Assembly: GCA_945890645.1 (NCBI GenBank)
Contig: CAMDCV010000002.1
Coordinates: 124,001 to 188,000 of the forward strand
Direction of reading: 5' to 3'
DNA: 64,000 nt
Source: Akkermansia muciniphila
GTDB taxonomy: Bacteria > Verrucomicrobiota > Verrucomicrobiia > Verrucomicrobiales > Akkermansiaceae
Shown here piece by piece: positions 1 through 64,000 of this stretch. The position numbers and the translations under genes are program-made. The notes under the pieces were generated by a model. The model was not told the origin of the DNA. It made no database searches and saw only the letters and a program-made list of their open reading frames with translations. How positions within the stretch are numbered: the stretch's first letter is position 1; every line of letters begins with the position of its first letter.

Positions 1-2
1 CC

Positions 3-269
3 CGTGGCGATGTAGAAGCCCGGAACAAACGCATCGGTCAGCGCGAGGCAGACTACAAGACCGCCGTCGCCGCCGTAGAGTTCCGCCACGGCCTCAAGAA
101 AGAAGGCCACCTCAATGCCGCCACCACCGCACTCATCGATCATCTCAAAGGAGAATACGCCCCCAAGCCTAACAAGCACGGCGCACCCTCCATCCCCGAT
201 CTCTACGAACACTCCTCTCTCCCCACCCCAGTCGCATCCACCGCGCCTAACCCTGCCGATCTCCTATAA
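3..269 (+). CDS. C-terminal end of probable MuA-type transposase (5' partial)
   Basis: Only frame 3 is open from the window edge; it gives about 88 residues ending in ...NPADLL and a TAA stop, and the gene begins upstream of the window. The fragment is basic and helix-prone with a proline-rich tail and no catalytic motif, so the call rests on position: it lies 12 bp before a MuB-type ATPase gene, where the DDE transposase gene sits in Mu-like phages. It was absent from the ORF track because it has no start codon here. It could instead be another early protein. Confidence 0.55.
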   Translation, partial: RGDVEARNKRIGQREADYKTAVAAVEFRHGLKKEGHLNAATTALIDHLKGEYAPKPNKHGAPSIPDLYEHSSLPTPVASTAPNPADLL

Positions 270-281
270 CCAAGAACCACC

Positions 282-1394
282 ATGCCAACAGCACCAACAG
301 CAACAGTCGTATCCACCACCAACCATCCATGGCACATCACCCCCGCAGAACTGAACCAACGCATCAGCCACTGCGAGAACGATAACCGCAAGCTACTCGA
401 ATGGGCCTATCGCATCAGCCACGAGCGCGATCTATCCCTATCGGAATTCGCCGATGCCGCTGGCATCAGCTCCAGCACCTTAGCCAAGATCATCGCTGGC
501 ACCTACGTCAATCCACGCAACACATCTGAACGCTACGATCTCCCCACCAACATCAGCAGCGGCCTACGCAACTACCAAACCGGCATCATCTCACGCCTCC
601 CCACCAACGTCACATTCGTTAGCACAGAGACCAGCCGCAAAGTGAACTTCAACTGCGATCTCGCTCGCGAGTCACGCACGCCGGTCTTCATGCAAGGTGC
701 CAGCCACATCGGTAAAACCACAGCACTCGAAAAATACGCCGATGCTAACCCCACCAACACCTTCCTCATCACCGTCACCGCAGGCATGGGCGCGAAAGGC
801 CTCGCCATGGCCATCGCAGAAGCCATGGGCCTCGCCACCGCAGGCAGCGTAGATGCACTCACACGCCGCATCCGCAAAGAACTCACCCGCGATCAACTCC
901 TGATCATGGATGACTTCCACGTCCTCACCTTATCCGCCACCCCACGCGGATTCCTCAAGTGCATGGAGCTGCTCCGCGCCCTCTACGATGCTGACAAATG
1001 CGGTATGCTCTTCAGCACGACCGACCTGGATTTCGGTCGCATCACCAAGGAATACAAAACCGCGCTGCATCAGCTCCTACGTCGTGGCATCCACCGCCCC
1101 CACCTTGGCCTTGCCCCGCTCAAGCAAGATGTCAAAGCCATCCTCGCCGCCCACGGCCTGCCATGGCCTACCAAGAGCCTCCAGTGCGAAGCATACGGCA
1201 TGACCTACAAGCCCGCCACCATCATGCAGGACCTCGCCAAACAATCCGGCCTCAAGTCCATCACCGAGCGCCTGCGCTACGCCCTCAAGCTCTCCGCTCG
1301 CAACACCGAGTCCATCACCTGGCATCACGTCTGCCAAGCACAAGCCCTGGTCGCCTCAAACGACTCCATCCCCGACGACGACTGGAATGACTAA
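282..1394 (+). CDS. MuB-type AAA+ ATPase (transposition target/activator protein)
   Basis: This 370-residue protein has a HTH of the lambda-repressor type near residues 45-75 (LSEFADAAGISSSTLAKI) followed by an AAA_22-like ATPase core. A Walker A motif (GASHIGKTTA) lies near residue 140 and a Walker B-like LLIMDDFH near residue 205. Mu B proteins have this arrangement: they bind target DNA in an ATP-dependent way and activate the transposase. The gene follows the probable transposase fragment and overlaps the next gene by 8 bp, as in a Mu early operon. The ATG at 282 is used. The coding strand is rich in C and poor in G, unlike the chromosomal genes further right. Confidence 0.85.
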   Translation: MPTAPTATVVSTTNHPWHITPAELNQRISHCENDNRKLLEWAYRISHERDLSLSEFADAAGISSSTLAKIIAGTYVNPRNTSERYDLPTNISSGLRNYQTGIISRLPTNVTFVSTETSRKVNFNCDLARESRTPVFMQGASHIGKTTALEKYADANPTNTFLITVTAGMGAKGLAMAIAEAMGLATAGSVDALTRRIRKELTRDQLLIMDDFHVLTLSATPRGFLKCMELLRALYDADKCGMLFSTTDLDFGRITKEYKTALHQLLRRGIHRPHLGLAPLKQDVKAILAAHGLPWPTKSLQCEAYGMTYKPATIMQDLAKQSGLKSITERLRYALKLSARNTESITWHHVCQAQALVASNDSIPDDDWND

Positions 1395-1857
1395 TCACGA
1401 AAAAATCCTCAAAGACTTGAGCATCAGCCAATCCACTGCCGACAGCATCGCCGGACGCATGGAACTCCCCACCATCGCCGTCGAGCTGCTGCTCGGCCAA
1501 CTCATCGCCAAGAAAGAAGTCGAATCCTTCTCACTCGGCACCACCAACCTCCTCGTCTACCGCCTCACCGCCGGAATTCCAACTTCAACCACCATGACCA
1601 TCCTCGTTCGCCAAACCTTTGATTCCTTCAAAGCCCGCATCATCACCAGCACTGGCAAGATTACATTCACAGCCAGTTGCACATCGGGAGAATTAGCCGC
1701 GGCCAAGGCCGTCGTCAAGAAAGCCTATGGTGCGCAGAAATCCGAAACCGTATTCGAAATCAAAGACCCCGCTGAACTCGAAAGACGTGGCATCAACAAA
1801 TACATGGCCAACCCCCAGCGCAAACAAATCTTCCACGTCTTCGGCTTCAAACACTGA
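1387..1857 (+). CDS. Hypothetical early protein of the Mu-like element
   Basis: A 156-residue soluble protein whose start overlaps the MuB-type gene by 8 bp, implying translational coupling. The N-terminal part (about residues 5-50) could form a small helical DNA-binding fold, followed by a beta-rich stretch, but no family is recognised with confidence. Its TGA stop lies inside the first unit of a 7-bp tandem repeat array. In Mu this position holds small early genes such as kil and gam, but no Gam resemblance is visible. Confidence 0.6.
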   Translation: MTNHEKILKDLSISQSTADSIAGRMELPTIAVELLLGQLIAKKEVESFSLGTTNLLVYRLTAGIPTSTTMTILVRQTFDSFKARIITSTGKITFTASCTSGELAAAKAVVKKAYGAQKSETVFEIKDPAELERRGINKYMANPQRKQIFHVFGFKH

Positions 1858-1886
1858 TCACTGCTCACTAACCACTATCCACTTAC
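1852..1886. repeat. Heptamer array A1, five CACTNNN units
   Basis: Five exact-period 7-bp units (CACTGAT, CACTGCT, CACTAAC, CACTATC, CACTTAC) fill the gap between two Mu-element genes, end 5 bp before the next ATG, and contain the previous gene's stop codon. The first 18 bases match array A4 (read on the minus strand) in the sugar operon 34 kb away, so this is a dispersed genomic repeat rather than an element-specific sequence. Confidence 0.9.
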
Positions 1887-1891
1887 CCACC

Positions 1892-2131
1892 ATGCTCTCC
1901 ATACCCGAAACCCGCGAAGAACTCGAAGAACTCGCCGCCGCGCTCTCGCACATCGCCAACCTCGGCCCCCACTTCATCAGCTCCGAAGGGGCCGCCTACT
2001 GGGACCGCAAAGCCAAATTCCTCCTCGGCCTCAGCGACGTCCTCGCCCAGCTCGATACCGAACCGCTCACCCTCACCAACCTACAGGCCGCTGCAGAGCG
2101 AGCCATCACCCCAACCAGCACACCAGCATGA
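1892..2131 (+). CDS. Small hypothetical protein of the Mu-like element
   Basis: A 79-residue acidic, helical protein (MLSIPETREELEEL...). The ORF track opens further upstream at 1727, but that extension translates the 3' end of the previous gene in another frame and then the heptamer array; the ATG at 1892 directly follows the array and fits better. The stop overlaps the next start in an ATGA. No family recognised. The leader has no Shine-Dalgarno-like sequence. Confidence 0.65.
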   Translation: MLSIPETREELEELAAALSHIANLGPHFISSEGAAYWDRKAKFLLGLSDVLAQLDTEPLTLTNLQAAAERAITPTSTPA

Positions 2132-2292
2132 AAGACGCCATCGCTGAAATCATCACTCAGGCAGAATACTGGGAAACCGAAGCCGTCGCCACCCGCGCAA
2201 CCGGTGACTACATCAAAGCCACTCGCCAAGAAAAACTCGCGAAAAACCTTCACAAAATAGCCAAAGCCGCACGCACACTTTTCCTCAAATAA
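2128..2292 (+). CDS. Small hypothetical protein, 54 aa
   Basis: This ORF is below the track cut-off. It starts with an ATGA overlap on the previous gene and encodes MKDAIAEIITQAEYWETEA... to ...ARTLFLK. The product is a lysine- and alanine-rich helix-forming peptide. Its tight coupling to its neighbour and the same C-rich codon style support it as a real gene. The function is unknown. Confidence 0.55.
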   Translation: MKDAIAEIITQAEYWETEAVATRATGDYIKATRQEKLAKNLHKIAKAARTLFLK

Positions 2293-2315
2293 TTCACCAC
2301 TAACTATACAAACGT

Positions 2316-2537
2316 ATGCCATCCAAACTAGAAATCAAAGCCAACAAGCTCGAAGCCAAAGAACTCCGCAAAACCCTAACAGCTGCGAATCGCAAAACCA
2401 TCAAAGAATGCGCCAAGTATCGGAAAATGATACGCGCGTACACAGTTGCCATCACAAAAATGGAAAAAGACCACAGCAACTACGCTGCCAAAGTCAACCG
2501 TCGCATCGCCATCCTTGAAGGTCGTAACGACGCCTAA
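2316..2537 (+). CDS. Small coiled-coil-like protein of the Mu-like element
   Basis: A 73-residue, strongly basic protein (many K and R) predicted by eye to be almost entirely helical, with heptad-like spacing from about residue 5 to 65. It lies 23 bp after the preceding gene. Such small charged helical proteins are common in Mu-type early regions. No named family is recognised. Confidence 0.6.
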   Translation: MPSKLEIKANKLEAKELRKTLTAANRKTIKECAKYRKMIRAYTVAITKMEKDHSNYAAKVNRRIAILEGRNDA

Positions 2538-2557
2538 ACCCTCAGCATCACATCACA

Positions 2558-3058
2558 ATGACCGAAGAACAAAAAGCAGCAGACATCAAGCGCGGCCACG
2601 AGATTAACGAGCTAGTTGGCACGTTAATGGAAGAACTCGAAGCGATTGAAGCACGGCTCAAATCCGCCGCCCTCATTGGCCCACATATCCCGCTAGAAGA
2701 TGCCGAGCGCGAGGGCAAGCAAGCGATCCTCACCAGCCCCACACATCGCCTCCGCATTCGCATCGAAAGCGACAATCTCGTCGGCGGTTTCGCCATGGGA
2801 AGCGATACCGAAAAAACCATAAGCGCCCTGATCACAACCAATCAGTTCAATGCCCTTTTCAAGCCCGTCAAAAAATACGAACGCAAAGAAAGCGATGGTC
2901 ACAAATTCCGCCTGAAAGCAAAAGCCGCGTTGAGTAACCAAGAACTCTACTTGCAGCTCATCAAATCCCTCCGCAGCCTGGACAAAGACGGCATTCCAAA
3001 ATCCAAAATCGTCATCCCCTGGAGCGAAGTAGAACTACTCGCACCATCACAGCCATGA
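2558..3058 (+). CDS. Hypothetical early protein of the Mu-like element
   Basis: A 166-residue soluble protein with an acidic helical N-terminus (about 1-30) followed by a mixed alpha/beta region. The length is near that of the Mu Gam host-nuclease inhibitor (about 170 aa) and the gene is in a comparable early position, but the Gam pattern is not seen, so no function is assigned. The stop overlaps the next start in an ATGA. Confidence 0.6.
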   Translation: MTEEQKAADIKRGHEINELVGTLMEELEAIEARLKSAALIGPHIPLEDAEREGKQAILTSPTHRLRIRIESDNLVGGFAMGSDTEKTISALITTNQFNALFKPVKKYERKESDGHKFRLKAKAALSNQELYLQLIKSLRSLDKDGIPKSKIVIPWSEVELLAPSQP

Positions 3059-3291
3059 GCGAACGAGCTAAACAAATCAGCGAACAATTAAAAAAAGCTC
3101 ACTATGCTATGAGCTGCTTGATCGAAGATGTCGGAAACGTTTTGATGCATCTCAGAGAAGGCGTTACTGATGCCGATGAAGGCATGTCACAAACCGCAGA
3201 ATTAAGCGCCTCTGATGCACTCGGATTGCTATCGCACATCGAAACCAAAATCACGGAAATCCAAGCCGTCGTCGTAACCTGCACGTCATGA
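3055..3291 (+). CDS. Small hypothetical protein of the Mu-like element
   Basis: A 78-residue acidic protein (MSERAKQISEQLKKAHYAM...) that looks all-helical, with an ATGA overlap to the preceding gene. It contains four cysteines or methionine-rich segments but no metal-binding spacing. No family recognised; reality is supported by operon packing and matching base composition. Confidence 0.55.
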   Translation: MSERAKQISEQLKKAHYAMSCLIEDVGNVLMHLREGVTDADEGMSQTAELSASDALGLLSHIETKITEIQAVVVTCTS

Positions 3292-3370
3292 AAGCATTCC
3301 ATCCTCGCTCAGTAGCTACGGCCAAGGAGAAGTGAGCGGGCTGGCTGGCATACCCAGGCAATTGAGCAGT

Positions 3371-3781
3371 ATGCCAAACCAAATCCACCAAATGAACGCT
3401 GCCAAAATAGATGTGCTGAAAGGAATCCTCACACGGGTTCCTGCCGATCTCTTGCGTGCCGAGCTGGACCGCCGTCAACGCGCCCTGCCACTTCGTGAGC
3501 AAGCAGGACCAGTCTTGCAAGCCGTCGCTGCCGCATGGTCAGTGCAGCCTGGTGACATCATTTTACTGAGAGTGCAGACACGTTCCGTTGTAGCAGCGCG
3601 GTGGGCCACCAATACCCTTTTACGCACACACGCCGAGTTCGACCTCGTCACCCTCTGCCAGCTCTTCAACACCACACCAGGCAGCATCCATTCATGGCAA
3701 TTTCGTCATCGTAACGCCCTCGAAGAAAACACCGATTACAAGTCACGCCTCGCCCACGCGCAACAACTCCTCAACTCATGA
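3371..3781 (+). CDS. DnaA domain IV-like small DNA-binding protein
   Basis: From the ATG at 3371 the product has 136 residues; the track also allows a GTG at 3332. The last about 90 residues follow the layout of the DnaA C-terminal duplex-binding domain. VLQAVAAAWSVQPGDIILL matches the first helix, RSVVAARWATNTLLRTH matches the R-x-[IV]-V-x-A-R-x-x-A-x-x-L signature, and LCQLFNTTPGSIHSW stands where DnaA has its signature HTH. The DHTTV motif that reads the DnaA box is replaced by PGSIH, so any target site would differ. No ATPase domain is present. It may be an early-gene regulator or a replication helper. The stop overlaps the next start (ATGA). Confidence 0.65.
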   Translation: MPNQIHQMNAAKIDVLKGILTRVPADLLRAELDRRQRALPLREQAGPVLQAVAAAWSVQPGDIILLRVQTRSVVAARWATNTLLRTHAEFDLVTLCQLFNTTPGSIHSWQFRHRNALEENTDYKSRLAHAQQLLNS

Positions 3782-4140
3782 CACGCCGCCCACTCAATTC
3801 CCAATTTAACACGGCCACTTTAGAGGACCGCAAACTCACGACGATTCGCAACAAGCCCTGGCCAATCGGAAAACCGATCCAACTCTACAATTGGAGTGGC
3901 ACCGCCTACCGCAGCAAGCAGATCGACGTGGCCGTGGTCACCGTGTTATGGACTGCACCGATCACCATCGAGAGAATTGATGACAAAGTGCTCTTTTACA
4001 TCGATCACATATTCTCAAAACCACTGTGGGAACTCGAAGGCTTCGACTCACAAAAATCCATGCAAGACTGGTTCCTGGCAAAACTGAAAAAAGGACAGCG
4101 CCTGCAGCAGCATCTGATGTGCTTTCAACGTCTGCCCTAA
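3778..4140 (+). CDS. ASCH-like domain protein
   Basis: A 120-residue protein. The segment LTTIRNKPWPIGKPIQLYNW followed by a beta-rich stretch (VAVVTVLWTAPITI) fits the ASCH/YqfB-type fold, in which a conserved K/R-T-x-R motif is followed by a G-[DK]-x-I-x-L turn. ASCH proteins are thought to bind RNA or modified nucleosides and are common in phage early regions. The gene overlaps its upstream neighbour by ATGA and precedes the HNH gene by 12 bp. The assignment is by motif shape only. Confidence 0.5.
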   Translation: MTRRPLNSQFNTATLEDRKLTTIRNKPWPIGKPIQLYNWSGTAYRSKQIDVAVVTVLWTAPITIERIDDKVLFYIDHIFSKPLWELEGFDSQKSMQDWFLAKLKKGQRLQQHLMCFQRLP

Positions 4141-4152
4141 TCTACTAATCCC

Positions 4153-4569
4153 ATGCCCTGCGACTACAAAAATTATCCGCTCGATTGGTTCACCCGTATT
4201 CGCCCCGCGATATTGGAGAGAGCAGGGAATTGTTGCGAAAAATGCGGCCTGCAAAACTACAGCATCGTGCTGCAGGAGTCTCGTATTCCCATGGTAGAAG
4301 GCTGCACTCACCAATGGGCAAAAGAGAACCTTGATTTCTATCACTGCGTCGAAGGTGGTAAGGCCATCATCATCGTTCTTACCATCGCTCACAAGGATCA
4401 TTTTCCCATGAACAACGATCCGGAAAATCTCCTAGCACTTTGCCAACGCTGCCACAATCGGATGGACGCAAAACACCGCGCCAAAACTCGCCAGAAAAAC
4501 CACCGCGAAGCCCTCGAAAAATCCGCTCCCAGCCTTCCACTCGTAACCTCCATCATCACCACCGTATGA
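4153..4569 (+). CDS. HNH endonuclease-like protein
   Basis: A 138-residue protein with a first zinc knuckle-like CCEKCG near residue 30 and a second pair CQRCHNR near residue 98. Between them, the core reads ILTIAHKDHFPMNNDPENLLALC, which fits the HNH fold: the first His is in AHKDH, Asn in DPENL and the last His in RCHNR. HNH enzymes of this type nick or cut double-stranded DNA. In transposable phages they are common as accessory or homing-type nucleases. The stop overlaps the next start by ATGA. Confidence 0.75.
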   Translation: MPCDYKNYPLDWFTRIRPAILERAGNCCEKCGLQNYSIVLQESRIPMVEGCTHQWAKENLDFYHCVEGGKAIIIVLTIAHKDHFPMNNDPENLLALCQRCHNRMDAKHRAKTRQKNHREALEKSAPSLPLVTSIITTV

Positions 4570-5120
4570 GCATCTACAAACGCCAAGCAGACGACTCCAA
4601 ACCCGCCCGCAAACCGAAGCCGGCTGCCGCTCAGAACTGGGTCACCAAGGGCCTGACAAACCCTCAAAAAGCCCAGCTCAGCATCGCTGCACGCGAGGCA
4701 TACGATGTGCAAACCAACCACGGCCTCACCGATGGAATCAGTTACGATCAATGGCGTCACGGCGAGACCAAAATCGCCTGCGGAAAAGAGTCATTTCGCG
4801 ACTGCACAAACAAGGACTTTCGAAGCATCCTCGCCCGATTCTACGCCCTCGCTGGTCGTGAGAAAGATGCCGCCGCATTATGGCAAAAAACAGGCCGCGT
4901 CAAAGGCTCAGATGAGCTGAACGACACCCATGAAAATCGCGAACTTTGCAAGGCCCTGATCCGCGACAAAATCGCCGCCTCAAGAGGTGCCATCAATGAC
5001 GCCTACGTCGCGGCGATTGTCCACAACAAACACCAGGGCAAAACCATCCACGACCTCACCGCCAGCGAGCTGCAGCAGCTCGTATTCACCATCACCGACC
5101 GCTTGAGCAAAAAGACATGA
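4566..5120 (+). CDS. Hypothetical early protein of the Mu-like element
   Basis: From the ATG that overlaps the HNH stop, the product has 184 residues; the track start at 4440 only adds out-of-frame HNH sequence. The N-terminus is basic and disordered. The rest is helical, with a segment (TNKDFRSILARFYALAG) reminiscent in style of Mu gp16/GemA-type proteins, which occupy this part of Mu-like genomes, but the resemblance is too weak for a name. It is followed by an ATGA overlap with the winged-helix gene. Confidence 0.55.
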   Translation: MSIYKRQADDSKPARKPKPAAAQNWVTKGLTNPQKAQLSIAAREAYDVQTNHGLTDGISYDQWRHGETKIACGKESFRDCTNKDFRSILARFYALAGREKDAAALWQKTGRVKGSDELNDTHENRELCKALIRDKIAASRGAINDAYVAAIVHNKHQGKTIHDLTASELQQLVFTITDRLSKKT

Positions 5121-5461
5121 GTGCTCAGCTAGAAATGGACTTTGAGACCAAGCCGCCAGCGCACGATGACATCGAGCGACTGGCGCTTTTTCTTTATGAC
5201 CAAGGCCCCGTCTGGACCACAGCAAAAGACATCGCCAAAGCCCTCCATTTCACCGACCGCCAAATCCGCAAATTAGCATCCGAAAGCAACGGCCTAATTC
5301 TCTCCGGCCCCGGTTGCCCTGGCTATCGCCACGTCCGCCGCGCTACCCCCGAGGAAGTGCAGGAAGTAGTCGCCAGATTGAGGCACCAAGCACACATGAT
5401 GGACCAACGCTGCAGCGCCATTCACAAGGCCTTCCATGCGCATGTCCACAAGCCCGCTTGA
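5117..5461 (+). CDS. Winged-helix DNA-binding protein of the Mu-like element
   Basis: A 114-residue protein whose middle (about residues 20-65) reads as a winged helix: a helix around ALFLYDQGPVWTTAKDIAKAL, a recognition helix TDRQIRKLASES and a wing ending GPGCPGYRHVRR. A helical C-terminal tail rich in His and Met follows. The start overlaps the upstream stop (ATGA). A regulatory role in the element is likely, but the partner site is unknown. Confidence 0.6.
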   Translation: MSAQLEMDFETKPPAHDDIERLALFLYDQGPVWTTAKDIAKALHFTDRQIRKLASESNGLILSGPGCPGYRHVRRATPEEVQEVVARLRHQAHMMDQRCSAIHKAFHAHVHKPA

Positions 5462-5491
5462 CAACAGAAATTCAATCGGCATCTCGTAGCC

Positions 5492-5665
5492 ATGAACTCA
5501 GCAGCCAGGCATTGCAAATGCGGAAAAAAGAACCGCAACAAACGCGAGAAATCAATGGATAAAAACCTGATCGATTTCTTGGAGAAACGCGGCCTGTACC
5601 AACGCGGCCGCCAACCCCTAAATTTCAGGTCACAAAAAAACATTGACCGGAAACGCGCAGCGTAG
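5492..5665 (+). CDS. Small basic protein, 57 aa
   Basis: This ORF, below the track cut-off, encodes MNSAARHCKCGKKNRNKREK... to ...DRKRAA. It is very basic and starts with a CxC pair followed by lysine-rich sequence. It fills the gap between the winged-helix gene and the methyltransferase gene. It may be a nucleic-acid-binding peptide, but no family is recognised and it may not be expressed. Confidence 0.4.
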   Translation: MNSAARHCKCGKKNRNKREKSMDKNLIDFLEKRGLYQRGRQPLNFRSQKNIDRKRAA

Positions 5666-5679
5666 ATCTCGTGCCGGTC

Positions 5680-6486
5680 ATGAAAACGAAACCATTGATC
5701 AGTTGGCCTGGAGGAAAAACCAGAATGCTCTCGAAGCTCCTACCCCACATCCCCGAGAAAGCCGGATACATCGAAGTCTTTGGCGGCGGTGCCGCACTGC
5801 TTCTCGCCAAACCACGGACCAAACTCGAAGTGTACAACGACGTGAATGGTGAAGTCGTAAACCTCTACCGCGTCGCCAAGTATCATGCCGAAGCCCTCGC
5901 CACCGAGATCGAGTCCATGCCCGTCTCCCGCGACTTCCTTCACCAGATCGGCCAAGCCCTCGGCACCAACTACCTGACCGATCTCCAGCGTGCAGCAATC
6001 TTCCTGCACGCAAACAAAGGATCATTCGGCGGGGGAGGAACATCATTTCCCGTCTGTCGTCAGCCCCACACCGCACCCGTCATCTCGCGAGATTCCCTCA
6101 TGAATTCCATCCGCGAATTCTCCCGCCGCATGGAACGCGTACTGATCGAGTCGCTTGATTACCGGAGAATTTTTCAGAACTACGATCATCCCGAGAACTT
6201 CATGTTCCTCGATCCGCCCTATTTTAACGCCAAGCGTACCAACTACGACGGATGGTCAGAAGATGAAATGCGCGAATTCGCAGGCCACGTATCCAGACTC
6301 CAAGCCCGGTGGATCATCACAGTTGACGACAGCCCCCTAAATCGATCCCTGTGGCACAACCACTACATGGAAGCCGTCACCACTCGGAACGGCTGCGGAA
6401 ACCACGCCAAAATTCCCGTGCGCCACTTTGGCGAGCTGATCATCCACAGCCAGCCGCCAGAGAGCAAAGCCAAGCAAGCCGCCTGA
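5680..6486 (+). CDS. dam: D12-class N6-adenine DNA methyltransferase (Dam-like)
   Basis: A 268-residue protein from the ATG at 5680 (the track opens at a GTG three codons earlier). Motif I, the AdoMet-binding ISWPGGKTRML, is at residues 7-17, and the catalytic DPPY motif (FLDPPYFN) is near residue 178. A conserved FLHANKGSFGGGGT-type segment lies between, as in the alpha-type D12 family. It would methylate adenine in a short site such as GATC, but the target cannot be read from sequence. In Mu-like phages, DNA-modification genes commonly lie near the right end, and here the gene is the last one before the candidate right terminus. It may protect the element from host restriction. Confidence 0.85.
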   Translation: MKTKPLISWPGGKTRMLSKLLPHIPEKAGYIEVFGGGAALLLAKPRTKLEVYNDVNGEVVNLYRVAKYHAEALATEIESMPVSRDFLHQIGQALGTNYLTDLQRAAIFLHANKGSFGGGGTSFPVCRQPHTAPVISRDSLMNSIREFSRRMERVLIESLDYRRIFQNYDHPENFMFLDPPYFNAKRTNYDGWSEDEMREFAGHVSRLQARWIITVDDSPLNRSLWHNHYMEAVTTRNGCGNHAKIPVRHFGELIIHSQPPESKAKQAA

Positions 6487-6487
6487 A

Positions 6488-6542
6488 AAACACAAAACCT
6501 CTGTCACATCGCCCACATGTGGCAGAGGAAACACAAAACCTC
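6488..6542. terminator. Hairpin between direct repeats, possible terminator of the element operon
   Basis: A 12-bp stem (CCTCTGTCACAT paired with ATGTGGCAGAGG, one U-G pair) with a 7-base loop lies at 6498-6528, just after the methyltransferase stop. It is bounded by a 14-bp direct repeat (AAACACAAAACCTC at 6488 and 6529). There is no run of T, so Rho-independent termination is uncertain; it could be a processing or protein-binding site. Confidence 0.45.
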
Positions 6543-6570
6543 CCAAACCCAACCCATCCCCCGTAACCCC

Positions 6571-6610
6571 TGATTTCACGCTATTTCAGGCTATTTCAGG
6601 GACTTTCACA
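6571..6610. repeat. Four phased 10-bp TTTCA repeats, candidate right end of the Mu-like element
   Basis: Four consecutive 10-bp units (TGATTTCACG, CTATTTCAGG, CTATTTCAGG, GACTTTCACA) share TTTCA in identical register, one per helical turn. They end in CA; read inward from the right the sequence starts TGTGAAAG, matching the TG...CA rule of Mu-type ends. Chromosomal restriction-locus sequence begins within about 40 bp. Mu-type ends carry several transposase sites with TTTCA/TGAAA cores, so this is a plausible end, but the left end lies outside the window. Confidence 0.5.
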
Positions 6611-6611
6611 A

Positions 6612-7031
6612 TACACTAAACCTCCTGTCCGGGTGCGCAATTTTGTGTTAAATGATCAAATTTCCGATTCTCCTTTTTCCTACCATTTATTTCTCCTCGG
6701 TGAAGTCCGAGCGGCTATCGAGAATGGGAATGTAAGAAAGTATCATTTTGGTTTCATGCGAAACGTCCTGGAGAAGACATCAACCTTTTTGGGTTATGAG
6801 CGCTGGGAGGAACTTCTGCCAAAAACCAGCGATGGCACGTCAGACCCCTATGCTGAACGATTGACAAACTATGGAGTGCATTCGAAGCACGCGGGCGAAG
6901 AAATCGAACCTATCCCTCAAGAAATCAAAAATATGCTCAAGGTCATTTACGAGCATTTTATTAACAGTGGCCACACCTTTATGAATGCGGCGGAGACGCA
7001 ACCGGCACAACCAACAGAAGCTGTAATATGA
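6612..7031 (+). pseudogene. C-terminal remnant of an AAA_13-type ATPase gene of a type I restriction locus
   Basis: The track ORF starts at a GTG at 6633. The reading frame is open only from 6567 and enters repeat sequence upstream. Motifs such as SYHLFLL, KYHFGFMRNVLEKTSTFLGY and NYGVHSKHAGEE match, from memory, the C-terminal end of large AAA_13 (RloC-like) ATPases encoded within type I restriction operons. Those proteins are many hundreds of residues long; only about 130 remain here, without the Walker A half. It overlaps hsdR by ATGA, the old operon junction. It is best explained as the 3' part of a gene cut by the element. Confidence 0.75.
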
Positions 7032-10000
7032 CCGAATACAAAACCATCGCCGAGACAAACCGCTTCATCGTCCTCGATCGCTACATCAAGGACTCTAAGG
7101 TCTGCGAAAATTACCAGAGCGAGGATGCCTTGGAGCGTGAGTTGGTGATCGACCTTGAAGACTTGGGTTATGTCTTTGAGCGTGAACTAAACTCGCCGGA
7201 GAAACTTCTAGCGAATGTGCGCGTCCAGTTGCAAACGCTGAATAAGGTCCAGTTCACCGAATCCGAATGGTCGCGCTTCGTAGAAACCTATCTGGATCGC
7301 CCGAGCGACAACATCGTGGAAAAGACCCGCAAGATCCATGATGATTACATCCACGATTTCGTTTTTGACGATGGACATATCCAGAACATCTACCTGCTCG
7401 ATAAAAAGAACGTCCTGCGCAACACCTGTCAGGTCATCCGACAGTTCGAGCAAGCAGGCAGCCATGCCAACCGCTACGATGTGACCATCCTCGTCAACGG
7501 CCTGCCGCTGGTGCAGGTGGAGTTGAAAAAGCGCGGTGTAGCGATACGCGAAGCCTTTAACCAAGTTCACCGCTACAGCAAGGAGAGCTTCAACAGTGAG
7601 AATTCATTGTTCAAATACTTGCAGTTGTTCGTCATCTCCAACGGAACGGATACTCGCTATTTCGCCAACACTACGCAGCGGGACAAGAACAGTTTCGATT
7701 TCACGATGCACTGGGCGACTAAGAACAACGCCTTGATCAAGGATTTGAAGGATTTCACCGCGACCTTTTTCGAGAAGAGAACCCTGCTCAAAGTCCTTTT
7801 GCAGTATTCGGTGTTCGATGTGAGCAACACCCTGCTGGTCATGCGCCCTTACCAAATCGCGGCCACCGAGCGCATCCTGCAGAAGATTTTCAGTTCCTAC
7901 ACCACCAAGAACTGGAGCGATTCCGAGAGTGGCGGCTACATTTGGCACACCACGGGATCGGGCAAGACGCTGACCAGCTTCAAGGCCGCACGTTTGGCGA
8001 CCGAGTTGGAGTTTATCGATAAAGTGTTCTTCGTCGTGGATCGCAAGGATCTGGATTACCAGACGATGAAGGAATACCAGCGTTTCTCGCCCGATAGCGT
8101 GAACGGCTCCGACAGCACTGCCGCACTGAAGCGGAATCTGGATAAAGACGATAACAAGATCATCGTCACCACGATCCAGAAGCTCAATAACCTCATGAAA
8201 ACTGAGAGCGCCCTGGCTATCTATGGCAAGCAGGTGGTTTTCATTTTCGATGAGTGCCACCGCAGCCAGTTCGGCGAAGCACAGGCGAACTTGAAAAAGA
8301 AGTTCAAGTGTTTCTACCAGTTCGGCTTCACCGGCACTCCCATCTTTCCCGAGAACGCCAGCGGGGCGGAGACCACCGCCAGCGTGTTCGGCCGTGAGCT
8401 GCATTCCTATGTCATCACCGATGCGATTCGCGATGAAAAGGTGCTCAAGTTCAAGGTGGACTACAACGATGTGCGTCCGCGTTTCAAAGCAGTGGAAAGC
8501 GAACAGGACACAAACAAACTCAACGCAGCGGAGAACCGGCAAGCTCTGCTGCACCCGGATCGGATCAAGGAGATTGCGAATTATGTTCTCAACAACTACC
8601 GCCAAAAGACCCACCGCATGCAAGCGGGCGGCAAGGGCTTCAATGCTATGTTCGCCGTGAGCAGTGTGGATGCGGCAAAACAATACTACGAGACCTTCAA
8701 AAATCTCCAAAAAGATAGTGAGAAGCCGATCAAGGTGGCCACGATCTTTTCCTTCGCCGCCAACGAGGAGCAGGAAGCCATTGGCTCGATCCCCGACGAA
8801 AGTTTCGAGGTTTCCGCCATGGACAGCAGCTCGAAAGAGTTCCTGAGCGCGGCCATCGCTGACTACAATACCTTCTTCAAAACGAACTACGGCGTCGATA
8901 GCAATGGTTTTCAAAACTACTATCGAGACCTGGCGCAGCGGGTGAAGCGGCAGGAAGTGGACTTGCTGATCGTGGTCGGCATGTTCCTCACCGGATTCGA
9001 TGCGCCGACCCTCAACACCTTGTTTGTCGATAAGAACCTGCGCTACCACGGACTGATCCAAGCTTACTCGCGGACGAACCGTATCTACGATGCGACGAAG
9101 ACTTTCGGCAACATTATCACTTTCCGCGATCTGGAGCAGGCGACAATCGATGCGATCACTTTGTTTGGTGATGCCAATACCAAGAACGTGGTCTTGGAGA
9201 AGAGCTACAAGGAATACATGGAAGGCTTTATCGAAATCGCCACCGGTGAAGCACGGAGAGGTTTTGTCGAGGTGGTCGCGGAGTTGAAAAATCGTTTCCC
9301 CGATCCGACAGCCATCGAGAAAGAAGCTGATAAAAAGGCCTTCACCAAACTCTTTGGTGAATATCTGAAGATCGAAAACGCGCTGCAGAACTTCGATGAA
9401 TTCGTTAGCCTGAAAGCCCTTCAGAAAGTTGATCGCGATGATCCAGAAGCCGTCGAATCATTCAAGGCGCAGCGCTATCTGAGCGACGAGGATCTCGATA
9501 AGCTCAAAGCAACGGATGTTCTACCCGAGCGCAAAGTTCAGGATTACCGTTCTACCTACAACGACATCCGCGATTGGCTGCGCAAGGAAAAGAGTGCCAA
9601 GGAAAAGCAGGAGTCCAAGGTGGATTGGGATGACGTCGTGTTTGAGATCGACCTACTCAAGTCCCAAGAGATCAACTTGGATTTCATTCTGGAACTGATC
9701 TTCGAGAAGAACCAAAAGGTCAAAGACAAGGGCGCCTTGATTGAAGACGTGCGCCGCGTGATCCGCGCCAGCCTCGGCAACCGCGCCAAGGAAAGTCTCG
9801 TAGTGGATTTCATCAACCAAGCCGATCTGGACCAGTTCAACGACAAGACAAGTGTCATCGAAGCTTTCTTTGCCTATGCCCAGACAGAACAAAAGCGAGA
9901 AGCCGAGACGATCATCCAAGCCGAAAGTCTCAACGAAGAAGCCGCTAAACGTTATTTTTTAACTTCGCTCAAGCGAGAATACGCCAGCGATAACGGCACA

Positions 10001-10126
10001 GAACTGAACGGCATTCTCCCCAAAATGAGTCCACTGAATCCCAAGTATCTAACGATGAAGCAAAGTGTCTTCCAGAAGATCGCAGCTTTTGTTGAAAAGT
10101 TCAAAGGCGTGGGAGGAGGAATTTGA
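7028..10126 (+). CDS. hsdR: Type I restriction enzyme R subunit (HsdR)
   Basis: A 1032-residue translocating endonuclease subunit of normal length. The N-terminal nuclease domain (about 1-270) has the PD-ExK-type [11 protein letters not shown] near residue 160. The SF2 motor follows: TTGSGKT near residue 311, [10 protein letters not shown] near residue 410, FTGTP near 435, and the late motif [10 protein letters not shown] near 680. HsdR needs HsdM and HsdS for site recognition and modification; neither is in the window, and they presumably lie on the other side of the Mu-like insertion. The frame is intact, but expression may be impaired because the operon is interrupted upstream. The opposite-strand 485-aa ORF is a shadow. 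Confidence 0.95.
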
Positions 10127-10172
10127 GAATCGTTTCATGAATGGCGTGAACAATGGCATTTGCGTAAATCAA

Positions 10173-12389
10173 TCACGTGAAATTGATCGCATCCATGTCG
10201 AAGGTGGCGATGACGTCTTCGGGGAGAGGGGTGCGTGCGAGCACGGCTTGGACGTGATTGGTAAGTGGGCGTGCTTGGGGGCAGCGGAGGGTGATTTGGA
10301 AACGGAATTGGCCGTGCGAACGCACGAGCGGACTCGGCAGTGGTTCGCTGATGTTCATGTGCGGGGGCATGTTTTCGAGCAATCGACGATGGAGCGTTTG
10401 CAGTGTGAACTCGGCGCGACGTTCATGCGTGGATCGCACGGTCAACACGGCGCAGCGGCCGAAGGGCGGGAACTGAAATTCGCGACGAAACTCCAACTCT
10501 TGTTCGCTGAAACCATCGAAGTCATGGCGTCGGGCAAACTGGATAGCGGGCGCATGGGGGGTGCTGGTTTGCACGATGACTTCACCTTCCAATTCCCCGC
10601 GACCCGCACGGCCAGCGACTTGGGTGATCAATTGGAAGGTGCGTTCGGAGGCGCGGAAATCGGGCACGTGCAGGCCGATGTCGGCATTCAAAATACCGAC
10701 CAGCGTGACGTTGGGGAAATGCAGACCTTTGGCGATCATTTGTGTGCCGATGAGCACATCGAGCTTTTTCGCTTTGAAGGCGTTGAGCATGTCGCGCAGG
10801 GTGTTTTTTTTGCGCATGGCATCGGCATCGATGCGGGCAACGCGCGCTTTCGGAATGAGTTTTGCGAGCACTTCTTCGACCTTTTGCGTGCCGAATCCTT
10901 GCAGCGCGATGGCCGGGTCTTTGCACTCCGGGCACTTGCGGGGAACAATCGATTGATAGCCGCAGATGTGGCACATGAGTCGTTCGTCGGTGCGGTGATA
11001 GGTGAGTGCGATGGCGCAGTGCGGGCACTGGCAGGCTTGACCGCAGGCAGGACATTGCAGTGAGCGCGCGAAGCCGCGACGATTGAGAAAGAGGATAGCT
11101 TGCTCGCCGCGTTCGAGTCGTAGTTCAAGAGCTTGGCGGAGTTTATCGGAAAAAATGGTGTTGCTGCTTTTTTGTTTCTGTTGCTCCAGTCGCATGTCGA
11201 TCACTCGCACCAGTGGCATCGAGTGCGAGTCGGCGCGTTGATTGAGTCGCTGCAATAAATACTTGCCCTCTTGGCAGTGGTGAAATGTTTCCAACGAGGG
11301 TGTGGCCGAGCCTAACACAATCGCACATTTTTCGATGTGAGCGCGCAGCACGGCGACATCACGACCGTGGTATCGCGGGGTGGTGTCTTGCTTGTAAGAA
11401 TTGTCATGTTCTTCATCGACGAGGATCAGCCCGAGATCGGGTAGGGGAGCGAACACGGCAGATCGCGCGCCGATGACGATGCGCGCCTCACCATTGCGGA
11501 TGCGATGCCATTCATCAAAGCGCTCGCCTTGGGATAAGTGCGAATGCAGCACGGCTACTTGATCATTGAGCGCGGCGAAACGGGCTTTGAAACGTCGCAC
11601 GGTTTGCGGCGTGAGAGAAATTTCCGGCACCAGCACGAGCACGGTTTTTTTCTGATCGAGGGCGTAACGTGCCGCTTGTAGATATACTTCGGTTTTTCCC
11701 GAACCTGTGACACCTAACAAGAGTAAAGGCTTGCCCGGTTCGTCGATCAATCCGCAGGCGACGGTGAGGGCTTGTTGTTGTTCGGGATTGAGCGTGAGCG
11801 GTTGCGACTCGATGACTTGCTCTTGCAAATCTGCATCGGGCTCCCGTCGGATCGCTTCTTCGTGCACTGCGACCAGTCCGGTTTTTTCCAAGGCTTTCAC
11901 TGAGGCACTGGCGCCTTTGCCGAGTTCGGCCAAAAGAATTTTGTGATCCGATTCTTTCAGCAAGCGGGTAAGAATGAGTTGCTGCTTCGGCGCTTTTTTA
12001 CCGAGCGATTGCAGGATCTCAGGTGTTGGAGTTTTCAGCAACTGCACCATCTTTTGCGACTTCGCATTGTGGTCTTCGGATCTGACCGATTCGGGCAACA
12101 AAGAACGCATGACCGACTCCATGCTCGAGCCGTAATAGTTGGCAATCCAGCGGGCTAACTCTAACAACTCGGTCGTCAACAAGGGCTCGGGGTCGATCAA
12201 TGAGGTGAGAGGACGGGTCGCAAAACCAAGATCCTCAGCTTCGGCAATTGAGAGAACGGTGCCGGTGGCATCGCGATTGCGCAGTGGCACGCGCACACGG
12301 CATCCCGGGCGAACCTTTAGGTCGTCAGGGAAGGAGTAATCGAAGACCAGTTCGGACGGTCCATCGATCAATACACGGGCATTGGGCAC
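10173..12389 (-). CDS. priA: Primosomal protein N' / replication restart helicase PriA
   Basis: PriA reloads the replisome at stalled forks. The helicase core shows GVTGSGKTEVY (Walker A), LVDEEHDN (motif II) and the late motif VAGRAGRG. Between them are eight zinc-binding cysteines in four pairs (CPAC, CPHC, CHIC, CPEC). The track ORF starts at 12608, but its first 73 residues lie largely within the upstream gene. The in-frame GTG at 12389 gives 738 residues, matching the family length (732 in E. coli), and begins with the expected VLIDGPSELVFDYS; no in-frame ATG exists nearby. The gene lies 38 bp behind the glycosyltransferase gene on the same strand and converges on hsdR. Confidence 0.92.
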   Translation of the reverse strand: MPNARVLIDGPSELVFDYSFPDDLKVRPGCRVRVPLRNRDATGTVLSIAEAEDLGFATRPLTSLIDPEPLLTTELLELARWIANYYGSSMESVMRSLLPESVRSEDHNAKSQKMVQLLKTPTPEILQSLGKKAPKQQLILTRLLKESDHKILLAELGKGASASVKALEKTGLVAVHEEAIRREPDADLQEQVIESQPLTLNPEQQQALTVACGLIDEPGKPLLLLGVTGSGKTEVYLQAARYALDQKKTVLVLVPEISLTPQTVRRFKARFAALNDQVAVLHSHLSQGERFDEWHRIRNGEARIVIGARSAVFAPLPDLGLILVDEEHDNSYKQDTTPRYHGRDVAVLRAHIEKCAIVLGSATPSLETFHHCQEGKYLLQRLNQRADSHSMPLVRVIDMRLEQQKQKSSNTIFSDKLRQALELRLERGEQAILFLNRRGFARSLQCPACGQACQCPHCAIALTYHRTDERLMCHICGYQSIVPRKCPECKDPAIALQGFGTQKVEEVLAKLIPKARVARIDADAMRKKNTLRDMLNAFKAKKLDVLIGTQMIAKGLHFPNVTLVGILNADIGLHVPDFRASERTFQLITQVAGRAGRGELEGEVIVQTSTPHAPAIQFARRHDFDGFSEQELEFRREFQFPPFGRCAVLTVRSTHERRAEFTLQTLHRRLLENMPPHMNISEPLPSPLVRSHGQFRFQITLRCPQARPLTNHVQAVLARTPLPEDVIATFDMDAINFT

Positions 12390-12427
12390 GGGCCGACTGT
12401 AGTTGTGGGGCTGACATGCGGCAAGAA

Positions 12428-13672
12428 TTATGCGGAAAAAGACCGTCGGATCGACTCGGCATCGAGATAGGAAATTGCACTCTCTGGGGCTTCCTGCAAG
12501 TTCTGCGCGATAAGTGAAATACTTTCGCCGTGACGCTTCGGGTGAAAGGGATCGAGTAGGGAAATTGGTAGCGGCTGATGTGTGGGCGAGAGTGCTTCTA
12601 GCAACCACTGACGCGCATCGATGAGCCTGTTTCTTAGAAGGACCTGTATGAACTCTGGGTGAGATCGAGAATGTTCGAGGAGTCTTGTTTTTTCGGCGGT
12701 CGTTTGTTTCGCAAAATCAATACCATCAACAAAAATTCCTTCGTAAAGAAACGGATGTACGATACCAGCGTCGGCGAGATTTTCCTGAATGTGTGGGATC
12801 GCCCGACCGATCAATGGCCTTTGCCAGGCAATCGATTCGAGAAATGCCATGCCGAAGCCTTCTTTTGTCGAAGTCGTAATCAGATGTGTGGCCTCTGCAA
12901 CGCATTCTTCGAGTGAGGGTGCGGGATGCTTTTCCGCAATCGCCCATTCGAAGGGCAGTGCTAGATCATTCGCGATTTGTTGCCAGTGTCCATACTCTTC
13001 TTGATAGCGCGATTGCCCTGGTCCGAGCGTGGTGGCAAATGTCGTACCCGCAGGTCCAATAGCCGCTAAAAGAAGCATTTCACCGATGTTCTTCCTTGTG
13101 ATGGCTCGGGTCGGATAGAGCAGACGAGGATGTTCATGAACGCTAAGGGGAAGAGGATGTGGCGATACTGGATTTCCTAAGATTGTGACTTGCGATTCTG
13201 ATAATCCGGCACGAAATAGAACATCGCGGTCGCGACGATTTAGCACAACATAATGTACGCGTGCGCCAGTGGGAAACCAAGGCGGACCCTGCGAGAGGCG
13301 CTGTAGATTTTCCGGTCTGCCATCTTCCGCGAAATCGTGGATGTGAAGAATCAGTCGCTCTTGCGCGAGCGCGAGTTGCTCTACCAAGGCGGACATTTCC
13401 GGGTGGCATCCGAGCATGGGGTTGTGGATGTGCCAGATCAACGGTCGAGGCAGGTCCTGCACAGTTGCCCAAAGATCCTTTACCGAAAATGGAGCTTTGC
13501 TGGCATAATCCAGCCAAGGAATTTCCCGATGCTCTCCAGTTAGCGAAGAGGCCGGGCCGGCAGTGATCGTGAAAAAAGGGATGCCACGCCGCGAAAACTC
13601 CTCCGCCTCGCATTGCAGTACACGTGTCACACCGCCTGGTCGCAGATGGTAATGAACAAATAGATGCGTCAT
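12428..13672 (-). CDS. GT4-like glycosyltransferase
   Basis: A 414-residue cytoplasmic enzyme from the ATG at 13672 (the track extends further upstream into the divergent gene). The N-terminal domain starts HLFVHYHLRPGGVTRVL, the glycine-rich acceptor loop typical of GT-B enzymes. The C-terminal donor site has EGFGMAFLES near residue 315, the E-x(7)-E pattern of GT4 enzymes that binds the nucleotide-sugar. The substrate is unknown. It is probably cotranscribed with priA and is divergent from the TPR/beta-helix gene across 71 bp. Confidence 0.75.
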   Translation of the reverse strand: MTHLFVHYHLRPGGVTRVLQCEAEEFSRRGIPFFTITAGPASSLTGEHREIPWLDYASKAPFSVKDLWATVQDLPRPLIWHIHNPMLGCHPEMSALVEQLALAQERLILHIHDFAEDGRPENLQRLSQGPPWFPTGARVHYVVLNRRDRDVLFRAGLSESQVTILGNPVSPHPLPLSVHEHPRLLYPTRAITRKNIGEMLLLAAIGPAGTTFATTLGPGQSRYQEEYGHWQQIANDLALPFEWAIAEKHPAPSLEECVAEATHLITTSTKEGFGMAFLESIAWQRPLIGRAIPHIQENLADAGIVHPFLYEGIFVDGIDFAKQTTAEKTRLLEHSRSHPEFIQVLLRNRLIDARQWLLEALSPTHQPLPISLLDPFHPKRHGESISLIAQNLQEAPESAISYLDAESIRRSFSA

Positions 13673-13743
13673 GGTGGTAGCGGAGGAAATTTTTTCGATT
13701 TCGGATTGGTAGCGGGTCGCGATCTTGCTACGAATTCTGTCGC

Positions 13744-15636
13744 ATGGACGCGGAGCAGGCAAGAAGAGTCTTGGGATTGCAATCAGACGACGATTGGACT
13801 CTGCATGAAGCTGCATTTCTAGCGACTCGTCAACATATGGCGGAGCTCGTGCGACAGTCGCCCACCGATGCGATGGCACAGCGATACCAAGACGGATTGA
13901 TGGAGTTCGATCGTGCCCTCGCTTTTTTCCGTGAGCAGAATCACAGTGCCCCTGATCGGATTAGTGTCGAACCCAAGAAAAAAACGTTCGACTTCGAAGT
14001 TGAAGACTTAACGATGCCTGCACCACGGCCTCGACGCACAGGATGGTTATTTTTATCTGTTTTCATGATCATCGGTATCGCATTTGCGGGGCTTTACGAG
14101 TGGCAGCGACAGCAAGAAGCGCAACGTCAAATGCAAGTCGCCCAGTGGGAAGGGGAAGCCGCCGATCATTTGTCGAAACGGCGTTGGCAAGATGCGCTAG
14201 CAGTCTATCAGAAAATTGAAGTGCTGGAAGGTAATAGCAACATCGCGATAAAAGGTCGTCGCAGTATTGAGGCGGGCATGGTCGAGGAGCAGGAGCAGTA
14301 CCTCGGCTATTGGTCTGGCGCGGCCATCGCAGCGTCGGAAGCTAGCCAATGGGCGGAAGCCTCCGCCGCCATTGCGAAGGTGTTAGAGATGCAACCGCGT
14401 CATGAGGAAATGATCGCACTTGCGGAAAAAGTGCAAACCATGGAAACCGCCAAGCTGCGTCAGCAATGGAGAGACCACGCGCTGGCGGCCATGGACCAAC
14501 GTCAATGGGCCGCGGCATTGCCCTGGATTCAAAAAATGGTAGAGGCTGAACCGCAATCCGAAACCGCACTTGCCTGGAAAGTTACGGCTGAACTAGGTAT
14601 TAAAACCGAGATCGAGAACAAACGGGAAGCGACTCAGCTTTATCAGCAAGCGCTTGCCTTAGATCAAGGTGTTTACAATCCGCAATTACTCGACCGCATT
14701 GATCGGGCGAAAAAGCTCGCACCGGACGATTCCTCCATCCTCGCGCTATATGAAAAAGTCGCAAGTTACGGTCGCACCATCCGTGTCCCACAGGAATTTC
14801 CCGATCTTCAAAAGGCACTCGATGGCGCGCGTGATCACGACCGTGTGGTTCTCGAACCGGGCACATACGTGGGCTCTTTTTCTATCAAAGCCGCAGTGAT
14901 TCTCGAAGCGGCCTCTGGCGAAGTAATCCTATCTTGTGCCGCCGAGTCCGGTCCCGCGCTGACGATCCACAAAGTCGCGCAAGGAGCAAAAATTTCAGGG
15001 CTGCAATTTCACCACACGACTTTACTCGCTGATGCTGAGCGTTATTCGACCGTCCTCGTCTCCGGTGCGAAAGCTTCCTTTGATCGATGTCGATTTTATC
15101 GTGCTGCCGGGCATGGTATGGCCGTGATCCAAGGTGGTGATGTAAGTGTCGATCAATGTCGCTTCGAAGAAAATGGATGGGACGGCATTTCTGTGCAGGA
15201 CGCGCAGAGCCATGCGCAGATCCGCAATAGTGTATTCGTAGGAAATATCCATCACGGCATTGAGGTCTGGAATCAGGCGGCAGCAGTGGTGGAGAGTAAC
15301 CGCTGTGCTGACAACTGCCTGAACGGCATCTTGATCGATACCACCGCTGTCGTAACGGTGCAAACGAATCAGCTCAATGGAAATCGAGAATATGGGATAT
15401 TCATTCGCACTGCCAGTGGTGGATCAGTAGCAGGAAATCGTATAGCTAATAATCTGTTAGGTGGCATGGCTATCGCTCCATCAGCGAAAGCAGTATCGTG
15501 TCAGCAAAATGTCTTTGGTAAAAACGAGGGTGCTGCACTCCTGCTCGGTAAAGGACTTTTTTCATCATCCTTTAGTAAAAATCAATTTCCTGGTTTGATC
15601 GAAAAGTCCGTTGTGACCGATGTGCCGATGGAATAA
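13744..15636 (+). CDS. Membrane-anchored TPR and right-handed beta-helix protein
   Basis: A 630-residue protein in three parts. Residues 1-95 are cytoplasmic and helical. One membrane span (WLFLSVFMIIGIAFAGLYEW) lies at about 101-120. Outside it are TPR-like helical repeats (about 130-340), with recurring W/A/L patterns such as RWQDALAVYQKIEVLEG. Residues 345-630 form a pectate-lyase/NosD-like beta-helix, with repeated coils such as NSVFVGNIHHGIEVWNQA and the opening PQEFPDLQKALDGARDHD. Such proteins usually bind or trim polysaccharides at the cell surface. No catalytic residues can be assigned. Confidence 0.7.
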   Translation: MDAEQARRVLGLQSDDDWTLHEAAFLATRQHMAELVRQSPTDAMAQRYQDGLMEFDRALAFFREQNHSAPDRISVEPKKKTFDFEVEDLTMPAPRPRRTGWLFLSVFMIIGIAFAGLYEWQRQQEAQRQMQVAQWEGEAADHLSKRRWQDALAVYQKIEVLEGNSNIAIKGRRSIEAGMVEEQEQYLGYWSGAAIAASEASQWAEASAAIAKVLEMQPRHEEMIALAEKVQTMETAKLRQQWRDHALAAMDQRQWAAALPWIQKMVEAEPQSETALAWKVTAELGIKTEIENKREATQLYQQALALDQGVYNPQLLDRIDRAKKLAPDDSSILALYEKVASYGRTIRVPQEFPDLQKALDGARDHDRVVLEPGTYVGSFSIKAAVILEAASGEVILSCAAESGPALTIHKVAQGAKISGLQFHHTTLLADAERYSTVLVSGAKASFDRCRFYRAAGHGMAVIQGGDVSVDQCRFEENGWDGISVQDAQSHAQIRNSVFVGNIHHGIEVWNQAAAVVESNRCADNCLNGILIDTTAVVTVQTNQLNGNREYGIFIRTASGGSVAGNRIANNLLGGMAIAPSAKAVSCQQNVFGKNEGAALLLGKGLFSSSFSKNQFPGLIEKSVVTDVPME

Positions 15637-15687
15637 TGATCACTCATTTGAAACTTCGTCCCTTGGATTCGCGTAGCAATTTTTACT

Positions 15688-16956
15688 ATGGAAAAACTTT
15701 CACGTCGAAATGCGCTCAAGACTTTAGCGGCCTATGCAACCATCCAAATCGTGCCGGGAAGCGTGTTGGGCTTGGGCGGTCAAACAGCACCATCGAATCA
15801 GTTGACGCGCGGCATCATCGGATGCGGGGGGATTTCCTCCAGTCACCTCGATATGCCCGGAAAATTATTGGCTCTATGCGATGTGGATCAAAATCATCTC
15901 GCCAAGCGCATGAAAGATGCCAAGGCCGATCAAATGGGCATTACTGGTTATGCCGATTTCCGTGAAATGTTGACTCGTAAGGATATCGATATCATCCATA
16001 TCGCCACGCCGCCGCATTGGCACGCATTGATGGCGATTGAAGCGGCAAAGGCCGGCAAAGATGTGTGGTGTGAAAAGCCCATGAGTCGTAGCATTGGCGA
16101 GGGATTGGCCATGGTCAAAGCTGTCGAAAAACACAATCGCATGTTTCGCTTGAATACGTGGTTTCGTTTCGAGGATAATTTTTACGGCATGGGAGTGCCG
16201 GTCAAGCAGCTCAAAAAAGCCGCGATGAATGACCTACTTGGTTGGCCATTAAAAGTGACGGTTTCAGGCGTGACAGGATTCGATTGGAAATTCCAGTGGG
16301 TCGGTAAAACCAATTTGCCTGTGCAGCCCGTTCCCAAAGAATTGAATTACGACATGTGGCTCGGTCCTGCGCCGATGAAGCCATACAATAAGCATCGCAC
16401 GCACGGGACTTTCCGTGGCTATTGGGATTATGATGGGGGCGGCTTAGGCGATATGGGACAACACTATCTCGATCCCGTGCAATACCTCCTCAACAAAGAC
16501 GACCAGGCTCCCCTATCTGTCGAGATCGATGCTGATCCCCAAGACTCTGATGCCATTGGCACTTGGCGTCGCATCGAGTTCACGTATGCGGATGGCTGCA
16601 AAATCATTCTAGACGGGCAAAACAAAGACAAAGATGCCGCCTACATTGAGGGGCCCAAAGGGAAAATCTACAGAGGCTTTCGCAGCGACATTCCCGATCT
16701 TGAAAAGAAACTCGCCGCGCTGCCTGATCCTCCTGAGCAGATTGTCGATTTCCATGAATCAGTACGCACACGCAAAAAATTTGCTCTCAATGAACAAAAT
16801 GGTTTTTGGTCATGCACTCTCGTGAATATGGGAGTGACGGCTCATCGACTCAACAAAAGCCTGAAGTTTGATGGGAAAACGATGCAATTCGACATTCCTG
16901 AAGCGAACGCACTGATTCATCAGACTATGCGCGGACCATGGAAGATCGATGTGTGA
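15688..16956 (+). CDS. Tat-exported Gfo/Idh/MocA family oxidoreductase
   Basis: A 422-residue protein beginning with a twin-arginine signal (SRRNALKTLAAYATIQIVPGS), so it is likely folded with its cofactor and exported. The Rossmann start is GIIGCGGISSSHL. The family's EKPMSRS motif (catalytic-lysine EKP) is near residue 125. DYDGGGLGDMGQHYLDP matches the C-terminal domain's conserved GGG-x-x-x-D-x-x-x-H block. Exported paralogues are abundant in Verrucomicrobiota and Planctomycetota; their substrates are mostly unknown sugars. It is nearly convergent with the PBP gene (7 bp apart). Confidence 0.88.
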   Translation: MEKLSRRNALKTLAAYATIQIVPGSVLGLGGQTAPSNQLTRGIIGCGGISSSHLDMPGKLLALCDVDQNHLAKRMKDAKADQMGITGYADFREMLTRKDIDIIHIATPPHWHALMAIEAAKAGKDVWCEKPMSRSIGEGLAMVKAVEKHNRMFRLNTWFRFEDNFYGMGVPVKQLKKAAMNDLLGWPLKVTVSGVTGFDWKFQWVGKTNLPVQPVPKELNYDMWLGPAPMKPYNKHRTHGTFRGYWDYDGGGLGDMGQHYLDPVQYLLNKDDQAPLSVEIDADPQDSDAIGTWRRIEFTYADGCKIILDGQNKDKDAAYIEGPKGKIYRGFRSDIPDLEKKLAALPDPPEQIVDFHESVRTRKKFALNEQNGFWSCTLVNMGVTAHRLNKSLKFDGKTMQFDIPEANALIHQTMRGPWKIDV

Positions 16957-16962
16957 ATTGCT

Positions 16963-19314
16963 CTACTCCTCAATGGGTTGCGCACGCAGTGGTGGATCGT
17001 TAGGTTCGTCTAAAGGAATAGCGCGTAACGGTTGACGGGATGGTTCTTCGATGGGAACTGCGCGCAGGGGATTGTTATGATTGTGAGGGGCACTTTGTGG
17101 TTCATCAATAGGGATCGCGCGCGCTGGATGAATGGGGCACCAGTCGTTGGGAGCGGGTGCGATATCGACCGGCACTTGATCGACATACGAGGTTCCTGCG
17201 GCATGGCAGCCCGCAGTGGCCCGTTTGCCCGATGATTTGCAAAGCGAGCAGCTGATGAGACCGGAGTCTCGTGTCATTTCTTGAAACGGATTCGCTTTGT
17301 AGCCAAGGCGGTCGGCCGTTTTCATGATATCCACCCAAATCGGCAACGCTAGGGTAGAGCCGTAGCCGCCTTGCACGGTGCGTTTGGGATCATCCATGCC
17401 GCACCAAACGGCGCAGGTCAGTGAGGATGTATAGCCCGCGAACCAAGCGTCTTTAAAATTGTTAGTCGTGCCCGTTTTGCCAGCACAGGGTCTGTCGAAG
17501 CCCAGGCGTCGAACTGCGCTTGCTGTGCCGGTGGTCGTGACTTCTTGCAGAATTTTGGAAACCGAGTAGGCAGAGCCGGGCGAAGCGGCTTGATAAGGAA
17601 GAGGCGGCGTTTCATAGACGAGTTCGCCACTGCGTTTGCGGATCGAGGAAATCAAAAACGGACGATAGCGCACACCGCCGTTGGGCAGCATCGAGTAGGC
17701 TGAGGCAACTTGGTAGGGAGTCGCTTCCCATGATCCGAGATAGGACGAGGGAGTTTGCGGCAACTTGATGTTAAAGGCTTGCTCACAGACGTGAGTCACA
17801 TTGCCAAGGCCTGCATGGTTGCCGACGCGCACCGACATCGTATTGCGAGAGCGAATCAATCCATACGAGACTGGATGGGGGCCGCCGTAGGTGCCATCAG
17901 AATTTTTGGGATGCCAACTTGCGGGCGCGCCTTTGATTTCTCCTGAAGCGATATAGCCATCGGAAATCATTGTATCGGGTCGCAAGCCTTTGTCGAAAGC
18001 AGCGAGATAAACAAATGGTTTAAACACCGAACCGATTTGTCGTTTCGCTTGAATCGCGCGGTTGAATTTCGATTCGTCGGCGGAGCGCCCACCGACGAAG
18101 GCAAGCACCGCACCAGTGTGGTTTTCGATCACAACTGCGGCACCTTGAATGTAGGCTGTGGGAGTTTTTTTCCCTTCAGGGATCGCCTGCCACTGAGTGC
18201 GGGTTTGGTGAGGATAGCCGGAAGATTTCTCGATTTTGGCTAATGTGGCTTCCACTGCCTCCTCGGCTTTGGCTTGAATCAATTGATCGATCGTCGTGGT
18301 GATGATCAATCCGCCAGACTCGATGTTCTCTTTTTCCAGAATGATTTCCAAATCGCGACGAATGGCATCGACCGCGTAGGACTCACGCACCTTGCGACGA
18401 TTGGCGGGGCGAATGTCGAGAGGCTGTGCTTTGGCTTCATCGGCCTGCGCTCGTGTGATGACTTCTGCGGTAACCATGCGCTCGAGGGTGGAATTGCGTT
18501 CACGAATTGCGGCATCCATGTTATAAAAGGGATTGAACGCATCGGGACCGCGGACAATGCCTGCAAGCATCGCCGATTCCGATAGATCCAATTCGGAGGC
18601 GTTCTTTTCGAAATAGATTCGTGAGGCTTCTTGGATGCCACGTATGGATCGGCCCCAGTTGATGGAATTCAGATATGCTTCAAGAACACGATCTTTACTG
18701 CCAAGATATTTTTCGATGCGAATGGCTAGAGCAATTTCTAAAAATTTGCGATCAATGAGCTCCCACTTGCTTTGTTTGACACCATATTTTTTTAACTGAA
18801 AGACGTCTGATGCCAGTTGCTGGGTGATGGTCGAGGCACCTTCGCGCTTGCCTTGGGAGTTCTTCCATGCGGCGCGCACGATGCCGATGGTGTCAAATGC
18901 GCCGTGCTTGTAGAATCGTTCATCCTCACGAGCGAGGATGGCCTTGCGGAAATCGGGAGAGACTTGATCGAGTGTGATAATGTCGCGGATTTCACCATGC
19001 ATGCGAGCCAATTCATTATTGCGACGGTCGAGGATCACCGAGCGCTCGGGCATTGCATGTATTTTCGCTAGATCGTATTGCTTGGAGCGCAAGCCATAAA
19101 TGATGCTGAGGAAAAGGAGCACATAAAGCCCAGCGATCGCGGGGTCGCCGATCGCACGAAGGAGAATTCGAACGACGGGTGGGCGATGTCGAATGGTGAA
19201 GTGAAACAAATGAAACGGCCACAGCAAAAGCAGTGAAAGCAGGTGCGGAGGGCGCGTAGCCTCTTCGGAGGGACGGCGTTTGGGCGAGGATTTGCCAGGT
19301 GAGGAACGAGCCAT
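16963..19314 (-). CDS. Class A penicillin-binding protein (bifunctional transglycosylase/transpeptidase)
   Basis: From the ATG at 19314 the protein has 783 residues; the track start adds 50 unlikely residues. A cytoplasmic tail and one span (IAGLYVLLFLSIIYGL) come first. The GT51 domain follows (AREDERFYKHGAFD, ASTITQQLA), then the transpeptidase domain with IGSVFKPF (SxxK), SRN (SxN) and KTGTTNNF (KTG). After the catalytic part there is a Cys motif (CSLCKSSGK) and an unusual tail of four RA-x-P-[IL]-[DE]-E repeats separated by proline-rich linkers. It synthesises peptidoglycan at the inner membrane and is divergent from pyrH. Confidence 0.92.
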   Translation of the reverse strand: MARSSPGKSSPKRRPSEEATRPPHLLSLLLLWPFHLFHFTIRHRPPVVRILLRAIGDPAIAGLYVLLFLSIIYGLRSKQYDLAKIHAMPERSVILDRRNNELARMHGEIRDIITLDQVSPDFRKAILAREDERFYKHGAFDTIGIVRAAWKNSQGKREGASTITQQLASDVFQLKKYGVKQSKWELIDRKFLEIALAIRIEKYLGSKDRVLEAYLNSINWGRSIRGIQEASRIYFEKNASELDLSESAMLAGIVRGPDAFNPFYNMDAAIRERNSTLERMVTAEVITRAQADEAKAQPLDIRPANRRKVRESYAVDAIRRDLEIILEKENIESGGLIITTTIDQLIQAKAEEAVEATLAKIEKSSGYPHQTRTQWQAIPEGKKTPTAYIQGAAVVIENHTGAVLAFVGGRSADESKFNRAIQAKRQIGSVFKPFVYLAAFDKGLRPDTMISDGYIASGEIKGAPASWHPKNSDGTYGGPHPVSYGLIRSRNTMSVRVGNHAGLGNVTHVCEQAFNIKLPQTPSSYLGSWEATPYQVASAYSMLPNGGVRYRPFLISSIRKRSGELVYETPPLPYQAASPGSAYSVSKILQEVTTTGTASAVRRLGFDRPCAGKTGTTNNFKDAWFAGYTSSLTCAVWCGMDDPKRTVQGGYGSTLALPIWVDIMKTADRLGYKANPFQEMTRDSGLISCSLCKSSGKRATAGCHAAGTSYVDQVPVDIAPAPNDWCPIHPARAIPIDEPQSAPHNHNNPLRAVPIEEPSRQPLRAIPLDEPNDPPLRAQPIEE

Positions 19315-19503
19315 AGAGGTGAATGCACGTAACGTAGGGCGGTGTAGGCGGAATTTCGAGACTGATTTTGTGAAAAATCGATGAAGATTGTGTGACGGCA
19401 TTTTGTGAATTCTCATACAATGTGTAATTTTTTTGCGGCAAATCATCTTGGGAATTGCCATCATTGTGGATTTATGTTGGAGTCTCTCAGCCTGAACTCA
19501 TCT

Positions 19504-20235
19504 ATGACCTCACCTTCTTCCGACCCACGACAATTCCGCCGCGCCATTTTAAAACTTAGCGGAGAGGCCCTGCGGGAGGTGGGCAGTCGGGATAACATTT
19601 CGCCGGAGATCGTCGATCGTATTGCGAGTGAAATTTCCGTCGCACTGAAAAGCGGTTTGCAACTAGGAGTGGTCGTCGGTGGTGGAAATTTTTGGCGTGG
19701 TGCCGCTGCTAGTGCCCGCGGCATGGATCGTGCGACAGCCGACTACGTGGGTATGCTGGCGACGGTTATGAATGCTCTGGCATTGCAAAGCGCGCTCGAA
19801 GACGAAGGAGTGCCCTGCGTGGTGATGTCGGCAATTGAAATGCAAAATGTTGCCGAGACCTTTATTCGCCGTCGTGCGGAAAGATATCTGGAAGAAGGCA
19901 AAGTCGTGGTTTTCGCCGCAGGCACTGGCTGTCCGTTTTTCTCGACGGATACCACCGCGGCATTGCGCGCGAGTGAGATGTCGGCGCAAGTGATTTTCAA
20001 AGCGACGATGGTGGATGGCGTTTACGACAGCGACCCAAAGAAAAATCCGGACGCCAAGCGCTACGAAACCGTATCGTTTCAAGAGTGCATTTCCTCACAA
20101 CTCAAGGTCATGGATACGACGGCTTTCAGCCTCTGCATGGACAATCACATTCCGATCATCGTGTTTGATCTCGAAAAACCCGGCAACATCACCACCGCAT
20201 TACTCGGGGGTGACATCGGCACCGTGGTGCAATAA
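19504..20235 (+). CDS. pyrH: Uridylate kinase (UMP kinase)
   Basis: A 243-residue amino-acid-kinase-fold enzyme that phosphorylates UMP to UDP. Diagnostic pieces are the start AILKLSGEAL, the GGGNFWRGAAAS loop, the segment MDRATADYVGMLATVMNALAL and the DTTAFSLCMDN nucleotide-binding end. The ATG at 19504 is chosen because the upstream extension in the track (from 19405) is not family-like. frr follows 22 bp later, the usual pyrH-frr pairing of translation and ribosome genes. Confidence 0.95.
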   Translation: MTSPSSDPRQFRRAILKLSGEALREVGSRDNISPEIVDRIASEISVALKSGLQLGVVVGGGNFWRGAAASARGMDRATADYVGMLATVMNALALQSALEDEGVPCVVMSAIEMQNVAETFIRRRAERYLEEGKVVVFAAGTGCPFFSTDTTAALRASEMSAQVIFKATMVDGVYDSDPKKNPDAKRYETVSFQECISSQLKVMDTTAFSLCMDNHIPIIVFDLEKPGNITTALLGGDIGTVVQ

Positions 20236-20257
20236 TTTACTTTAACAATTCAGCAGT

Positions 20258-20824
20258 ATGGACCCCGAAGAAGCATTGATGGAAGTCGAAATGGACATGC
20301 AAAAAGCCGTGGAGCATTTGCTTCACGAGTTCAGCAGCGTCCGCACCGGAAAGGCATCGCCCGCTTTGATCGAAAACATGGACGTCTATGTGCGTGCCTA
20401 TGATTCCGTGATGAAACTCAAAGCCGTCGCTGTGGTGACCACGCCCGAGCCCCGCATGCTGATGGTGCAGCCCTTTGATCCCTCGACCACGCAGGACATC
20501 GAACGCGCCATCCGTGAAAGCAAGCTGGGTCTCAATCCTTCTGCCGCGGATCGCTCGATCCGTGTGCCAGTGCCCGAACTCTCCGAGGAGCGGCGTCGCG
20601 AGATGGCGAAGCTCATCAAACAGATGGGCGAGGAAGCCAAAGTAAGCGTGCGTCAAGTGCGCAAAGAGGGCATGGATGCCGCGAAAAAAATGAAAGCGGA
20701 TAACGTCCTCACCGAAGATGGGCAGAAAGTTTTCGAGGAAGACGTACAAAAACTCACCGATAAATCCGTGAAAGAAATCGACGTGCATGTCGTTGCAAAA
20801 GAGAAAGAGATCATGAAGATTTGA
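20258..20824 (+). CDS. frr: Ribosome recycling factor
   Basis: A 188-residue protein of standard length that, with EF-G, splits the post-termination ribosome. The conserved features are VRTGKASPALIENM, the PFDPSTTQDIERAI segment and the C-terminal helical bundle pattern SEERRREMAKLIKQMGEEAKV with the RQVRKEGMD motif. It is cotranscribed with pyrH and ends at a bidirectional hairpin terminator shared with efp. Confidence 0.97.
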   Translation: MDPEEALMEVEMDMQKAVEHLLHEFSSVRTGKASPALIENMDVYVRAYDSVMKLKAVAVVTTPEPRMLMVQPFDPSTTQDIERAIRESKLGLNPSAADRSIRVPVPELSEERRREMAKLIKQMGEEAKVSVRQVRKEGMDAAKKMKADNVLTEDGQKVFEEDVQKLTDKSVKEIDVHVVAKEKEIMKI

Positions 20825-20854
20825 TTCACGCTATTCGCAATCTGAAGCGATCAT

Positions 20855-20890
20855 AAAAAAAGCGGCCGTGATAACCACGGCCGCTTTTTT
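20855..20890. terminator. Bidirectional Rho-independent terminator between frr and efp
   Basis: A perfect 9-bp GC-rich stem (GCGGCCGTG / CACGGCCGC) with a 5-base loop is flanked by A6-7 on the left and T6 on the right, so it serves both converging genes. Confidence 0.93.
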
Positions 20891-20908
20891 GATAAATATT
20901 CTAGTCAA

Positions 20909-21472
20909 TCAAGCTCTTCCCAAGTAACTGCCGTCTTCTGTTTTGACGATCAGTTTTTCACCAGGGTTGATGAAAAGCGGCACTTGCATCGACAGGCCGG
21001 TTTCCATGATGGCGGCTTTGTAAACGTTGTTGGCGGAATCGCCTTTGACGCCCTCGGGGGAGTCAGCGACGATCATTATCATGGACGGGGGAAGCTCCAC
21101 AGCAGCGACATTCGAGTCAGTGAAGAGAAGGGTGTAGTTGTGACCTTCGATGAGGTAATATTTCACTGGCGCGATGAGTTCCTCGTGAACTACAACGTCC
21201 TCGTAAGTGTCATTGTTGAGGAAGTGGAAACCGCTGGAATCTTTGTAGGAATATTCGTGCGGAATGCGCTCGAGCAGCACGCTGTCCATCGAGTCATTCG
21301 AGGTCATGCGCAGGTTGAAAACTTTTTGCGTATTGACGCTGCGGACCGACATTTGCACATACGAAGCCATGCGGGGAGGGGTCTTTAGCTCGTGGCTGAT
21401 GACGATGCAGACTTCATTGTTGTGGCGGACGGCGTGTCCTTTGCGGAGATTGATGATCGGTGTACTGGCCAT
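20909..21472 (-). CDS. efp: Translation elongation factor P
   Basis: A 187-residue protein starting at the ATG at 21472 (MASTPIINLRKG...); the track's 567-aa ORF runs back through trxB. The three OB/KOW-like domains are intact, with VELPPSMIMIVADSPEGVKGD and VPLFINPGEKLIVKTEDG marking domains II and III. EF-P rescues ribosomes stalled on polyproline. The tip of domain I reads KTPPRMASY; aligned to E. coli KPGKGQA, the modified lysine 34 is an arginine here. That is the residue type rhamnosylated by EarP in some bacteria. No earP, epmA or epmB is in the window. Confidence 0.95.
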   Translation of the reverse strand: MASTPIINLRKGHAVRHNNEVCIVISHELKTPPRMASYVQMSVRSVNTQKVFNLRMTSNDSMDSVLLERIPHEYSYKDSSGFHFLNNDTYEDVVVHEELIAPVKYYLIEGHNYTLLFTDSNVAAVELPPSMIMIVADSPEGVKGDSANNVYKAAIMETGLSMQVPLFINPGEKLIVKTEDGSYLGRA

Positions 21473-21546
21473 GGGTATCGGGTGTTGCGGGGCGCGGTAT
21501 AAGTGCCACCTGCCGCGCACGCAAGCTCTTTTTCTATGCGGAGAAT

Positions 21547-21562
21547 GATGGAAATTTCCATC
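21547..21562. promoter_or_regulatory. 16-bp perfect palindrome upstream of trxB
   Basis: GATGGAAATTTCCATC is its own reverse complement. It lies in the 147-bp divergent gap between efp and trxB, 16 bp upstream of a TTGACA hexamer at 21578-21583, which itself ends 36 bp before the trxB ATG. It is a plausible operator, but no regulator can be named and no good -10 box follows. Confidence 0.4.
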
Positions 21563-21619
21563 GTGATGCTTGCGGAGTTGACAAAAGAAGCGGAACGCGG
21601 AGACTCTCGCGCAGCTATT

Positions 21620-22552
21620 ATGGAAGACGTTATTATCATTGGAACCGGATGCGCGGGTTACACCGCAGCCATTTACACCGCTCGCGCCAACCTCAAGCCG
21701 CTGATGCTCTCGGGCACGCAGCCAGGCGGACAACTCACGACTACCACCGAGGTGGAAAATTTCCCTGGTCATCCTGACGGCATCATGGGGCCTGATTTGA
21801 TGATGAAGATGCAGACGCAGGCGGAGAAATTCGGCACGCGCATCGCTTATGAAATGGTGGAAAGCATTACACGCAAGGAGGATGGAACATTTGCCGTAAA
21901 GACGGGTTCCACCACTCACGAGGCGAAAACCGTCATTGTCGCCACAGGTGCTGCACCGCGTCACTTGGGCTTGCCGAACGAGCAGAGTTTGATTGGTCGT
22001 GGTCTGACTTCTTGCGCGACCTGCGATGGGGCCTTTTACCCGAATGTTCCTGTGGCTGTCATTGGTGGCGGCGACAGCGCCTGCGAAGAGGCGGGTTTCC
22101 TCACACGTTTTGCGAGCAAAGTGTATTTGGTGCATCGTCGTGATGAGCTCCGCGCTTCGAAAATTATGGCCGATCGTGCATTGGCCAATCCGAAGATTGA
22201 GCCGCTCTGGAACTCCGGCGTCACGGCCTATCTCACCGACGAAAAAGGCGAAATGCGCGCGATCACCCTGAAAAATCTTGTCGATGGCACGGAGAGCGAA
22301 GTGGAAGTGAAGTGCGTATTCGTTGCAATCGGTCACGTGCCCAATAGCAGCTTTCTCGGTGGCCTCGTCGATCTCGATGAAAACGGCTATATTTTGCAAG
22401 TGCCGGGGCGGACGCAGACAAAAACGCCTGGACTTTTCGCGGCGGGCGATGTGGCAGACCACTACTACCGTCAGGCGATTACAGCGGCCGGACAGGGATG
22501 TGCGGCCGCTTTGGAAGCGGAGCGCTACCTCGCGGATCATGAAGGGCATTGA
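21620..22552 (+). CDS. trxB: Thioredoxin reductase
   Basis: A 310-residue flavoenzyme that passes electrons from NADPH to thioredoxin. FAD binding is marked by [15 protein letters not shown] at the N-terminus, the redox disulfide by SCATCDGAF (CxxC) near residue 137, and the NADPH site by [15 protein letters not shown]. The C-terminal [23 protein letters not shown] closes the FAD site. The ATG at 21620 begins the conserved core; the 39 extra residues in the track have no counterpart in the family. The length is typical. Confidence 0.95.
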
Positions 22553-22623
22553 GTGACTGTGGCAGGCAGAACGGTGAATCATTCGCAAAATCAAACTTTT
22601 TTGAGAAAACACTCACTTTTTGC

Positions 22624-22651
22624 TTGCCAAAGCGCATCAGACAGGTATTTT
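22624..22651 (+). promoter_or_regulatory. Promoter candidate for rpsN
   Basis: TTGCCA, a 16-bp spacer and TATTTT end 16 bp before the rpsN start. The same CTTGC(C/A)A type of -35 appears before secA and the lipoprotein gene at 58977. Confidence 0.45.
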
Positions 22652-22667
22652 TCGCGTCCCGAATATT

Positions 22668-22937
22668 ATGGCAAAAGCAAGCTGGATCGCACGAAACAAA
22701 CGCAAACAGGCAACGGTAGCAAAGTATGCTGACCTGCGCATGAAATTGAAAAAGGAAAAAGACTATGTTGGTCTTACCATGCTTCCTCGCGATGCGAGCC
22801 CCACTCGCGTGGTGAATCGCTGCGAATTCAGTGGTCGTCGTCGCGCTTTCTTGCGTCGCTTCCGCCTATCTCGTATCAGCTTCCGTGAAATGGCTTCCGC
22901 CGGATTGATTCCTGGCGTTACCAAATCAAGCTGGTAA
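22668..22937 (+). CDS. rpsN: Small ribosomal subunit protein uS14
   Basis: An 89-residue protein with the uS14 core [25 protein letters not shown]. The CxxC pairs of the zinc-binding form are absent (only one Cys), so this is the long, zinc-independent type. It stands alone rather than in the spc ribosomal operon, which is common for this type. The ATG at 22668 is chosen since the family starts [10 protein letters not shown]-like. It is followed by a hairpin before the next gene. Confidence 0.96.
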
Positions 22938-22962
22938 AACAGGCACAATCTGTGCTTGTCTC

Positions 22963-23000
22963 GACGCGGATCGGAAATTACCCGTCTCCGCGTCTTTCTT
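22963..23000 (+). terminator. Hairpin after rpsN, possible terminator or attenuator
   Basis: An 8-bp stem (GACGCGGA / TCCGCGTC) with additional inner CGG/CCG pairing is followed by TTTCTT and then directly by the next ATG. The T-run is short, so read-through into the zinc-ribbon gene is likely. Confidence 0.45.
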
Positions 23001-23261
23001 ATGCCACTCTACGAATACATTTCCGAAGCCCCCGAGGAACCAAGTTTATCGTGTCGCATTTGCGCCAAGGGCTTTGAACTGCGCCGACCTGTCGACCGCG
23101 CACCATTGGTGGTTTGTCCGCTGTGCAAGCATCCTGTGAAAAAACTCATTTCGCGGGTGAACAGTCCCACCATCACCAAACCGATGTCAGTGACCGATGC
23201 CAAGAAGGCCGGCTTCACGATACTCGAACGCCGGGATCAAGGCGTGTATGAAAAGCTCTGA
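23001..23261 (+). CDS. FmdB-family zinc ribbon protein
   Basis: An 86-residue protein starting MPLYEYISEAPEEPSLSC, the normal opening of FmdB-type putative regulators. Two CxxC pairs (CRIC and CPLC) about 30 residues apart would bind zinc. The serine-rich tail usually seen is absent. It lies 2 bp before the CNNM/CorC gene and is probably cotranscribed with it. The biological role of the family is poorly known. Confidence 0.8.
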   Translation: MPLYEYISEAPEEPSLSCRICAKGFELRRPVDRAPLVVCPLCKHPVKKLISRVNSPTITKPMSVTDAKKAGFTILERRDQGVYEKL

Positions 23262-23263
23262 CG

Positions 23264-24676
23264 ATGCACTCGATTCTTCCCATGCTGGCGACTGCGCCGA
23301 CTGAGTATCCTCCCGCTTGGCAGATCGTCTTGTACTTGATGGGCATGGTGTTTTTCCTCCTGCTCAATGCCTTTTTTGTCGCCGCGGAATTCGCGATTGT
23401 TAAAGTTCGTCCGAGTCAGGTGGAGGGTGTCATCAAGCTCAAGCCGAAGCGCGCGCAGTCCACGCGAGCCATCATCGAGAATCTCGACCCTTACCTTTCC
23501 GCCTGCCAATTGGGCATCACCATCGCATCGCTGGCACTTGGTTTCCTCGGTGAGCCGCTGGTGGAAAGCTTGGTAGGTCCTTCTCTGAGTAAAATGTTTC
23601 CACAATTAGTCGCTGTGAAAATGGTAGGGCTCGATGTCATTTCTGCCATTTCTTTCATCATCGCCATCATGTCGTTTACGGCACTTCACGTGATCTTGGG
23701 CGAGCTGATGCCGAAGTCGGTTGCGATTCGCAAGTCGTTGGCGACTTCGTTAGAATTATCCCGCCCGCTGCAATTGTTCGCCAAGGCATTTGCGCTGCCG
23801 ATTCACTTGATGAACGGTGCCGCGAATTGGTTGCTGAAAAATTTGTTTCGTATCCAGCCGATTGATGAGCACGGTCACGCGCATAGTGCGGAGGAGTTGG
23901 TCTATTTGGTGGAGGAGAGCGAGCGGAATCAAAAGGTCACCGAGATCGAACGCGAAATTTTGGTCAACGCCCTCGAGCTCAATGAAGTTTGGGTGCGCGA
24001 TGTGATGACGCATCGCGGCGATGTCGTTTATCTCGATGCCGATCAATCTTTTCAGCACACGCTCGACATCGCGCTTAAGTCGCAGCACACGCGTTTTCCT
24101 CTCGTACGCGGCCACCTCGACAACACCCTTGGCCTGATTCACGTGAAGGACATGCTGAAACTCATCAGCGATCCGGACCCCGATCTGATGCGCATCAAGC
24201 GCGAGATGAAGGTCGTGCCGGAGACCATGCCGCTCGATGTCTTGTTGAAATTTTTCCTCACGGAACGTGCGCACGTGGCATTGGTGGCCGATGAGTTTGG
24301 TCACATTGGCGGCGTCGTGTTTCTCGATAACGTCATCGAGGAATTGGTCGGCGATATTCAGGATGAGTTCGACAATGACAAATCGGAATTCACTCGCATC
24401 AACGAGCATGAATTCGTGATTGAGGGTACCACGACCCTTAACGACCTCGCGGACTTTGAAGAAGATCTTTACATCGAAAGTGGTGAGGTAACAACGGTCG
24501 GTGGCTACATTACGCAAATGCTAGGCCGTTTCCCTGAATTGGGTGAAACGATCGAAATCCTCGGCTACGAGGCCCGCGTCACCAGCGTGGATGATCGCTT
24601 GGTCGGACAGATTCATTTCCGCAAACTTCAGCCGAAAGAAGAGTCGGCTGAAGGGGAAAAGAGCGATGAAGCGTAA
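23264..24676 (+). CDS. CNNM/CorC-family membrane protein (HlyC/CorC type)
   Basis: A 470-residue inner-membrane protein. The N-terminal DUF21/CNNM domain has about four hydrophobic segments, including IVLYLMGMVFFLLLNAFFVAAEF and DVISAISFIIAIMSFTALHVILGELMPKSVAI (residues about 15-160). A CBS pair follows (VWVRDVMTHRGDVVYLD and DTTLDIAL-like region, about 235-360), then a CorC_HlyC domain with VAGATTL-type sequence (EFVIEGTTTLNDLADFEE). Members act in Mg2+/Co2+ efflux or transport. The N-terminus is extended with a periplasmic lead. It is convergent with the thioredoxin-fold gene. Confidence 0.87.
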   Translation: MHSILPMLATAPTEYPPAWQIVLYLMGMVFFLLLNAFFVAAEFAIVKVRPSQVEGVIKLKPKRAQSTRAIIENLDPYLSACQLGITIASLALGFLGEPLVESLVGPSLSKMFPQLVAVKMVGLDVISAISFIIAIMSFTALHVILGELMPKSVAIRKSLATSLELSRPLQLFAKAFALPIHLMNGAANWLLKNLFRIQPIDEHGHAHSAEELVYLVEESERNQKVTEIEREILVNALELNEVWVRDVMTHRGDVVYLDADQSFQHTLDIALKSQHTRFPLVRGHLDNTLGLIHVKDMLKLISDPDPDLMRIKREMKVVPETMPLDVLLKFFLTERAHVALVADEFGHIGGVVFLDNVIEELVGDIQDEFDNDKSEFTRINEHEFVIEGTTTLNDLADFEEDLYIESGEVTTVGGYITQMLGRFPELGETIEILGYEARVTSVDDRLVGQIHFRKLQPKEESAEGEKSDEA

Positions 24677-24684
24677 TCCTTAAA

Positions 24685-25629
24685 TCAAGGATTAGGTTTA
24701 GAGAGAGGAAGCTGAGCAATTTTTTCCAATAGCTTCGGACTATCAGGGCGACCGTGAAAAAGGATTTTGCCCTCAGGGCTGAGCAATACAAGAGTGGGCA
24801 TGTCAGTGACGCGGAGTTTTGCGGCAAGGCTATCTTTCGTGCGATCGAGCCATTGGGGACCAGGTAGCGGTTTCTCTTGGCCTTTGATAAACTCTTTGGC
24901 TTCGGTCAAAATTTCTGTGCGCCCATCGATGAGGATCGAGGCAAGAGCGATTTTTTCTTTCGTGAGAGATGGACTTACGGCGGAGAGGTCCATCATCGAA
25001 GTTTCGCAGTCAGCACTCCATGGTGACCAGAAATGCAGCAGGAGGGCACGGTTTTCACCGAGAGCGCTTTTGAGCGAAGCGGCTTTGTTGCTATACAAGT
25101 CGGTGACTTCGAGCGTGAGATCGATTTGTGTGTTTTTGATGTGCTCACTGAGGCGAAGACTTTCAATATACGGAGTGAACGCAGTGGCTTGGCCAGGGCT
25201 GAGCCACAGGGCCTCGGTGATATGCTTCTTGAAGTCGTCGCGCTTGTTTTCTTGAAGTGACTTAAGAGCCCTAGCGAATTCGATGACAGCGAGGAAATCT
25301 TCTTTTGTGGCGAAAATTTCCGAATGATCGAGTGAGAAGGATTTTTCCTGCTTTTCCCAAGTGGGCAATAGGCCAATGATTCCCTGGTCGTTTTTGTGTT
25401 CGACGTGGAAAAGGAAGCGCGCTTCGTTGATCGTTTGTTCGGGAACGCCTTGTTTGATCGCTTCGGCCACGGCCGCATCAAGTGCTTGCGGGTTTTCGGG
25501 GATGCTGAACAAAACATCCATCGCTGCTTCTTTGGGAGGCAACTTGATGGGTGGCGGCTCCACTTCAAAGTCCAACTCTTGGGCGTGAAGCGTGAGCAAC
25601 AAGCAACAGAGACAGGGGAGAAGTTTCAT
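24685..25629 (-). CDS. Secreted thioredoxin-fold protein lacking one active-site cysteine
   Basis: A 314-residue protein with a short signal peptide (MKLLPCLCCLLLTLHAQ; the cysteines allow lipidation as an alternative). A helical N-terminal half precedes a thioredoxin-like domain (about 185-310) with LLLHFWSPWSADCETSM and the cis-proline segment VTDMPTLVLLSPEGKILFHG. Where TlpA-type proteins have WCxxC, this has WSADC, so only the second cysteine remains and normal disulfide exchange is not expected. It is probably cotranscribed behind the LysM lipoprotein gene 7 bp upstream. Confidence 0.75.
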   Translation of the reverse strand: MKLLPCLCCLLLTLHAQELDFEVEPPPIKLPPKEAAMDVLFSIPENPQALDAAVAEAIKQGVPEQTINEARFLFHVEHKNDQGIIGLLPTWEKQEKSFSLDHSEIFATKEDFLAVIEFARALKSLQENKRDDFKKHITEALWLSPGQATAFTPYIESLRLSEHIKNTQIDLTLEVTDLYSNKAASLKSALGENRALLLHFWSPWSADCETSMMDLSAVSPSLTKEKIALASILIDGRTEILTEAKEFIKGQEKPLPGPQWLDRTKDSLAAKLRVTDMPTLVLLSPEGKILFHGRPDSPKLLEKIAQLPLSKPNP

Positions 25630-25636
25630 CGGAGAA

Positions 25637-26014
25637 TCAAGGCGCAGGGATGATCATTTTTTTGCCCAGAACCACGGTGTCAGTGGTCATATTATTCGCA
25701 ACTTTGATGGCATCAATGGACACACCATATTGCTTGCTCATTTTCCACAGGCTATCGCCAGGGGCAACATAGTGCTCTTTTGCGGTGGCGCCTGCGGTGG
25801 GGGCGACCGGTGTATCCACCACGGTTGTCGGCACCGCAGAAGTATCTTCATAAGCTGCGGCCCCGTAGGTGGGTGCGGCGGTCGCAGGAACTGCAGTGCT
25901 CGCTTCATCGTAGGCAGGCGTAGCAGCGGTGTCGTAATTTTCACCGCTTTTGCCACCACAGGAAGCAAAGAACAGCGAAGCAAAAGGAAGGAGCAAGAAA
26001 GTTGGTTTGTGCAT
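25637..26014 (-). CDS. LysM-domain lipoprotein
   Basis: From the ATG at 26014 this is a 125-residue lipoprotein. The signal and lipobox read LLLPFASLFFASC followed by GG. A low-complexity Ala/Thr/Pro/Tyr linker (about 22-75) follows, then one LysM domain (HYVAPGDSLWKMSKQYGVSIDAIKVANNM). LysM binds peptidoglycan, so the protein likely tethers the outer or inner membrane to the wall. It is divergent from an amidase gene that cuts peptidoglycan, and the thioredoxin-fold gene follows on the same strand. Confidence 0.85.
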   Translation of the reverse strand: MHKPTFLLLPFASLFFASCGGKSGENYDTAATPAYDEASTAVPATAAPTYGAAAYEDTSAVPTTVVDTPVAPTAGATAKEHYVAPGDSLWKMSKQYGVSIDAIKVANNMTTDTVVLGKKMIIPAP

Positions 26015-26168
26015 AAATTTACAATGGGCTTGTCTAGATAGAACGACGCCCAGATCAAAAATATTTCGGCAAAGCAGTGAATTGGAAAAGTTTTTCGCGC
26101 CTTCGACTTGCATTCTTTTGTGCGTTGAGTTGCAAATATCCGTGATCCTTGTATGGATTGATGTGCCA

Positions 26169-27470
26169 ATGCCTGCCATGAAAGAGGAGTCTTCAAAAAA
26201 ATCGGTCGTAACTTTGCTGACGTTGATCGTAGCAGCTTTCCTCGGCGCGTGGCTGTTGTCATTTATGAAGCCGCCTGTCGTAGTGGCGCCGCCACCCGCT
26301 AAACCAGTCAATTATCGGCTATCGCCGCTCGGAAAAATTCCTGATTGGAAATCTCTCGAAGCGTATCAGGGAACCATCACTCACGAACAATTTTTGGCGG
26401 ATTTGACGCAGTATTTTACTTGCAGCAACGCGTGGCAGGAATTCATCGAAGTCAGGAAAAGTCATGCGCTCATCGTTGAGGTAGCGAGCGATAGAAAGCG
26501 GACATTTCGCCTTAATTTCGCACCCACAAGCGAATTGGAGAAAGCCCCAAGATTCTGGCGAACGAAACAGGAAATGCGGATTCCAGCGGGTAAAACACCA
26601 TTGCAAGGGTTGCACATCGCGATCGATGCGGGACACATTGGCGGTGAGTGGGCGCAGATGGAAGAACGCTGGTTTAAGATCGGCGATGGCAAGCCAGTGA
26701 CTGAGGGTGATATGACTCTCTACGTAGCAAAACTTTTGCAGCCCATGTTAGAACAAAAAGGCGCTACGGTGTCGATGGTCCGCAAGGATACCAAACCACT
26801 CACCAGTGACCGACCCGCGCAATTGTTGCCCTTGGTGCGAGAACAGAATCCATCGTTATCGAATCCTTTTTACGTGAATAAAGCAGCAGAGAGTTTATTT
26901 TATCGAACTTCTGAAATTCGTGCCCGCGCGACGCACGTCAATCAAGTGCTCAAGCCTGATCTGGTGTTATGCCTGCATTTCAATGCGGTTGGTTGGGGTG
27001 ATCCGGCGAATCCAACATTAGTGGATGAAAACCATTTCCATATTCTACTGAACGGAGCTTTTACGGATGAGGAGATCGGTTATGATGACCAGCGCTTCGA
27101 AATGATTCGAAAAATTCTACAAGGCACGATTCACGAAGAAGCGGCCGTCGGTGGAGTCATGGCGGATGTGTTTGCCAAACAAAGCGGTTTGCCCCCGTAT
27201 CCCTATGAACCGGATTCGCGGCGTGCACGCAACGTGGCTGGCCACCCCTATCTGTGGGCTCGGAACTTGTTAGCGAATCGCTTGTACGACTGCCCTGTGA
27301 TATTTTTCGAACCCTATGTCATGAACTCCCAGGTCGTCTATGAGCGCATCCAAGCAGGCGACTATCCCGGAATGCTAGTCGTAGCGGGGCAACCCCAAAA
27401 GTCCATCTATCGAGAATACGCAGACGCTGTTGTGGATGGGTTGTTAGAGTATTACAAGGTCGCGCCGTAG
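26169..27470 (+). CDS. N-acetylmuramoyl-L-alanine amidase (amidase_3 family), membrane-anchored
   Basis: A 433-residue protein from the ATG at 26169 (an ATG at 26178 is equally possible). One N-terminal span (VVTLLTLIVAAFLGAWLLSF) anchors a periplasmic catalytic part. The amidase_3 signs are LHIAIDAGHIGGEW (zinc His) near residue 145, EERWFKIGDGKPVTEGDMTLYVAKLL with the zinc Glu, and LVLCLHFNAVGWG carrying the second His. It would cleave the amide bond between MurNAc and the stem peptide. A large insertion follows the last motif compared with AmiC-type enzymes. Confidence 0.82.
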   Translation: MPAMKEESSKKSVVTLLTLIVAAFLGAWLLSFMKPPVVVAPPPAKPVNYRLSPLGKIPDWKSLEAYQGTITHEQFLADLTQYFTCSNAWQEFIEVRKSHALIVEVASDRKRTFRLNFAPTSELEKAPRFWRTKQEMRIPAGKTPLQGLHIAIDAGHIGGEWAQMEERWFKIGDGKPVTEGDMTLYVAKLLQPMLEQKGATVSMVRKDTKPLTSDRPAQLLPLVREQNPSLSNPFYVNKAAESLFYRTSEIRARATHVNQVLKPDLVLCLHFNAVGWGDPANPTLVDENHFHILLNGAFTDEEIGYDDQRFEMIRKILQGTIHEEAAVGGVMADVFAKQSGLPPYPYEPDSRRARNVAGHPYLWARNLLANRLYDCPVIFFEPYVMNSQVVYERIQAGDYPGMLVVAGQPQKSIYREYADAVVDGLLEYYKVAP

Positions 27471-27639
27471 TCAGAGGAATCAATAAATCCTAGGAAATTG
27501 CTTATTCATTTTGCGAATAGAATAGCCGAATGAGTTGGTCTGTGGAAGGGAAAAAGAGGAGGGCCGCCCATTTACACTCCTAACGCAACTTACATAGAGT
27601 AAAATACTCATTTCCAAGGACCTCATTTACTGCCATCTA

Positions 27640-30168
27640 CTATGGCTTGCCTATCGGCTTCAGGGTAAATTCCTTCAGCGCCACTCCGTATTGCGGAGCC
27701 TTGTCGCGCCAGAAATGGAGGGTGTTGGAACCTTGTTTGAGCGTTACGGTGACCGGTTGGCTAACTGCCCAAGATCCGATGGTGAAGGGCAGCACGATGG
27801 TGGTCGGAGTGTTGGCACCATTAACAGCGAGTTGCAGCGATTGCTCTACATTCGAGGTGACGACCTTGGCGCTGAGAGCGTAATCGCCCGCTTGCGGAAC
27901 TTCGATGGTGTATTGCATGCTTGAATGGATGCCCAGTGACGGTCCGATAGGATCGACCTTGGGACCTTGCGCGTAGTAGTCTTCCTGATGTTCATCGCGG
28001 ACATACTCGGCGACATTTCCATACATGTCGTGAAGGCCCCAGGGATTGGGTTTCTTTTGGCCGACGGGATGAGATTTCCCTCCGGCATTGTCCTTGAACC
28101 AGGCGTAGTCGCCGAGTGGAGAAGGATTATCGCCGAAGAACCAGCGGGTAGCGGTACCGGCGCGGGCGGCGTATTCCCACTCCGCTTCGGTGGGCAGGCG
28201 CACTTCCAGACCGATCTTCGCGGAGAAATCATCGCAAAACTGCAAGGCGGTGAATGGTTTCACGCCGTCCACCGGATGGTCTGGACCTTCTTCTGGTTTC
28301 TTGCTTGTGATCGCCTGATACTGGGCCTGAGTGACTTCGGTTTTGCCGAGATAAAAGCCCTTGGTGAGAGTGACTTCGTGTTTAGGGGTATCGGCGAGAT
28401 AATCGCCTTCCTTCGCCATGCGATTGCCGCCCATGGTGAACTTGCCGGGTGGGATGTAAACAAAATCCATGCTCACACCGTTGCCCAGATCGAGTTTCAT
28501 TTCCTTTTGCGCAGACGCCTCTTCGTCGGGCGTGATGGCAAGGCGTAAACCGCGCATGTCCTGGGAGTTTTTCGGGCGTCTGCCGCGCCAGTGGCGACTC
28601 GCGGATTCACACAAGCCTGCCTCGTGTCGCAAGGAGCCACCTCTCACCAGGATGGGCTTTTGTTGGAGATAGTAGGGCAGAAACACTTGCATGCCCCCAG
28701 CAAAGCTCTTCATCGCGATCGCGTTGCTGGCGCTTTCGTCATCCTCCTCTGAGTTGCCATTTGGCTTCGTGAAAGCCGCCGCTGGGATGGTGATAGAGCC
28801 ATCCGCACTCAAGGCGATCTTGCGTTCCTCGGGACTGATGGTGGTGGACACAACGCCTTGCGCCACGGTGGGGCCGTTGGTCTCGCCCAATTCCGCGCCC
28901 AGTGCTTCGAGCGTGACAGCCTTGGAGTCCTCGATGATCCGGCCCTGCGTTGCCAGTGACACAGCATTCCAGAACGCTGGGGCGGTCTTGTTGTCGTGCT
29001 CACCATAAATTCGCGGCTCGCCCATCACATCGCCGATCCATGCAGCGCGTTTCACTTTAAAAAACTCATCGCCCCGCATGCGGGCCTGGCTGGTAGCAAC
29101 GAAATCGTGATCATTGCGATAGCGCGTGGTCGTCCAGCCTTGGCCCCAGCCGGGTCCTAAAACGACCACCCATCCCTGTCGCGTCCAGCGGGCCGAGGCA
29201 CCGTGGCCACCACTCGGGCGGGCGGTGGCCGGAATCCCGAACGCGCGGCAGATGAAGCGAGCGAAAAAGGCACGACGCCCGCAAATTCCACCGTTCATGA
29301 GTATGTTCTGCATGCCAAATAATTCAGGCCGGTCGAATCTGGTATTGAGGGAGCCATAGCGAACATCGGTATTGACGACGTTCGCATAGCGCCAGCCTTC
29401 GTTGTCGGTATAAATGTGATCGGGGCGATAGTTGCGCAGCATCTCGCGGCCCCAGGTGAGGGCTTCATCGGACTCCGGGGCGCAGACGACAAATCGCAGC
29501 TCCCAGACGGTGAGGCGGTCGAAATTCGGGTCCAGCTCGCCGGCCGCGTGGGCCTTTTCAAAATGCAGGTAGCGCTTGAGTGGATCGATCACCTTGGGAT
29601 CATCCTTGTCCATCGGTTCGCTGAACTCGAGGGCAACGGCCAGCGCCATGCGCTGGAGCACTCCTTCTTTCGCCTTGGGGTTGGCTTGTTGGATGGCAGT
29701 ATAAATTTCCATTGCCTTGCCGTAATCGGGTGGGGATGTGGACTTTCCGTTTGCATGAATCGGCCGTGCACCATCGGCCACGGCCATTTGCAGCATAAGC
29801 GCGTCGTTAGCTAGCAGACTTTCTAACAACTTTTTCTTCTCCGCTCCTTGACCGGCAAAAGCTTCCAGTGCCGCGGGCGTAGCCTCGTGAAGGACAAAAA
29901 ATTTCGCTAACTTGGCATCGAGCGCGTCGTTGGTAAGGAACGGGTTGAGCGCGGTGAGTTTCCGCACGGCCTCCACTCGTGCCTTCGGATCCTTCGCTCC
30001 GACGATGCTTTGTCGCGCGGCATCGTCGATGGCCGGAAGCTTGGTGGTGATTTCGGAACGCAGGGCTTCGAGCTCTGTCGCATAAGTTTCGGCGGCGTTC
30101 GTCCATTGAATGGCGGACAGTGCAAACGCCAGCGTGAATTTGCGTATGGAGTTGATGGATGGTTTCAT
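27640..30168 (-). CDS. Secreted protein with transglutaminase-like region, permuted SUMF1/FGE-like domain and C-terminal carbohydrate-binding-like domain
   Basis: An 842-residue protein with a signal peptide (FTLAFALSAIQWTNAA). A helical region (30-280) precedes a transglutaminase-like core (about 285-345, GGICGRRAFFARFICRAFGIPA and SGGHGASARW). Residues about 505-545 (ILVRGGSLRHEAGLCESASRH ending MRGLRLA) match the usual C-terminal end of SUMF1/FGE domains. The usual N-terminal and middle parts come afterwards (about 562-743: FVYIPPGKFTMGG, RLPTEAEWEYAARAG, LHDMYGNVAEYVRDE), giving a circularly permuted order. A beta-sandwich-like domain ends the protein. Of the two FGE active-site cysteines only the second position is Cys, the first being His, so catalysis as a true FGE is doubtful. 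It is the third gene of the sulfatase operon. Confidence 0.72.
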   Translation of the reverse strand: MKPSINSIRKFTLAFALSAIQWTNAAETYATELEALRSEITTKLPAIDDAARQSIVGAKDPKARVEAVRKLTALNPFLTNDALDAKLAKFFVLHEATPAALEAFAGQGAEKKKLLESLLANDALMLQMAVADGARPIHANGKSTSPPDYGKAMEIYTAIQQANPKAKEGVLQRMALAVALEFSEPMDKDDPKVIDPLKRYLHFEKAHAAGELDPNFDRLTVWELRFVVCAPESDEALTWGREMLRNYRPDHIYTDNEGWRYANVVNTDVRYGSLNTRFDRPELFGMQNILMNGGICGRRAFFARFICRAFGIPATARPSGGHGASARWTRQGWVVVLGPGWGQGWTTTRYRNDHDFVATSQARMRGDEFFKVKRAAWIGDVMGEPRIYGEHDNKTAPAFWNAVSLATQGRIIEDSKAVTLEALGAELGETNGPTVAQGVVSTTISPEERKIALSADGSITIPAAAFTKPNGNSEEDDESASNAIAMKSFAGGMQVFLPYYLQQKPILVRGGSLRHEAGLCESASRHWRGRRPKNSQDMRGLRLAITPDEEASAQKEMKLDLGNGVSMDFVYIPPGKFTMGGNRMAKEGDYLADTPKHEVTLTKGFYLGKTEVTQAQYQAITSKKPEEGPDHPVDGVKPFTALQFCDDFSAKIGLEVRLPTEAEWEYAARAGTATRWFFGDNPSPLGDYAWFKDNAGGKSHPVGQKKPNPWGLHDMYGNVAEYVRDEHQEDYYAQGPKVDPIGPSLGIHSSMQYTIEVPQAGDYALSAKVVTSNVEQSLQLAVNGANTPTTIVLPFTIGSWAVSQPVTVTLKQGSNTLHFWRDKAPQYGVALKEFTLKPIGKP

Positions 30169-30221
30169 TTTTTTGTTAGATTTTCACGATTCGGACCTGT
30201 GTCGTCAGACAAATGTTGGCG

Positions 30222-31907
30222 TCATGGTTTCTTCTTTTTCCCTTCGGGCTTGGGAAAAATGAATGTTCGCTTGGCTTCTTTTTCCCATAGTTCGCCCAGC
30301 TCGCGAATCTTGTCCGGGTGCTCTTTGCTTAGGTCATTGAGCTCGGTGCGGTCCTTCTCGATTTCGTAGAGTTCCCACGGCCGTGTGTCCCCGGCGCGTA
30401 CCAGCTTCCAAGGACCTTTGCGAATTGCGGCGGCACCGAAGTGTTCGAAGAGTAAAATTCGTTCGTCCTTGCGGTCGGTGGCGAATCCTCCTGCGAGACT
30501 ACGTCCTTCCATCGGTAGGATCTCATGATCGGCGAAACGTGCGGGATACTCCGCGCCGGAGATTTCCACGCAGGTGGCCATGATGTCGATCAAGTGTCCC
30601 GGCTCGTGGCGCAGTCGATTGCGGGCGGCAATTCCTTTGGGCCAGTGGGCGATGAGCGGCGTGGAAATGCCGCCTTCGTGATTGCTCGCTTTGTATTGTC
30701 GAAACGGGGTGTTCGAAACATTGGCCCAATTGCGGCCATAGGCGATGTAGGTATCTGCGGGGCCAGGCATGGCATCGGGGCCGTTGCGCACTGGGCGGCC
30801 ATCGCGGGCACGAACGGGGAAAATGCTGGTCTGCAGTTCATCTTTGCCCATCGGGATGACATCCGTTGGATGCGGTCTTTTGGGCGGCTTACGTCCATAG
30901 CTTTCTGCGCAGCCGCCATTGTCACTGAGGAAGAGAATGAGTGTATTCTCGAGTTGGTTGGTGGCTTTGAGGGATTCGACAATCCGACCGATGCCATGGT
31001 CCATGGAATCGACCATGGCCGCGTAGACTTCCATGCCGCGCAGCTCCCAGGCGCGGGTGGCATCGTCCACACCTTTCCAAGATGCATCCCCCGGGCTGAA
31101 TTTCCAGTCCTTGATAAGGCCGAGTTCCTTCATCTTCTTGAAGCGAGCCTCGCGGATGGCCTCGTATCCGGCGTCATAGCGGCCCTTGTATTTGGCGATG
31201 TCCTTTTCGAGGGCGTGCATCGGCCAGTGGGGCGCGGTGTAGGCGACATACATGAAGAACGGCTTGTCTGCGTGGTCCTTGGCGTGTTCGTGCAGATAGC
31301 GACTGGCATAGTCGCTGATGGCACTGGTATAGTAGTATTGCTCCGGTTTGTATTCCTCATCGTTGTAGGGAGTGATGGCGTCGTTACCCCGGGTGAGTGT
31401 CCATGGATCGAAAAAACTCCCGGCACCGATGATGGTGCCGTAGAAGCGATCGAAGCCACGTTGCAGCGGCCAGTTGCTTTTGTCGCCGTCTGGCTTGAGC
31501 TGTGTCGTGACGTGCCATTTGCCCGCCATGTAGGTGCGATAGCCTGCGGGCTTCAGCGCCTCGGCGATAGTGACCGCATTGCGCGAGAGGTCGCCGCGAT
31601 AACCTCGCTGGCCGCCATCTCCCGTCATCTCGCCGATGCCCGCTTGGTGGGCATAAAGACCTGTTAGGAGGGAAGCGCGGGTCGGGCAGCAACGGCCGGT
31701 GTTGTAAAAATGGGTGTAGCGTAATCCGTTAGATGCAAGCTTGTCGAGATTGGGTGTTTCGATTTCCCCACCGTAGCAACCGATGTCCGAGTAGCCCATG
31801 TCGTCGGCCATGATGACGATGATGTTCGGTTTGGAAGCAGCCGCAAGAGCCAAGGCGGGCGCGAAGGCAAAGAGGGCAAGAGCGGCAATACGTGTCGTGT
31901 TTTTCAT
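30222..31907 (-). CDS. Type I sulfatase (arylsulfatase-like)
   Basis: A 561-residue secreted enzyme from the ATG at 31907, with signal peptide (IAALALFAFAPALALAAA). The metal-binding start is PNIIVIMADDMGYSD. The formylglycine site is GRCCPTRASLLTG, fitting C-x-P-x-R, and GKWH follows at about residue 125. FMYVAYTAPHWPMHA and LFLSDNGG complete the Ca site. It should hydrolyse sulfate esters, probably on a polysaccharide; the target cannot be read. It starts 4 bp after the stop of the second sulfatase, so the two are cotranscribed. The 380-aa opposite ORF is a shadow. Confidence 0.93.
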   Translation of the reverse strand: MKNTTRIAALALFAFAPALALAAASKPNIIVIMADDMGYSDIGCYGGEIETPNLDKLASNGLRYTHFYNTGRCCPTRASLLTGLYAHQAGIGEMTGDGGQRGYRGDLSRNAVTIAEALKPAGYRTYMAGKWHVTTQLKPDGDKSNWPLQRGFDRFYGTIIGAGSFFDPWTLTRGNDAITPYNDEEYKPEQYYYTSAISDYASRYLHEHAKDHADKPFFMYVAYTAPHWPMHALEKDIAKYKGRYDAGYEAIREARFKKMKELGLIKDWKFSPGDASWKGVDDATRAWELRGMEVYAAMVDSMDHGIGRIVESLKATNQLENTLILFLSDNGGCAESYGRKPPKRPHPTDVIPMGKDELQTSIFPVRARDGRPVRNGPDAMPGPADTYIAYGRNWANVSNTPFRQYKASNHEGGISTPLIAHWPKGIAARNRLRHEPGHLIDIMATCVEISGAEYPARFADHEILPMEGRSLAGGFATDRKDERILLFEHFGAAAIRKGPWKLVRAGDTRPWELYEIEKDRTELNDLSKEHPDKIRELGELWEKEAKRTFIFPKPEGKKKKP

Positions 31908-31911
31908 AGGT

Positions 31912-33252
31912 TCATCGGAGATAGTCATTTCCTGCAAAACTGGTTTTCACACTTTCGCGCCACGCGGTGAGTTCTTTGAGCATGCGTTGGACTTCTTCTG
32001 CATGCGCACCCGCAATGTCCTTTTCCAAAACCGGGTCAGCGAGGATATCGTACAAGGCAACGGATTCCGTTTTCCGTCGTTTGGTGGGCGGGTCGATGAG
32101 GAGTATGTGGCGACCGTCGATCCATGCGGCGTTATTGAACTCGCAAAGAGTCGGGTCTTCTTTGCTGGCATAGCCACCGGAGAGGAAACCCAACGGCTTG
32201 GGACGGCGATCCATCTTCCCTTCGAAAAGAGGCAACACGCTGATGCCATCAATGACCGGCTGGTGCGGCATGGTGACTCCGGCAATTGCGAGTACGGTCG
32301 GATACATGTCCACGTGGCAGACAGGGACATTGCTTTGCATGGGCTTGGGAATCTTTTGAGGCCATTCGAGCAGCCCGACAGTGCGCACGCCGATGCGACC
32401 TTTTTTCTCGATGCCGGATGTCCCGGAGATGCCGCCGTTGTCGCTGACGAACCAAAGCAAGGTGTTGTCCGCGATGTTGAGCCGCCGCAGTTCTTGGCGC
32501 AGTTTTCCGATAGCTGCGTCTAGGCCTGAAATTTCTCCCCAAAGGTTCTGTTCGCTCTCTGGGAGATCGGGATAAAGTTTCTTGAACTCCTCAGCAGCCT
32601 GATGGGGGGCGTGAGGCGAGCCGAAACAGATTTGCGCGAAGAAGGGTTTCTTGCTCTGCGCGCGTTTGCCGATGAAGTCGAGCGCGATGTTCATGATGGC
32701 CAGTGAGGTATCGCCGGTGGTCTTGACGGGTGCCTCATCCCTCTTGTCGCTATCGCCGACATAGAAGGCGGCACCGAGGTCGTAGTAGTTTTTACTCCAC
32801 ACGGCTTCATCGAATCCTACCTTCAGCGGGTGGGTGCCGTCCCGTCCCAGTCCCCACTTGCCGAAGTGGCCAGTATCGTAGCCAGCGGTTTTGAGCGCGG
32901 CGGCAACGGTGACCTCCCCCTCCTGCATCGCCCCGACGGTCGTGGTCATGCGAGCCCGCATCGGCGTGCGACCTGTGAGAATTGCCATGCGCCCCGGCGA
33001 ACAGGTCCCGGCAGCTGAGTAGAAGTTGTCAAAGCGAAGTCCTTCGGCGGCCATGCGATCGAGGTGAGGCGTTTTGACGATGGGGTTGCCGCTGTAGCCC
33101 GTGTCCTTGTATCCCATGTCATCGGCGACCACGAAAATGATGTTAGGTTTGGTAGGGGAATCGCCATCCGGAGCAGTCGCGGCAGTGGCCGACGTGACAA
33201 CGGGCAGGAAACAAAGGAATGAGAGAATAAATTTGCGGGACTTCGAATGCAT
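31912..33252 (-). CDS. Type I sulfatase
   Basis: A 446-residue secreted sulfatase, the first gene of its operon. The start at 33252 gives a signal peptide (FILSFLCFLPVVTSATA). Motifs are PNIIFVVADDMGYKD, the formylglycine site GTCSPGRMAILTG (C-x-P-x-R), HFGKWGLGRDG and LWFVSDNGG. It is shorter than its neighbour and lacks the long insertion after the active site, so the two likely act on different sulfate positions. Maturation requires conversion of Cys to formylglycine by FGE or anSME, for which no clear enzyme is in the window. The 198-bp upstream gap contains an AT-rich TATTAATA core and an ATGGGT/ACCCAT inverted repeat. Confidence 0.92.
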   Translation of the reverse strand: MHSKSRKFILSFLCFLPVVTSATAATAPDGDSPTKPNIIFVVADDMGYKDTGYSGNPIVKTPHLDRMAAEGLRFDNFYSAAGTCSPGRMAILTGRTPMRARMTTTVGAMQEGEVTVAAALKTAGYDTGHFGKWGLGRDGTHPLKVGFDEAVWSKNYYDLGAAFYVGDSDKRDEAPVKTTGDTSLAIMNIALDFIGKRAQSKKPFFAQICFGSPHAPHQAAEEFKKLYPDLPESEQNLWGEISGLDAAIGKLRQELRRLNIADNTLLWFVSDNGGISGTSGIEKKGRIGVRTVGLLEWPQKIPKPMQSNVPVCHVDMYPTVLAIAGVTMPHQPVIDGISVLPLFEGKMDRRPKPLGFLSGGYASKEDPTLCEFNNAAWIDGRHILLIDPPTKRRKTESVALYDILADPVLEKDIAGAHAEEVQRMLKELTAWRESVKTSFAGNDYLR

Positions 33253-33450
33253 ACGCTTGGTTCTGAAATTGCGTATGATGATCATGGGTTGGTCGTATTA
33301 ATATACTGCAGTCACCCATACGCGATCAATTCGGGGTTTTCTCCAAAAAATTTCTGCTGTCAGCCAAAAGTATAAGCGGCTACTGACCCTATTGATCGCC
33401 CTATGGTTAGGCATAGAGAAAGGGGGGAGTGTCGGCTTGATGCGCCGATG

Positions 33451-34695
33451 TCAGAGAAATAGCGGACGGATGTGACGATCTAACAAATTCGTAGTGACGT
33501 TCTTGGCGATGATCACACGATGTTGTTTGAGCGCATCGGTGTAGCGAGAGCCGAGTTGTGCGGCGATCTTGAAGCCGACGTGCAACAACTGGCGGAAGTG
33601 CGGGTTGTAGTCGGGGCAGGTGGGGATGTGGCGCAGGGCGTTGACGTATTGCTCGCTGGTCCACGCGTTCACCGTTTCGGCGCTGGGGAGTTTGCTGTCG
33701 TCGATATCGATTACTGTTGCGTAGGGCTGACAGAGGGCGTCTTTGTAGTCGAGAGCCTTGGCGTAAATATCCTTGGCGAGCGCAAGTGCATCGCCATCAG
33801 CTTCGGCGAGGCCGATGAGTTCTTCGAGCCAGTTGGTGCCGGCCGTTTTGATGTGCAGTCCCGCGCCCGTGCGTTGGATCGCGCGGCGGATGGCAGGGTA
33901 GATGGAGAATTTATCGGAGCCGGAATGGACGCTGAGTTTCAGCGTGGCAGGGAGTTGATAGGCTTTGATCGCGTGGGCGATGACGGCCAGGTCATCGTTG
34001 AATTCTTTTTCAAACTGCGCGACGTCGCCCACGTAATCGACGCCTTTGTTGAAGCGTCCGGTGAATTTCGGTGCGATGGTTTGCACCGGAACTCCGGCAT
34101 CGCTGAGGGCGGCCAGGATGACTAACAACTCAGCGGGTGTTTGCGGGCTGTCGGTTTCATCCATCGAGACTTCGGTGATGAAATCGTCGCTCTTGTGCAT
34201 GATGATGTATTGATAAATCGCACCGGCCTTTTGCGTGGCGAGCAAAAATTTGTTGGCGATGCGGGTGGCTTCCTCTTTCGAAATTTCAAAGGGAGCGTCG
34301 ATGCCATCAATGGAGATCGTGCCGATGAGTTCGGGATGGCGGGCGAGAAATGCAGCAACGTCATCTTCGCTCGCGGGTTGGCCAATGTCATCAGCGACGT
34401 CGAGTGTAAAGAAGTCGCAAGGATTAAGGAAACGATCGACCGTGTTGAGATTGATGTGGTCGGCATCGAGATGGTAGTCGCCTGTCCATCCGAGCGCGGC
34501 AACGGCATGGTCAGCGGCTTCGCGCGTGCCAGATGGCTCGGAGCCGATGATCGTATGCTCGCGATTGGATTTGTTCCAAACCGGTACGATGCAAGCGCCG
34601 AGCATGGCTGCTTCGATAAAAGCGGTGAGTTGAGATTCTGCTTGGTGAGCGAAGCGATCGCCGACGCCGAAAGTGTAGAGTGAGATGGATTTCAT
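33451..34695 (-). CDS. uxaE: Tagaturonate/fructuronate epimerase, UxaE type
   Basis: A 414-residue protein. Conserved pieces recalled for the UxaE family are YHLDADHINLNTVDRFL, YIIMHKSDDFITEVSMDETDSPQTP and the C-terminal end DRHIRPLFL. UxaE interconverts D-tagaturonate and D-fructuronate, feeding hexuronate degradation. It is the last gene of the sugar operon, preceded by an array of four 7-bp repeats ending 3 bp before its ATG. It fits downstream of a dehydrogenase forming D-tagaturonate from L-galactonate. Confidence 0.8.
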   Translation of the reverse strand: MKSISLYTFGVGDRFAHQAESQLTAFIEAAMLGACIVPVWNKSNREHTIIGSEPSGTREAADHAVAALGWTGDYHLDADHINLNTVDRFLNPCDFFTLDVADDIGQPASEDDVAAFLARHPELIGTISIDGIDAPFEISKEEATRIANKFLLATQKAGAIYQYIIMHKSDDFITEVSMDETDSPQTPAELLVILAALSDAGVPVQTIAPKFTGRFNKGVDYVGDVAQFEKEFNDDLAVIAHAIKAYQLPATLKLSVHSGSDKFSIYPAIRRAIQRTGAGLHIKTAGTNWLEELIGLAEADGDALALAKDIYAKALDYKDALCQPYATVIDIDDSKLPSAETVNAWTSEQYVNALRHIPTCPDYNPHFRQLLHVGFKIAAQLGSRYTDALKQHRVIIAKNVTTNLLDRHIRPLFL

Positions 34696-34698
34696 AAT

Positions 34699-34726
34699 AG
34701 TGAATGGTGAGTAGTGAAGAGTGAAT
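34699..34726. repeat. Heptamer array A2, four units, just before uxaE
   Basis: On the minus strand it reads ATTCACT CTTCACT ACTCACC ATTCACT and ends 3 bp before the uxaE ATG. It is inverted relative to array A3 on the other side of the four-helix-bundle gene. Confidence 0.88.
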
Positions 34727-35085
34727 TATTTTGAACGGGAATTTTTTACGATGGTGGTAATGATGGCGATGAGTTGGTTGGCTTCGTCGAGTATATCATG
34801 AAGGCGTGACTTGGGTAGGATTTCAGTTTCTGCCAAAAGTCGCAACCAATAGTGTGTCTCACGTGATTCTTTGCATGAGATATACATTTTGGCGATAAAA
34901 TCTGCTCTGCTTTGACTGCCATTGGCTTCTTCGATGTTTGCTCCAATGGAAGTGCCGGACCTTAAAAGCTGATTGGCGAGAGTTCTGGAAGCTCCAGGAG
35001 TTTTTTCCAGTTCCACGCAAAGCCGAACGATTCGAACGGCAAATTCGAAACTGCGCTGCTTAATATCCGGTGGAATTTCCGACAT
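34726..35085 (-). CDS. Four-helix-bundle protein (23S rRNA intervening-sequence / S23 family)
   Basis: A 119-residue protein with the family pattern FEFAVRIVRLCVELE, the loop RSGTSIGANIEEANGSQSRADFIAKMYIS and ESRETHYWLRLLAETE. Relatives are encoded inside intervening sequences of 23S rRNA genes and as standalone genes of unknown function; the fold is also shared with the Avd accessory protein of diversity-generating retroelements. It sits within a sugar catabolic operon to which it has no obvious link and is bounded on both sides by inverted heptamer arrays (A2 and A3), so it looks like an inserted cassette. Confidence 0.9.
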   Translation of the reverse strand: MSEIPPDIKQRSFEFAVRIVRLCVELEKTPGASRTLANQLLRSGTSIGANIEEANGSQSRADFIAKMYISCKESRETHYWLRLLAETEILPKSRLHDILDEANQLIAIITTIVKNSRSK

Positions 35086-35089
35086 GATT

Positions 35090-35117
35090 TTTCACTACTC
35101 ACTCTTCATCATTCACT
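35090..35117. repeat. Heptamer array A3, four units, overlapping the end of the dehydrogenase gene
   Basis: On the plus strand it reads TTTCACT ACTCACT CTTCATC ATTCACT. It covers the last six codons of the zinc dehydrogenase and ends 4 bp from the four-helix-bundle start codon. Its orientation is opposite to A1-like sense arrays A2 and A4 within this operon. Confidence 0.85.
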
Positions 35118-36145
35118 ACTATTATTGCTTTGATAGCGCCGAGGTTGGGGTCGGTAAATTGGGCGAATTTTTGTGGAACTTCGTCAAAGGAAATGCGGTG
35201 GGTGATCCAGAGGTCGGTGTTGATTTTTCCTTCGCGGATGAGGTTGATGATTTCTGGAAAATCGGAGGGGAGGGCATTTCGCGAAGCGAGCAAGGTGAGT
35301 TCGCGGCGGTGGAAAATGGGGGCGTGGGGGAAGGTGAGATCGGAAGTGGTGATGCCAACATAGACGACGCGTCCAGTGAAAGCGGCGAACTCAAAGCAGG
35401 TGGACATCGAGCGCGGTGAACCGGTGGCATCGATGATGACATCGGCGAGCTGGCCTTTGGTGATTTGTTCGAGATCGGCGAGAGGAGAGTCATCAGTCTT
35501 GGCAAGAATGCCCGTTTTAATGCCGAGATTTTGAGCGCAGAAATCGAGTCGGCCTTGCACCATGTCCATGACGATGACGTTCACGCCTTCCATCAGTTTG
35601 AGGAATTCCAGGCAGGCGAGGCCGATCGGGCCAGCGCCGATTACGAGCACGGTTTCGCCGGGCTTGGGATTGCCGCGTTGCACGGCGTGGTAGCCGATGG
35701 CAAGGGTCTCGACGAGTGCGAGTTGATCATAGCTGAGGTCGTTTCCAGGATGAAGTTTACGGGCAGGGACGATGAAGGTTCCTTGGCGCAATCCACCGTT
35801 GTTGTGGACGCCGATTACTTGCACGCCGGGGCAACAGTTCGAATTGCCTTTTTGTGATGTCGGTGAGTCGGGATTGTTCACGTATGGTTCGAGCGAGCAT
35901 TTGTCGCCGAGTTTCACATTGGTAACGCCTGCGCCAACGGCTACGACCTCAAGACCAAGCTCATGGCCGGGAGTGCGTGGGTAGGCAAAGAAAGGAAATT
36001 TTCCGAGGTAGCACGAAAGGTCGGTGCCGCAAATGCCCATGCGATGGGTGCGCACGACGGCCTCGCCGGGAGCAGGAGAAAGTTCGTCGGGTCGGTCGAT
36101 GACGGTGATGATTTTTGGTTCGGTGAATTCGATGGCGGCAGGCAT
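35099..36145 (-). CDS. Zinc-type alcohol dehydrogenase (candidate L-galactonate 5-dehydrogenase)
   Basis: A 348-residue medium-chain dehydrogenase. The catalytic zinc ligands are in GICGTDL and TPGHELGLEV; the Rossmann motif is VLVIGAGPIGLACLEF near residue 170. The structural-zinc loop is reduced (SNCCPG only). Family members oxidise polyols, L-threonine or sugar acids; E. coli LgoD converts L-galactonate to D-tagaturonate. That specific role is inferred here from the operon, which contains an L-galactose-dehydrogenase-like enzyme upstream and a tagaturonate epimerase downstream. The last codons lie in heptamer array A3. Confidence 0.85.
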   Translation of the reverse strand: MPAAIEFTEPKIITVIDRPDELSPAPGEAVVRTHRMGICGTDLSCYLGKFPFFAYPRTPGHELGLEVVAVGAGVTNVKLGDKCSLEPYVNNPDSPTSQKGNSNCCPGVQVIGVHNNGGLRQGTFIVPARKLHPGNDLSYDQLALVETLAIGYHAVQRGNPKPGETVLVIGAGPIGLACLEFLKLMEGVNVIVMDMVQGRLDFCAQNLGIKTGILAKTDDSPLADLEQITKGQLADVIIDATGSPRSMSTCFEFAAFTGRVVYVGITTSDLTFPHAPIFHRRELTLLASRNALPSDFPEIINLIREGKINTDLWITHRISFDEVPQKFAQFTDPNLGAIKAIIVVNDEE

Positions 36146-36148
36146 AAA

Positions 36149-36183
36149 TCAAGTGATGAGTGGTGAGTGAGCAGTGATCAGTG
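36149..36183. repeat. Heptamer array A4, five units, upstream of the dehydrogenase gene
   Basis: On the minus strand it reads CACTGAT CACTGCT CACTCAC CACTCAT CACTTGA, exact period 7, filling the gap between the aldo/keto reductase stop and the dehydrogenase ATG. Its first 18 bases equal those of A1. Confidence 0.92.
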
Positions 36184-36190
36184 GAAGAAG

Positions 36191-37129
36191 TCAGTTGTTT
36201 TCGGGGAGACCTTCTTTGTGGCCGAGGTTTTTGACGGGGGCGAAAATGTTGAGCACTTCCTCTAACAGATTTTGATCCATTGGCTCGGCAAGCCATTGGG
36301 CCCATTTGGCGATGTTTTTGGGATTGGCGGAGCCGGCGACTGTCGAGGTGATGGCGGGATTAGCGCAGGAATATTGCAGGGCGAGTTGGGCGATATCGAC
36401 GCCGTTATCGGCGCAGAGTTTCGCGGCGGCGCGGGCGGCGGCTTTGACTTCTTCTGGCTCTTTTAGCCAGACGGGCAATTCGGCATTTGTAAGGAGTCGT
36501 GCGGAGAATGGTCCGGCATTGATCGCACCGATGCCCTTGGTTTGCAGGCGCGGCAGCAAGTGATCGGCGAAGCGGGTGTTCTGCAGGGTATATTGGTTGT
36601 AGGAAAGCACGCAGTCGATGTCGTTCTCGACGTGATCGAGCACGGTGTCGAAGGTTTTCATGGGGTAACAAGAAAAGCCGATCGCTTTAACGATACCGCG
36701 TTCCTTGAGCTTCAGGACTGCGGGAATTGTCTCTTCCCAAATCTGGGGCAGCGTTACAAATTCGACGTCGTGCAGGAGCAGCACGTCGAGATGATCGGTG
36801 CCGAGTCGATGCATTGAAACGTGCACCGATTCTTCGACGCGCTTGGCAGAAAAATCGAAATGTTCCAGCGAGTAGCGTCCGAGCTTGGTGCCGAGCAGAT
36901 AGTTTTCGCGCTTGTGTTGTTTGAGCGCGATACCTAACAAAACTTCCGACATGCCGCGTCCGTAAAACGGCGAGGTGTCTATGAAATTCATGCCATGCTC
37001 CAATGCGGTGTGCACGGACTGTAGCGCTTCATTGACATCGACCGAGCGGAATTCCGCGCCTAACGAAGAAGCGCCGAATGAGAGAATGGGCAGTTGCAAA
37101 CCCGAGTTGCCTAAAGGACGTGTTTCCAT
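36191..37129 (-). CDS. Aldo/keto reductase, L-galactose/L-fucose dehydrogenase-like
   Basis: A 312-residue (alpha/beta)8 enzyme. The catalytic tetrad is visible: Asp and Tyr in NFIDTSPFYGRGMSE, Lys in LLGTKLGRY and His in LLLHDVEF. The opening RPLGNSGLQLPILSFGASSLG and the piece IGAINAGPFSARLL follow plant L-galactose dehydrogenase and bacterial L-fucose dehydrogenase rather than the reductase branch. The product would be an L-galactono- (or L-fucono-) lactone. It starts 7 bp after the TIM-barrel gene and is followed by array A4 and the dehydrogenase gene. Confidence 0.83.
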   Translation of the reverse strand: METRPLGNSGLQLPILSFGASSLGAEFRSVDVNEALQSVHTALEHGMNFIDTSPFYGRGMSEVLLGIALKQHKRENYLLGTKLGRYSLEHFDFSAKRVEESVHVSMHRLGTDHLDVLLLHDVEFVTLPQIWEETIPAVLKLKERGIVKAIGFSCYPMKTFDTVLDHVENDIDCVLSYNQYTLQNTRFADHLLPRLQTKGIGAINAGPFSARLLTNAELPVWLKEPEEVKAAARAAAKLCADNGVDIAQLALQYSCANPAITSTVAGSANPKNIAKWAQWLAEPMDQNLLEEVLNIFAPVKNLGHKEGLPENN

Positions 37130-37135
37130 AATGAA

Positions 37136-37939
37136 TCAAAGGATAGTCGATTGAATGAACTGGGCCGCGGCTTCGTCAGCAGTCGGCAAGGGAAGAATTT
37201 CCGCAGAAAGGTAACCCGCATAGCCGAGTTGATGCAATAGCAGCAAGAGCGGTTTGTAATCGCTGTGCCCGAAGCCCATCGCTCGACGATTGCTATCAGC
37301 AAAATGGATGTGACCGATGTGAGCGATGTTTTCTGCGAGCGCCTGTTCCATTGATGCTTCTTCGATGTTCATGTGGAAGAAGTCGGCGAGCAAGGTGACG
37401 TTATCGAGTTGATGCTTCACGAGAAACGCTGTGGCATCGGAGGAGCGATTGAAAAGATTCGTTTCGTAACGATTGAGCGGTTCGTAGATGAACTTCACGT
37501 TATGCTCAACGGCGCGGGCGGAGATTACTTTTAAAGCATTAGCGAGATAACTAAGCGCGGTCTCGTGTGGCACCGCGGCACTGCTGCGGCCTTGCATGGA
37601 ACCGAGGATCGCCGGGGCATCGAGTTGTCCGCCGAAATCGACAAGTTCGAGGATAAACTCTAACGCTTTTTGGCGGATTGCTGGGTCGGCATCGGTGAGG
37701 GTGAGACCATGTTTTACCATGCCCGCGCCTGTGCCGACGGCAGCGATCAACAAACCGTGTTGCTCTTGCAGTTGTTTGATTTCGGCGACGCTTACTTCGT
37801 GGGCTGAGGGTAGAAATAACTCCACGGCGTCAAAGCCGTGTTGTTTGGCCTTCGCAAAGCCGATTGGCAGTTCATCGTGAAAAACGAAGGGTCCAGCCGC
37901 CGCTTCCGCGACACGACATAAGGTGACGGCGGTTTTCAT
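37136..37939 (-). CDS. Xylose-isomerase-like TIM barrel sugar epimerase/isomerase
   Basis: A 267-residue protein of the AP-endonuclease-2/xylose-isomerase-like superfamily. The metal ligands expected for tagatose 3-epimerase relatives are present in order: Glu in FIYEPLNRYETN, Asp in LLADFFHMNIEE, His in IGHIHFADSNRR and Glu in LSAEILP. It probably isomerises or epimerises a keto-sugar of the pathway. A lactonase is otherwise missing, but this fold is not known for that. The start codon overlaps the mutarotase stop by one base (TAATG). Confidence 0.8.
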   Translation of the reverse strand: MKTAVTLCRVAEAAAGPFVFHDELPIGFAKAKQHGFDAVELFLPSAHEVSVAEIKQLQEQHGLLIAAVGTGAGMVKHGLTLTDADPAIRQKALEFILELVDFGGQLDAPAILGSMQGRSSAAVPHETALSYLANALKVISARAVEHNVKFIYEPLNRYETNLFNRSSDATAFLVKHQLDNVTLLADFFHMNIEEASMEQALAENIAHIGHIHFADSNRRAMGFGHSDYKPLLLLLHQLGYAGYLSAEILPLPTADEAAAQFIQSTIL

Positions 37940-38328
37940 TATTCTGATTCAAGAATGATGTTGCCGTAGGCGGTAGGGTCGCCCGTGCGGATGAGTCCGA
38001 TTGCATGGGGCACGCGTTTTTTGAAATCGACATGAGCCTCACGGGTGAGGGGAATGTTGCCGAACGATTGGGCAAAACGATCGACGGTTTCCTTCGGATT
38101 GGTGTGGAGAAATTCCTCCGCTTGCCAGATGCGACCGATTTTAAAGTTCGGTTTGAGGAGTTCGAGCACATCGAGCACCATGGGGATGCCCTTGGTGAGG
38201 GAGATGTCCACCGTTTCAATTTCCGGCCAGAAGGGAAAGGCCCAGTCGCAGATGACTAGAGTGTTGGTGTGGCGGATGCGAGCGATGAGCTCGAGCACTT
38301 GCGGGTTGAGAATTCCTGTTTGCAGCAT
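37939..38328 (-). CDS. RbsD/FucU family sugar mutarotase
   Basis: A 129-residue protein, slightly shorter than FucU (140). The catalytic His is in IARIRHTNTLVICDWAFP, which aligns with the GHGDxxVxADAxxP motif of the family although GHGD has become RHTN. RbsD/FucU enzymes interconvert ring forms and anomers of ribose or L-fucose; L-galactose has the same ring configuration as L-fucose. It is the first gene of the sugar operon, 85 bp downstream of dxr. Confidence 0.82.
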   Translation of the reverse strand: MLQTGILNPQVLELIARIRHTNTLVICDWAFPFWPEIETVDISLTKGIPMVLDVLELLKPNFKIGRIWQAEEFLHTNPKETVDRFAQSFGNIPLTREAHVDFKKRVPHAIGLIRTGDPTAYGNIILESE

Positions 38329-38350
38329 AAGTGTAAATGTACTGACACTT
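38329..38350 (-). promoter_or_regulatory. Inverted repeat at the start of the sugar operon
   Basis: AAGTGT and ACACTT are separated by 10 bp and the inner arm abuts the mutarotase ATG. It could be an operator or an RNA hairpin covering the ribosome entry site. A loose TTGTCA-N19-TAGTAT promoter-like pair lies just upstream on the same strand. Confidence 0.35.
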
Positions 38351-38413
38351 TGATACTAACCATGTCGCGCTTGTCACTGACAAAATGCGTCTTATCGGTC
38401 GGTCCAGACGACA

Positions 38414-39571
38414 TTATTGATGAAGTTGTGCGCTGGCGTGAACGCGTGCCCATTGATCCGCTTCGAGGATGGGCTCTAGTTCGGCGGCAGCTTGAATATT
38501 GTGTGCCTGCATGGTTTTTTCGACCATCTGCCAGATGCCTGGGAAGGGGATTCGACCATTGATAAACGCATCGACTGCGATTTCGTTGGCGGCGTTGTAA
38601 ACGGCGGGCAATGTGCCACCGGCAGTGCCCGCCTCGCGGGCGAGTCGTAGAGCCGGGAAATCATTTTCACGAGGAGCGATGAATTCGAGTTTTGCCAACT
38701 CTTCAAAGCGCAAGGGCTTGAGTCCGCCGCGGAGACGTTTGGGCCAGGTGAGTGCGTATTGAATGGGGAAACACATGTCAGTGTGACTCATTTGCGCAAG
38801 CACTGAACCGTCGGTGAATTCCACCATCGAATGGATGATGCTTTGCGGATGGACGATGACATCGATGCGATCCATGCCGATGCCAAATAACCAGCGAGCT
38901 TCGATCATTTCGAGGCCCTTATTGAAAAGTGAGGCTGAGTCGATGGTGATCTTGCGTCCCATCTCCCAAGTGGGATGTTTCAGTGCCTGTGCCAGAGTGA
39001 CAAGAGGCAATTCGTTGGCAGGGGTATTGCGAAAGGGGCCGCCTGAAGCCGTAAGGATCAAGCGTGAAATTTCCGCTTCACCGCCACGATGACCGTCGAG
39101 GCATTGGAAAATCGCATTGTGCTCGCTATCGACTGGCAGCAACTTCACTCCTGCTTGATGCGCTTCACGCGTAACGATTTCTCCTGCCATGACCAAGATT
39201 TCCTTGCTGGCGACGGCGAGATCCTTGCCCGCTCGTATGGCTGCTAGTGCCGGATGCAGGCCGGCGGTGCCGACGATTGCCACTAGCACGGCATCGGCTT
39301 CCGTCAGTGTGGCGACTTCGATTAATCCCTCGGGTCCGGTGTAAATCTTGACGTCTGGAGGTAACAAACCACGCAATACTTCTACCCGTTCGCTTTGATA
39401 GAGTGCCACGTGTTTCACTCCAGTATGCCGCGCTTGATGCGCTAGTTTTTCTACATTGCTGTGTGCGGCGAGTGCGATAATTTTCAACTCCTCCGGTAAG
39501 TCTTCTGCGACTTTTAAAGTCGAGCATCCGATCGAGCCCGTAGAACCTAACAAAACGATTTTTTTGGCCAT
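38414..39571 (-). CDS. dxr: 1-deoxy-D-xylulose 5-phosphate reductoisomerase
   Basis: A 385-residue enzyme of the non-mevalonate isoprenoid pathway that converts DXP to MEP with NADPH. Key pieces are KIVLLGSTGSIGCSTL (NADPH site), PVDSEHNAIFQCL (metal and substrate), LTASGGPFRNTP and EMGRKITIDSASLFNKGLEMIEA. The ATG at 39571 begins the conserved MAKKIVLLGS; the 17 extra residues in the track are not needed. It follows cdsA by 2 bp, an arrangement common in bacteria. Confidence 0.97.
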   Translation of the reverse strand: MAKKIVLLGSTGSIGCSTLKVAEDLPEELKIIALAAHSNVEKLAHQARHTGVKHVALYQSERVEVLRGLLPPDVKIYTGPEGLIEVATLTEADAVLVAIVGTAGLHPALAAIRAGKDLAVASKEILVMAGEIVTREAHQAGVKLLPVDSEHNAIFQCLDGHRGGEAEISRLILTASGGPFRNTPANELPLVTLAQALKHPTWEMGRKITIDSASLFNKGLEMIEARWLFGIGMDRIDVIVHPQSIIHSMVEFTDGSVLAQMSHTDMCFPIQYALTWPKRLRGGLKPLRFEELAKLEFIAPRENDFPALRLAREAGTAGGTLPAVYNAANEIAVDAFINGRIPFPGIWQMVEKTMQAHNIQAAAELEPILEADQWARVHASAQLHQ

Positions 39572-39573
39572 GA

Positions 39574-40458
39574 TCAGAGGAATAGTACGACGTAAAGATA
39601 AACGGCTGGAGCGGTGAAACAAAGGCTATCGATAAGATCCATGGCGCCACCGATGCCCGGTAGTGCGTGGCCAGAGTCCTTCACGGCGAGTGCACGTTTC
39701 CACAAGCTTTCTGCGAGATCTCCCACCACAGCCAGCAAGGCGACGATTTGACTGAGAACGATCACATGCAACCACGAAGGGAAAATGGCGAGCTGTTGGG
39801 GTAACAGCGCATATAAGCCTGCGCCTACGAGCAATGCAAACAATAAAGCTCCGGCAAAACCTTCCCATGTTTTCGCGGGGCTGATGTGTGGAATCATCTT
39901 GTGTTTTCCGATCAATGAGCCTGTGAGATAGGCGCCCATGTCAGTGAACTTTGTCACGGCGAGACACCACAACAAGACGAACGCGCCGGGCATGGAGCCA
40001 TCGAAATTTGGCGCGAAATCGAGGCGAGCGGTGAAATAAAACATCCACGTGAGCCATAGCACTCCGAGCATAGTCGAAGTAACGGCAAGCACACTCTTGG
40101 TACCATCAATTGGTCGACAAAGTTGCAAGATCATGGTCCCCGCAACTAACAAAAACACCAGTGCTAGGTCGAGTTCTGCGGGGACGGGCTTTCCACTGAG
40201 CAGGAAATACGACACGCCACAGCCATAGGAAACGCTGAGCAGTAGCGCCCAAAAGCGATGCACGGCGATCCCGCTGCGCTGTGTGAGATGACAAAATTCC
40301 GCCATGGCCCAAAGTGCCAGCAAGCCTATAAGGGCAAGGTGCGCCCATGGTTTCATTGAGCCGAATGCCAGTGCGACCACGCCCCAAAGCAGCACAGTGC
40401 TAAAAGCGCGACGGAAAAACGTCTGGCTCTTCGAGGTGGGCGTGGGGACATCAGGCAT
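39574..40458 (-). CDS. cdsA: Phosphatidate cytidylyltransferase
   Basis: A 294-residue integral membrane protein with about eight hydrophobic segments. The C-terminal signature SLWKRALAVKDSGHALPGIGGAMDLIDSL matches the family pattern S-x-x-K-R-x(5)-K-D-x(5)-P-G-x-G-G-x-x-D, with the usual H in PGHGG replaced by I and DR by DL. It forms CDP-diacylglycerol from phosphatidate and CTP, the entry to phospholipids. uppS, which often precedes it, is absent; the next gene upstream is rpsU across a terminator. Confidence 0.92.
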   Translation of the reverse strand: MPDVPTPTSKSQTFFRRAFSTVLLWGVVALAFGSMKPWAHLALIGLLALWAMAEFCHLTQRSGIAVHRFWALLLSVSYGCGVSYFLLSGKPVPAELDLALVFLLVAGTMILQLCRPIDGTKSVLAVTSTMLGVLWLTWMFYFTARLDFAPNFDGSMPGAFVLLWCLAVTKFTDMGAYLTGSLIGKHKMIPHISPAKTWEGFAGALLFALLVGAGLYALLPQQLAIFPSWLHVIVLSQIVALLAVVGDLAESLWKRALAVKDSGHALPGIGGAMDLIDSLCFTAPAVYLYVVLFL

Positions 40459-40541
40459 GGGCGGGCATTCCAGAGAAAAATATCATTCCGTGCAATCTCA
40501 ATCTGTGAACATCGCTGTGATCAAATCAGGAATCTGGGCAC

Positions 40542-40573
40542 AAAAAAAGGCACCGTTGCAGGTGCCTTTTTTT
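40542..40573. terminator. Bidirectional Rho-independent terminator after rpsU
   Basis: A7 GGCACC GTTGCA GGTGCC T7: a perfect 6-bp stem with A- and T-runs on both sides, lying between rpsU and cdsA, which are both on the minus strand. It ends the rpsU transcript. Confidence 0.93.
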
Positions 40574-40588
40574 CAGGGGAACCGAGGT

Positions 40589-40804
40589 TCAATCAACGGC
40601 CTCGTCGAGGATCAGCGTTGGTTTGTCCGTCGAGAAACGCCAGCGCAGTTTATTGCGCTTTGAGGCTGTGCGCAGCTTGCGTTTGAAGCGGTCGCTAGGA
40701 GTTTCGAAAGCGCGACGACGGCGGATTTCCTCGAGAATGCCCTCGGCATCGAGTTTGGTTTTGAGACGTTTGAGAGCCCGGTCAACAGGTTCTCCTTTTT
40801 TCAT
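40589..40804 (-). CDS. rpsU: Small ribosomal subunit protein bS21
   Basis: A 71-residue basic protein with the bS21 pattern KKGEPVDRALKRLKTKLDAEGILEEIRRRRAFETPSDRFKRK. A GGAG sequence five bases before the ATG at 40804 decides the start; a further ATG at 40819 would add MRGVT and would place the GGAG inside the coding region. The C-terminal tail (DKPTLILDEAVD) is longer than in E. coli. A terminator follows directly. Confidence 0.93.
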   Translation of the reverse strand: MKKGEPVDRALKRLKTKLDAEGILEEIRRRRAFETPSDRFKRKLRTASKRNKLRWRFSTDKPTLILDEAVD

Positions 40805-40957
40805 AGTCACTCCGCGCATGCTGCTAAATATGGTTGTTGGTTGATTGAAAGTTTCGGTTGGGGCGCGGATGCTCGTGTGAATTCGCGCTATTGTCAAGAA
40901 GGAAACTGCTTGAAAATACGATTTTTTTAGCCTTTGTGAGGCAGCAATGGAAAGGGT

Positions 40958-41590
40958 TCACTGCGGATTCTTGGTTAGGTTTCTCATAGCTTTCAGACTG
41001 GTTGTAAATTCAGGTGCGGTAGCAATCGTCATTCGTCGACTATGGAAATCGAAATGCCGCTGAAGAATCGGTCGGTTACGAACGCAATTCCGGCAGTGAG
41101 GGATGCGAAATTCTATATCTCCTTTGCTCGATCTATGTTGATTGCGTAGTCGTTCAAAAATCATAAACACTTTGGCCATGAGAACCTGAGCGGCGAAAAA
41201 CCAAAATAATAGTACCATGAGAACGGGATGCACGCGTGACCATCGATACGCATTCGCGTCGGAGTTTGCTCCGCGGTAGTGAAATTTTGAAACTCGACCG
41301 GTTTTTTCGCCACAACAGACGCAGATCTTGGGGAATTTTTCATAGGCACTAATCTCGGTATTGACGTGCCCCAGTGGTGCCATCGATTGGCTTTTCACGA
41401 GATCAGTTCGCGTTTTAGGGCCGCGGGCGCGATTCCGTGAAACGAGTAGAATCACCAAGGGAACCATGCCAAATATACCAAAACAGATGCCTCCGATAAT
41501 CATGTCCGATGCAGTGGCGCCGTTGCTCCAAGCAGAGATCATCACAATGAACCACACGGTCCAAATGATGCAGCAGATGATGAGCATCAT
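40958..41590 (-). CDS. Hypothetical membrane protein with paired cysteines
   Basis: A 210-residue protein from the ATG at 41590; TTG (41659) and GTG (41641) starts would add a Gly/Arg-rich tail. Two N-terminal spans (MMLIICCIIWTVWFIVMISAW and MIIGGICFGIFGMVPLVILL) are followed by a cytoplasmic region with CVCCGE, another hydrophobic segment (VHPVLMVLLFWFFAAQVLMA) and a CRNC pair, so it may bind zinc. No family is recognised. It is alone between rpsU and ndh. Confidence 0.6.
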   Translation of the reverse strand: MMLIICCIIWTVWFIVMISAWSNGATASDMIIGGICFGIFGMVPLVILLVSRNRARGPKTRTDLVKSQSMAPLGHVNTEISAYEKFPKICVCCGEKTGRVSKFHYRGANSDANAYRWSRVHPVLMVLLFWFFAAQVLMAKVFMIFERLRNQHRSSKGDIEFRIPHCRNCVRNRPILQRHFDFHSRRMTIATAPEFTTSLKAMRNLTKNPQ

Positions 41591-41705
41591 TTTTTGATTG
41601 GTGTTCCACGAGCCACCGCGACGATATCCTGTCCCAGACACATTACTACCCTGAGGCAAATCTAGCAGATTTGACCATCAAATTGTTTTTCCGTTAGAAG
41701 GAATG

Positions 41706-43037
41706 TTAACTTGGGTCCGCCACGGAGGCTGGGGGATAAACGATGATGCGAGCTTCAGGATTATTGACGATATAGGCATAGGCCCAGCCGAGAAGGACGG
41801 CGAGTTTATTACGAAAGCCGATCAGGAATAGGATGTGAATCAGTAACCACGCGATCCACGCAAAAAAACCATTGAGGGTGAAGTTACCGGCCTTTACGAC
41901 GGCTGCATTTTTTCCGATGATCGCCATCATGCCTTTGTCGGTGTAGCTAAACTGTGGTCGCAAGCTATGTTTTTGCTCAGCAAAGCGAGTGCCTTCGAGG
42001 CGGAGTTCTTCTTTCAGAACTTTGGCAATGTGATCGCCCATTTGCGTGGCGGCAGGAGCGACTCCAGGGACGAATTTGTCATCGCGATCCCGCATGTTGG
42101 TGAGATCACCGGCGACAAAAATATCGGGATGACCGGGAATGGAGAGGTCGAGGTTGGGTGTGATGCGACCACCGCGATCCATCGCCACGCCAAGATCTTT
42201 GGTTAATGGATTCGCCGCAATGCCAGCCGCCCAGACAATGGCTTCGGCTTCCAGAGAGGTGCCGTCTTGAAATAGCAGTTTGCCTTTTTGCACATCCGTC
42301 ACGCGGGTTTGATTGCGGATTTCGACGCCGAGATCAGTGAGGCGTTGCTTGGCATAGACAGATTGATGCGGCGCAAAATGTTCCAGTATAGTAGGGGAGT
42401 TCTCGATGAGAATCACACGGAGTTTACTAGTATCGATCCTGCGGAAATTCGATTTCAACGAGCGATGAATGAGATCAACGCAAGCACCCGCAAGTTCGAC
42501 TCCGGTAGGGCCGCCGCCAACGATGGCAATGGTCATCAGGCGCTTGCGTTCGTCCTCGTCCTTGGTGAGCTCCGCGCGCTCGAGATTCGATAAAACCGTA
42601 CGGCGAATGTTTTGCGCATCGGCCAGAGATTTCAGGCCGAGTGAATGTTTTTCCCATTGATCATTGCCAAAATAACTCGTTCGCGCACCGGCCGCCAGTA
42701 TGAGGTAATCAAAGTGAAATACCTCGCCGGATTTTCCTGTGAGACATTTTTCTCGAGGAGAAATAGAAACGACTTCATCCATCAGCACCGTAACGTTTTT
42801 CGCATCCGAGAGAATTTGACGGATCGAGCGCGCGATGTCTGGCGCTGCGAGAGATGCCGTAGCTACTTGATACAACAACGGCTGAAACAAGTGATGGTTG
42901 GTGCGATCGAGAAGGATGACATCGAAGCGATCGTCATTGGCGAGCTTACGCGCGCATTCGAGCCCCGCAAACCCGCCCCCGATAATAATGACGCGTCGTG
43001 CTGCGGATTTGTTTTTAGCCATGGCGCAGACTGCCAT
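41706..43037 (-). CDS. ndh: Type II NADH dehydrogenase
   Basis: A 443-residue single-subunit NADH:quinone oxidoreductase. FAD binding is marked by VIIIGGGFAGLECARKL, NAD binding by IAIVGGGPTGVELAGA near residue 165, and a second FAD contact by IFVAGDLTNM. The C-terminal region has hydrophobic stretches (FFAWIAWLLIHILFLIGF) that hold it on the membrane, as in NDH-2 enzymes. The start may be the ATG at 43022 (MAKNKSAARR) instead. It transfers electrons without proton pumping. Confidence 0.9.
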   Translation of the reverse strand: MAVCAMAKNKSAARRVIIIGGGFAGLECARKLANDDRFDVILLDRTNHHLFQPLLYQVATASLAAPDIARSIRQILSDAKNVTVLMDEVVSISPREKCLTGKSGEVFHFDYLILAAGARTSYFGNDQWEKHSLGLKSLADAQNIRRTVLSNLERAELTKDEDERKRLMTIAIVGGGPTGVELAGACVDLIHRSLKSNFRRIDTSKLRVILIENSPTILEHFAPHQSVYAKQRLTDLGVEIRNQTRVTDVQKGKLLFQDGTSLEAEAIVWAAGIAANPLTKDLGVAMDRGGRITPNLDLSIPGHPDIFVAGDLTNMRDRDDKFVPGVAPAATQMGDHIAKVLKEELRLEGTRFAEQKHSLRPQFSYTDKGMMAIIGKNAAVVKAGNFTLNGFFAWIAWLLIHILFLIGFRNKLAVLLGWAYAYIVNNPEARIIVYPPASVADPS

Positions 43038-43173
43038 GCTTTAGAGCAAAGGGCAAACGGAGCTTGTGAAAATTTTCACAAGCGGTGACTACTTGAAAAA
43101 TGTTGTTTCGATAAGCTCATTTAGAATCAAACCGGATCTTGCTAAGACTGGAGTGAAGTCATGGGCTGCTGGA

Positions 43174-43449
43174 CTAATCATTAGATTTTATGTCGAAAAT
43201 GTTTTGGAGATATCCTTTGCTGAGAGTGGGATAGACATAAAAATCACTGTCGATACTTACAACATTTTTGATTTTCCTCTTCTCTGCTACTACAGCTAAG
43301 GATGCGTCAGCAAAATCCATCGGAACGTTTGAGTATTTTTCGGTCAGTAACAAAGTTTGCTCAATGTCATCAATCTTAATTTCGACCAATTCGACAGCAC
43401 CACGATAAACCCAACGTAAAAAGTCAAAGGGATAATTGGAAGTTAAGCG
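43174..43449 (-). pseudogene. C-terminal remnant of a PIN-domain (VapC-type) toxin
   Basis: The track shows a 71-residue ORF from a TTG start. The frame is open upstream to a TAG at 43450, adding RLTSNYPFDFLRWVYRGAVEL. The core MDFADASLAVVAEKRKIKNVVSIDSDFYVYP matches the C-terminal half of PIN nucleases, with the late acidic residues present. The N-terminal half with the first catalytic Asp and any antitoxin gene are missing. It is most likely a dead toxin fragment. It sits between ndh and secA. Confidence 0.65.
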
Positions 43450-43473
43450 CTAAGGAAGATCTATGAGAAACAG

Positions 43474-46400
43474 TTACACTTCCTCCTCTTTCCCGCAGCA
43501 CTGTTTGAACTTCTTACCGGAGCCGCAGGGGCAGGGGGCATTGCGACCGGAGGTGGCGATGTCGAAGCTTGGTTTGCGTTTGGGAAGGTTGAGCTTGATG
43601 GCGGTGCCTTCGGGCGACGGCAGCATCGTAGTGCCGGTGGACTGGCCGATGTTGTCTTGCGTTAACTCGACTTCAGCGCTGTGTAATTGTTGTGGGGCGC
43701 TTTGCAGTTGTTTGATGAATGCTTCGATCGCAGCGGCGGAGCGGAAAAGGTTGTGGAAAGCCTCTTGCTCGATGCTACCCATCAATTCGACAAACAAATT
43801 GTAGGCCTCGTTTTTGTATTCGACTAGTGGATCCTTTTGCCCTTGAGCGCGGAGGTAAACCCCTTCACGCAGGGCATCCATGTTATACAAATGCGCTTGC
43901 CATTGCTTGTCGATCGCGGCAAGCACCATGCGGCGCTCTTCTTGGTCGAGAATTTCCGGCGGCAAAGTGGCAGTGCGGGCCTCATAGGCTTCTTTGACTT
44001 TCTCCACTAACATCGCGGTGATGTTTTCCGGGCTTTTTGCCTTTTCAATATCTTCCATCAATACACGCACAGGAAGATTGCCTTGGATCCAATGGAACAA
44101 CTCGGTGAGGTCGGGAGAATTGTCATCACGTCCAGCGAAGTAACCGATGACATTGGCGGGGATCACTTTTTCGATGATCTCGGTTACGAGGTCGCGTGGG
44201 GATTCGGTGGAGAGAACTTCATTGCGATAGCCGTATACGACTTCACGCTGCTTGTTCATGACGTCATCGAAATCGAGCACGCGTTTGCGCCAAGTGTAGT
44301 TGCGTTGTTCGACGCGTTTTTGCGCGGTTTCAACCGAGCGATTCAGCCAGGAGTGCTCCAGTGCTTCGCCATCTTCCATGCCGAAACGCTCCATCATCTG
44401 GGTCATGCGCTCAGCAGCGGCAAAGTTACGCATGAGGTCGTCCTCGAACGAGAGATAGGCTTGTGAGAGACCGGGGTCGCCTTGGCGGGCGCAACGACCG
44501 CGCAACTGGCGATCGACGCGGCGGGATTCGTGACGCTCGGTGCCGATCACAAATAGACCACCGAGCTCAGCTACGCCCGCGCCGAGTTTGATGTCGGTGC
44601 CGCGGCCAGCCATGTTGGTGGAAACGGTGACTGAGCCACGTTGGCCGGCATTCGAGATGATTTCCGCTTCTTGGCGGTGGTATTTCGCGTTGAGAACTTG
44701 GTGCTCAATTTTCTCGCGTTTGAGCAAACGACTCAATGTTTCCGAGGCATCCACTGAGGCTGTGCCGACGAGAACGGGCTGTCCTTTTGCATGGGCTTCG
44801 GCGATTTTTTTCACCACGGCATTGAATTTCTCGCGGCGCGTTTTGAAAACTTGGTCGTTGAGATCGACGCGACTATTCGGCTGATTTGTCGGGATCGGCA
44901 AGACGTCGAGTTTGTAGATGTCCGAAAATTCGGCGGCTTCGGTTTCGGCGGTGCCGGTCATGCCTGCGAGTTTTTCGTAGAGGCGGAAATAGTTCTGAAT
45001 GGTGATCGTGGCGTAGGTCTGCGTCTCGCGCTCAATGATGCAACCTTCCTTGGCCTCAACAGCTTGGTGCAGGCCATCCGACCAACGGCGACCGGGCATT
45101 TCACGGCCCGTGTTTTCATCGACGATGACCACTTTGCCTTCGCTGATCACATACTGCACGTCCTTTTCGTAGATGCAGTAAGCTTTCAGAAGCTGGGAAA
45201 TGTTGTGCATTTTTTCGCCTTGTTGGTCGAGGCGAGTTTGCAGGGTTTCCTTACGCGCGAAACGTTCTTCATCGGTGAGGCTCGGATCGGCATCTATCTC
45301 GCCGTAGGCTTGGCCCAGATCAGGCAAAACGAAGGCATCGGCATCGTTCGGTGAGAGGAAATTGCGACCCATTTCCATCAAGTCGGCATCGTGCGCTTTT
45401 TCATCGATGGTGAAATAGAGTTCCTCTTTAATCGCGAACAATTCGCGTTTTTGGGCGTCTTGGTAGAAGGAAAGTTCCGTTTTTTCGAGCAAACGGCGAT
45501 TTTCAGGTTCTTCCATCAAACGCATGAACTGGCGGTTGCGTGGTTGACCGAGTTTGAGCTTGAAAAGAGCGCGACCGGCTTCTTCTTTTTCACCGGCATC
45601 AAGTTTTGCTTTGGCTTCGGCGGCTAGTTCGTTGCAGAGATCGGTCTGCTTTTTGACCAAGCGCTCGATCATTGGCTTATAAGTATCGTACTGGTGAGAA
45701 GATACCGTGGCAGGACCGGAAATGATCAGTGGAGTACGAGCTTCGTCGATGAGAATCGAGTCCACTTCGTCGATGACCGCAAGATAATGCGCGCGCTGGA
45801 CTTGTTCGTCCGCTGAGGTGGCCATGCCATTGTCGCGGAGGTAGTCGAAGCCGAATTCCGAGTTCGTGCCGTAGGTGATGTCGCAAAGATATTGTTCGCG
45901 ACGGTCTTGCGGATGCATCTGGTTTTGAATGCAGCCGACGGTGAGCCCGAGGAACTTGTAAAGCGAACCCATCCACTCCGAGTCGCGTCGGGCGAGGTAG
46001 TCATTGACTGTGACGATGTGAACGCCGAGGCCGGTAAGGGCATTGAGATACACGGGCAGGGTAGCGACGAGAGTTTTGCCTTCGCCGGTTTGCATTTCAG
46101 CGATCATGCCGCGGTGGAGGGCGATGCCGCCGATGAGCTGAACATCGAAGTGGACCATCTCCCATGAGAGGTTGTGATCACAGACGCTGATTTGCGATCC
46201 GCACATGCGGCGGGCGCCATTTTTCACGACGGCGTAGGCGTCCGGAAGGATTTGTTCGAGATACTTGGCGCGGCGCTCGCGGAAGCTCGGTTCGATTTCA
46301 CGGAATGCCTCTTTGGCGGCTTCGATGGATTCGGCGGTTGGCTCGATGCTGGCGGGGAGTTGAGGAAATTCCTCACGCAGGCGGGAAAAGCGGGATTCGA

Positions 46401-46647
46401 GATCCAGTGCCACATTGCGAAGTTCTTCCGTGCTCATGCGGTAGAGTGCGGGTTTCGGTGGCGCTTGGAGGTCGTGGTAACGGGCCAAATGGCTGCGCCA
46501 TTTTTGAGTGAGCTCGCGCAATTTTTCCTCGGGCTCCCGTTGGAGGGCCTCTTCAATTTCGTTGATGCGCGCCACCAAGGGACGGATGCGGCGAATTTCC
46601 CGTTGGTTTTTATTGCCAACGATTTTTTGAAGAATCCATTTGATCAT
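43474..46647 (-). CDS. secA: Preprotein translocase ATPase SecA
   Basis: A 1057-residue motor that drives proteins through SecYEG. Walker A is MQTGEGKTLVATLP, motif II VIDEVDSILIDEARTPLIISG, and the regulatory end is RGRCARQGDPG. The C-terminal zinc-binding tail is PCPCGSGKKFKQCC. The protein is about 150 residues longer than E. coli SecA, with extra charged sequence between the Walker A half and the second motor domain (about 330-460). It begins a transcription unit of its own with a candidate promoter 36 bp upstream. Confidence 0.97.
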   Translation of the reverse strand: MIKWILQKIVGNKNQREIRRIRPLVARINEIEEALQREPEEKLRELTQKWRSHLARYHDLQAPPKPALYRMSTEELRNVALDLESRFSRLREEFPQLPASIEPTAESIEAAKEAFREIEPSFRERRAKYLEQILPDAYAVVKNGARRMCGSQISVCDHNLSWEMVHFDVQLIGGIALHRGMIAEMQTGEGKTLVATLPVYLNALTGLGVHIVTVNDYLARRDSEWMGSLYKFLGLTVGCIQNQMHPQDRREQYLCDITYGTNSEFGFDYLRDNGMATSADEQVQRAHYLAVIDEVDSILIDEARTPLIISGPATVSSHQYDTYKPMIERLVKKQTDLCNELAAEAKAKLDAGEKEEAGRALFKLKLGQPRNRQFMRLMEEPENRRLLEKTELSFYQDAQKRELFAIKEELYFTIDEKAHDADLMEMGRNFLSPNDADAFVLPDLGQAYGEIDADPSLTDEERFARKETLQTRLDQQGEKMHNISQLLKAYCIYEKDVQYVISEGKVVIVDENTGREMPGRRWSDGLHQAVEAKEGCIIERETQTYATITIQNYFRLYEKLAGMTGTAETEAAEFSDIYKLDVLPIPTNQPNSRVDLNDQVFKTRREKFNAVVKKIAEAHAKGQPVLVGTASVDASETLSRLLKREKIEHQVLNAKYHRQEAEIISNAGQRGSVTVSTNMAGRGTDIKLGAGVAELGGLFVIGTERHESRRVDRQLRGRCARQGDPGLSQAYLSFEDDLMRNFAAAERMTQMMERFGMEDGEALEHSWLNRSVETAQKRVEQRNYTWRKRVLDFDDVMNKQREVVYGYRNEVLSTESPRDLVTEIIEKVIPANVIGYFAGRDDNSPDLTELFHWIQGNLPVRVLMEDIEKAKSPENITAMLVEKVKEAYEARTATLPPEILDQEERRMVLAAIDKQWQAHLYNMDALREGVYLRAQGQKDPLVEYKNEAYNLFVELMGSIEQEAFHNLFRSAAAIEAFIKQLQSAPQQLHSAEVELTQDNIGQSTGTTMLPSPEGTAIKLNLPKRKPSFDIATSGRNAPCPCGSGKKFKQCCGKEEEV

Positions 46648-46683
46648 AGAATTGAGTAGAGGAAAGCGTGGTTAGGGCGGGGA

Positions 46684-46712
46684 CTGATACAGGTGGAAAG
46701 GGTCGATTGCAA
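46684..46712 (-). promoter_or_regulatory. Promoter candidate for secA
   Basis: On the minus strand TTGCAA, 17 bp, TATCAG, about 36 bp before the secA ATG. Confidence 0.4.
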
Positions 46713-46804
46713 GGAATTATTCAGGGAGAGCCGACCCGTCCCAGAGGCTGATGGCGGGCATTGCAAATGGCTGATTATTTGATACGCCCACACTTCTTAC
46801 AATC

Positions 46805-48682
46805 TCATCCGCCGGTGCGGGGTGGGCGTTTTTTACCGGGGGTGACGTCGCGAAGGTTAGGATCTTCTCCTCTTGCTTTAGCTGCTTGGGCGCGCTGCAA
46901 TTCTTCCTGTTTCTCAATCATGCGCTCCATGAAGCCTTTCTTCTTCGGCTTATCGGGATCGACGGGTTTTTCCTTCAACTGTGGCTCGGGAAGCTTCGAA
47001 GTAATCCAAGTTTGGAAAATGGTGAAGATGTTCTGTGTGGTCCAGTAGAGCGCGAGTGCGGAAGCGAAGGAGTAACAGAAAATGAGGAACATGAAGGGCA
47101 TGAACATCATCAAGCGTTGCTGCATTTTATCGCCTGTTTTCGGCATCATTGCCATTTGTGCGAAGCTCGTGAGGGTCATGATGATGGGTAGTAAATTGAT
47201 GGGGAAGCCCATGAAATGACCGATGGTATCAGGTTGTGACAAATCCTGTACCCACCACAGAAATGGCTCGTGACGCATTTCAACTGCGTATTGCAACATG
47301 CGATAAAATCCGAAAAAGATGGGAATTTGCAATAGCATCGGAAGGCAGCCACCGATGGGATTGACGCCGTATTTTTTGTAGAGCTTCATCACCTCTTGGT
47401 TGACCTTGGTCGGATCATCGGGGTGCTTTTCCTTGATTTTGTCCATCTCTGGCTTGAGTTTTGCCATGCGTTTCATGGCGCGGTTCGACTTATTGTAAAG
47501 CGGCCAGATGGCGATACGAACGACAAGAGTGAGTAGGACGATGGAAATACCCCATGACCACGTATCGGAAATTTTTGAGATGCCTAGGTGGATCCAGTGG
47601 AGAACCCAGTTCAGCAAGCGACTGATCCAGGAGAAGTAACCATAGTTCATGATTTCGCCCCACGGTCCGTCCATTTTTCGGAGCATGTTGTTATCTTTCG
47701 GCCCCATGAAAATTTGGTAGCTAAGTGTTTTTTGCCCATTCTGTTCAAGTGTCTCAGCGGGCAAACGAAGGTGAGCACTGACGCCTTGCAGTGGTTTTTC
47801 TACATTGGCAAATCGTATGTCATAGGGAGCCGCGACAATACTGCTCGCATAGGGTTCTTTGCTCCGCATAGCGATGGTAAAAAACTGATCGCAGACGCCG
47901 GCAAGTTCGACGCTTTGCAGACCTCGATCAACAAAGGGTTTATCGTCACTGATCCAACTGCCTTTGAAATCTGTTACTTTGACAAACTCGTAGCTACCAT
48001 CATCATGGAAAAAGTAGGTCGTTTGATCCGGCCATTCTTTTTCATGTATTGGGCCGGTGGAACCAAGTGCAATCGTCCACTGGTTGAGAGAAACGGGAGC
48101 TGGATTGGCATTTTCGATGACGATATCGAAGTCTAACAAATACTGAGCACCGGGCTTGCTGGTGTCTTCTTGAATGCGATAGGTTTTTTTCACCAACAGG
48201 CCATCGGTGGTTTTGGCCACGAATACTGCTGCTTTGCCGGGCACTGACTGCTCAGGTTTGTAGGTGTAGAGGAGTGAGTCGGTGGTATTGACGCCGCGGG
48301 TCAGGGCTCCGACAGGATTGAGCTTTTCGTCATTGACGTGGATCGGGATTTTTTTATCGCCGATTTCGTATTCGTTTTTCAGGGCGGCGTACTTGATGCC
48401 ACCGCCGATGTTGGTAAGAACAAAGGATACTTCCGATGTCTCTAGGGTGATGGTTTTCTCTTCAATGACGACGGGGACTTCTGCCGCAGGTGTTGCAGGA
48501 TCCGTCGAGGCGGTTGTGGCGGGAGCGGCTGCTTTTTTGGCATCCTCCGCTTGGCGCAGGAATGCTTCTTGTTTTTGTTTTTCTTCGAAAGCAATGCGCG
48601 CTTTTTGTTGGGAATCAAAAAACAGGTAGGCGAGAAGGACGCTGCAAAGGGTGACGACGACCCAGGTTTTCTTATCGTACAT
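46805..48682 (-). CDS. yidC: Membrane protein insertase YidC
   Basis: A 625-residue protein from the ATG at 48682 (the track start adds MLIP). A first span (WVVVTLCSVLLAYLFF) precedes a large periplasmic domain (about 60-365), then the conserved core with WSWGISIVLLTLVVRIAIWPL, which includes the catalytic-groove Arg, and CLPMLLQIPIFFGFYRML. The tail is basic (KKRPPRTGG), typical for ribosome contact. It inserts inner-membrane proteins with or without Sec. It belongs to the rpmH-rnpA-yidD-yidC cluster. Confidence 0.96.
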   Translation of the reverse strand: MYDKKTWVVVTLCSVLLAYLFFDSQQKARIAFEEKQKQEAFLRQAEDAKKAAAPATTASTDPATPAAEVPVVIEEKTITLETSEVSFVLTNIGGGIKYAALKNEYEIGDKKIPIHVNDEKLNPVGALTRGVNTTDSLLYTYKPEQSVPGKAAVFVAKTTDGLLVKKTYRIQEDTSKPGAQYLLDFDIVIENANPAPVSLNQWTIALGSTGPIHEKEWPDQTTYFFHDDGSYEFVKVTDFKGSWISDDKPFVDRGLQSVELAGVCDQFFTIAMRSKEPYASSIVAAPYDIRFANVEKPLQGVSAHLRLPAETLEQNGQKTLSYQIFMGPKDNNMLRKMDGPWGEIMNYGYFSWISRLLNWVLHWIHLGISKISDTWSWGISIVLLTLVVRIAIWPLYNKSNRAMKRMAKLKPEMDKIKEKHPDDPTKVNQEVMKLYKKYGVNPIGGCLPMLLQIPIFFGFYRMLQYAVEMRHEPFLWWVQDLSQPDTIGHFMGFPINLLPIIMTLTSFAQMAMMPKTGDKMQQRLMMFMPFMFLIFCYSFASALALYWTTQNIFTIFQTWITSKLPEPQLKEKPVDPDKPKKKGFMERMIEKQEELQRAQAAKARGEDPNLRDVTPGKKRPPRTGG

Positions 48683-48700
48683 AGGAATCAGCAATGATGG

Positions 48701-48970
48701 TTAGTGAGAGTGTTTGTGAGGTGAAGCGGGTGGCACGGGGTCTTCGCCGAATCCGCCCCATGGGTGGCAGCGTAGGATTCGTCGAAGTCCCATCCACGAA
48801 CCGCGAAAGGGACCGTGGATTTCGACGGCTTGCAAAAAATAGTGCGAACAAGTCGGTTGGTAACGGCAGCCTGAATGCGGTCCGAAGGCGACCTTGAGCA
48901 TCGGGCTGAGGAAGCGCTGGTAAAAGCGAATCAGCACGCGAATGACTGAAGTGATGGCCCGGGAAATCAT
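48701..48970 (-). CDS. yidD: Membrane protein insertion efficiency factor YidD
   Basis: An 89-residue protein with the family core [13 protein letters not shown]...[40 protein letters not shown]. The three conserved cysteines are present. It assists YidC at the inner membrane. It lies 3 bp after the rnpA stop and 18 bp before yidC, in the usual order. Confidence 0.95.
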
Positions 48971-48973
48971 GGT

Positions 48974-49342
48974 TCATGGTATGGGCGGAGTGAGCGGGCT
49001 CAACATGCCGAGGCGGTTGGCAGTTTTTAGCCAGTCTTTTTCCAGCTCTGCGTATGTGGCAGTGATGGTATTGTAGCGGGCGATGACCACGAGGTAACGG
49101 AGTGAGGGAGTGACGCGATCCCAGTGCGCTTGAATGATGCTGCGAAATCGACGGCGCAAGAGCACGCGGTCATGGGCCTTGCCGGCTTTTTTGGTGGTAA
49201 TAAAGGCGACCATAAAGTGCGGCAACGAGGCATCTTCCAGTGTGCTTAAAACGAGAAACCGGCCAGCTTTAGAGCGGCCGGTCTCGCGGACCTTCTGGAA
49301 GTCGGCCCGCTTTTTCATGGTGTGCTTCCGAGGAAGGCGCAT
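48974..49342 (-). CDS. rnpA: Ribonuclease P protein component
   Basis: A 122-residue basic protein opening MRLPRKHTMKKRADFQKVRETG, with the RNA-binding core KAGKAHDRVLLRRRFRSIIQAHW corresponding to the family's RNR motif region (here RRRFR). It binds the catalytic RNA and helps remove 5' leaders from tRNA precursors. It follows rpmH by 20 bp. Confidence 0.93.
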   Translation of the reverse strand: MRLPRKHTMKKRADFQKVRETGRSKAGRFLVLSTLEDASLPHFMVAFITTKKAGKAHDRVLLRRRFRSIIQAHWDRVTPSLRYLVVIARYNTITATYAELEKDWLKTANRLGMLSPLTPPIP

Positions 49343-49362
49343 CAGCGGGAGAGAGACTTCAA

Positions 49363-49548
49363 TTAATTCGAAGTGTGTTGTTGTGTGTGGCGTTTGAACT
49401 GCACCTCAGCACCTTTGCCGATGAGACGCTTGCGACCTTTTTGGCGACGACGGGCCAAGATGGCGCGACCGCCTTTGGTTGCCATGCGTGCACGGAAGCC
49501 GTGCTGTTGCTTGCGAGTGCGCTTGGATGGACGATAGGTAGGGCTCAT
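49363..49548 (-). CDS. rpmH: Large ribosomal subunit protein bL34
   Basis: A 61-residue protein with the bL34 core [37 protein letters not shown] and a C-terminal extension ([18 protein letters not shown]) beyond the usual 45-residue length. It is the first gene of the cluster and has a well-formed promoter upstream. dnaA, its usual neighbour in many bacteria, is absent. Confidence 0.97.
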
Positions 49549-49614
49549 GGCGTGGGATAGTTACGTGATGATAAATCGGAAGATTGATGACCGTTGGAAG
49601 CGGTCGGGGCGCGG

Positions 49615-49642
49615 AGATTAGTCAAAACCACCGCAATGTCAA
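49615..49642 (-). promoter_or_regulatory. Sigma70-type promoter for rpmH
   Basis: On the minus strand TTGACA, 16 bp, TAATCT, ending about 66 bp before the rpmH start. This is the best-formed pair in the 185-bp gap; the remaining gap is otherwise unremarkable and has no DnaA-box cluster. Confidence 0.6.
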
Positions 49643-49733
49643 CACAACAATCAGAAAATTTCACATTTTTTTGCGACTCAGCAAGCCAAGAACTGCTTGC
49701 AGATCGTGGTTCATGCGATAGACAGTGTGCGGC

Positions 49734-50252
49734 ATGGAAAAGCAATCACAGGCGGGAGCATGGTATTTGACGGCAGTCGGGCTATCGCTGTGCTTGATCG
49801 CTGGCATTTTTTTGTGGCTGATGGGGCGGAGCTACTTGCGGGCGAGGGAAATGACAACGTGGCCACAGGTCCCGTGTTTGATATTGCGCTCCGAGGTGGC
49901 CGAGCGGCGCATTGGAGAAACGGTGGCTCCGGATTATCGATTCGCGGTATTATTTGGCTATCAATATGAGGGCAAAGATTACGAGAGTGATCGCTGGAGT
50001 CTGCGGGGAAGCATGCCGCGACAAGACCCAACGCAAGCGGAAAAACTGGTGGAAGAATTTCCGATGGGGTCGCAACAACGTTGTTGGGTAAATCCCCGGC
50101 AGCCGGAGATCGCGCTGCTGAAGCTGGATTCACGAGCTGCGGGCTACTCGTTGTGGTTTCCAGGCTTATTTTTTCTTGGTGGTGTGGGGATGATGATTGG
50201 AGCATGGAAACGATCGAAATCGGGTGAATTGCTGGATCCTAGCGTTTCCTGA
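49734..50252 (+). CDS. DUF3592-like membrane protein
   Basis: A 172-residue protein from the ATG at 49734 (the track also offers GTG at 49725). Two spans, near residues 10-32 (TAVGLSLCLIAGIFLWLMG) and 138-160 (LWFPGLFFLGGVGMMIGAW), enclose an extracytoplasmic beta-rich loop with WPQVPCLILRSEV, YRFAVLFGYQYEGKDYESDR and CWVNPRQPEIALL. This W-P...G-x-Y-x-G-x-x-Y...V-x-P-x-P-x-x-A-x-L layout fits DUF3592, whose function is unknown. The HTH gene follows directly. Confidence 0.65.
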   Translation: MEKQSQAGAWYLTAVGLSLCLIAGIFLWLMGRSYLRAREMTTWPQVPCLILRSEVAERRIGETVAPDYRFAVLFGYQYEGKDYESDRWSLRGSMPRQDPTQAEKLVEEFPMGSQQRCWVNPRQPEIALLKLDSRAAGYSLWFPGLFFLGGVGMMIGAWKRSKSGELLDPSVS

Positions 50253-50288
50253 TTGCCGAGCGTTGAATTTTCACGCAACCTCTGGAAG

Positions 50289-50942
50289 ATGTTTTTGCAG
50301 GGCTTTCGAGAATTGGTAAGACCGCAATGGGTGACCATCGTCGAGGAATTAAAAATCCACGGTGGCATGGCGATTCCCGAGCTGGCCCGGATAATGGAGA
50401 TGAGCTATATGGGAGTGAAGCAGCATTGCGAAGCGTTGCATGAGATGGGGTATTTGGAGCGAAATCGAATGCCGCGTAGTGAAGTGGGGCGACCAGAGAT
50501 TCTTTATCGGCTTGGGCCGAAAGCCGATGCATTGTTTCCGCAAGCGGGTGTGGTACTGACGCTCAGTTTACTGCATAATATGAAACAATTGTATGGGGCG
50601 AATGCTCCAGAAAAATTACTGTTTCAGTATTTTGCCGAATTGCAGGACAAATGGCTCAGTCGGATGCAACGTGCCAAGTCTTTAGTCGAAAAAGCAACCT
50701 TGCTCTCCAGTTTGAGAGAGAAAGAAGGGTGCTTCGCGCGTTGTTCTTATGACGTAAAGCAGGGCTTTCGTATCGAAGAATACCATCATCCCTTGTGGGC
50801 CTTGTTCTTGGAATATCCGGCGGCCATTGCGATGGAAGTGCGCATGATGGAAATCCTGATGGGTTCAAAGGTCGAACGAAAAGAAATCCACGGCGGCAGG
50901 GGTGGGCCGGCAAAAGTGATCTACGCGATTGCTACCTTGTGA
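50289..50942 (+). CDS. Winged-helix transcriptional regulator (ArsR/SufR-like)
   Basis: A 217-residue protein from the ATG at 50289 (the track uses a TTG at 50253, directly behind the previous stop). The N-terminal winged helix reads IVEELKIHGGMAIPELARIMEMSYMGVKQHCEALHEMGYLE followed by a wing (GRPEILYRLG). The C-terminal part has a CFARC cysteine pair, which recalls Fe-S sensing SufR-type regulators, but the cysteine spacing is not verified. Its target is unknown. Confidence 0.65.
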   Translation: MFLQGFRELVRPQWVTIVEELKIHGGMAIPELARIMEMSYMGVKQHCEALHEMGYLERNRMPRSEVGRPEILYRLGPKADALFPQAGVVLTLSLLHNMKQLYGANAPEKLLFQYFAELQDKWLSRMQRAKSLVEKATLLSSLREKEGCFARCSYDVKQGFRIEEYHHPLWALFLEYPAAIAMEVRMMEILMGSKVERKEIHGGRGGPAKVIYAIATL

Positions 50943-51039
50943 TGCGTATTCTTTTTCGTTTGATTTGCCGATTAAATCCGATATCAATCGCGCGTACCGC
51001 TCTCGCGACTAATTGTCTAACATTTTTTACTCTCTATTT

Positions 51040-52290
51040 ATGATCAAAATCGCTGTTCTGGGCTGTGGTGCCCGTGGTCGCAATTATTCTAGTATCGCCG
51101 GGACGATGCCGCAGCGTTACGAAATCGTGGCCGCATGCGATACCGTCGAGTGGCGGATGCAGGAAGTGGCGAAGTGCAATGCCTCGGGAAATGTGCAGCA
51201 ATTTTCTGATGAGAATGACTTTTTCGCGGCGGGAAAACTGGCGGATTTGCTGATCATCGCGACACAAGATCGAGACCACTTCGCTCATGCATTGCGTGCC
51301 ATTGAATTGGGTTACGATATTTTGTTAGAGAAACCCGCTGCGCAAACTTTGGAAGAGTGCGAGGAGCTGGATCGCCGTGCTCGTGCCGCGGGAGTGAAAA
51401 TCGGTTTGTGTTTTGTGCTGCGCTACACTCCCTTTTATCGGGCGGTAAAAGCGGTGATCGATTCCGGTCGTCTTGGGCGCATTATCTCGATGCACGCTTG
51501 TGAAGGTGTAGAACCTTTTCATCAGGCGCATTCGTATGTTCGCGGGCATTGGGCGAAGAGCGAGGGTGCCACGCCGATGATTTTGGCCAAATGTAGTCAT
51601 GATGCCGACTTACTTTGTTGGTTTGCCGAATCGGAAATCAATGAGGTTTCGAGCTACGGGCGACTCGATTTTTTCCGCAAGGAAAATGCCCCCGAGGGCG
51701 CACCTCTGCGCTGCACGGATGGTTGTCCGCATGCGCAGACCTGTTACTATGATGCGCATCATTATCTCACCGATAAGCGACGCTGGTTACGCATGATACT
51801 CGATGGCGGCTTAACGGCCCCCGACGAAAAAGTCATGGAGTTTTTGCAAACTTCACCATGGGGTCGCTGCGTCTTCCATTGTGACAATGATGTCGTCGAT
51901 CACCAAGTCTTAGCGGGTGAAATGCGCAACGGAATTACGGTGAATTTCACCATGACCGCTTTTGAGAGTGGTCGATCCATCGAAATCTACGGAACGCATG
52001 GATCGCTCAAAGGTGGTCAGATGTGGAAAGAGGCTCATGCTTATGAGTTGTCCGTGCGCGATCACGCGAGCGGCATCACCAGCGAGGTTGAGATTCCGCA
52101 AATCGATGAAGCCGGCTATGCTGGGCACGGTGGCGGTGACTATGGCATTGTCGATTCTCTCGATCAGCTTTTTGGAGAGCATGGCTCACTGCGTCCGGGA
52201 CTCGATGGCTTGGCGGGGCATCAACTGGCATTCCTAGCGGAAAAATCACGTTTGTCGAAAGCACGTGTCACCGTGCCAATGGGAAAATGA
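51040..52290 (+). CDS. Gfo/Idh/MocA family oxidoreductase, cytoplasmic
   Basis: A 416-residue protein from the ATG at 51040, with no signal sequence. The NAD(P)-binding start is KIAVLGCGARGRNYSS, the EKP motif is DILLEKPAAQTLEE near residue 95, and KCSHDADLLCWF supplies the C-terminal-domain substrate residues. Extra cysteines (CTDGCPHAQTCYYDAHHY) form a possible metal site not standard for the family. The substrate is unknown. Confidence 0.87.
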   Translation: MIKIAVLGCGARGRNYSSIAGTMPQRYEIVAACDTVEWRMQEVAKCNASGNVQQFSDENDFFAAGKLADLLIIATQDRDHFAHALRAIELGYDILLEKPAAQTLEECEELDRRARAAGVKIGLCFVLRYTPFYRAVKAVIDSGRLGRIISMHACEGVEPFHQAHSYVRGHWAKSEGATPMILAKCSHDADLLCWFAESEINEVSSYGRLDFFRKENAPEGAPLRCTDGCPHAQTCYYDAHHYLTDKRRWLRMILDGGLTAPDEKVMEFLQTSPWGRCVFHCDNDVVDHQVLAGEMRNGITVNFTMTAFESGRSIEIYGTHGSLKGGQMWKEAHAYELSVRDHASGITSEVEIPQIDEAGYAGHGGGDYGIVDSLDQLFGEHGSLRPGLDGLAGHQLAFLAEKSRLSKARVTVPMGK

Positions 52291-52343
52291 ATTGACTTTT
52301 CCAATCGTCGGCACGAAGCAGCGTTGTATAATTTCTCAACTTC

Positions 52344-53411
52344 ATGATACTCACGATCGCGTTATTAATAGTTGGCTTAGTTCTTTTGGTGTTAGGAGCC
52401 GATTGGCTTGTGAAAGGCGCATCTCGATTGGCAATTTCCTTCGGGATATCCGCCTTGGTGGTAGGACTCACAGTTGTTGCCTATGGAACTAGCGCGCCTG
52501 AGATGTCCGTGAGTGTGATGTCCAGTCTCAATGGTAAATCAGAGATGGCGCTCGGGAACATTGTGGGGAGTAACATATTCAATGTGCTTTTCATTCTGGG
52601 TTTGGCCGCGATGGTGGCGCCGCTGATTGTCAATAAACAATTAATTCGCCTCGATGTGCCGGTGATGATTCTCTCGTCGATTGTCATGCTTTTGTTGTGT
52701 CTCGATGGTTCAATTGGTCGCCTCGATGGCGTGCTTCTCTTTGCTGGTGCGATTGTTTACACTTGGTGGTTGATTCGGATGAGTCGTCGAGAATCGCGCG
52801 AAAATCAGGAGGAGAAACCGGAACCAACGGGGAAATTGTGGCAAAATCTGTTATGGATTGCGGTTGGCTTGGCCATGCTGGTGCTGGGCTCACGCTTCTT
52901 GGTGAGCTCAGCGATTGAAATTGCTCGTGCTCTAAAACTGAGCGAGGCCATCATTGGTTTGACCATCATCGCTGCGGGAACCTCGTTACCCGAGGTCGCG
53001 ACCTCAATCATGGCAAGCATTCGCGGTCAACGCGACATCGCCGTGGGCAATGTGGTAGGCAGCAACGTGTTCAATATCTTGGCTGTTGGTGGCTTATCAG
53101 GGATTGCATCACCCCATGGGATTGATGTTCCTACAGCCGTGCTGCGATTCGATTTACCGTTTATGCTGGCGGTCGCCATTGCGTGTTTTCCGGTGTTCCT
53201 GCGAGGATTCATTATCACACGATGGAACGGAGTGTTTTTCTTTGCTTATTATGTAGCTTATACCAGTTACTTAATTTTGGGAGCGACCAATCACGATGCT
53301 CTCCCTGTATTCAGTAAAGTCATGTTTGAATTCATTGCTCCCTTGACCGGTGTCATGCTGGTCTGGATGCTGGTATTCGAATGGCGATTGCACCACAAAA
53401 GGAGTCTCTGA
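52344..53411 (+). CDS. Calcium/sodium antiporter (CaxA/YrbG type)
   Basis: A 355-residue protein with about ten membrane spans and the internal duplication of this superfamily. The first alpha repeat is VVAYGTSAPEMSVSVMSSLNGKSEMALGNIVGSNIFNVLFILG and the second TIIAAGTSLPEVATSIMASIRGQRDIAVGNVVGSNVFNILAVGG. The acidic residues of the G-T-S-x-P-E motif coordinate the ion. It exchanges Ca2+ for Na+ or H+ at the inner membrane. A TATAAT hexamer lies 12 bp before the start, with no clear -35. Confidence 0.94.
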   Translation: MILTIALLIVGLVLLVLGADWLVKGASRLAISFGISALVVGLTVVAYGTSAPEMSVSVMSSLNGKSEMALGNIVGSNIFNVLFILGLAAMVAPLIVNKQLIRLDVPVMILSSIVMLLLCLDGSIGRLDGVLLFAGAIVYTWWLIRMSRRESRENQEEKPEPTGKLWQNLLWIAVGLAMLVLGSRFLVSSAIEIARALKLSEAIIGLTIIAAGTSLPEVATSIMASIRGQRDIAVGNVVGSNVFNILAVGGLSGIASPHGIDVPTAVLRFDLPFMLAVAIACFPVFLRGFIITRWNGVFFFAYYVAYTSYLILGATNHDALPVFSKVMFEFIAPLTGVMLVWMLVFEWRLHHKRSL

Positions 53412-53419
53412 ACCCCGGA

Positions 53420-54202
53420 TCAAACGAAATGCGTAGCGCCGTGTCGCAGTAAAAACTCCTTACCCAAAGCGAGATAGGCCTGTGCGGCTAGGCCATTGAC
53501 ATCGTGTTCAAAAATCGTTCTGCCATGGCTCGGCGCTTCACCCAGTTTGATCGAGCGAGGGATGAACGTTTTATACATTTGATCGGGAAAATATTGGCTG
53601 ACTTCCTCGACGACTTGGCGCGCTAAATTGGTGCGTGAATCGAACATGGTCATCACGATGCCTTCCAGTTTCAGGTCCGGACTGGCACCAGATTCGCGGA
53701 TTTGTTCGAGTACGTGGACGATTTTTGCCAAACCTTCGAGACCAAACCATTCGCACTGAAGTGGAATAATGACTTCATCTGCAGCGGCAAGAGCCGAAGT
53801 CATCAGCACACCGAGTGAGGGAGGGGTATCGAGAATGCAGTAATCGAAGAGGTCGTTCGGCTTTAAACCCTGAAGTAGTACCCGTAGGCGAGTGAGGTGG
53901 TCATCTGATCGCGCCATTTCGATTTCGACACCTGCCAAATCCATGGCAGAAGGGATCACGGACAGTCGTTCCAGTCGCGAAACTTGGATTTTTTGCCGAA
54001 TATCGGCTTCCCCTAGCAACACGGGGTAGAGGGTATCAATGCCCTCGGCATCCAGTCCGATTCCGCTGGTAGTGTTCGCCTGAGGATCTAGGTCAATGAG
54101 CAGCACGCGTTGCCCCAATCGTGTCAGAGCTGCCGAAAGATTGATGGCCGTTGTGGTTTTGCCAACTCCTCCTTTTTGATTGCCAATGGCGACGACTTTC
54201 AT
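53420..54202 (-). CDS. parA: ParA/Soj chromosome-partitioning ATPase
   Basis: A 260-residue protein from the ATG at 54202 (track start adds 13 residues). The deviant Walker A motif is GNQKGGVGKTTTAINLSAAL, followed by LLIDLDPQANTTSGIG and YCILDTPPSLGVLMTSAL. The length and lack of an N-terminal HTH mark the chromosomal Soj type, which moves parS/ParB complexes. No parB gene is adjacent or anywhere in the window. It is convergent with the antiporter gene and divergent from the SNF2 gene across 66 bp. Confidence 0.9.
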   Translation of the reverse strand: MKVVAIGNQKGGVGKTTTAINLSAALTRLGQRVLLIDLDPQANTTSGIGLDAEGIDTLYPVLLGEADIRQKIQVSRLERLSVIPSAMDLAGVEIEMARSDDHLTRLRVLLQGLKPNDLFDYCILDTPPSLGVLMTSALAAADEVIIPLQCEWFGLEGLAKIVHVLEQIRESGASPDLKLEGIVMTMFDSRTNLARQVVEEVSQYFPDQMYKTFIPRSIKLGEAPSHGRTIFEHDVNGLAAQAYLALGKEFLLRHGATHFV

Positions 54203-54268
54203 GCTCGCGCAGACTTTCCTTGCAATCCTTTCGCTTGGCAATCAAAACCGTGCGCAGAGATAAAAAAC

Positions 54269-57259
54269 ATGCGGCACGATTGGTCAGATGCCTGGTTACA
54301 GCAGGCGGCGGGATGGAGAGCAGTGAAAGAAGGTCTTTCTCTCTATAACCGTGGACTTGTGCAAAACGCTTGTTTGGATAACGACGAGTGCCGCGGGATT
54401 ATCCAGGGTAACAAGCCGCGGCGCGTCAGGGTCAAGCGACTCAATTCTAGCACCGCGGAGACCTTTTGCACTTGTCCAGAAAACCAGCGCAGTGGTGCGA
54501 TGTGCGAGCATGCGGTGGCAATAATCGTTGCGGCCAGACAGATCAAGGAAGACAAGCCAGAAATCTTAGCTAGGCCTCTAGCCGAGGCAGAAGCGCCCAC
54601 TCCTGCCTTAGCGGTGCGATTTTTTCCCTTTTGGAAGCAGGAATGGCAAAAGGGAAGGATGAGTTGTAAAATCGAAGCAGCCTCCCGCCCGGTTGAGGAA
54701 TCGGATCGCGTATTATTGGAATGGTTGAAAAATTCTGGAGTGACGTCTAAACCATTACCTTGGATTGTCAGCATCGCAGGTGATAAGGCGGAGTCATGGT
54801 TTGAGAGTCTTATCGGACATGATGATATTCAAGTTGATGAACAAACGATTGTTTTTTCAGGTGAGCTCCCGAAATTTCCCGTAAGATGCCAACTGCACGA
54901 TGAACAATGGCAGTTTGAGTATCAGGGGGAGACAGGACACTTTTTCGGTCAGAAGAATTCTGTCTGGATGGCAATAAACGAACAAGTGTTTCAAGTGAAT
55001 GATTCATTTTCGCGAGATTTAATCATTCAATTTTTTACGGAAAAATATGCATTATTAAATGATTATCAGATGTTTAAATATGATATTTTGCGATATTCTC
55101 TTACGTCTGTTGATGATGAACAATCGCAAGAGTGGCAATTTATGCCCGTAGTGCCTGAGTGGGAAGGGGAGCTGGAAGGGAGTTTTCGGCAACTGCGTTT
55201 GCGGGTTACAAAACTTTACCAGGTGGAATCGCAGGCGTGGCGCATGTCGCTATTTGCGGATGGGGGTTTTCTCTGTCGACAAGGAACGGTTTTTTATTGC
55301 GCACAATCGCACGACCAAGAATCGATCCGGCAATTTCTTCGTCAGCAGGGCTGGCAGTGGCAGGCTGAATATGAATATTGGTCTCTTGATCAAGAAGAGG
55401 AGATATTGACGTTCCTGGGTGAAGGTAAAATCGAGTTGCAGAAGCGATTTCACCGTTTGATTGAATCTCCCCAGTGGCAAGAGGTAGTGAAACGTCTCAC
55501 GATCATCCAGCCGAGTCTATCAGTCATCGATGTGAATTCGCGCGACCTATCCGTGGCGTGGGAGTTTCGTAGTGCGACTGGAGCGGCCTTTGATAGCGAC
55601 AAAATTCGCAAGTTGCTCATATCAGGCAATCGTTTGATTCAAACGAATGATGGCAAATCAATTCTTCTGCCTAAGGAGTCCTGGGACGTCTTTCAACAAA
55701 CGGTCACCGACATGCATTGGCAGCAGCAGAAGGGTGCGTTTCTGGCCCAAAAATCGCATGCTTTATTGATTGAATATTTGCGTAAATATACGGACAAATC
55801 ACTGATATACAATGATTTAACAATATGTTCTAAAATTGATTTTCCGCTCCTGCGTGCGGACTTTCGAGATTATCAACAACAAGGCGCTAATTGGTTGCAT
55901 GAGCGACTCGAAAGCCATGGATTCGCTCTGTTAGCCGATGAAATGGGGTTAGGAAAGACGCTGCAAACGATCGCTGTGATGACTCTTAGGGCGCGTCCGG
56001 ATCGTCCCGTATTGGTAGTTGTGCCCACCACTTTGCTCTACAACTGGGAGTCCGAAATTCAGCGCTTCGCTCCTGGTCTTCAAACGATTGTTTTGCATGG
56101 TGCAAAACGCGAAGAGGCCCATAAGGATTCACGGGCAAGCGTGATTGTTACAAGTTACGGAGTTCTGATGAAGGATAGGGCGCTCTTCATGAAGAGGGAG
56201 TATTCGCTCATGGTGCTTGATGAGGCCAGTGCCATCCGCAATCCCGATACTGACGTAGCGCGCAGTTGCTACCGGATCCAAGCTGATGCAAAATTGGCTT
56301 TGACGGGGACGCCATTGGAAAACAGTATGCAGGACCTGTGGTCAATTTTCCATTATTTGCAGCCTGGCTATTTGGGGGAACGGCAGCAGTTTCGTGATAC
56401 CTATGAGCGCAGTGGGTCAGTAGATCGCATTCATTTGCAGTCTTTGCGCCTGCGAGTAATGCCATTTTTATTGCGTCGCACCAAGGCCGAAGTGATTAAG
56501 GATCTTCCAGAGAAAGTAGAGACGGATGAATGGTGTGATTTGTCTCCTGAACAACTTCAATTGTATCAATCTGTGTGGGAGCAAGGCACGGAGACCGTTG
56601 AGCGGATGGCCAAAGTCAACGATTCAGCCGCGCACATGACGCTGTTGACGCTATTACTCCGGTTGCGGCAGATTTGCTGTGATGCGGGCTTGTTTGCGCC
56701 GGAATTGCTTAAGGAATGGACCCTGGAGCAGCGATCCACCAAAATGGCTCGCTTGTTCGATCTGATCAACGGAACCTTGCAATCGGGCCGAAAAATGCTG
56801 GTTTTTAGCCAATTTGCGACGCAATTGCGCAATATTGAGGCGGAATGTCGGGTGCAAAATATTACCACACTGCGGTTGGATGGCGCGACTCGAAATCGGC
56901 AGGAGCTCGTTAATCGCTTTCAAAATGACTCTGAACCGGGGGTATTCCTCATAAGTCTCAAAGCGGGTGGTTATGGCTTGAATTTGACGGCCGCATCGAC
57001 CGTGGTTCATTTTGATCCGTGGTGGAATCCTGCCAGTGAACAGCAGGCCAGCGATCGCGCTCACCGGATTGGGCAACAAAATTCGGTGAATGTTTATAAA
57101 TTGCTGACGCGTGGCACTGTGGAAGAGCGTGTTAAATTGCTGCAATCGCAGAAATCAAGTATGGCGGCTCAATTGTTCGGGCGTGAACCCGGTTCTGCGG
57201 GTGCGGGAGCAATGCCATCCATGGAAGAGTTGAAAGAATTGCTGAAACCTAGCCTCTAA
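54269..57259 (+). CDS. SWIM zinc-finger SNF2-family helicase
   Basis: A 996-residue protein from the ATG at 54269. A SWIM finger (CTCPENQRSGAMCEHAVAII) lies near residues 70-88, then a long middle region, then the SNF2 motor: LLADEMGLGKTLQTIAVM (motif I), MVLDEASAIRNP (DEAS instead of DEAH), ALTGTPLENSMQDLWSIFHYL, and the C-terminal lobe with FDPWWNPASEQQASDRAHRIGQ. Bacterial members are ATP-driven DNA translocases or remodelers of uncertain role. The gene after it encodes an acidic protein of unknown function. Confidence 0.9.
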   Translation: MRHDWSDAWLQQAAGWRAVKEGLSLYNRGLVQNACLDNDECRGIIQGNKPRRVRVKRLNSSTAETFCTCPENQRSGAMCEHAVAIIVAARQIKEDKPEILARPLAEAEAPTPALAVRFFPFWKQEWQKGRMSCKIEAASRPVEESDRVLLEWLKNSGVTSKPLPWIVSIAGDKAESWFESLIGHDDIQVDEQTIVFSGELPKFPVRCQLHDEQWQFEYQGETGHFFGQKNSVWMAINEQVFQVNDSFSRDLIIQFFTEKYALLNDYQMFKYDILRYSLTSVDDEQSQEWQFMPVVPEWEGELEGSFRQLRLRVTKLYQVESQAWRMSLFADGGFLCRQGTVFYCAQSHDQESIRQFLRQQGWQWQAEYEYWSLDQEEEILTFLGEGKIELQKRFHRLIESPQWQEVVKRLTIIQPSLSVIDVNSRDLSVAWEFRSATGAAFDSDKIRKLLISGNRLIQTNDGKSILLPKESWDVFQQTVTDMHWQQQKGAFLAQKSHALLIEYLRKYTDKSLIYNDLTICSKIDFPLLRADFRDYQQQGANWLHERLESHGFALLADEMGLGKTLQTIAVMTLRARPDRPVLVVVPTTLLYNWESEIQRFAPGLQTIVLHGAKREEAHKDSRASVIVTSYGVLMKDRALFMKREYSLMVLDEASAIRNPDTDVARSCYRIQADAKLALTGTPLENSMQDLWSIFHYLQPGYLGERQQFRDTYERSGSVDRIHLQSLRLRVMPFLLRRTKAEVIKDLPEKVETDEWCDLSPEQLQLYQSVWEQGTETVERMAKVNDSAAHMTLLTLLLRLRQICCDAGLFAPELLKEWTLEQRSTKMARLFDLINGTLQSGRKMLVFSQFATQLRNIEAECRVQNITTLRLDGATRNRQELVNRFQNDSEPGVFLISLKAGGYGLNLTAASTVVHFDPWWNPASEQQASDRAHRIGQQNSVNVYKLLTRGTVEERVKLLQSQKSSMAAQLFGREPGSAGAGAMPSMEELKELLKPSL

Positions 57260-57278
57260 GTGCAATTTTAATAACTTG

Positions 57279-57293
57279 TTACAATATATGTAA
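57279..57293. promoter_or_regulatory. TTACA-N5-TGTAA palindrome between the SNF2 gene and the acidic protein gene
   Basis: TTACA ATATA TGTAA is a 15-bp interrupted palindrome, 20 bp after the SNF2 stop in the 177-bp gap before the next start. The rest of the gap shows only a loose TTGATT...TAAAAT pair. Confidence 0.3.
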
Positions 57294-57436
57294 TGCGGGG
57301 TTGTTGATTTGCCATGCCTCGTGCAATTTCGGTCTGCCTCATACACTGCGATTGTTCCCCATTTTGATTGATCATCAAAGGACGATAGTAAAATTTGATT
57401 GACCTTTGCCCCAGCCATGCAAGAGTGAAGTCAATT

Positions 57437-58582
57437 ATGTCGTGGTGCATTGAGAGTGCGATTGTCAGAGGCGAAATTGACAATACTACGCCGGGTCGCA
57501 CGACTGGGCGCTTGTGGCTGATTCACCAAGCTGAGCCGATTGAGTTAATTCTTGAGGGCGATTGTTGGCGCGACCTTGCTGGCACTGTCTTAACTTTCCG
57601 CAATCCCCAACCGGATGAGTCACTAGCGGCTCCTGAGTTATCCAATCCGCAAATGGGACTTGTGGGTGATATGACAGCTTCACTGAAGCGCAAAGTTTAT
57701 AAGGATTGTAGCAATCCAGAACAGCAACAAGATTTCACTTGGCTCAATCACCTTTCGCTCGAATGGTTCGACCAGGTCAATGGTCGTGTGGTGATTGAAA
57801 CTCCCCTGTTTGAAATGGCTTTATCCGACTCGCACTGGCAACAAACTGCGGCCGAAGAATTGTCACAGCAAAAGCGCAATCTTGATGCTATGCGCGACTA
57901 CGTGTGCACATTCCTGCAGCGGGAAGCCAATCTCGACTTGTGGGCGGATGACAACGTCGATGAATTTACCTGGGAAAAGCGCTTTCAGGAATCGGATCGT
58001 ATGACCGAAGTTTATGGGGAAATTTTCGAAAAATACATCGACGATGCCGACGCCCAACAGAAGCAAGCCTATGCCATGGGGCTGGATCAGCTTTTTGATG
58101 ACGCTTCGGAGCTCGCTGATTTAGATTTGAGGGATGATGAGTTAATCAGTGCGCCCGAAGACACGTGGGGTAAAGATTTTAATTTGGATGAAATTGATGA
58201 CGATGAATTACACGGTTTCAAAGTTCATCCCCTACAGCGCAAAGCACATGATTTGGCGATGGAAGCCATGGATTTCTGCGCTGATGAAATGGACCAGGCA
58301 GAAGCACTGGGTAAATTATGCTCTCTCTTGCTTCAAGTCGCTTCTAAGTTAGCGGGTGCTTTAAATTTCAATAGCGAGGAATTTGGTCAAGAAACAGGAT
58401 ATATATTGGCCTCCCTCAAGCGTTGTTTGCATTGGCAAAATGATGCCATCGCCTCATGCCACGAATTGCTTCAGATGTCGGTGACTCGCGATGAAGAACA
58501 GGCATTGCTGAAAATCAGAACCGCCATTTTCGAAATTCGAGATCAAATCACAGAGCTTCGTCGAGAATTTAAGCAAAATTAA
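57437..58582 (+). CDS. Hypothetical acidic protein downstream of the SNF2 helicase
   Basis: A 381-residue soluble protein from the ATG at 57437 (MSWCIESAIVRGEID...), rich in Asp and Glu. A beta-type N-terminal domain (about 1-75) contains a structured start GRTTGRLWLIHQAEPIELILEG. The rest looks helical, with coiled segments near residues 130-180 and 330-380. No known family is recognised. Its position behind the SNF2 gene suggests a functional link, but there is a gap of 177 bp and it may have its own promoter. Confidence 0.7.
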   Translation: MSWCIESAIVRGEIDNTTPGRTTGRLWLIHQAEPIELILEGDCWRDLAGTVLTFRNPQPDESLAAPELSNPQMGLVGDMTASLKRKVYKDCSNPEQQQDFTWLNHLSLEWFDQVNGRVVIETPLFEMALSDSHWQQTAAEELSQQKRNLDAMRDYVCTFLQREANLDLWADDNVDEFTWEKRFQESDRMTEVYGEIFEKYIDDADAQQKQAYAMGLDQLFDDASELADLDLRDDELISAPEDTWGKDFNLDEIDDDELHGFKVHPLQRKAHDLAMEAMDFCADEMDQAEALGKLCSLLLQVASKLAGALNFNSEEFGQETGYILASLKRCLHWQNDAIASCHELLQMSVTRDEEQALLKIRTAIFEIRDQITELRREFKQN

Positions 58583-58585
58583 CCA

Positions 58586-58613
58586 TTGACGACGTTAGAC
58601 AGAGGCTTACAAT
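58586..58613 (+). promoter_or_regulatory. Promoter of the entericidin-like lipoprotein gene
   Basis: TTGACG, 16 bp, TACAAT; the -10 ends 15 bp before the ATG. This is a close match to sigma70 consensus. Confidence 0.65.
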
Positions 58614-58628
58614 TTTCCTACCGCTATT

Positions 58629-58793
58629 ATGAAAATTCTCATTTCTACACTGTTGTTGTCATTTGCTCTTAGCTCCTGCAACACCACCATCGGTGTTGCC
58701 CGCGATATGCGCCAAGCTGGCGAAGGCTTAGAAAAAGCCGCGCAAGGCAAACAAAGTGGCGCAACGGAAGATGTCGGTGCTCCTACCTACTAA
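58629..58793 (+). CDS. Entericidin-like small lipoprotein, 54 aa
   Basis: Below the track cut-off. The product is MKILISTLLLSFALSSC followed by NTTIGVARDMRQAGEGLEKAAQ and a short polar tail. The lipobox (LSSC) and the N-T-x-x-G-x-x-x-D-x-x-x-A-G-x-x-x-E-x-A pattern are those of entericidin A/B, small envelope lipoproteins, some regulated in stationary phase. No antidote-type pair is visible (only one copy). A good promoter precedes it. Confidence 0.8.
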   Translation: MKILISTLLLSFALSSCNTTIGVARDMRQAGEGLEKAAQGKQSGATEDVGAPTY

Positions 58794-58928
58794 TTTGTCG
58801 TTTACGATTTTTTCTTATCTCCTTTCAGTGTAATTGCTGAGAGGAAATTTTTTGGGGGGCGTTTGTCATCGTGTATCATCAAAATTCACCAAATCGTGTA
58901 ATTTCCGTAAAACTGACAAACATGCCAC

Positions 58929-58956
58929 TTGCCAACGCGTTTCGTCTGAGTAGCCT
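58929..58956 (+). promoter_or_regulatory. Promoter candidate for the lipoprotein gene at 58977
   Basis: TTGCCA, 16 bp, TAGCCT, 20 bp before the ATG. The -35 resembles those before rpsN and secA. The remainder of the 183-bp gap is AT-rich and contains no recognisable element. Confidence 0.35.
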
Positions 58957-58976
58957 GTGTCAGAAAATAATACGTC

Positions 58977-59477
58977 ATGCGAACCCTGCTGTTGAATCTG
59001 TTATTAATTAGTTCCTTAACTTTGACTCTCACTCAATGTGGCGGAACCTCCGGAGTCAGCAACATGGGCGGACCCACCGCAGATGAACGAGCTGCTAAAA
59101 TTTCAGCGGAACCCAAGGGCGACTTTTATTACGGTCGTCGCTACTACGTTCATAAAACGCGCTTTTGGGGATATCTGCGCAAGCCTGGTCAAGCAGCCCA
59201 TCATTCCAAGCTAGTGGTGTTCCGCGAGTCGCAAAAACTAAACCCGGACCGCCTTCCGGAAAATGGACCAGCCGGTCGCAACTATGGCTTTGACAACAAT
59301 TACGAATATCGTATCTGGGGCAACTACACGGGGCGCACCGTTTACGATGTGAACAGCAATCAGTTTCTGCCCGAGTTCCTTTTAAAAGACTTTCAACTCG
59401 TTGACAAACAGCCCGGCTGGCTTTTCCGGCCTAATGATTCTTATGACCCGAAGCGTATCACGTTAGTCCCCCGCTAA
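58977..59477 (+). CDS. Hypothetical lipoprotein
   Basis: A 166-residue protein with a type II signal (LLLNLLLISSLTLTLTQC then GG). After a Gly/Ser-rich linker, a Tyr- and Arg-rich beta-type domain follows (GDFYYGRRYYVHKTRFWGYLRKPGQ). No catalytic motif or known family is recognised. It probably faces the periplasm or outer membrane. The next gene, 17 bp downstream, is in the same orientation and encodes another membrane-anchored protein. Confidence 0.65.
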   Translation: MRTLLLNLLLISSLTLTLTQCGGTSGVSNMGGPTADERAAKISAEPKGDFYYGRRYYVHKTRFWGYLRKPGQAAHHSKLVVFRESQKLNPDRLPENGPAGRNYGFDNNYEYRIWGNYTGRTVYDVNSNQFLPEFLLKDFQLVDKQPGWLFRPNDSYDPKRITLVPR

Positions 59478-59494
59478 CGCTTAGTAACCCCTGC

Positions 59495-60502
59495 ATGAAG
59501 AAAAAAAACGTCCATCGCGGTGTGGCCAACATGCCATCCAGTGAGCAAGATTCCAATGCACCCGTATTGGGGGTAGGAAAGCTTTCGCGGATTCACCGCA
59601 CATATGAGAAACCAAGTCTTCGACGTCGTTCACGCAGCCGTAACCAATTCAGTTTGTTTCGTTCAGGCCTGCAATATTTTTTGATCGTCATGGGAGTCGC
59701 ACTAGTGGCCGGGCTCTCATGGATGATCTACTATCAGAGTAAAAACAAGAATCAATCGGGGAGCACGACGAGTCTCGCTGAAGACACCTTTCGGATCCCC
59801 CACCCGCCTGCCACGGAATGTGAAAACATCGTGAGAAAGTTTTTGGATATATCATCCGTGAACGATTTGAAAAAAGCAGCTCGGGTCAAGAATTTGGATC
59901 ACGAGCAAGCCTATCAATTGTTCAATGATTATCGCCAACAACAGGGCGAAATTGATCGTGTGGAATGGGCCGGCGTTGAGGAAACCAATGGCTTGTCCTT
60001 GGAGATGGTAATGGTGACATACAAATCAGGCCGTTCGCGCATCGCATTCCTCATTCCCGATCAATCTCATGACTGGCTTGTGGATGTGGAGTCCTACATC
60101 GGCTATAACAACCGCCCGTGGGAACAGATTCGTGGCCAAGCAAGCTGCAAAGCCGTTATACGTGTCATCGCCACGCCCGATGCGTATTATAACGGCGTAT
60201 TTTCCGACGATAAAGAATGGAAATGCATCGCTCTCACTACTCCTGATCGTGAGGAACGTCTCTACGGTTACATCAAGACGCAATCCGCCACGGAACTCGC
60301 CTTTCTTCAAGTCCTGCGATCAAGAAATCCGGCACCAGTGATTCTGGAAATTTCACGCGATGCCGGAATGGAACCAGCGCAGTTTGAAATCAAAAAAGTT
60401 ATCGCTCAAGGTTGGGTCGAAGCAGATGTCGAATTCGAAACTCGCTACCGCAAAGCCTCCTCATCATCCTCGATGGAAAACACGGCGGAATCGCCTCAGT
60501 AA
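59495..60502 (+). CDS. Hypothetical single-pass membrane protein
   Basis: A 335-residue protein. A basic cytoplasmic N-terminus (residues 1-65, including RRRSRSRNQ) precedes one span (LQYFLIVMGVALVAGLSWMIYY) at about 65-87, then an extracytoplasmic part of about 245 residues with no recognised domain. Its last 7 bp overlap the convergent amidase gene. It is likely cotranscribed with the lipoprotein gene before it. Confidence 0.6.
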   Translation: MKKKNVHRGVANMPSSEQDSNAPVLGVGKLSRIHRTYEKPSLRRRSRSRNQFSLFRSGLQYFLIVMGVALVAGLSWMIYYQSKNKNQSGSTTSLAEDTFRIPHPPATECENIVRKFLDISSVNDLKKAARVKNLDHEQAYQLFNDYRQQQGEIDRVEWAGVEETNGLSLEMVMVTYKSGRSRIAFLIPDQSHDWLVDVESYIGYNNRPWEQIRGQASCKAVIRVIATPDAYYNGVFSDDKEWKCIALTTPDREERLYGYIKTQSATELAFLQVLRSRNPAPVILEISRDAGMEPAQFEIKKVIAQGWVEADVEFETRYRKASSSSSMENTAESPQ

Positions 60503-61353
60503 CGCCAGCGCTTGAGAATGTCGGCATAGGTATCGATGCGACGATCGCGGAAGAATGGCCAGATACGACGGAAATTTTCCACAGCGCTATAGTCGAGGTC
60601 ATGGTAGAGGATATCCTCTGACGAGATGCTCGCCTTGGCTGTGATTTCTCCATAAGGATTGGCGATGAAAGATTGGCCCCAGAATTCTGTGCCGTCGTGC
60701 GTCCCACTGCGATTCACGGCGGCCACAAAGCAACCATTCGCGACGGCATGTCCGCGTTGTACGGTTTCCCACGCACAATGTTGCGCTTGTCCGAGTTCGG
60801 CTTTTTCGGCGGGTAGCCAACCGATCGCTGTGGGATAAATTAGAACCTGGGCGCCCGCTAATGCCATCAATCGAGCGGCTTCGGGATACCATTGATCCCA
60901 GCAAATCAATACACCCAATTTCCCGAATTTTGTGTCCCAAACCGGGTAACCTTGGTCTCCGGGCGTAAAATAGAATTTCTCCTCGAAGCCCGGATCCTGG
61001 GGAATATGATTCTTGCGATACAATCCCATCAGAGTTCCATCAGCATCAAAGATCACCGCAGTGTTGTGATACAAGCCAGGGCCGCGATGTTCGAATAAGG
61101 ATGCTACCAGCACAATCCCCAGTTCTTTGGCGAGTAGCCCGAGTGTATCGGTAATGGAACCCGGTAATGGATCCGCCAGATCAAATAACGCAGTGTCCTC
61201 CACTGTGCAAAAATAAGGTGTCAAAAACAGCTCTTGCGTGACCACGATCTGTGCACCATTTGCCGCAGCATCGCAAATCAATTGCGCGTGGTGGGTCAGT
61301 GATTCTTGCTTGCTGGAGAATGTCCCAGACTGAAGTAAGGCAATACGTGGCAT
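60496..61353 (-). CDS. aguB: Carbon-nitrogen hydrolase, N-carbamoylputrescine amidase type
   Basis: A 285-residue nitrilase-superfamily enzyme from the ATG at 61353. The catalytic triad is Glu in VTQELFLTPYF, Lys in LYRKNHIPQ and Cys in LGVLICWDQWYPEAARL. This signature and the segment EKFYFTPGDQGYPVWDTKFG fit the AguB branch, which converts N-carbamoylputrescine to putrescine, CO2 and ammonia. The usual partner agmatine deiminase (aguA) is not in the window, so the substrate is an inference. Confidence 0.85.
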   Translation of the reverse strand: MPRIALLQSGTFSSKQESLTHHAQLICDAAANGAQIVVTQELFLTPYFCTVEDTALFDLADPLPGSITDTLGLLAKELGIVLVASLFEHRGPGLYHNTAVIFDADGTLMGLYRKNHIPQDPGFEEKFYFTPGDQGYPVWDTKFGKLGVLICWDQWYPEAARLMALAGAQVLIYPTAIGWLPAEKAELGQAQHCAWETVQRGHAVANGCFVAAVNRSGTHDGTEFWGQSFIANPYGEITAKASISSEDILYHDLDYSAVENFRRIWPFFRDRRIDTYADILKRWRY

Positions 61354-61460
61354 GGCTGCTTCTAATCGACGCCACTCCCCTGTGCAATACGGAATCCTCA
61401 AAAAAGCACGCAAAATGATTCGCATCTGCGCGTCGTTCGACTTATGTTCCCTGCGCGCCT

Positions 61461-61832
61461 ATGATTACTCTGACAAATCGCGCGGCTGAAGAATTAAGCC
61501 GCCTGTTGCAGCTACAAATGTCCCCCACTGCGGGACTTCGACTTTCCGTCGAACGCGGTGGTTGTGCTGGATTGCAATATGGCATGCGCATCGCCGACGC
61601 GACACCGGACGACGTTGTCATTCCGCATGCGACAGGTGCGCGATTACTCGTGGCGGCCGACAGTGTGGACTTCCTGCGTGGTAGCGAGATCGATTATTCC
61701 GACTCTCTTTCCGATGCCGGTTTTAAAATTGCCAATCCCAATGCCGCGCGCTCCTGTGGCTGTGGAACATCTTTTGAACCAGCCCTTGCGAATTCGGCGG
61801 ATTTACCTGAAGGGCAGCCCTGCGATTCTTAA
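61461..61832 (+). CDS. A-type Fe-S cluster carrier (IscA/ErpA/HesB family)
   Basis: A 123-residue protein with the family's three cluster-binding cysteines: one in RGGCAGLQY and two in the CGCGTSF motif near residue 98. It accepts Fe-S clusters from scaffold proteins and passes them to apo-enzymes. A 20-residue C-terminal tail beyond CGCG is longer than in IscA. It is followed 3 bp later by a membrane-protein gene. Confidence 0.92.
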   Translation: MITLTNRAAEELSRLLQLQMSPTAGLRLSVERGGCAGLQYGMRIADATPDDVVIPHATGARLLVAADSVDFLRGSEIDYSDSLSDAGFKIANPNAARSCGCGTSFEPALANSADLPEGQPCDS

Positions 61833-61835
61833 ATC

Positions 61836-62612
61836 ATGCCGCGCTCGAAAATTGCCTCCTTTGCCCGCAAACGTCCGCCCTATTTCTGGTGGCTCTTGGC
61901 GCACGCGCTGGCGCTATGTTTTTGTGTCTTATCTTGGATGCTAACCAACTATGTGTTTGCGAATCCGGAGCTGCCGAAAAATTATGCATTGTTGAAAAAA
62001 ATCGGCCAAGCACCGATGCCTAAAACGATCACGGCACTGGAAGCTCCTCAGGGAGATGCCTTCGCTCCCACAGATTTGTATCGCAAATACGCGCCTTTTT
62101 CGTTGCCGGATAACGCCCAAAAATTGCGGAAAAATAATTACCGCTTGATGCGATCGTATTTGCGCACGTATTCCGAAACAACCAAACCCACTTACATCGA
62201 GGGCAACTACCGGGTTTTACAAATTCGACCACTCACCAAGGATGATATCATCTACCCAGGCTTTGTGATCCGTGCTCAAGCGTTGGTAAAACCAGACAAA
62301 GATCGTGAACCGAGCCCCTACCCCGTGATGATCGAATACATTTTCCCTACCGATCACAAAGCGGCATTTTCCTGGTTTAAACCCGGGGACCTCATGAAAG
62401 TGCAAAAAATTCCCGACTGTGTCGCCATCCTACAACTCGGTCATTTGGGGACAGAGGACGAGCCTATCATCAATCTGACGGTCGTGCCGATTGCCTACAG
62501 CGAATACAAAATCGGCACAGGCCGAGTTCTGACCATTACGCCACCGGAAAACATCAATCTATTAGGCAAGTTCCCCCTTTTCCCCTACGCCACAAGCAGC
62601 GCTAACCCTTAG
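61836..62612 (+). CDS. Hypothetical single-pass membrane protein
   Basis: A 258-residue protein with a basic N-terminus, one span (FWWLLAHALALCFCVLSWML) at about 17-37, and a periplasmic domain with no recognised family. Motifs of note are LRKNNYRLMRSYLRTYSE and PYPVMIEYIFPTDHKAAFSWFKPGD. It is coupled to the A-type Fe-S carrier gene (3 bp), which may reflect only shared transcription. It converges on purU. Confidence 0.6.
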   Translation: MPRSKIASFARKRPPYFWWLLAHALALCFCVLSWMLTNYVFANPELPKNYALLKKIGQAPMPKTITALEAPQGDAFAPTDLYRKYAPFSLPDNAQKLRKNNYRLMRSYLRTYSETTKPTYIEGNYRVLQIRPLTKDDIIYPGFVIRAQALVKPDKDREPSPYPVMIEYIFPTDHKAAFSWFKPGDLMKVQKIPDCVAILQLGHLGTEDEPIINLTVVPIAYSEYKIGTGRVLTITPPENINLLGKFPLFPYATSSANP

Positions 62613-62620
62613 TGAGGTAA

Positions 62621-63487
62621 TCAGTCGGGAAATACAATCGCGCGGTTGCCATCGATGATCGTGCGATCGTGCACATGATAGCGAATCCCTTTGGCGAGAG
62701 CCGTTCGTTCACAATTGCGCCCCAAGCGGGCGAGATCCGCGGGACTGTGGAAATGCTGCACACGCTCGACTTCTTGCTCAATGATGGGACCGGCATCGAG
62801 GTCGCTCGTGACGTAGTGGCAGGTCGCACCAATCAATTTTACTCCGCGCTCATACGCTTGACGATAGGGATTCGCGCCGATAAATGCCGGCAGAAAACTG
62901 TGATGGATGTTGATGAGTTTGCCCCGGTATTCCTCGCAGAACCAATCGGGAAGAATCTGCATAAAACGCGCCAGCACCGCGAGTTCGACCTTTTGACTTT
63001 GCAACAGTCCTTGGATATCGCGAAATCCCGCTTCGCGCTTGTCGCCATCCATGTCCACATGATGGAATGCGATACCGTATTGTTTCGCAAGATTTTGACA
63101 GTGTGTGCGGTTGCCGATGATTGAGGTGATTTCCACGGGCAGTTCGCCCATTTGTGCGCGCCATAAAATTTCGTTGAGGCAATGGTCCGTTTTGGTCACC
63201 AGCACTGCTGTCCGCATTCGATACGGCAAGCGACGGAAATGCCACTCGGCCCGCAGGCTTCGGCCCAAGGTGCCAAATCCTTCGATGAAATCATGCAGCT
63301 CAACGTCGAGAGAACGCGTGTCGATTTCTAGTCGGGCAAAAAATTTGCCGCCCAATGAATCGGAAAATTGAGCAAATTCCACCAAGTTGCCAGAGTGCCC
63401 TGCCACATAACTAGCGATTTTTGCAACAATCCCCGGTTGATCGGGACAGTTGAGTTTCAAAATTAACCCTTCCACGTGATTTGTCAT
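62621..63487 (-). CDS. purU: Formyltetrahydrofolate deformylase
   Basis: A 288-residue enzyme that hydrolyses 10-formyl-THF to formate and THF. The N-terminal ACT domain (LKLNCPDQPGIVAKIASYVAGHSGNLVE) is about residues 10-85; the formyltransferase domain follows with NIHHSFLPAFIGANPYRQAYERGVKLIGATCHYVT, which includes the catalytic His and the N-H-S-F-L-P-type loop. The late Asp segment is LDAGPIIEQE. The 212-bp gap upstream contains a TTGACA (63619-63624) on the plus strand with a weak -10. Confidence 0.95.
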   Translation of the reverse strand: MTNHVEGLILKLNCPDQPGIVAKIASYVAGHSGNLVEFAQFSDSLGGKFFARLEIDTRSLDVELHDFIEGFGTLGRSLRAEWHFRRLPYRMRTAVLVTKTDHCLNEILWRAQMGELPVEITSIIGNRTHCQNLAKQYGIAFHHVDMDGDKREAGFRDIQGLLQSQKVELAVLARFMQILPDWFCEEYRGKLINIHHSFLPAFIGANPYRQAYERGVKLIGATCHYVTSDLDAGPIIEQEVERVQHFHSPADLARLGRNCERTALAKGIRYHVHDRTIIDGNRAIVFPD

Positions 63488-63699
63488 AGTTGATGGTAGC
63501 TGTCTACCAGCAAAACGATGGCATCAGAGACCGCAAGCACCAAGTCTATTCTACCAGCATGGTGCCAATTTTTGGCATACTGCGCTCAAATTAGTTCGGA
63601 AATGTTAACCATTAATTCTTGACAAGACTGCGCCTATTCTGCTGATGCACCGATTTTTCCCTAGCTTTATCAGAAAGGCATGCTAGAATTACGCTTGTT

Positions 63700-64000
63700 A
63701 TGGCAACCACTACGAAACGCACTCGCTTCTCACGACGCCTCCCTGACCATGTCACCGATGAACTCGTCAGCGTCCTCATGGAGGACAAAATTTTCCCCTT
63801 TAACGACCTGTTCGAAAGAACGTTTGAAAAGCTGAAAATCCGTAACGCTGTGTCTGGCGGTGAGGAAATGCTCCGTCTTCGCGCCTACGAGAAACTCCAG
63901 AACCTCGTCACCCGTGGCTTGGTCGAAAAAATCGGCAAGGAATACAAAGGCAACAAGCGTGTGCGCGAAGCTCACTCTGATTTCGCTGTTGTCGAAGAAT
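63700..64000 (+). CDS. Hypothetical protein, 3' end outside the window
   Basis: The ATG at 63700 opens a frame that runs off the window after 100 codons. The product starts MATTTKRTRFSRRLPDHV and continues with charged helical sequence (LFERTFEKLKIRN, LRLRAYEKLQNLVTRG). The basic start and Lys/Arg content resemble small nucleic-acid-binding or regulatory proteins, but no family is recognised. The opposite-strand 81-aa ORF in the track is a shadow. Confidence 0.6.
   Translation, partial: MATTTKRTRFSRRLPDHVTDELVSVLMEDKIFPFNDLFERTFEKLKIRNAVSGGEEMLRLRAYEKLQNLVTRGLVEKIGKEYKGNKRVREAHSDFAVVEE

Follow-up and report, generated by a model that had tools for sequence, protein, structure and literature searches.

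Why would a sugar operon carry, between two of its enzymes, a gene of the family that is encoded in the intervening sequences (IVSs) of 23S rRNA, and why would that gene be bracketed by inverted arrays of a heptamer? The question arises in a stretch of 64,000 nucleotides from Akkermansia muciniphila (contig CAMDCV010000002.1), which we call the window. The preliminary description had reported an S23-family gene between inverted CACTNNN arrays inside an operon for sugar metabolism, and both statements are correct. The 119-amino-acid product of the gene (34726..35085, minus strand), a four-helix bundle, matches PF05635 (23S_rRNA_IVP; E = 1e-23), and the order of genes on the minus strand is aldo/keto reductase, zinc-dependent (zinc-binding) dehydrogenase (35099..36145), S23, and UxaE-type epimerase (33451..34695). 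The gaps on either side of S23 are both occupied by heptamer arrays, which we call arms. On the 5' side in the transcript, an AGTG-type array (approximately 35086..35120, minus strand) overlaps the 3' end of the dehydrogenase's open reading frame; on the 3' side, a CACT-type array (approximately 34696..34727, minus strand) runs to the ATG of the epimerase. Across the unit, the transcript reads GTAGTGAATGATGAAGAGTGAGTAGTGAAAAATC-ATG...TAA-TTCACTCTTCACTACTCACCATTCACTATT-ATG. The 3' end of the dehydrogenase gene has been replaced, and its last codons are encoded by the upstream arm (VVNDEE* in place of EVQ*).

Our best explanation, which we consider fairly probable, is that this is one copy of a widespread, IVS-type operon cassette that resides in mRNA: an S23 gene between inverted arms of about five units, with a pentameric S23 protein that would bind the arms. 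This kind of cassette is apparently widespread and undescribed. In a literature search, with subscription journals and preprints outside its scope, no paper turned up that connects S23 with heptamer arrays. The idea of a cassette was already in the preliminary description, and taken as a whole it is partly supported.

The window itself is rich in this repeat: three consecutive CACT units, with at most two mismatches, match 12 times versus 2.95 expected, and none of 100 shuffles reached 12. The window has solo arrays of exactly five CACT units at 36152..36183 (minus strand, between the aldo/keto reductase and the dehydrogenase and separated from the start codon by 6 bp) and at 1852..1883 (plus strand). 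The cassette's own arms have four units each, one degenerate, and not five. A count by hand had found that the arms can pair at 22 of 28 positions, and the best ungapped pairing that we computed is slightly higher (23 of 28 by Watson-Crick pairs, or 24 with GU pairs). In the predicted fold of the transcript, the arms form a closing stem with 28 pairs (z = -2.36; 1 of 100 shuffles was equally stable). The count by hand came with a caution that any two inverted arrays of this repeat would pair about this well. For the window locus alone, this is fair: the upstream arm pairs at 19 of 28 positions with two other, unrelated arrays of CACT in the window. Because 23 is little better than 19, the local case depends on comparison with other loci.

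The unit of array, S23 gene, and array recurs across phyla, and it recurs in operons. We considered 79 S23 genes from Verrucomicrobiota, Proteobacteria, Bacteroidota, Clostridia, Planctomycetes, and other groups. Arrays with a period of 7 were present within 250 bp upstream of 50 of these genes and within 250 bp downstream of 40, versus 10 of 279 far-window controls (Fisher P = 2e-30 and 8e-22, respectively), and other periods were found 0-5 times. Within the same GTDB family, including genomes of Persicirhabdus and Roseibacillus, there were arrays within 200 bp upstream of 44 of 94 S23 genes and downstream of 39 of 94, versus 0 of 162 (upstream) and 5 of 151 (downstream) for the other genes of the same loci. 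S23 genes are also placed in the sense orientation within operons: both neighbors were codirectional with S23 in 80 of 106 cases, versus 163 of 297 control triplets, an arrangement that is common anyway (55%). A few elements have units of 8 nt, including the S23 gene on contig C28 of this genome. A search of the surveyed loci for conserved 23S motifs found no S23 gene inside a 23S rRNA gene, only one short and spurious match. S23 genes with inverted heptamer arms are also present on several viral contigs (L243, L244, L248, L255, L256, L258, and L260-L262; the heptamer is GAACGTT in L243 and L244).

The preliminary description viewed two kinds of exceptions as signs against a cassette, and both kinds exist. 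First, many of the surveyed S23 genes lack a clear array at the threshold that we used, and of the three copies in this genome, the one on contig C24 (which has a stop codon) has no array. The objection holds for part of the S23 genes, and it does not overturn the cross-phylum association. Second, most arrays in this genome are without S23 genes (about 40 heptamer arrays, few of which accompany S23). Here too the association across phyla stands.

The heptamers vary widely between elements (GGGGTCA, CAACTCT, GTAGCGA, CTGATAA, and so on), while the two arms of an element match each other. The mean score for aligning arms within an element is 34-35, versus 17-18 for arms from different elements, and 71 of 171 elements exceed the 99th percentile of the cross-element pairs. 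If 122 arrays are aligned in the outward direction, considering all rotations, then they share a core of CT, for which A is the commonest preceding base (.81 for C,.75 for T, and.46 for A). The information content is 2.43 bits, versus 1.78 (maximum 1.84) if the order of the columns is permuted. The arms also prefer a particular length. Counting units as successive CT motifs at a spacing of 7 or 8 nt, and after deduplicating arms at 70% identity of S23, 11 downstream arms have four units, 30 have five, and 7 have six (P = 3e-5); for upstream arms, the corresponding numbers are 17, 24, and 9 (P = 0.02). The same preference is seen independently in this genome's own CACT arrays (6 with four units, 19 with five, and 3 with six), almost all of which lack S23, with arrays of fewer than four units being under-sampled by the array search. 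S23 sequences and heptamers are only weakly correlated in their similarity (rho = 0.105; null standard deviation of 0.041), which speaks against a strict recognition of bases outside the core, and we rejected the idea that S23 recognizes the whole heptamer. We also dropped the idea that the period of 7 nt serves to place stop codons in all frames, because several of the heptamers have no stop codon.

To our knowledge, S23 and related four-helix-bundle proteins have no known function, even though they are found in many bacterial phyla and several structures have been solved. The AlphaFold model of S23 (pLDDT of 95) is similar to 2rld (BT_0352; TM of 0.85) and 2gsc (XCC0516; TM of 0.8). A more distant match is to Avd from a phage diversity-generating retroelement (DGR) (4dwl; TM of 0.73, with Avd spanning 0.66-0.73 in our tests), and the model also matches the Avd chains of a DGR ribonucleoprotein (8ub7). 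Among the Foldseek matches, 2gsc, 2rld, and 4dwl have five chains apiece, and PMC4990558 cites a description of XCC0516 as a homopentamer. The agreement between five units per arm and five subunits in the protein family suggests that each subunit has one unit to itself, and a pentameric S23 probably binds the five-unit arms. S23 is under purifying selection: pairwise dN/dS is 0.02-0.17, and it is 0.12 for the window's gene versus its relative in the same-genus genome G023. These ratios are approximate because dS is high and, for many pairs, near saturation.

The preliminary description named the lack of any allele without the cassette as a sign against its idea. This is not the case: cassette-free junctions are present in relatives, and the alleles at orthologous junctions are patchy. 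We compared the dehydrogenase-epimerase junction in ten genomes of the same genus, with G067 outside the allele assignment. The S23 cassette is present in this genome and in G023, and in both of these alleles the arm supplies the final codons of the dehydrogenase. The junction has solo arrays in G033 and G080 and a short spacer in G010 and G059. In G042, G051, and G088 (loci L153, L160, and L162), it holds a different, palindromic repeat (AAGGGATTT.CAATCCCTT...AAGGGATTGCAAATCCCTT).

The junction between nrdB and nrdA is occupied by S23 cassettes in 10 of 30 loci (L295-L324), and many of the other loci are short and empty. The arms of these cassettes fall into three classes (CACTGAT, CTGAAAACTGAACA, and CTTTTTCC), each of which pairs within its class. 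The S23 genes at this site may be mostly inherited in place, in which case the difference between alleles with and without a cassette may reflect loss and not insertion. In G051, a five-unit CACT array lies directly before nrdA; as it is where the downstream arm of S23 would be, it is likely the scar of a lost S23 cassette. The gene upstream of this array is of another type (PDDEXK_3/GxxExxY), which replaces S23 in 6 of the 30 loci (L297, which is on contig C28 of this genome, L298, L300, L301, L303, and L304). We checked three of these six (L297, L298, and L300) against Pfam, and PDDEXK_3 (PF13366) was confirmed. The PDDEXK_3 genes are flanked by inverted short tandem repeats of their own (e.g., CGGATTTACGGATT / AATCCGTAAAATCCGT) and are possibly a sister family of cassettes. 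Across the genera of the family, the recurrent presence of S23 or PDDEXK_3 genes makes this junction a hot spot for cassettes.

The likeness to an rRNA-type IVS, which the preliminary description had proposed, is a matter of anatomy, and the anatomy matches the 23S rRNA IVS of Coxiella, heptamers included. In Coxiella, GACAGAT heptamers precede the S23 ORF, and the IVS has a terminal stem of 28 bp and is excised by RNase III (PMC4990558). The window's cassette shares with the IVSs of Coxiella and Leptospira an S23 ORF within about 430 nt and inverted complementary ends with a stem of about 28 bp (predicted, in the case of the cassette); with Coxiella, heptameric repeats that adjoin the ORF (just upstream of it in Coxiella); and with S23-encoding rRNA IVSs more broadly, a sporadic presence among relatives. 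There are two differences. First, the cassette lies between protein-coding cistrons rather than in a 16S or 23S rRNA gene, so by location it is not an rRNA IVS, even though it is IVS-like in its anatomy. Second, S23p of Coxiella is decaying (PMC4990558), whereas S23 of the window's type is under purifying selection.

The solo arrays also have a precedent. In Beggiatoaceae, cyanobacteria, and Bacteroidetes, repeats of the heptamer TAACTGA are found in the forward orientation a few bases before start codons and have no known partner, and MacGregor suggested in 2015 that the mobile element might be a protein that binds the repeats (PMC4679880). Both they and our arrays are intergenic direct repeats of a heptamer that end near start codons. 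S23, inverted pairs that enclose a gene, and a preference for five units are all absent from the TAACTGA paper. An S23 gene of Vibrio salinus (L229) is bordered by this heptamer (as TTATCAG). MacGregor's repeats look like the solo form of the cassette's arrays.

How might the cassette work? In its usual form, it would have a single S23 gene, inverted arms of about five units of 7-8 nt each, and an (A)CT core, and it would sit in the sense orientation at the junctions of cistrons, as the mRNA-resident counterpart, by anatomy, of the S23-encoding 23S rRNA IVSs. The arms can pair in the RNA and so could form a closing stem. By analogy with the rRNA IVSs, RNase III would cut this stem, releasing the S23 message from those on either side. 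Each S23 subunit most likely contacts one (A)CT/AG unit, so that a ring of five subunits would recognize one arm of five units. The trp RNA-binding attenuation protein, TRAP, is a ring of 11 subunits, each of which binds one GAG or UAG triplet at a fixed spacing; we propose only a likeness in the use of a ring with one short motif per subunit, as the fold of TRAP is unrelated. Recognition of the arm by the ring might serve for autoregulation, for protection, or for mobilization. At least sometimes, a solo five-unit array before a start codon would be the remnant of a cassette that has lost its gene. We infer that the cassettes are mobile and that solo arrays in general are leftovers.

We are less sure of a broader statement, which may well prove wrong: that five-subunit rings of S23 recognize five (A)CU units at a spacing of 7-8 nt, that S23 and its arms form a hitherto unrecognized class of mobile RNA cassettes that live in operons and span phyla, and that both rRNA IVSs and the scattered arrays that precede start codons are special cases of this class or decayed members of it. 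In any case, the cross-phylum link between S23 and the arms joins three problems (the function of S23, the spread of IVSs, and the partner of TAACTGA-type arrays), and the matched five-unit arms provide a concrete and testable ligand for the protein.

Alternatively, S23 might be a stable autoregulatory gene of the operon rather than a mobile one, with a protein that binds arrays in its own leader and in others and controls the translation of the genes that they precede. In this genome, solo arrays mostly stop within 0-10 bp of a gene boundary, and often this is a start codon, as with TAACTGA in Beggiatoaceae (PMC4679880). The purifying selection on S23 and its position at nrdB-nrdA in several genera fit this idea as well. 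On the other hand, the gene boundary can also be the stop codon of a gene on the opposite strand; the presence of S23 at orthologous junctions is patchy; and a simple leader site would not need arms that are inverted and matched. We think that this explanation is unlikely.

It seems quite unlikely that the cassette is a transposon-like unit that relies on a transposase or a reverse transcriptase acting in trans. In such a unit, the arms would be ordinary terminal inverted repeats, and S23 would play an accessory part, as Avd does in DGRs. S23 and Avd do share a four-helix-bundle fold, with five chains in 4dwl; the terminal inverted repeats are matched; and one 29-base arm sequence is dispersed over three genera (11 of 97 genomes, one of which has as many as 41 copies). 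However, Avd is part of a ribonucleoprotein with a reverse transcriptase (8ub7), while the window's S23 has sugar-metabolism genes as its neighbors, without a reverse transcriptase, a template repeat, or a variable repeat. According to the open reading frames and the domain annotation, the cassette contains no gene besides S23, and no reverse transcriptase or transposase adjoins it. Nor did we see, by eye, a target duplication at the dehydrogenase junction; in both respects, the cassette differs from a classical transposon. The cassette also resembles REP/REPIN-RAYT systems, in that there are many solo copies and inverted pairs and few with a protein gene, but its arms are tandem heptamers rather than palindromes and no Y1 transposase is associated. 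There are no arrays at the eight Y1_Tnp (HUH) loci of this genome, so we rejected a link to RAYT.

Finally, it is very unlikely that the arrays are repeats in their own right, either mobile or prone to slippage, which gather at cistron junctions where S23 is merely tolerated: arrays far outnumber S23 genes in this genome, one arm is highly dispersed, and some very long arrays look like slippage, but control genes and windows almost never carry arrays, arms match within each element across unrelated heptamers, and the number of units peaks at five instead of decaying smoothly.

Returning to the cassette that we favor, its downstream arm has a 25-base match elsewhere in this genome (C3:69349), aligning over about 30 bases. 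At that site (L034, 5345-5441), the arm's sequence forms an inverted pair without S23, with about 16 bp between the copies, and lies between two codirectional ORFs. On contig C53 (L036, 3456-3626), the same sequence lies between two other codirectional ORFs and beside a remnant that resembles an arm of a PDDEXK_3 cassette (AATTCTGAAAATTCTGAAATTCTG). Another part of this genome (contig C6, about 36000-39300; L035, 7990-11293) has a dense cluster of unrelated heptamer arrays (AAATCAA, CAATCGA, GGGGTCA, TGTGCTT, and CACTNNN), which includes two short ORFs that are similar to each other.
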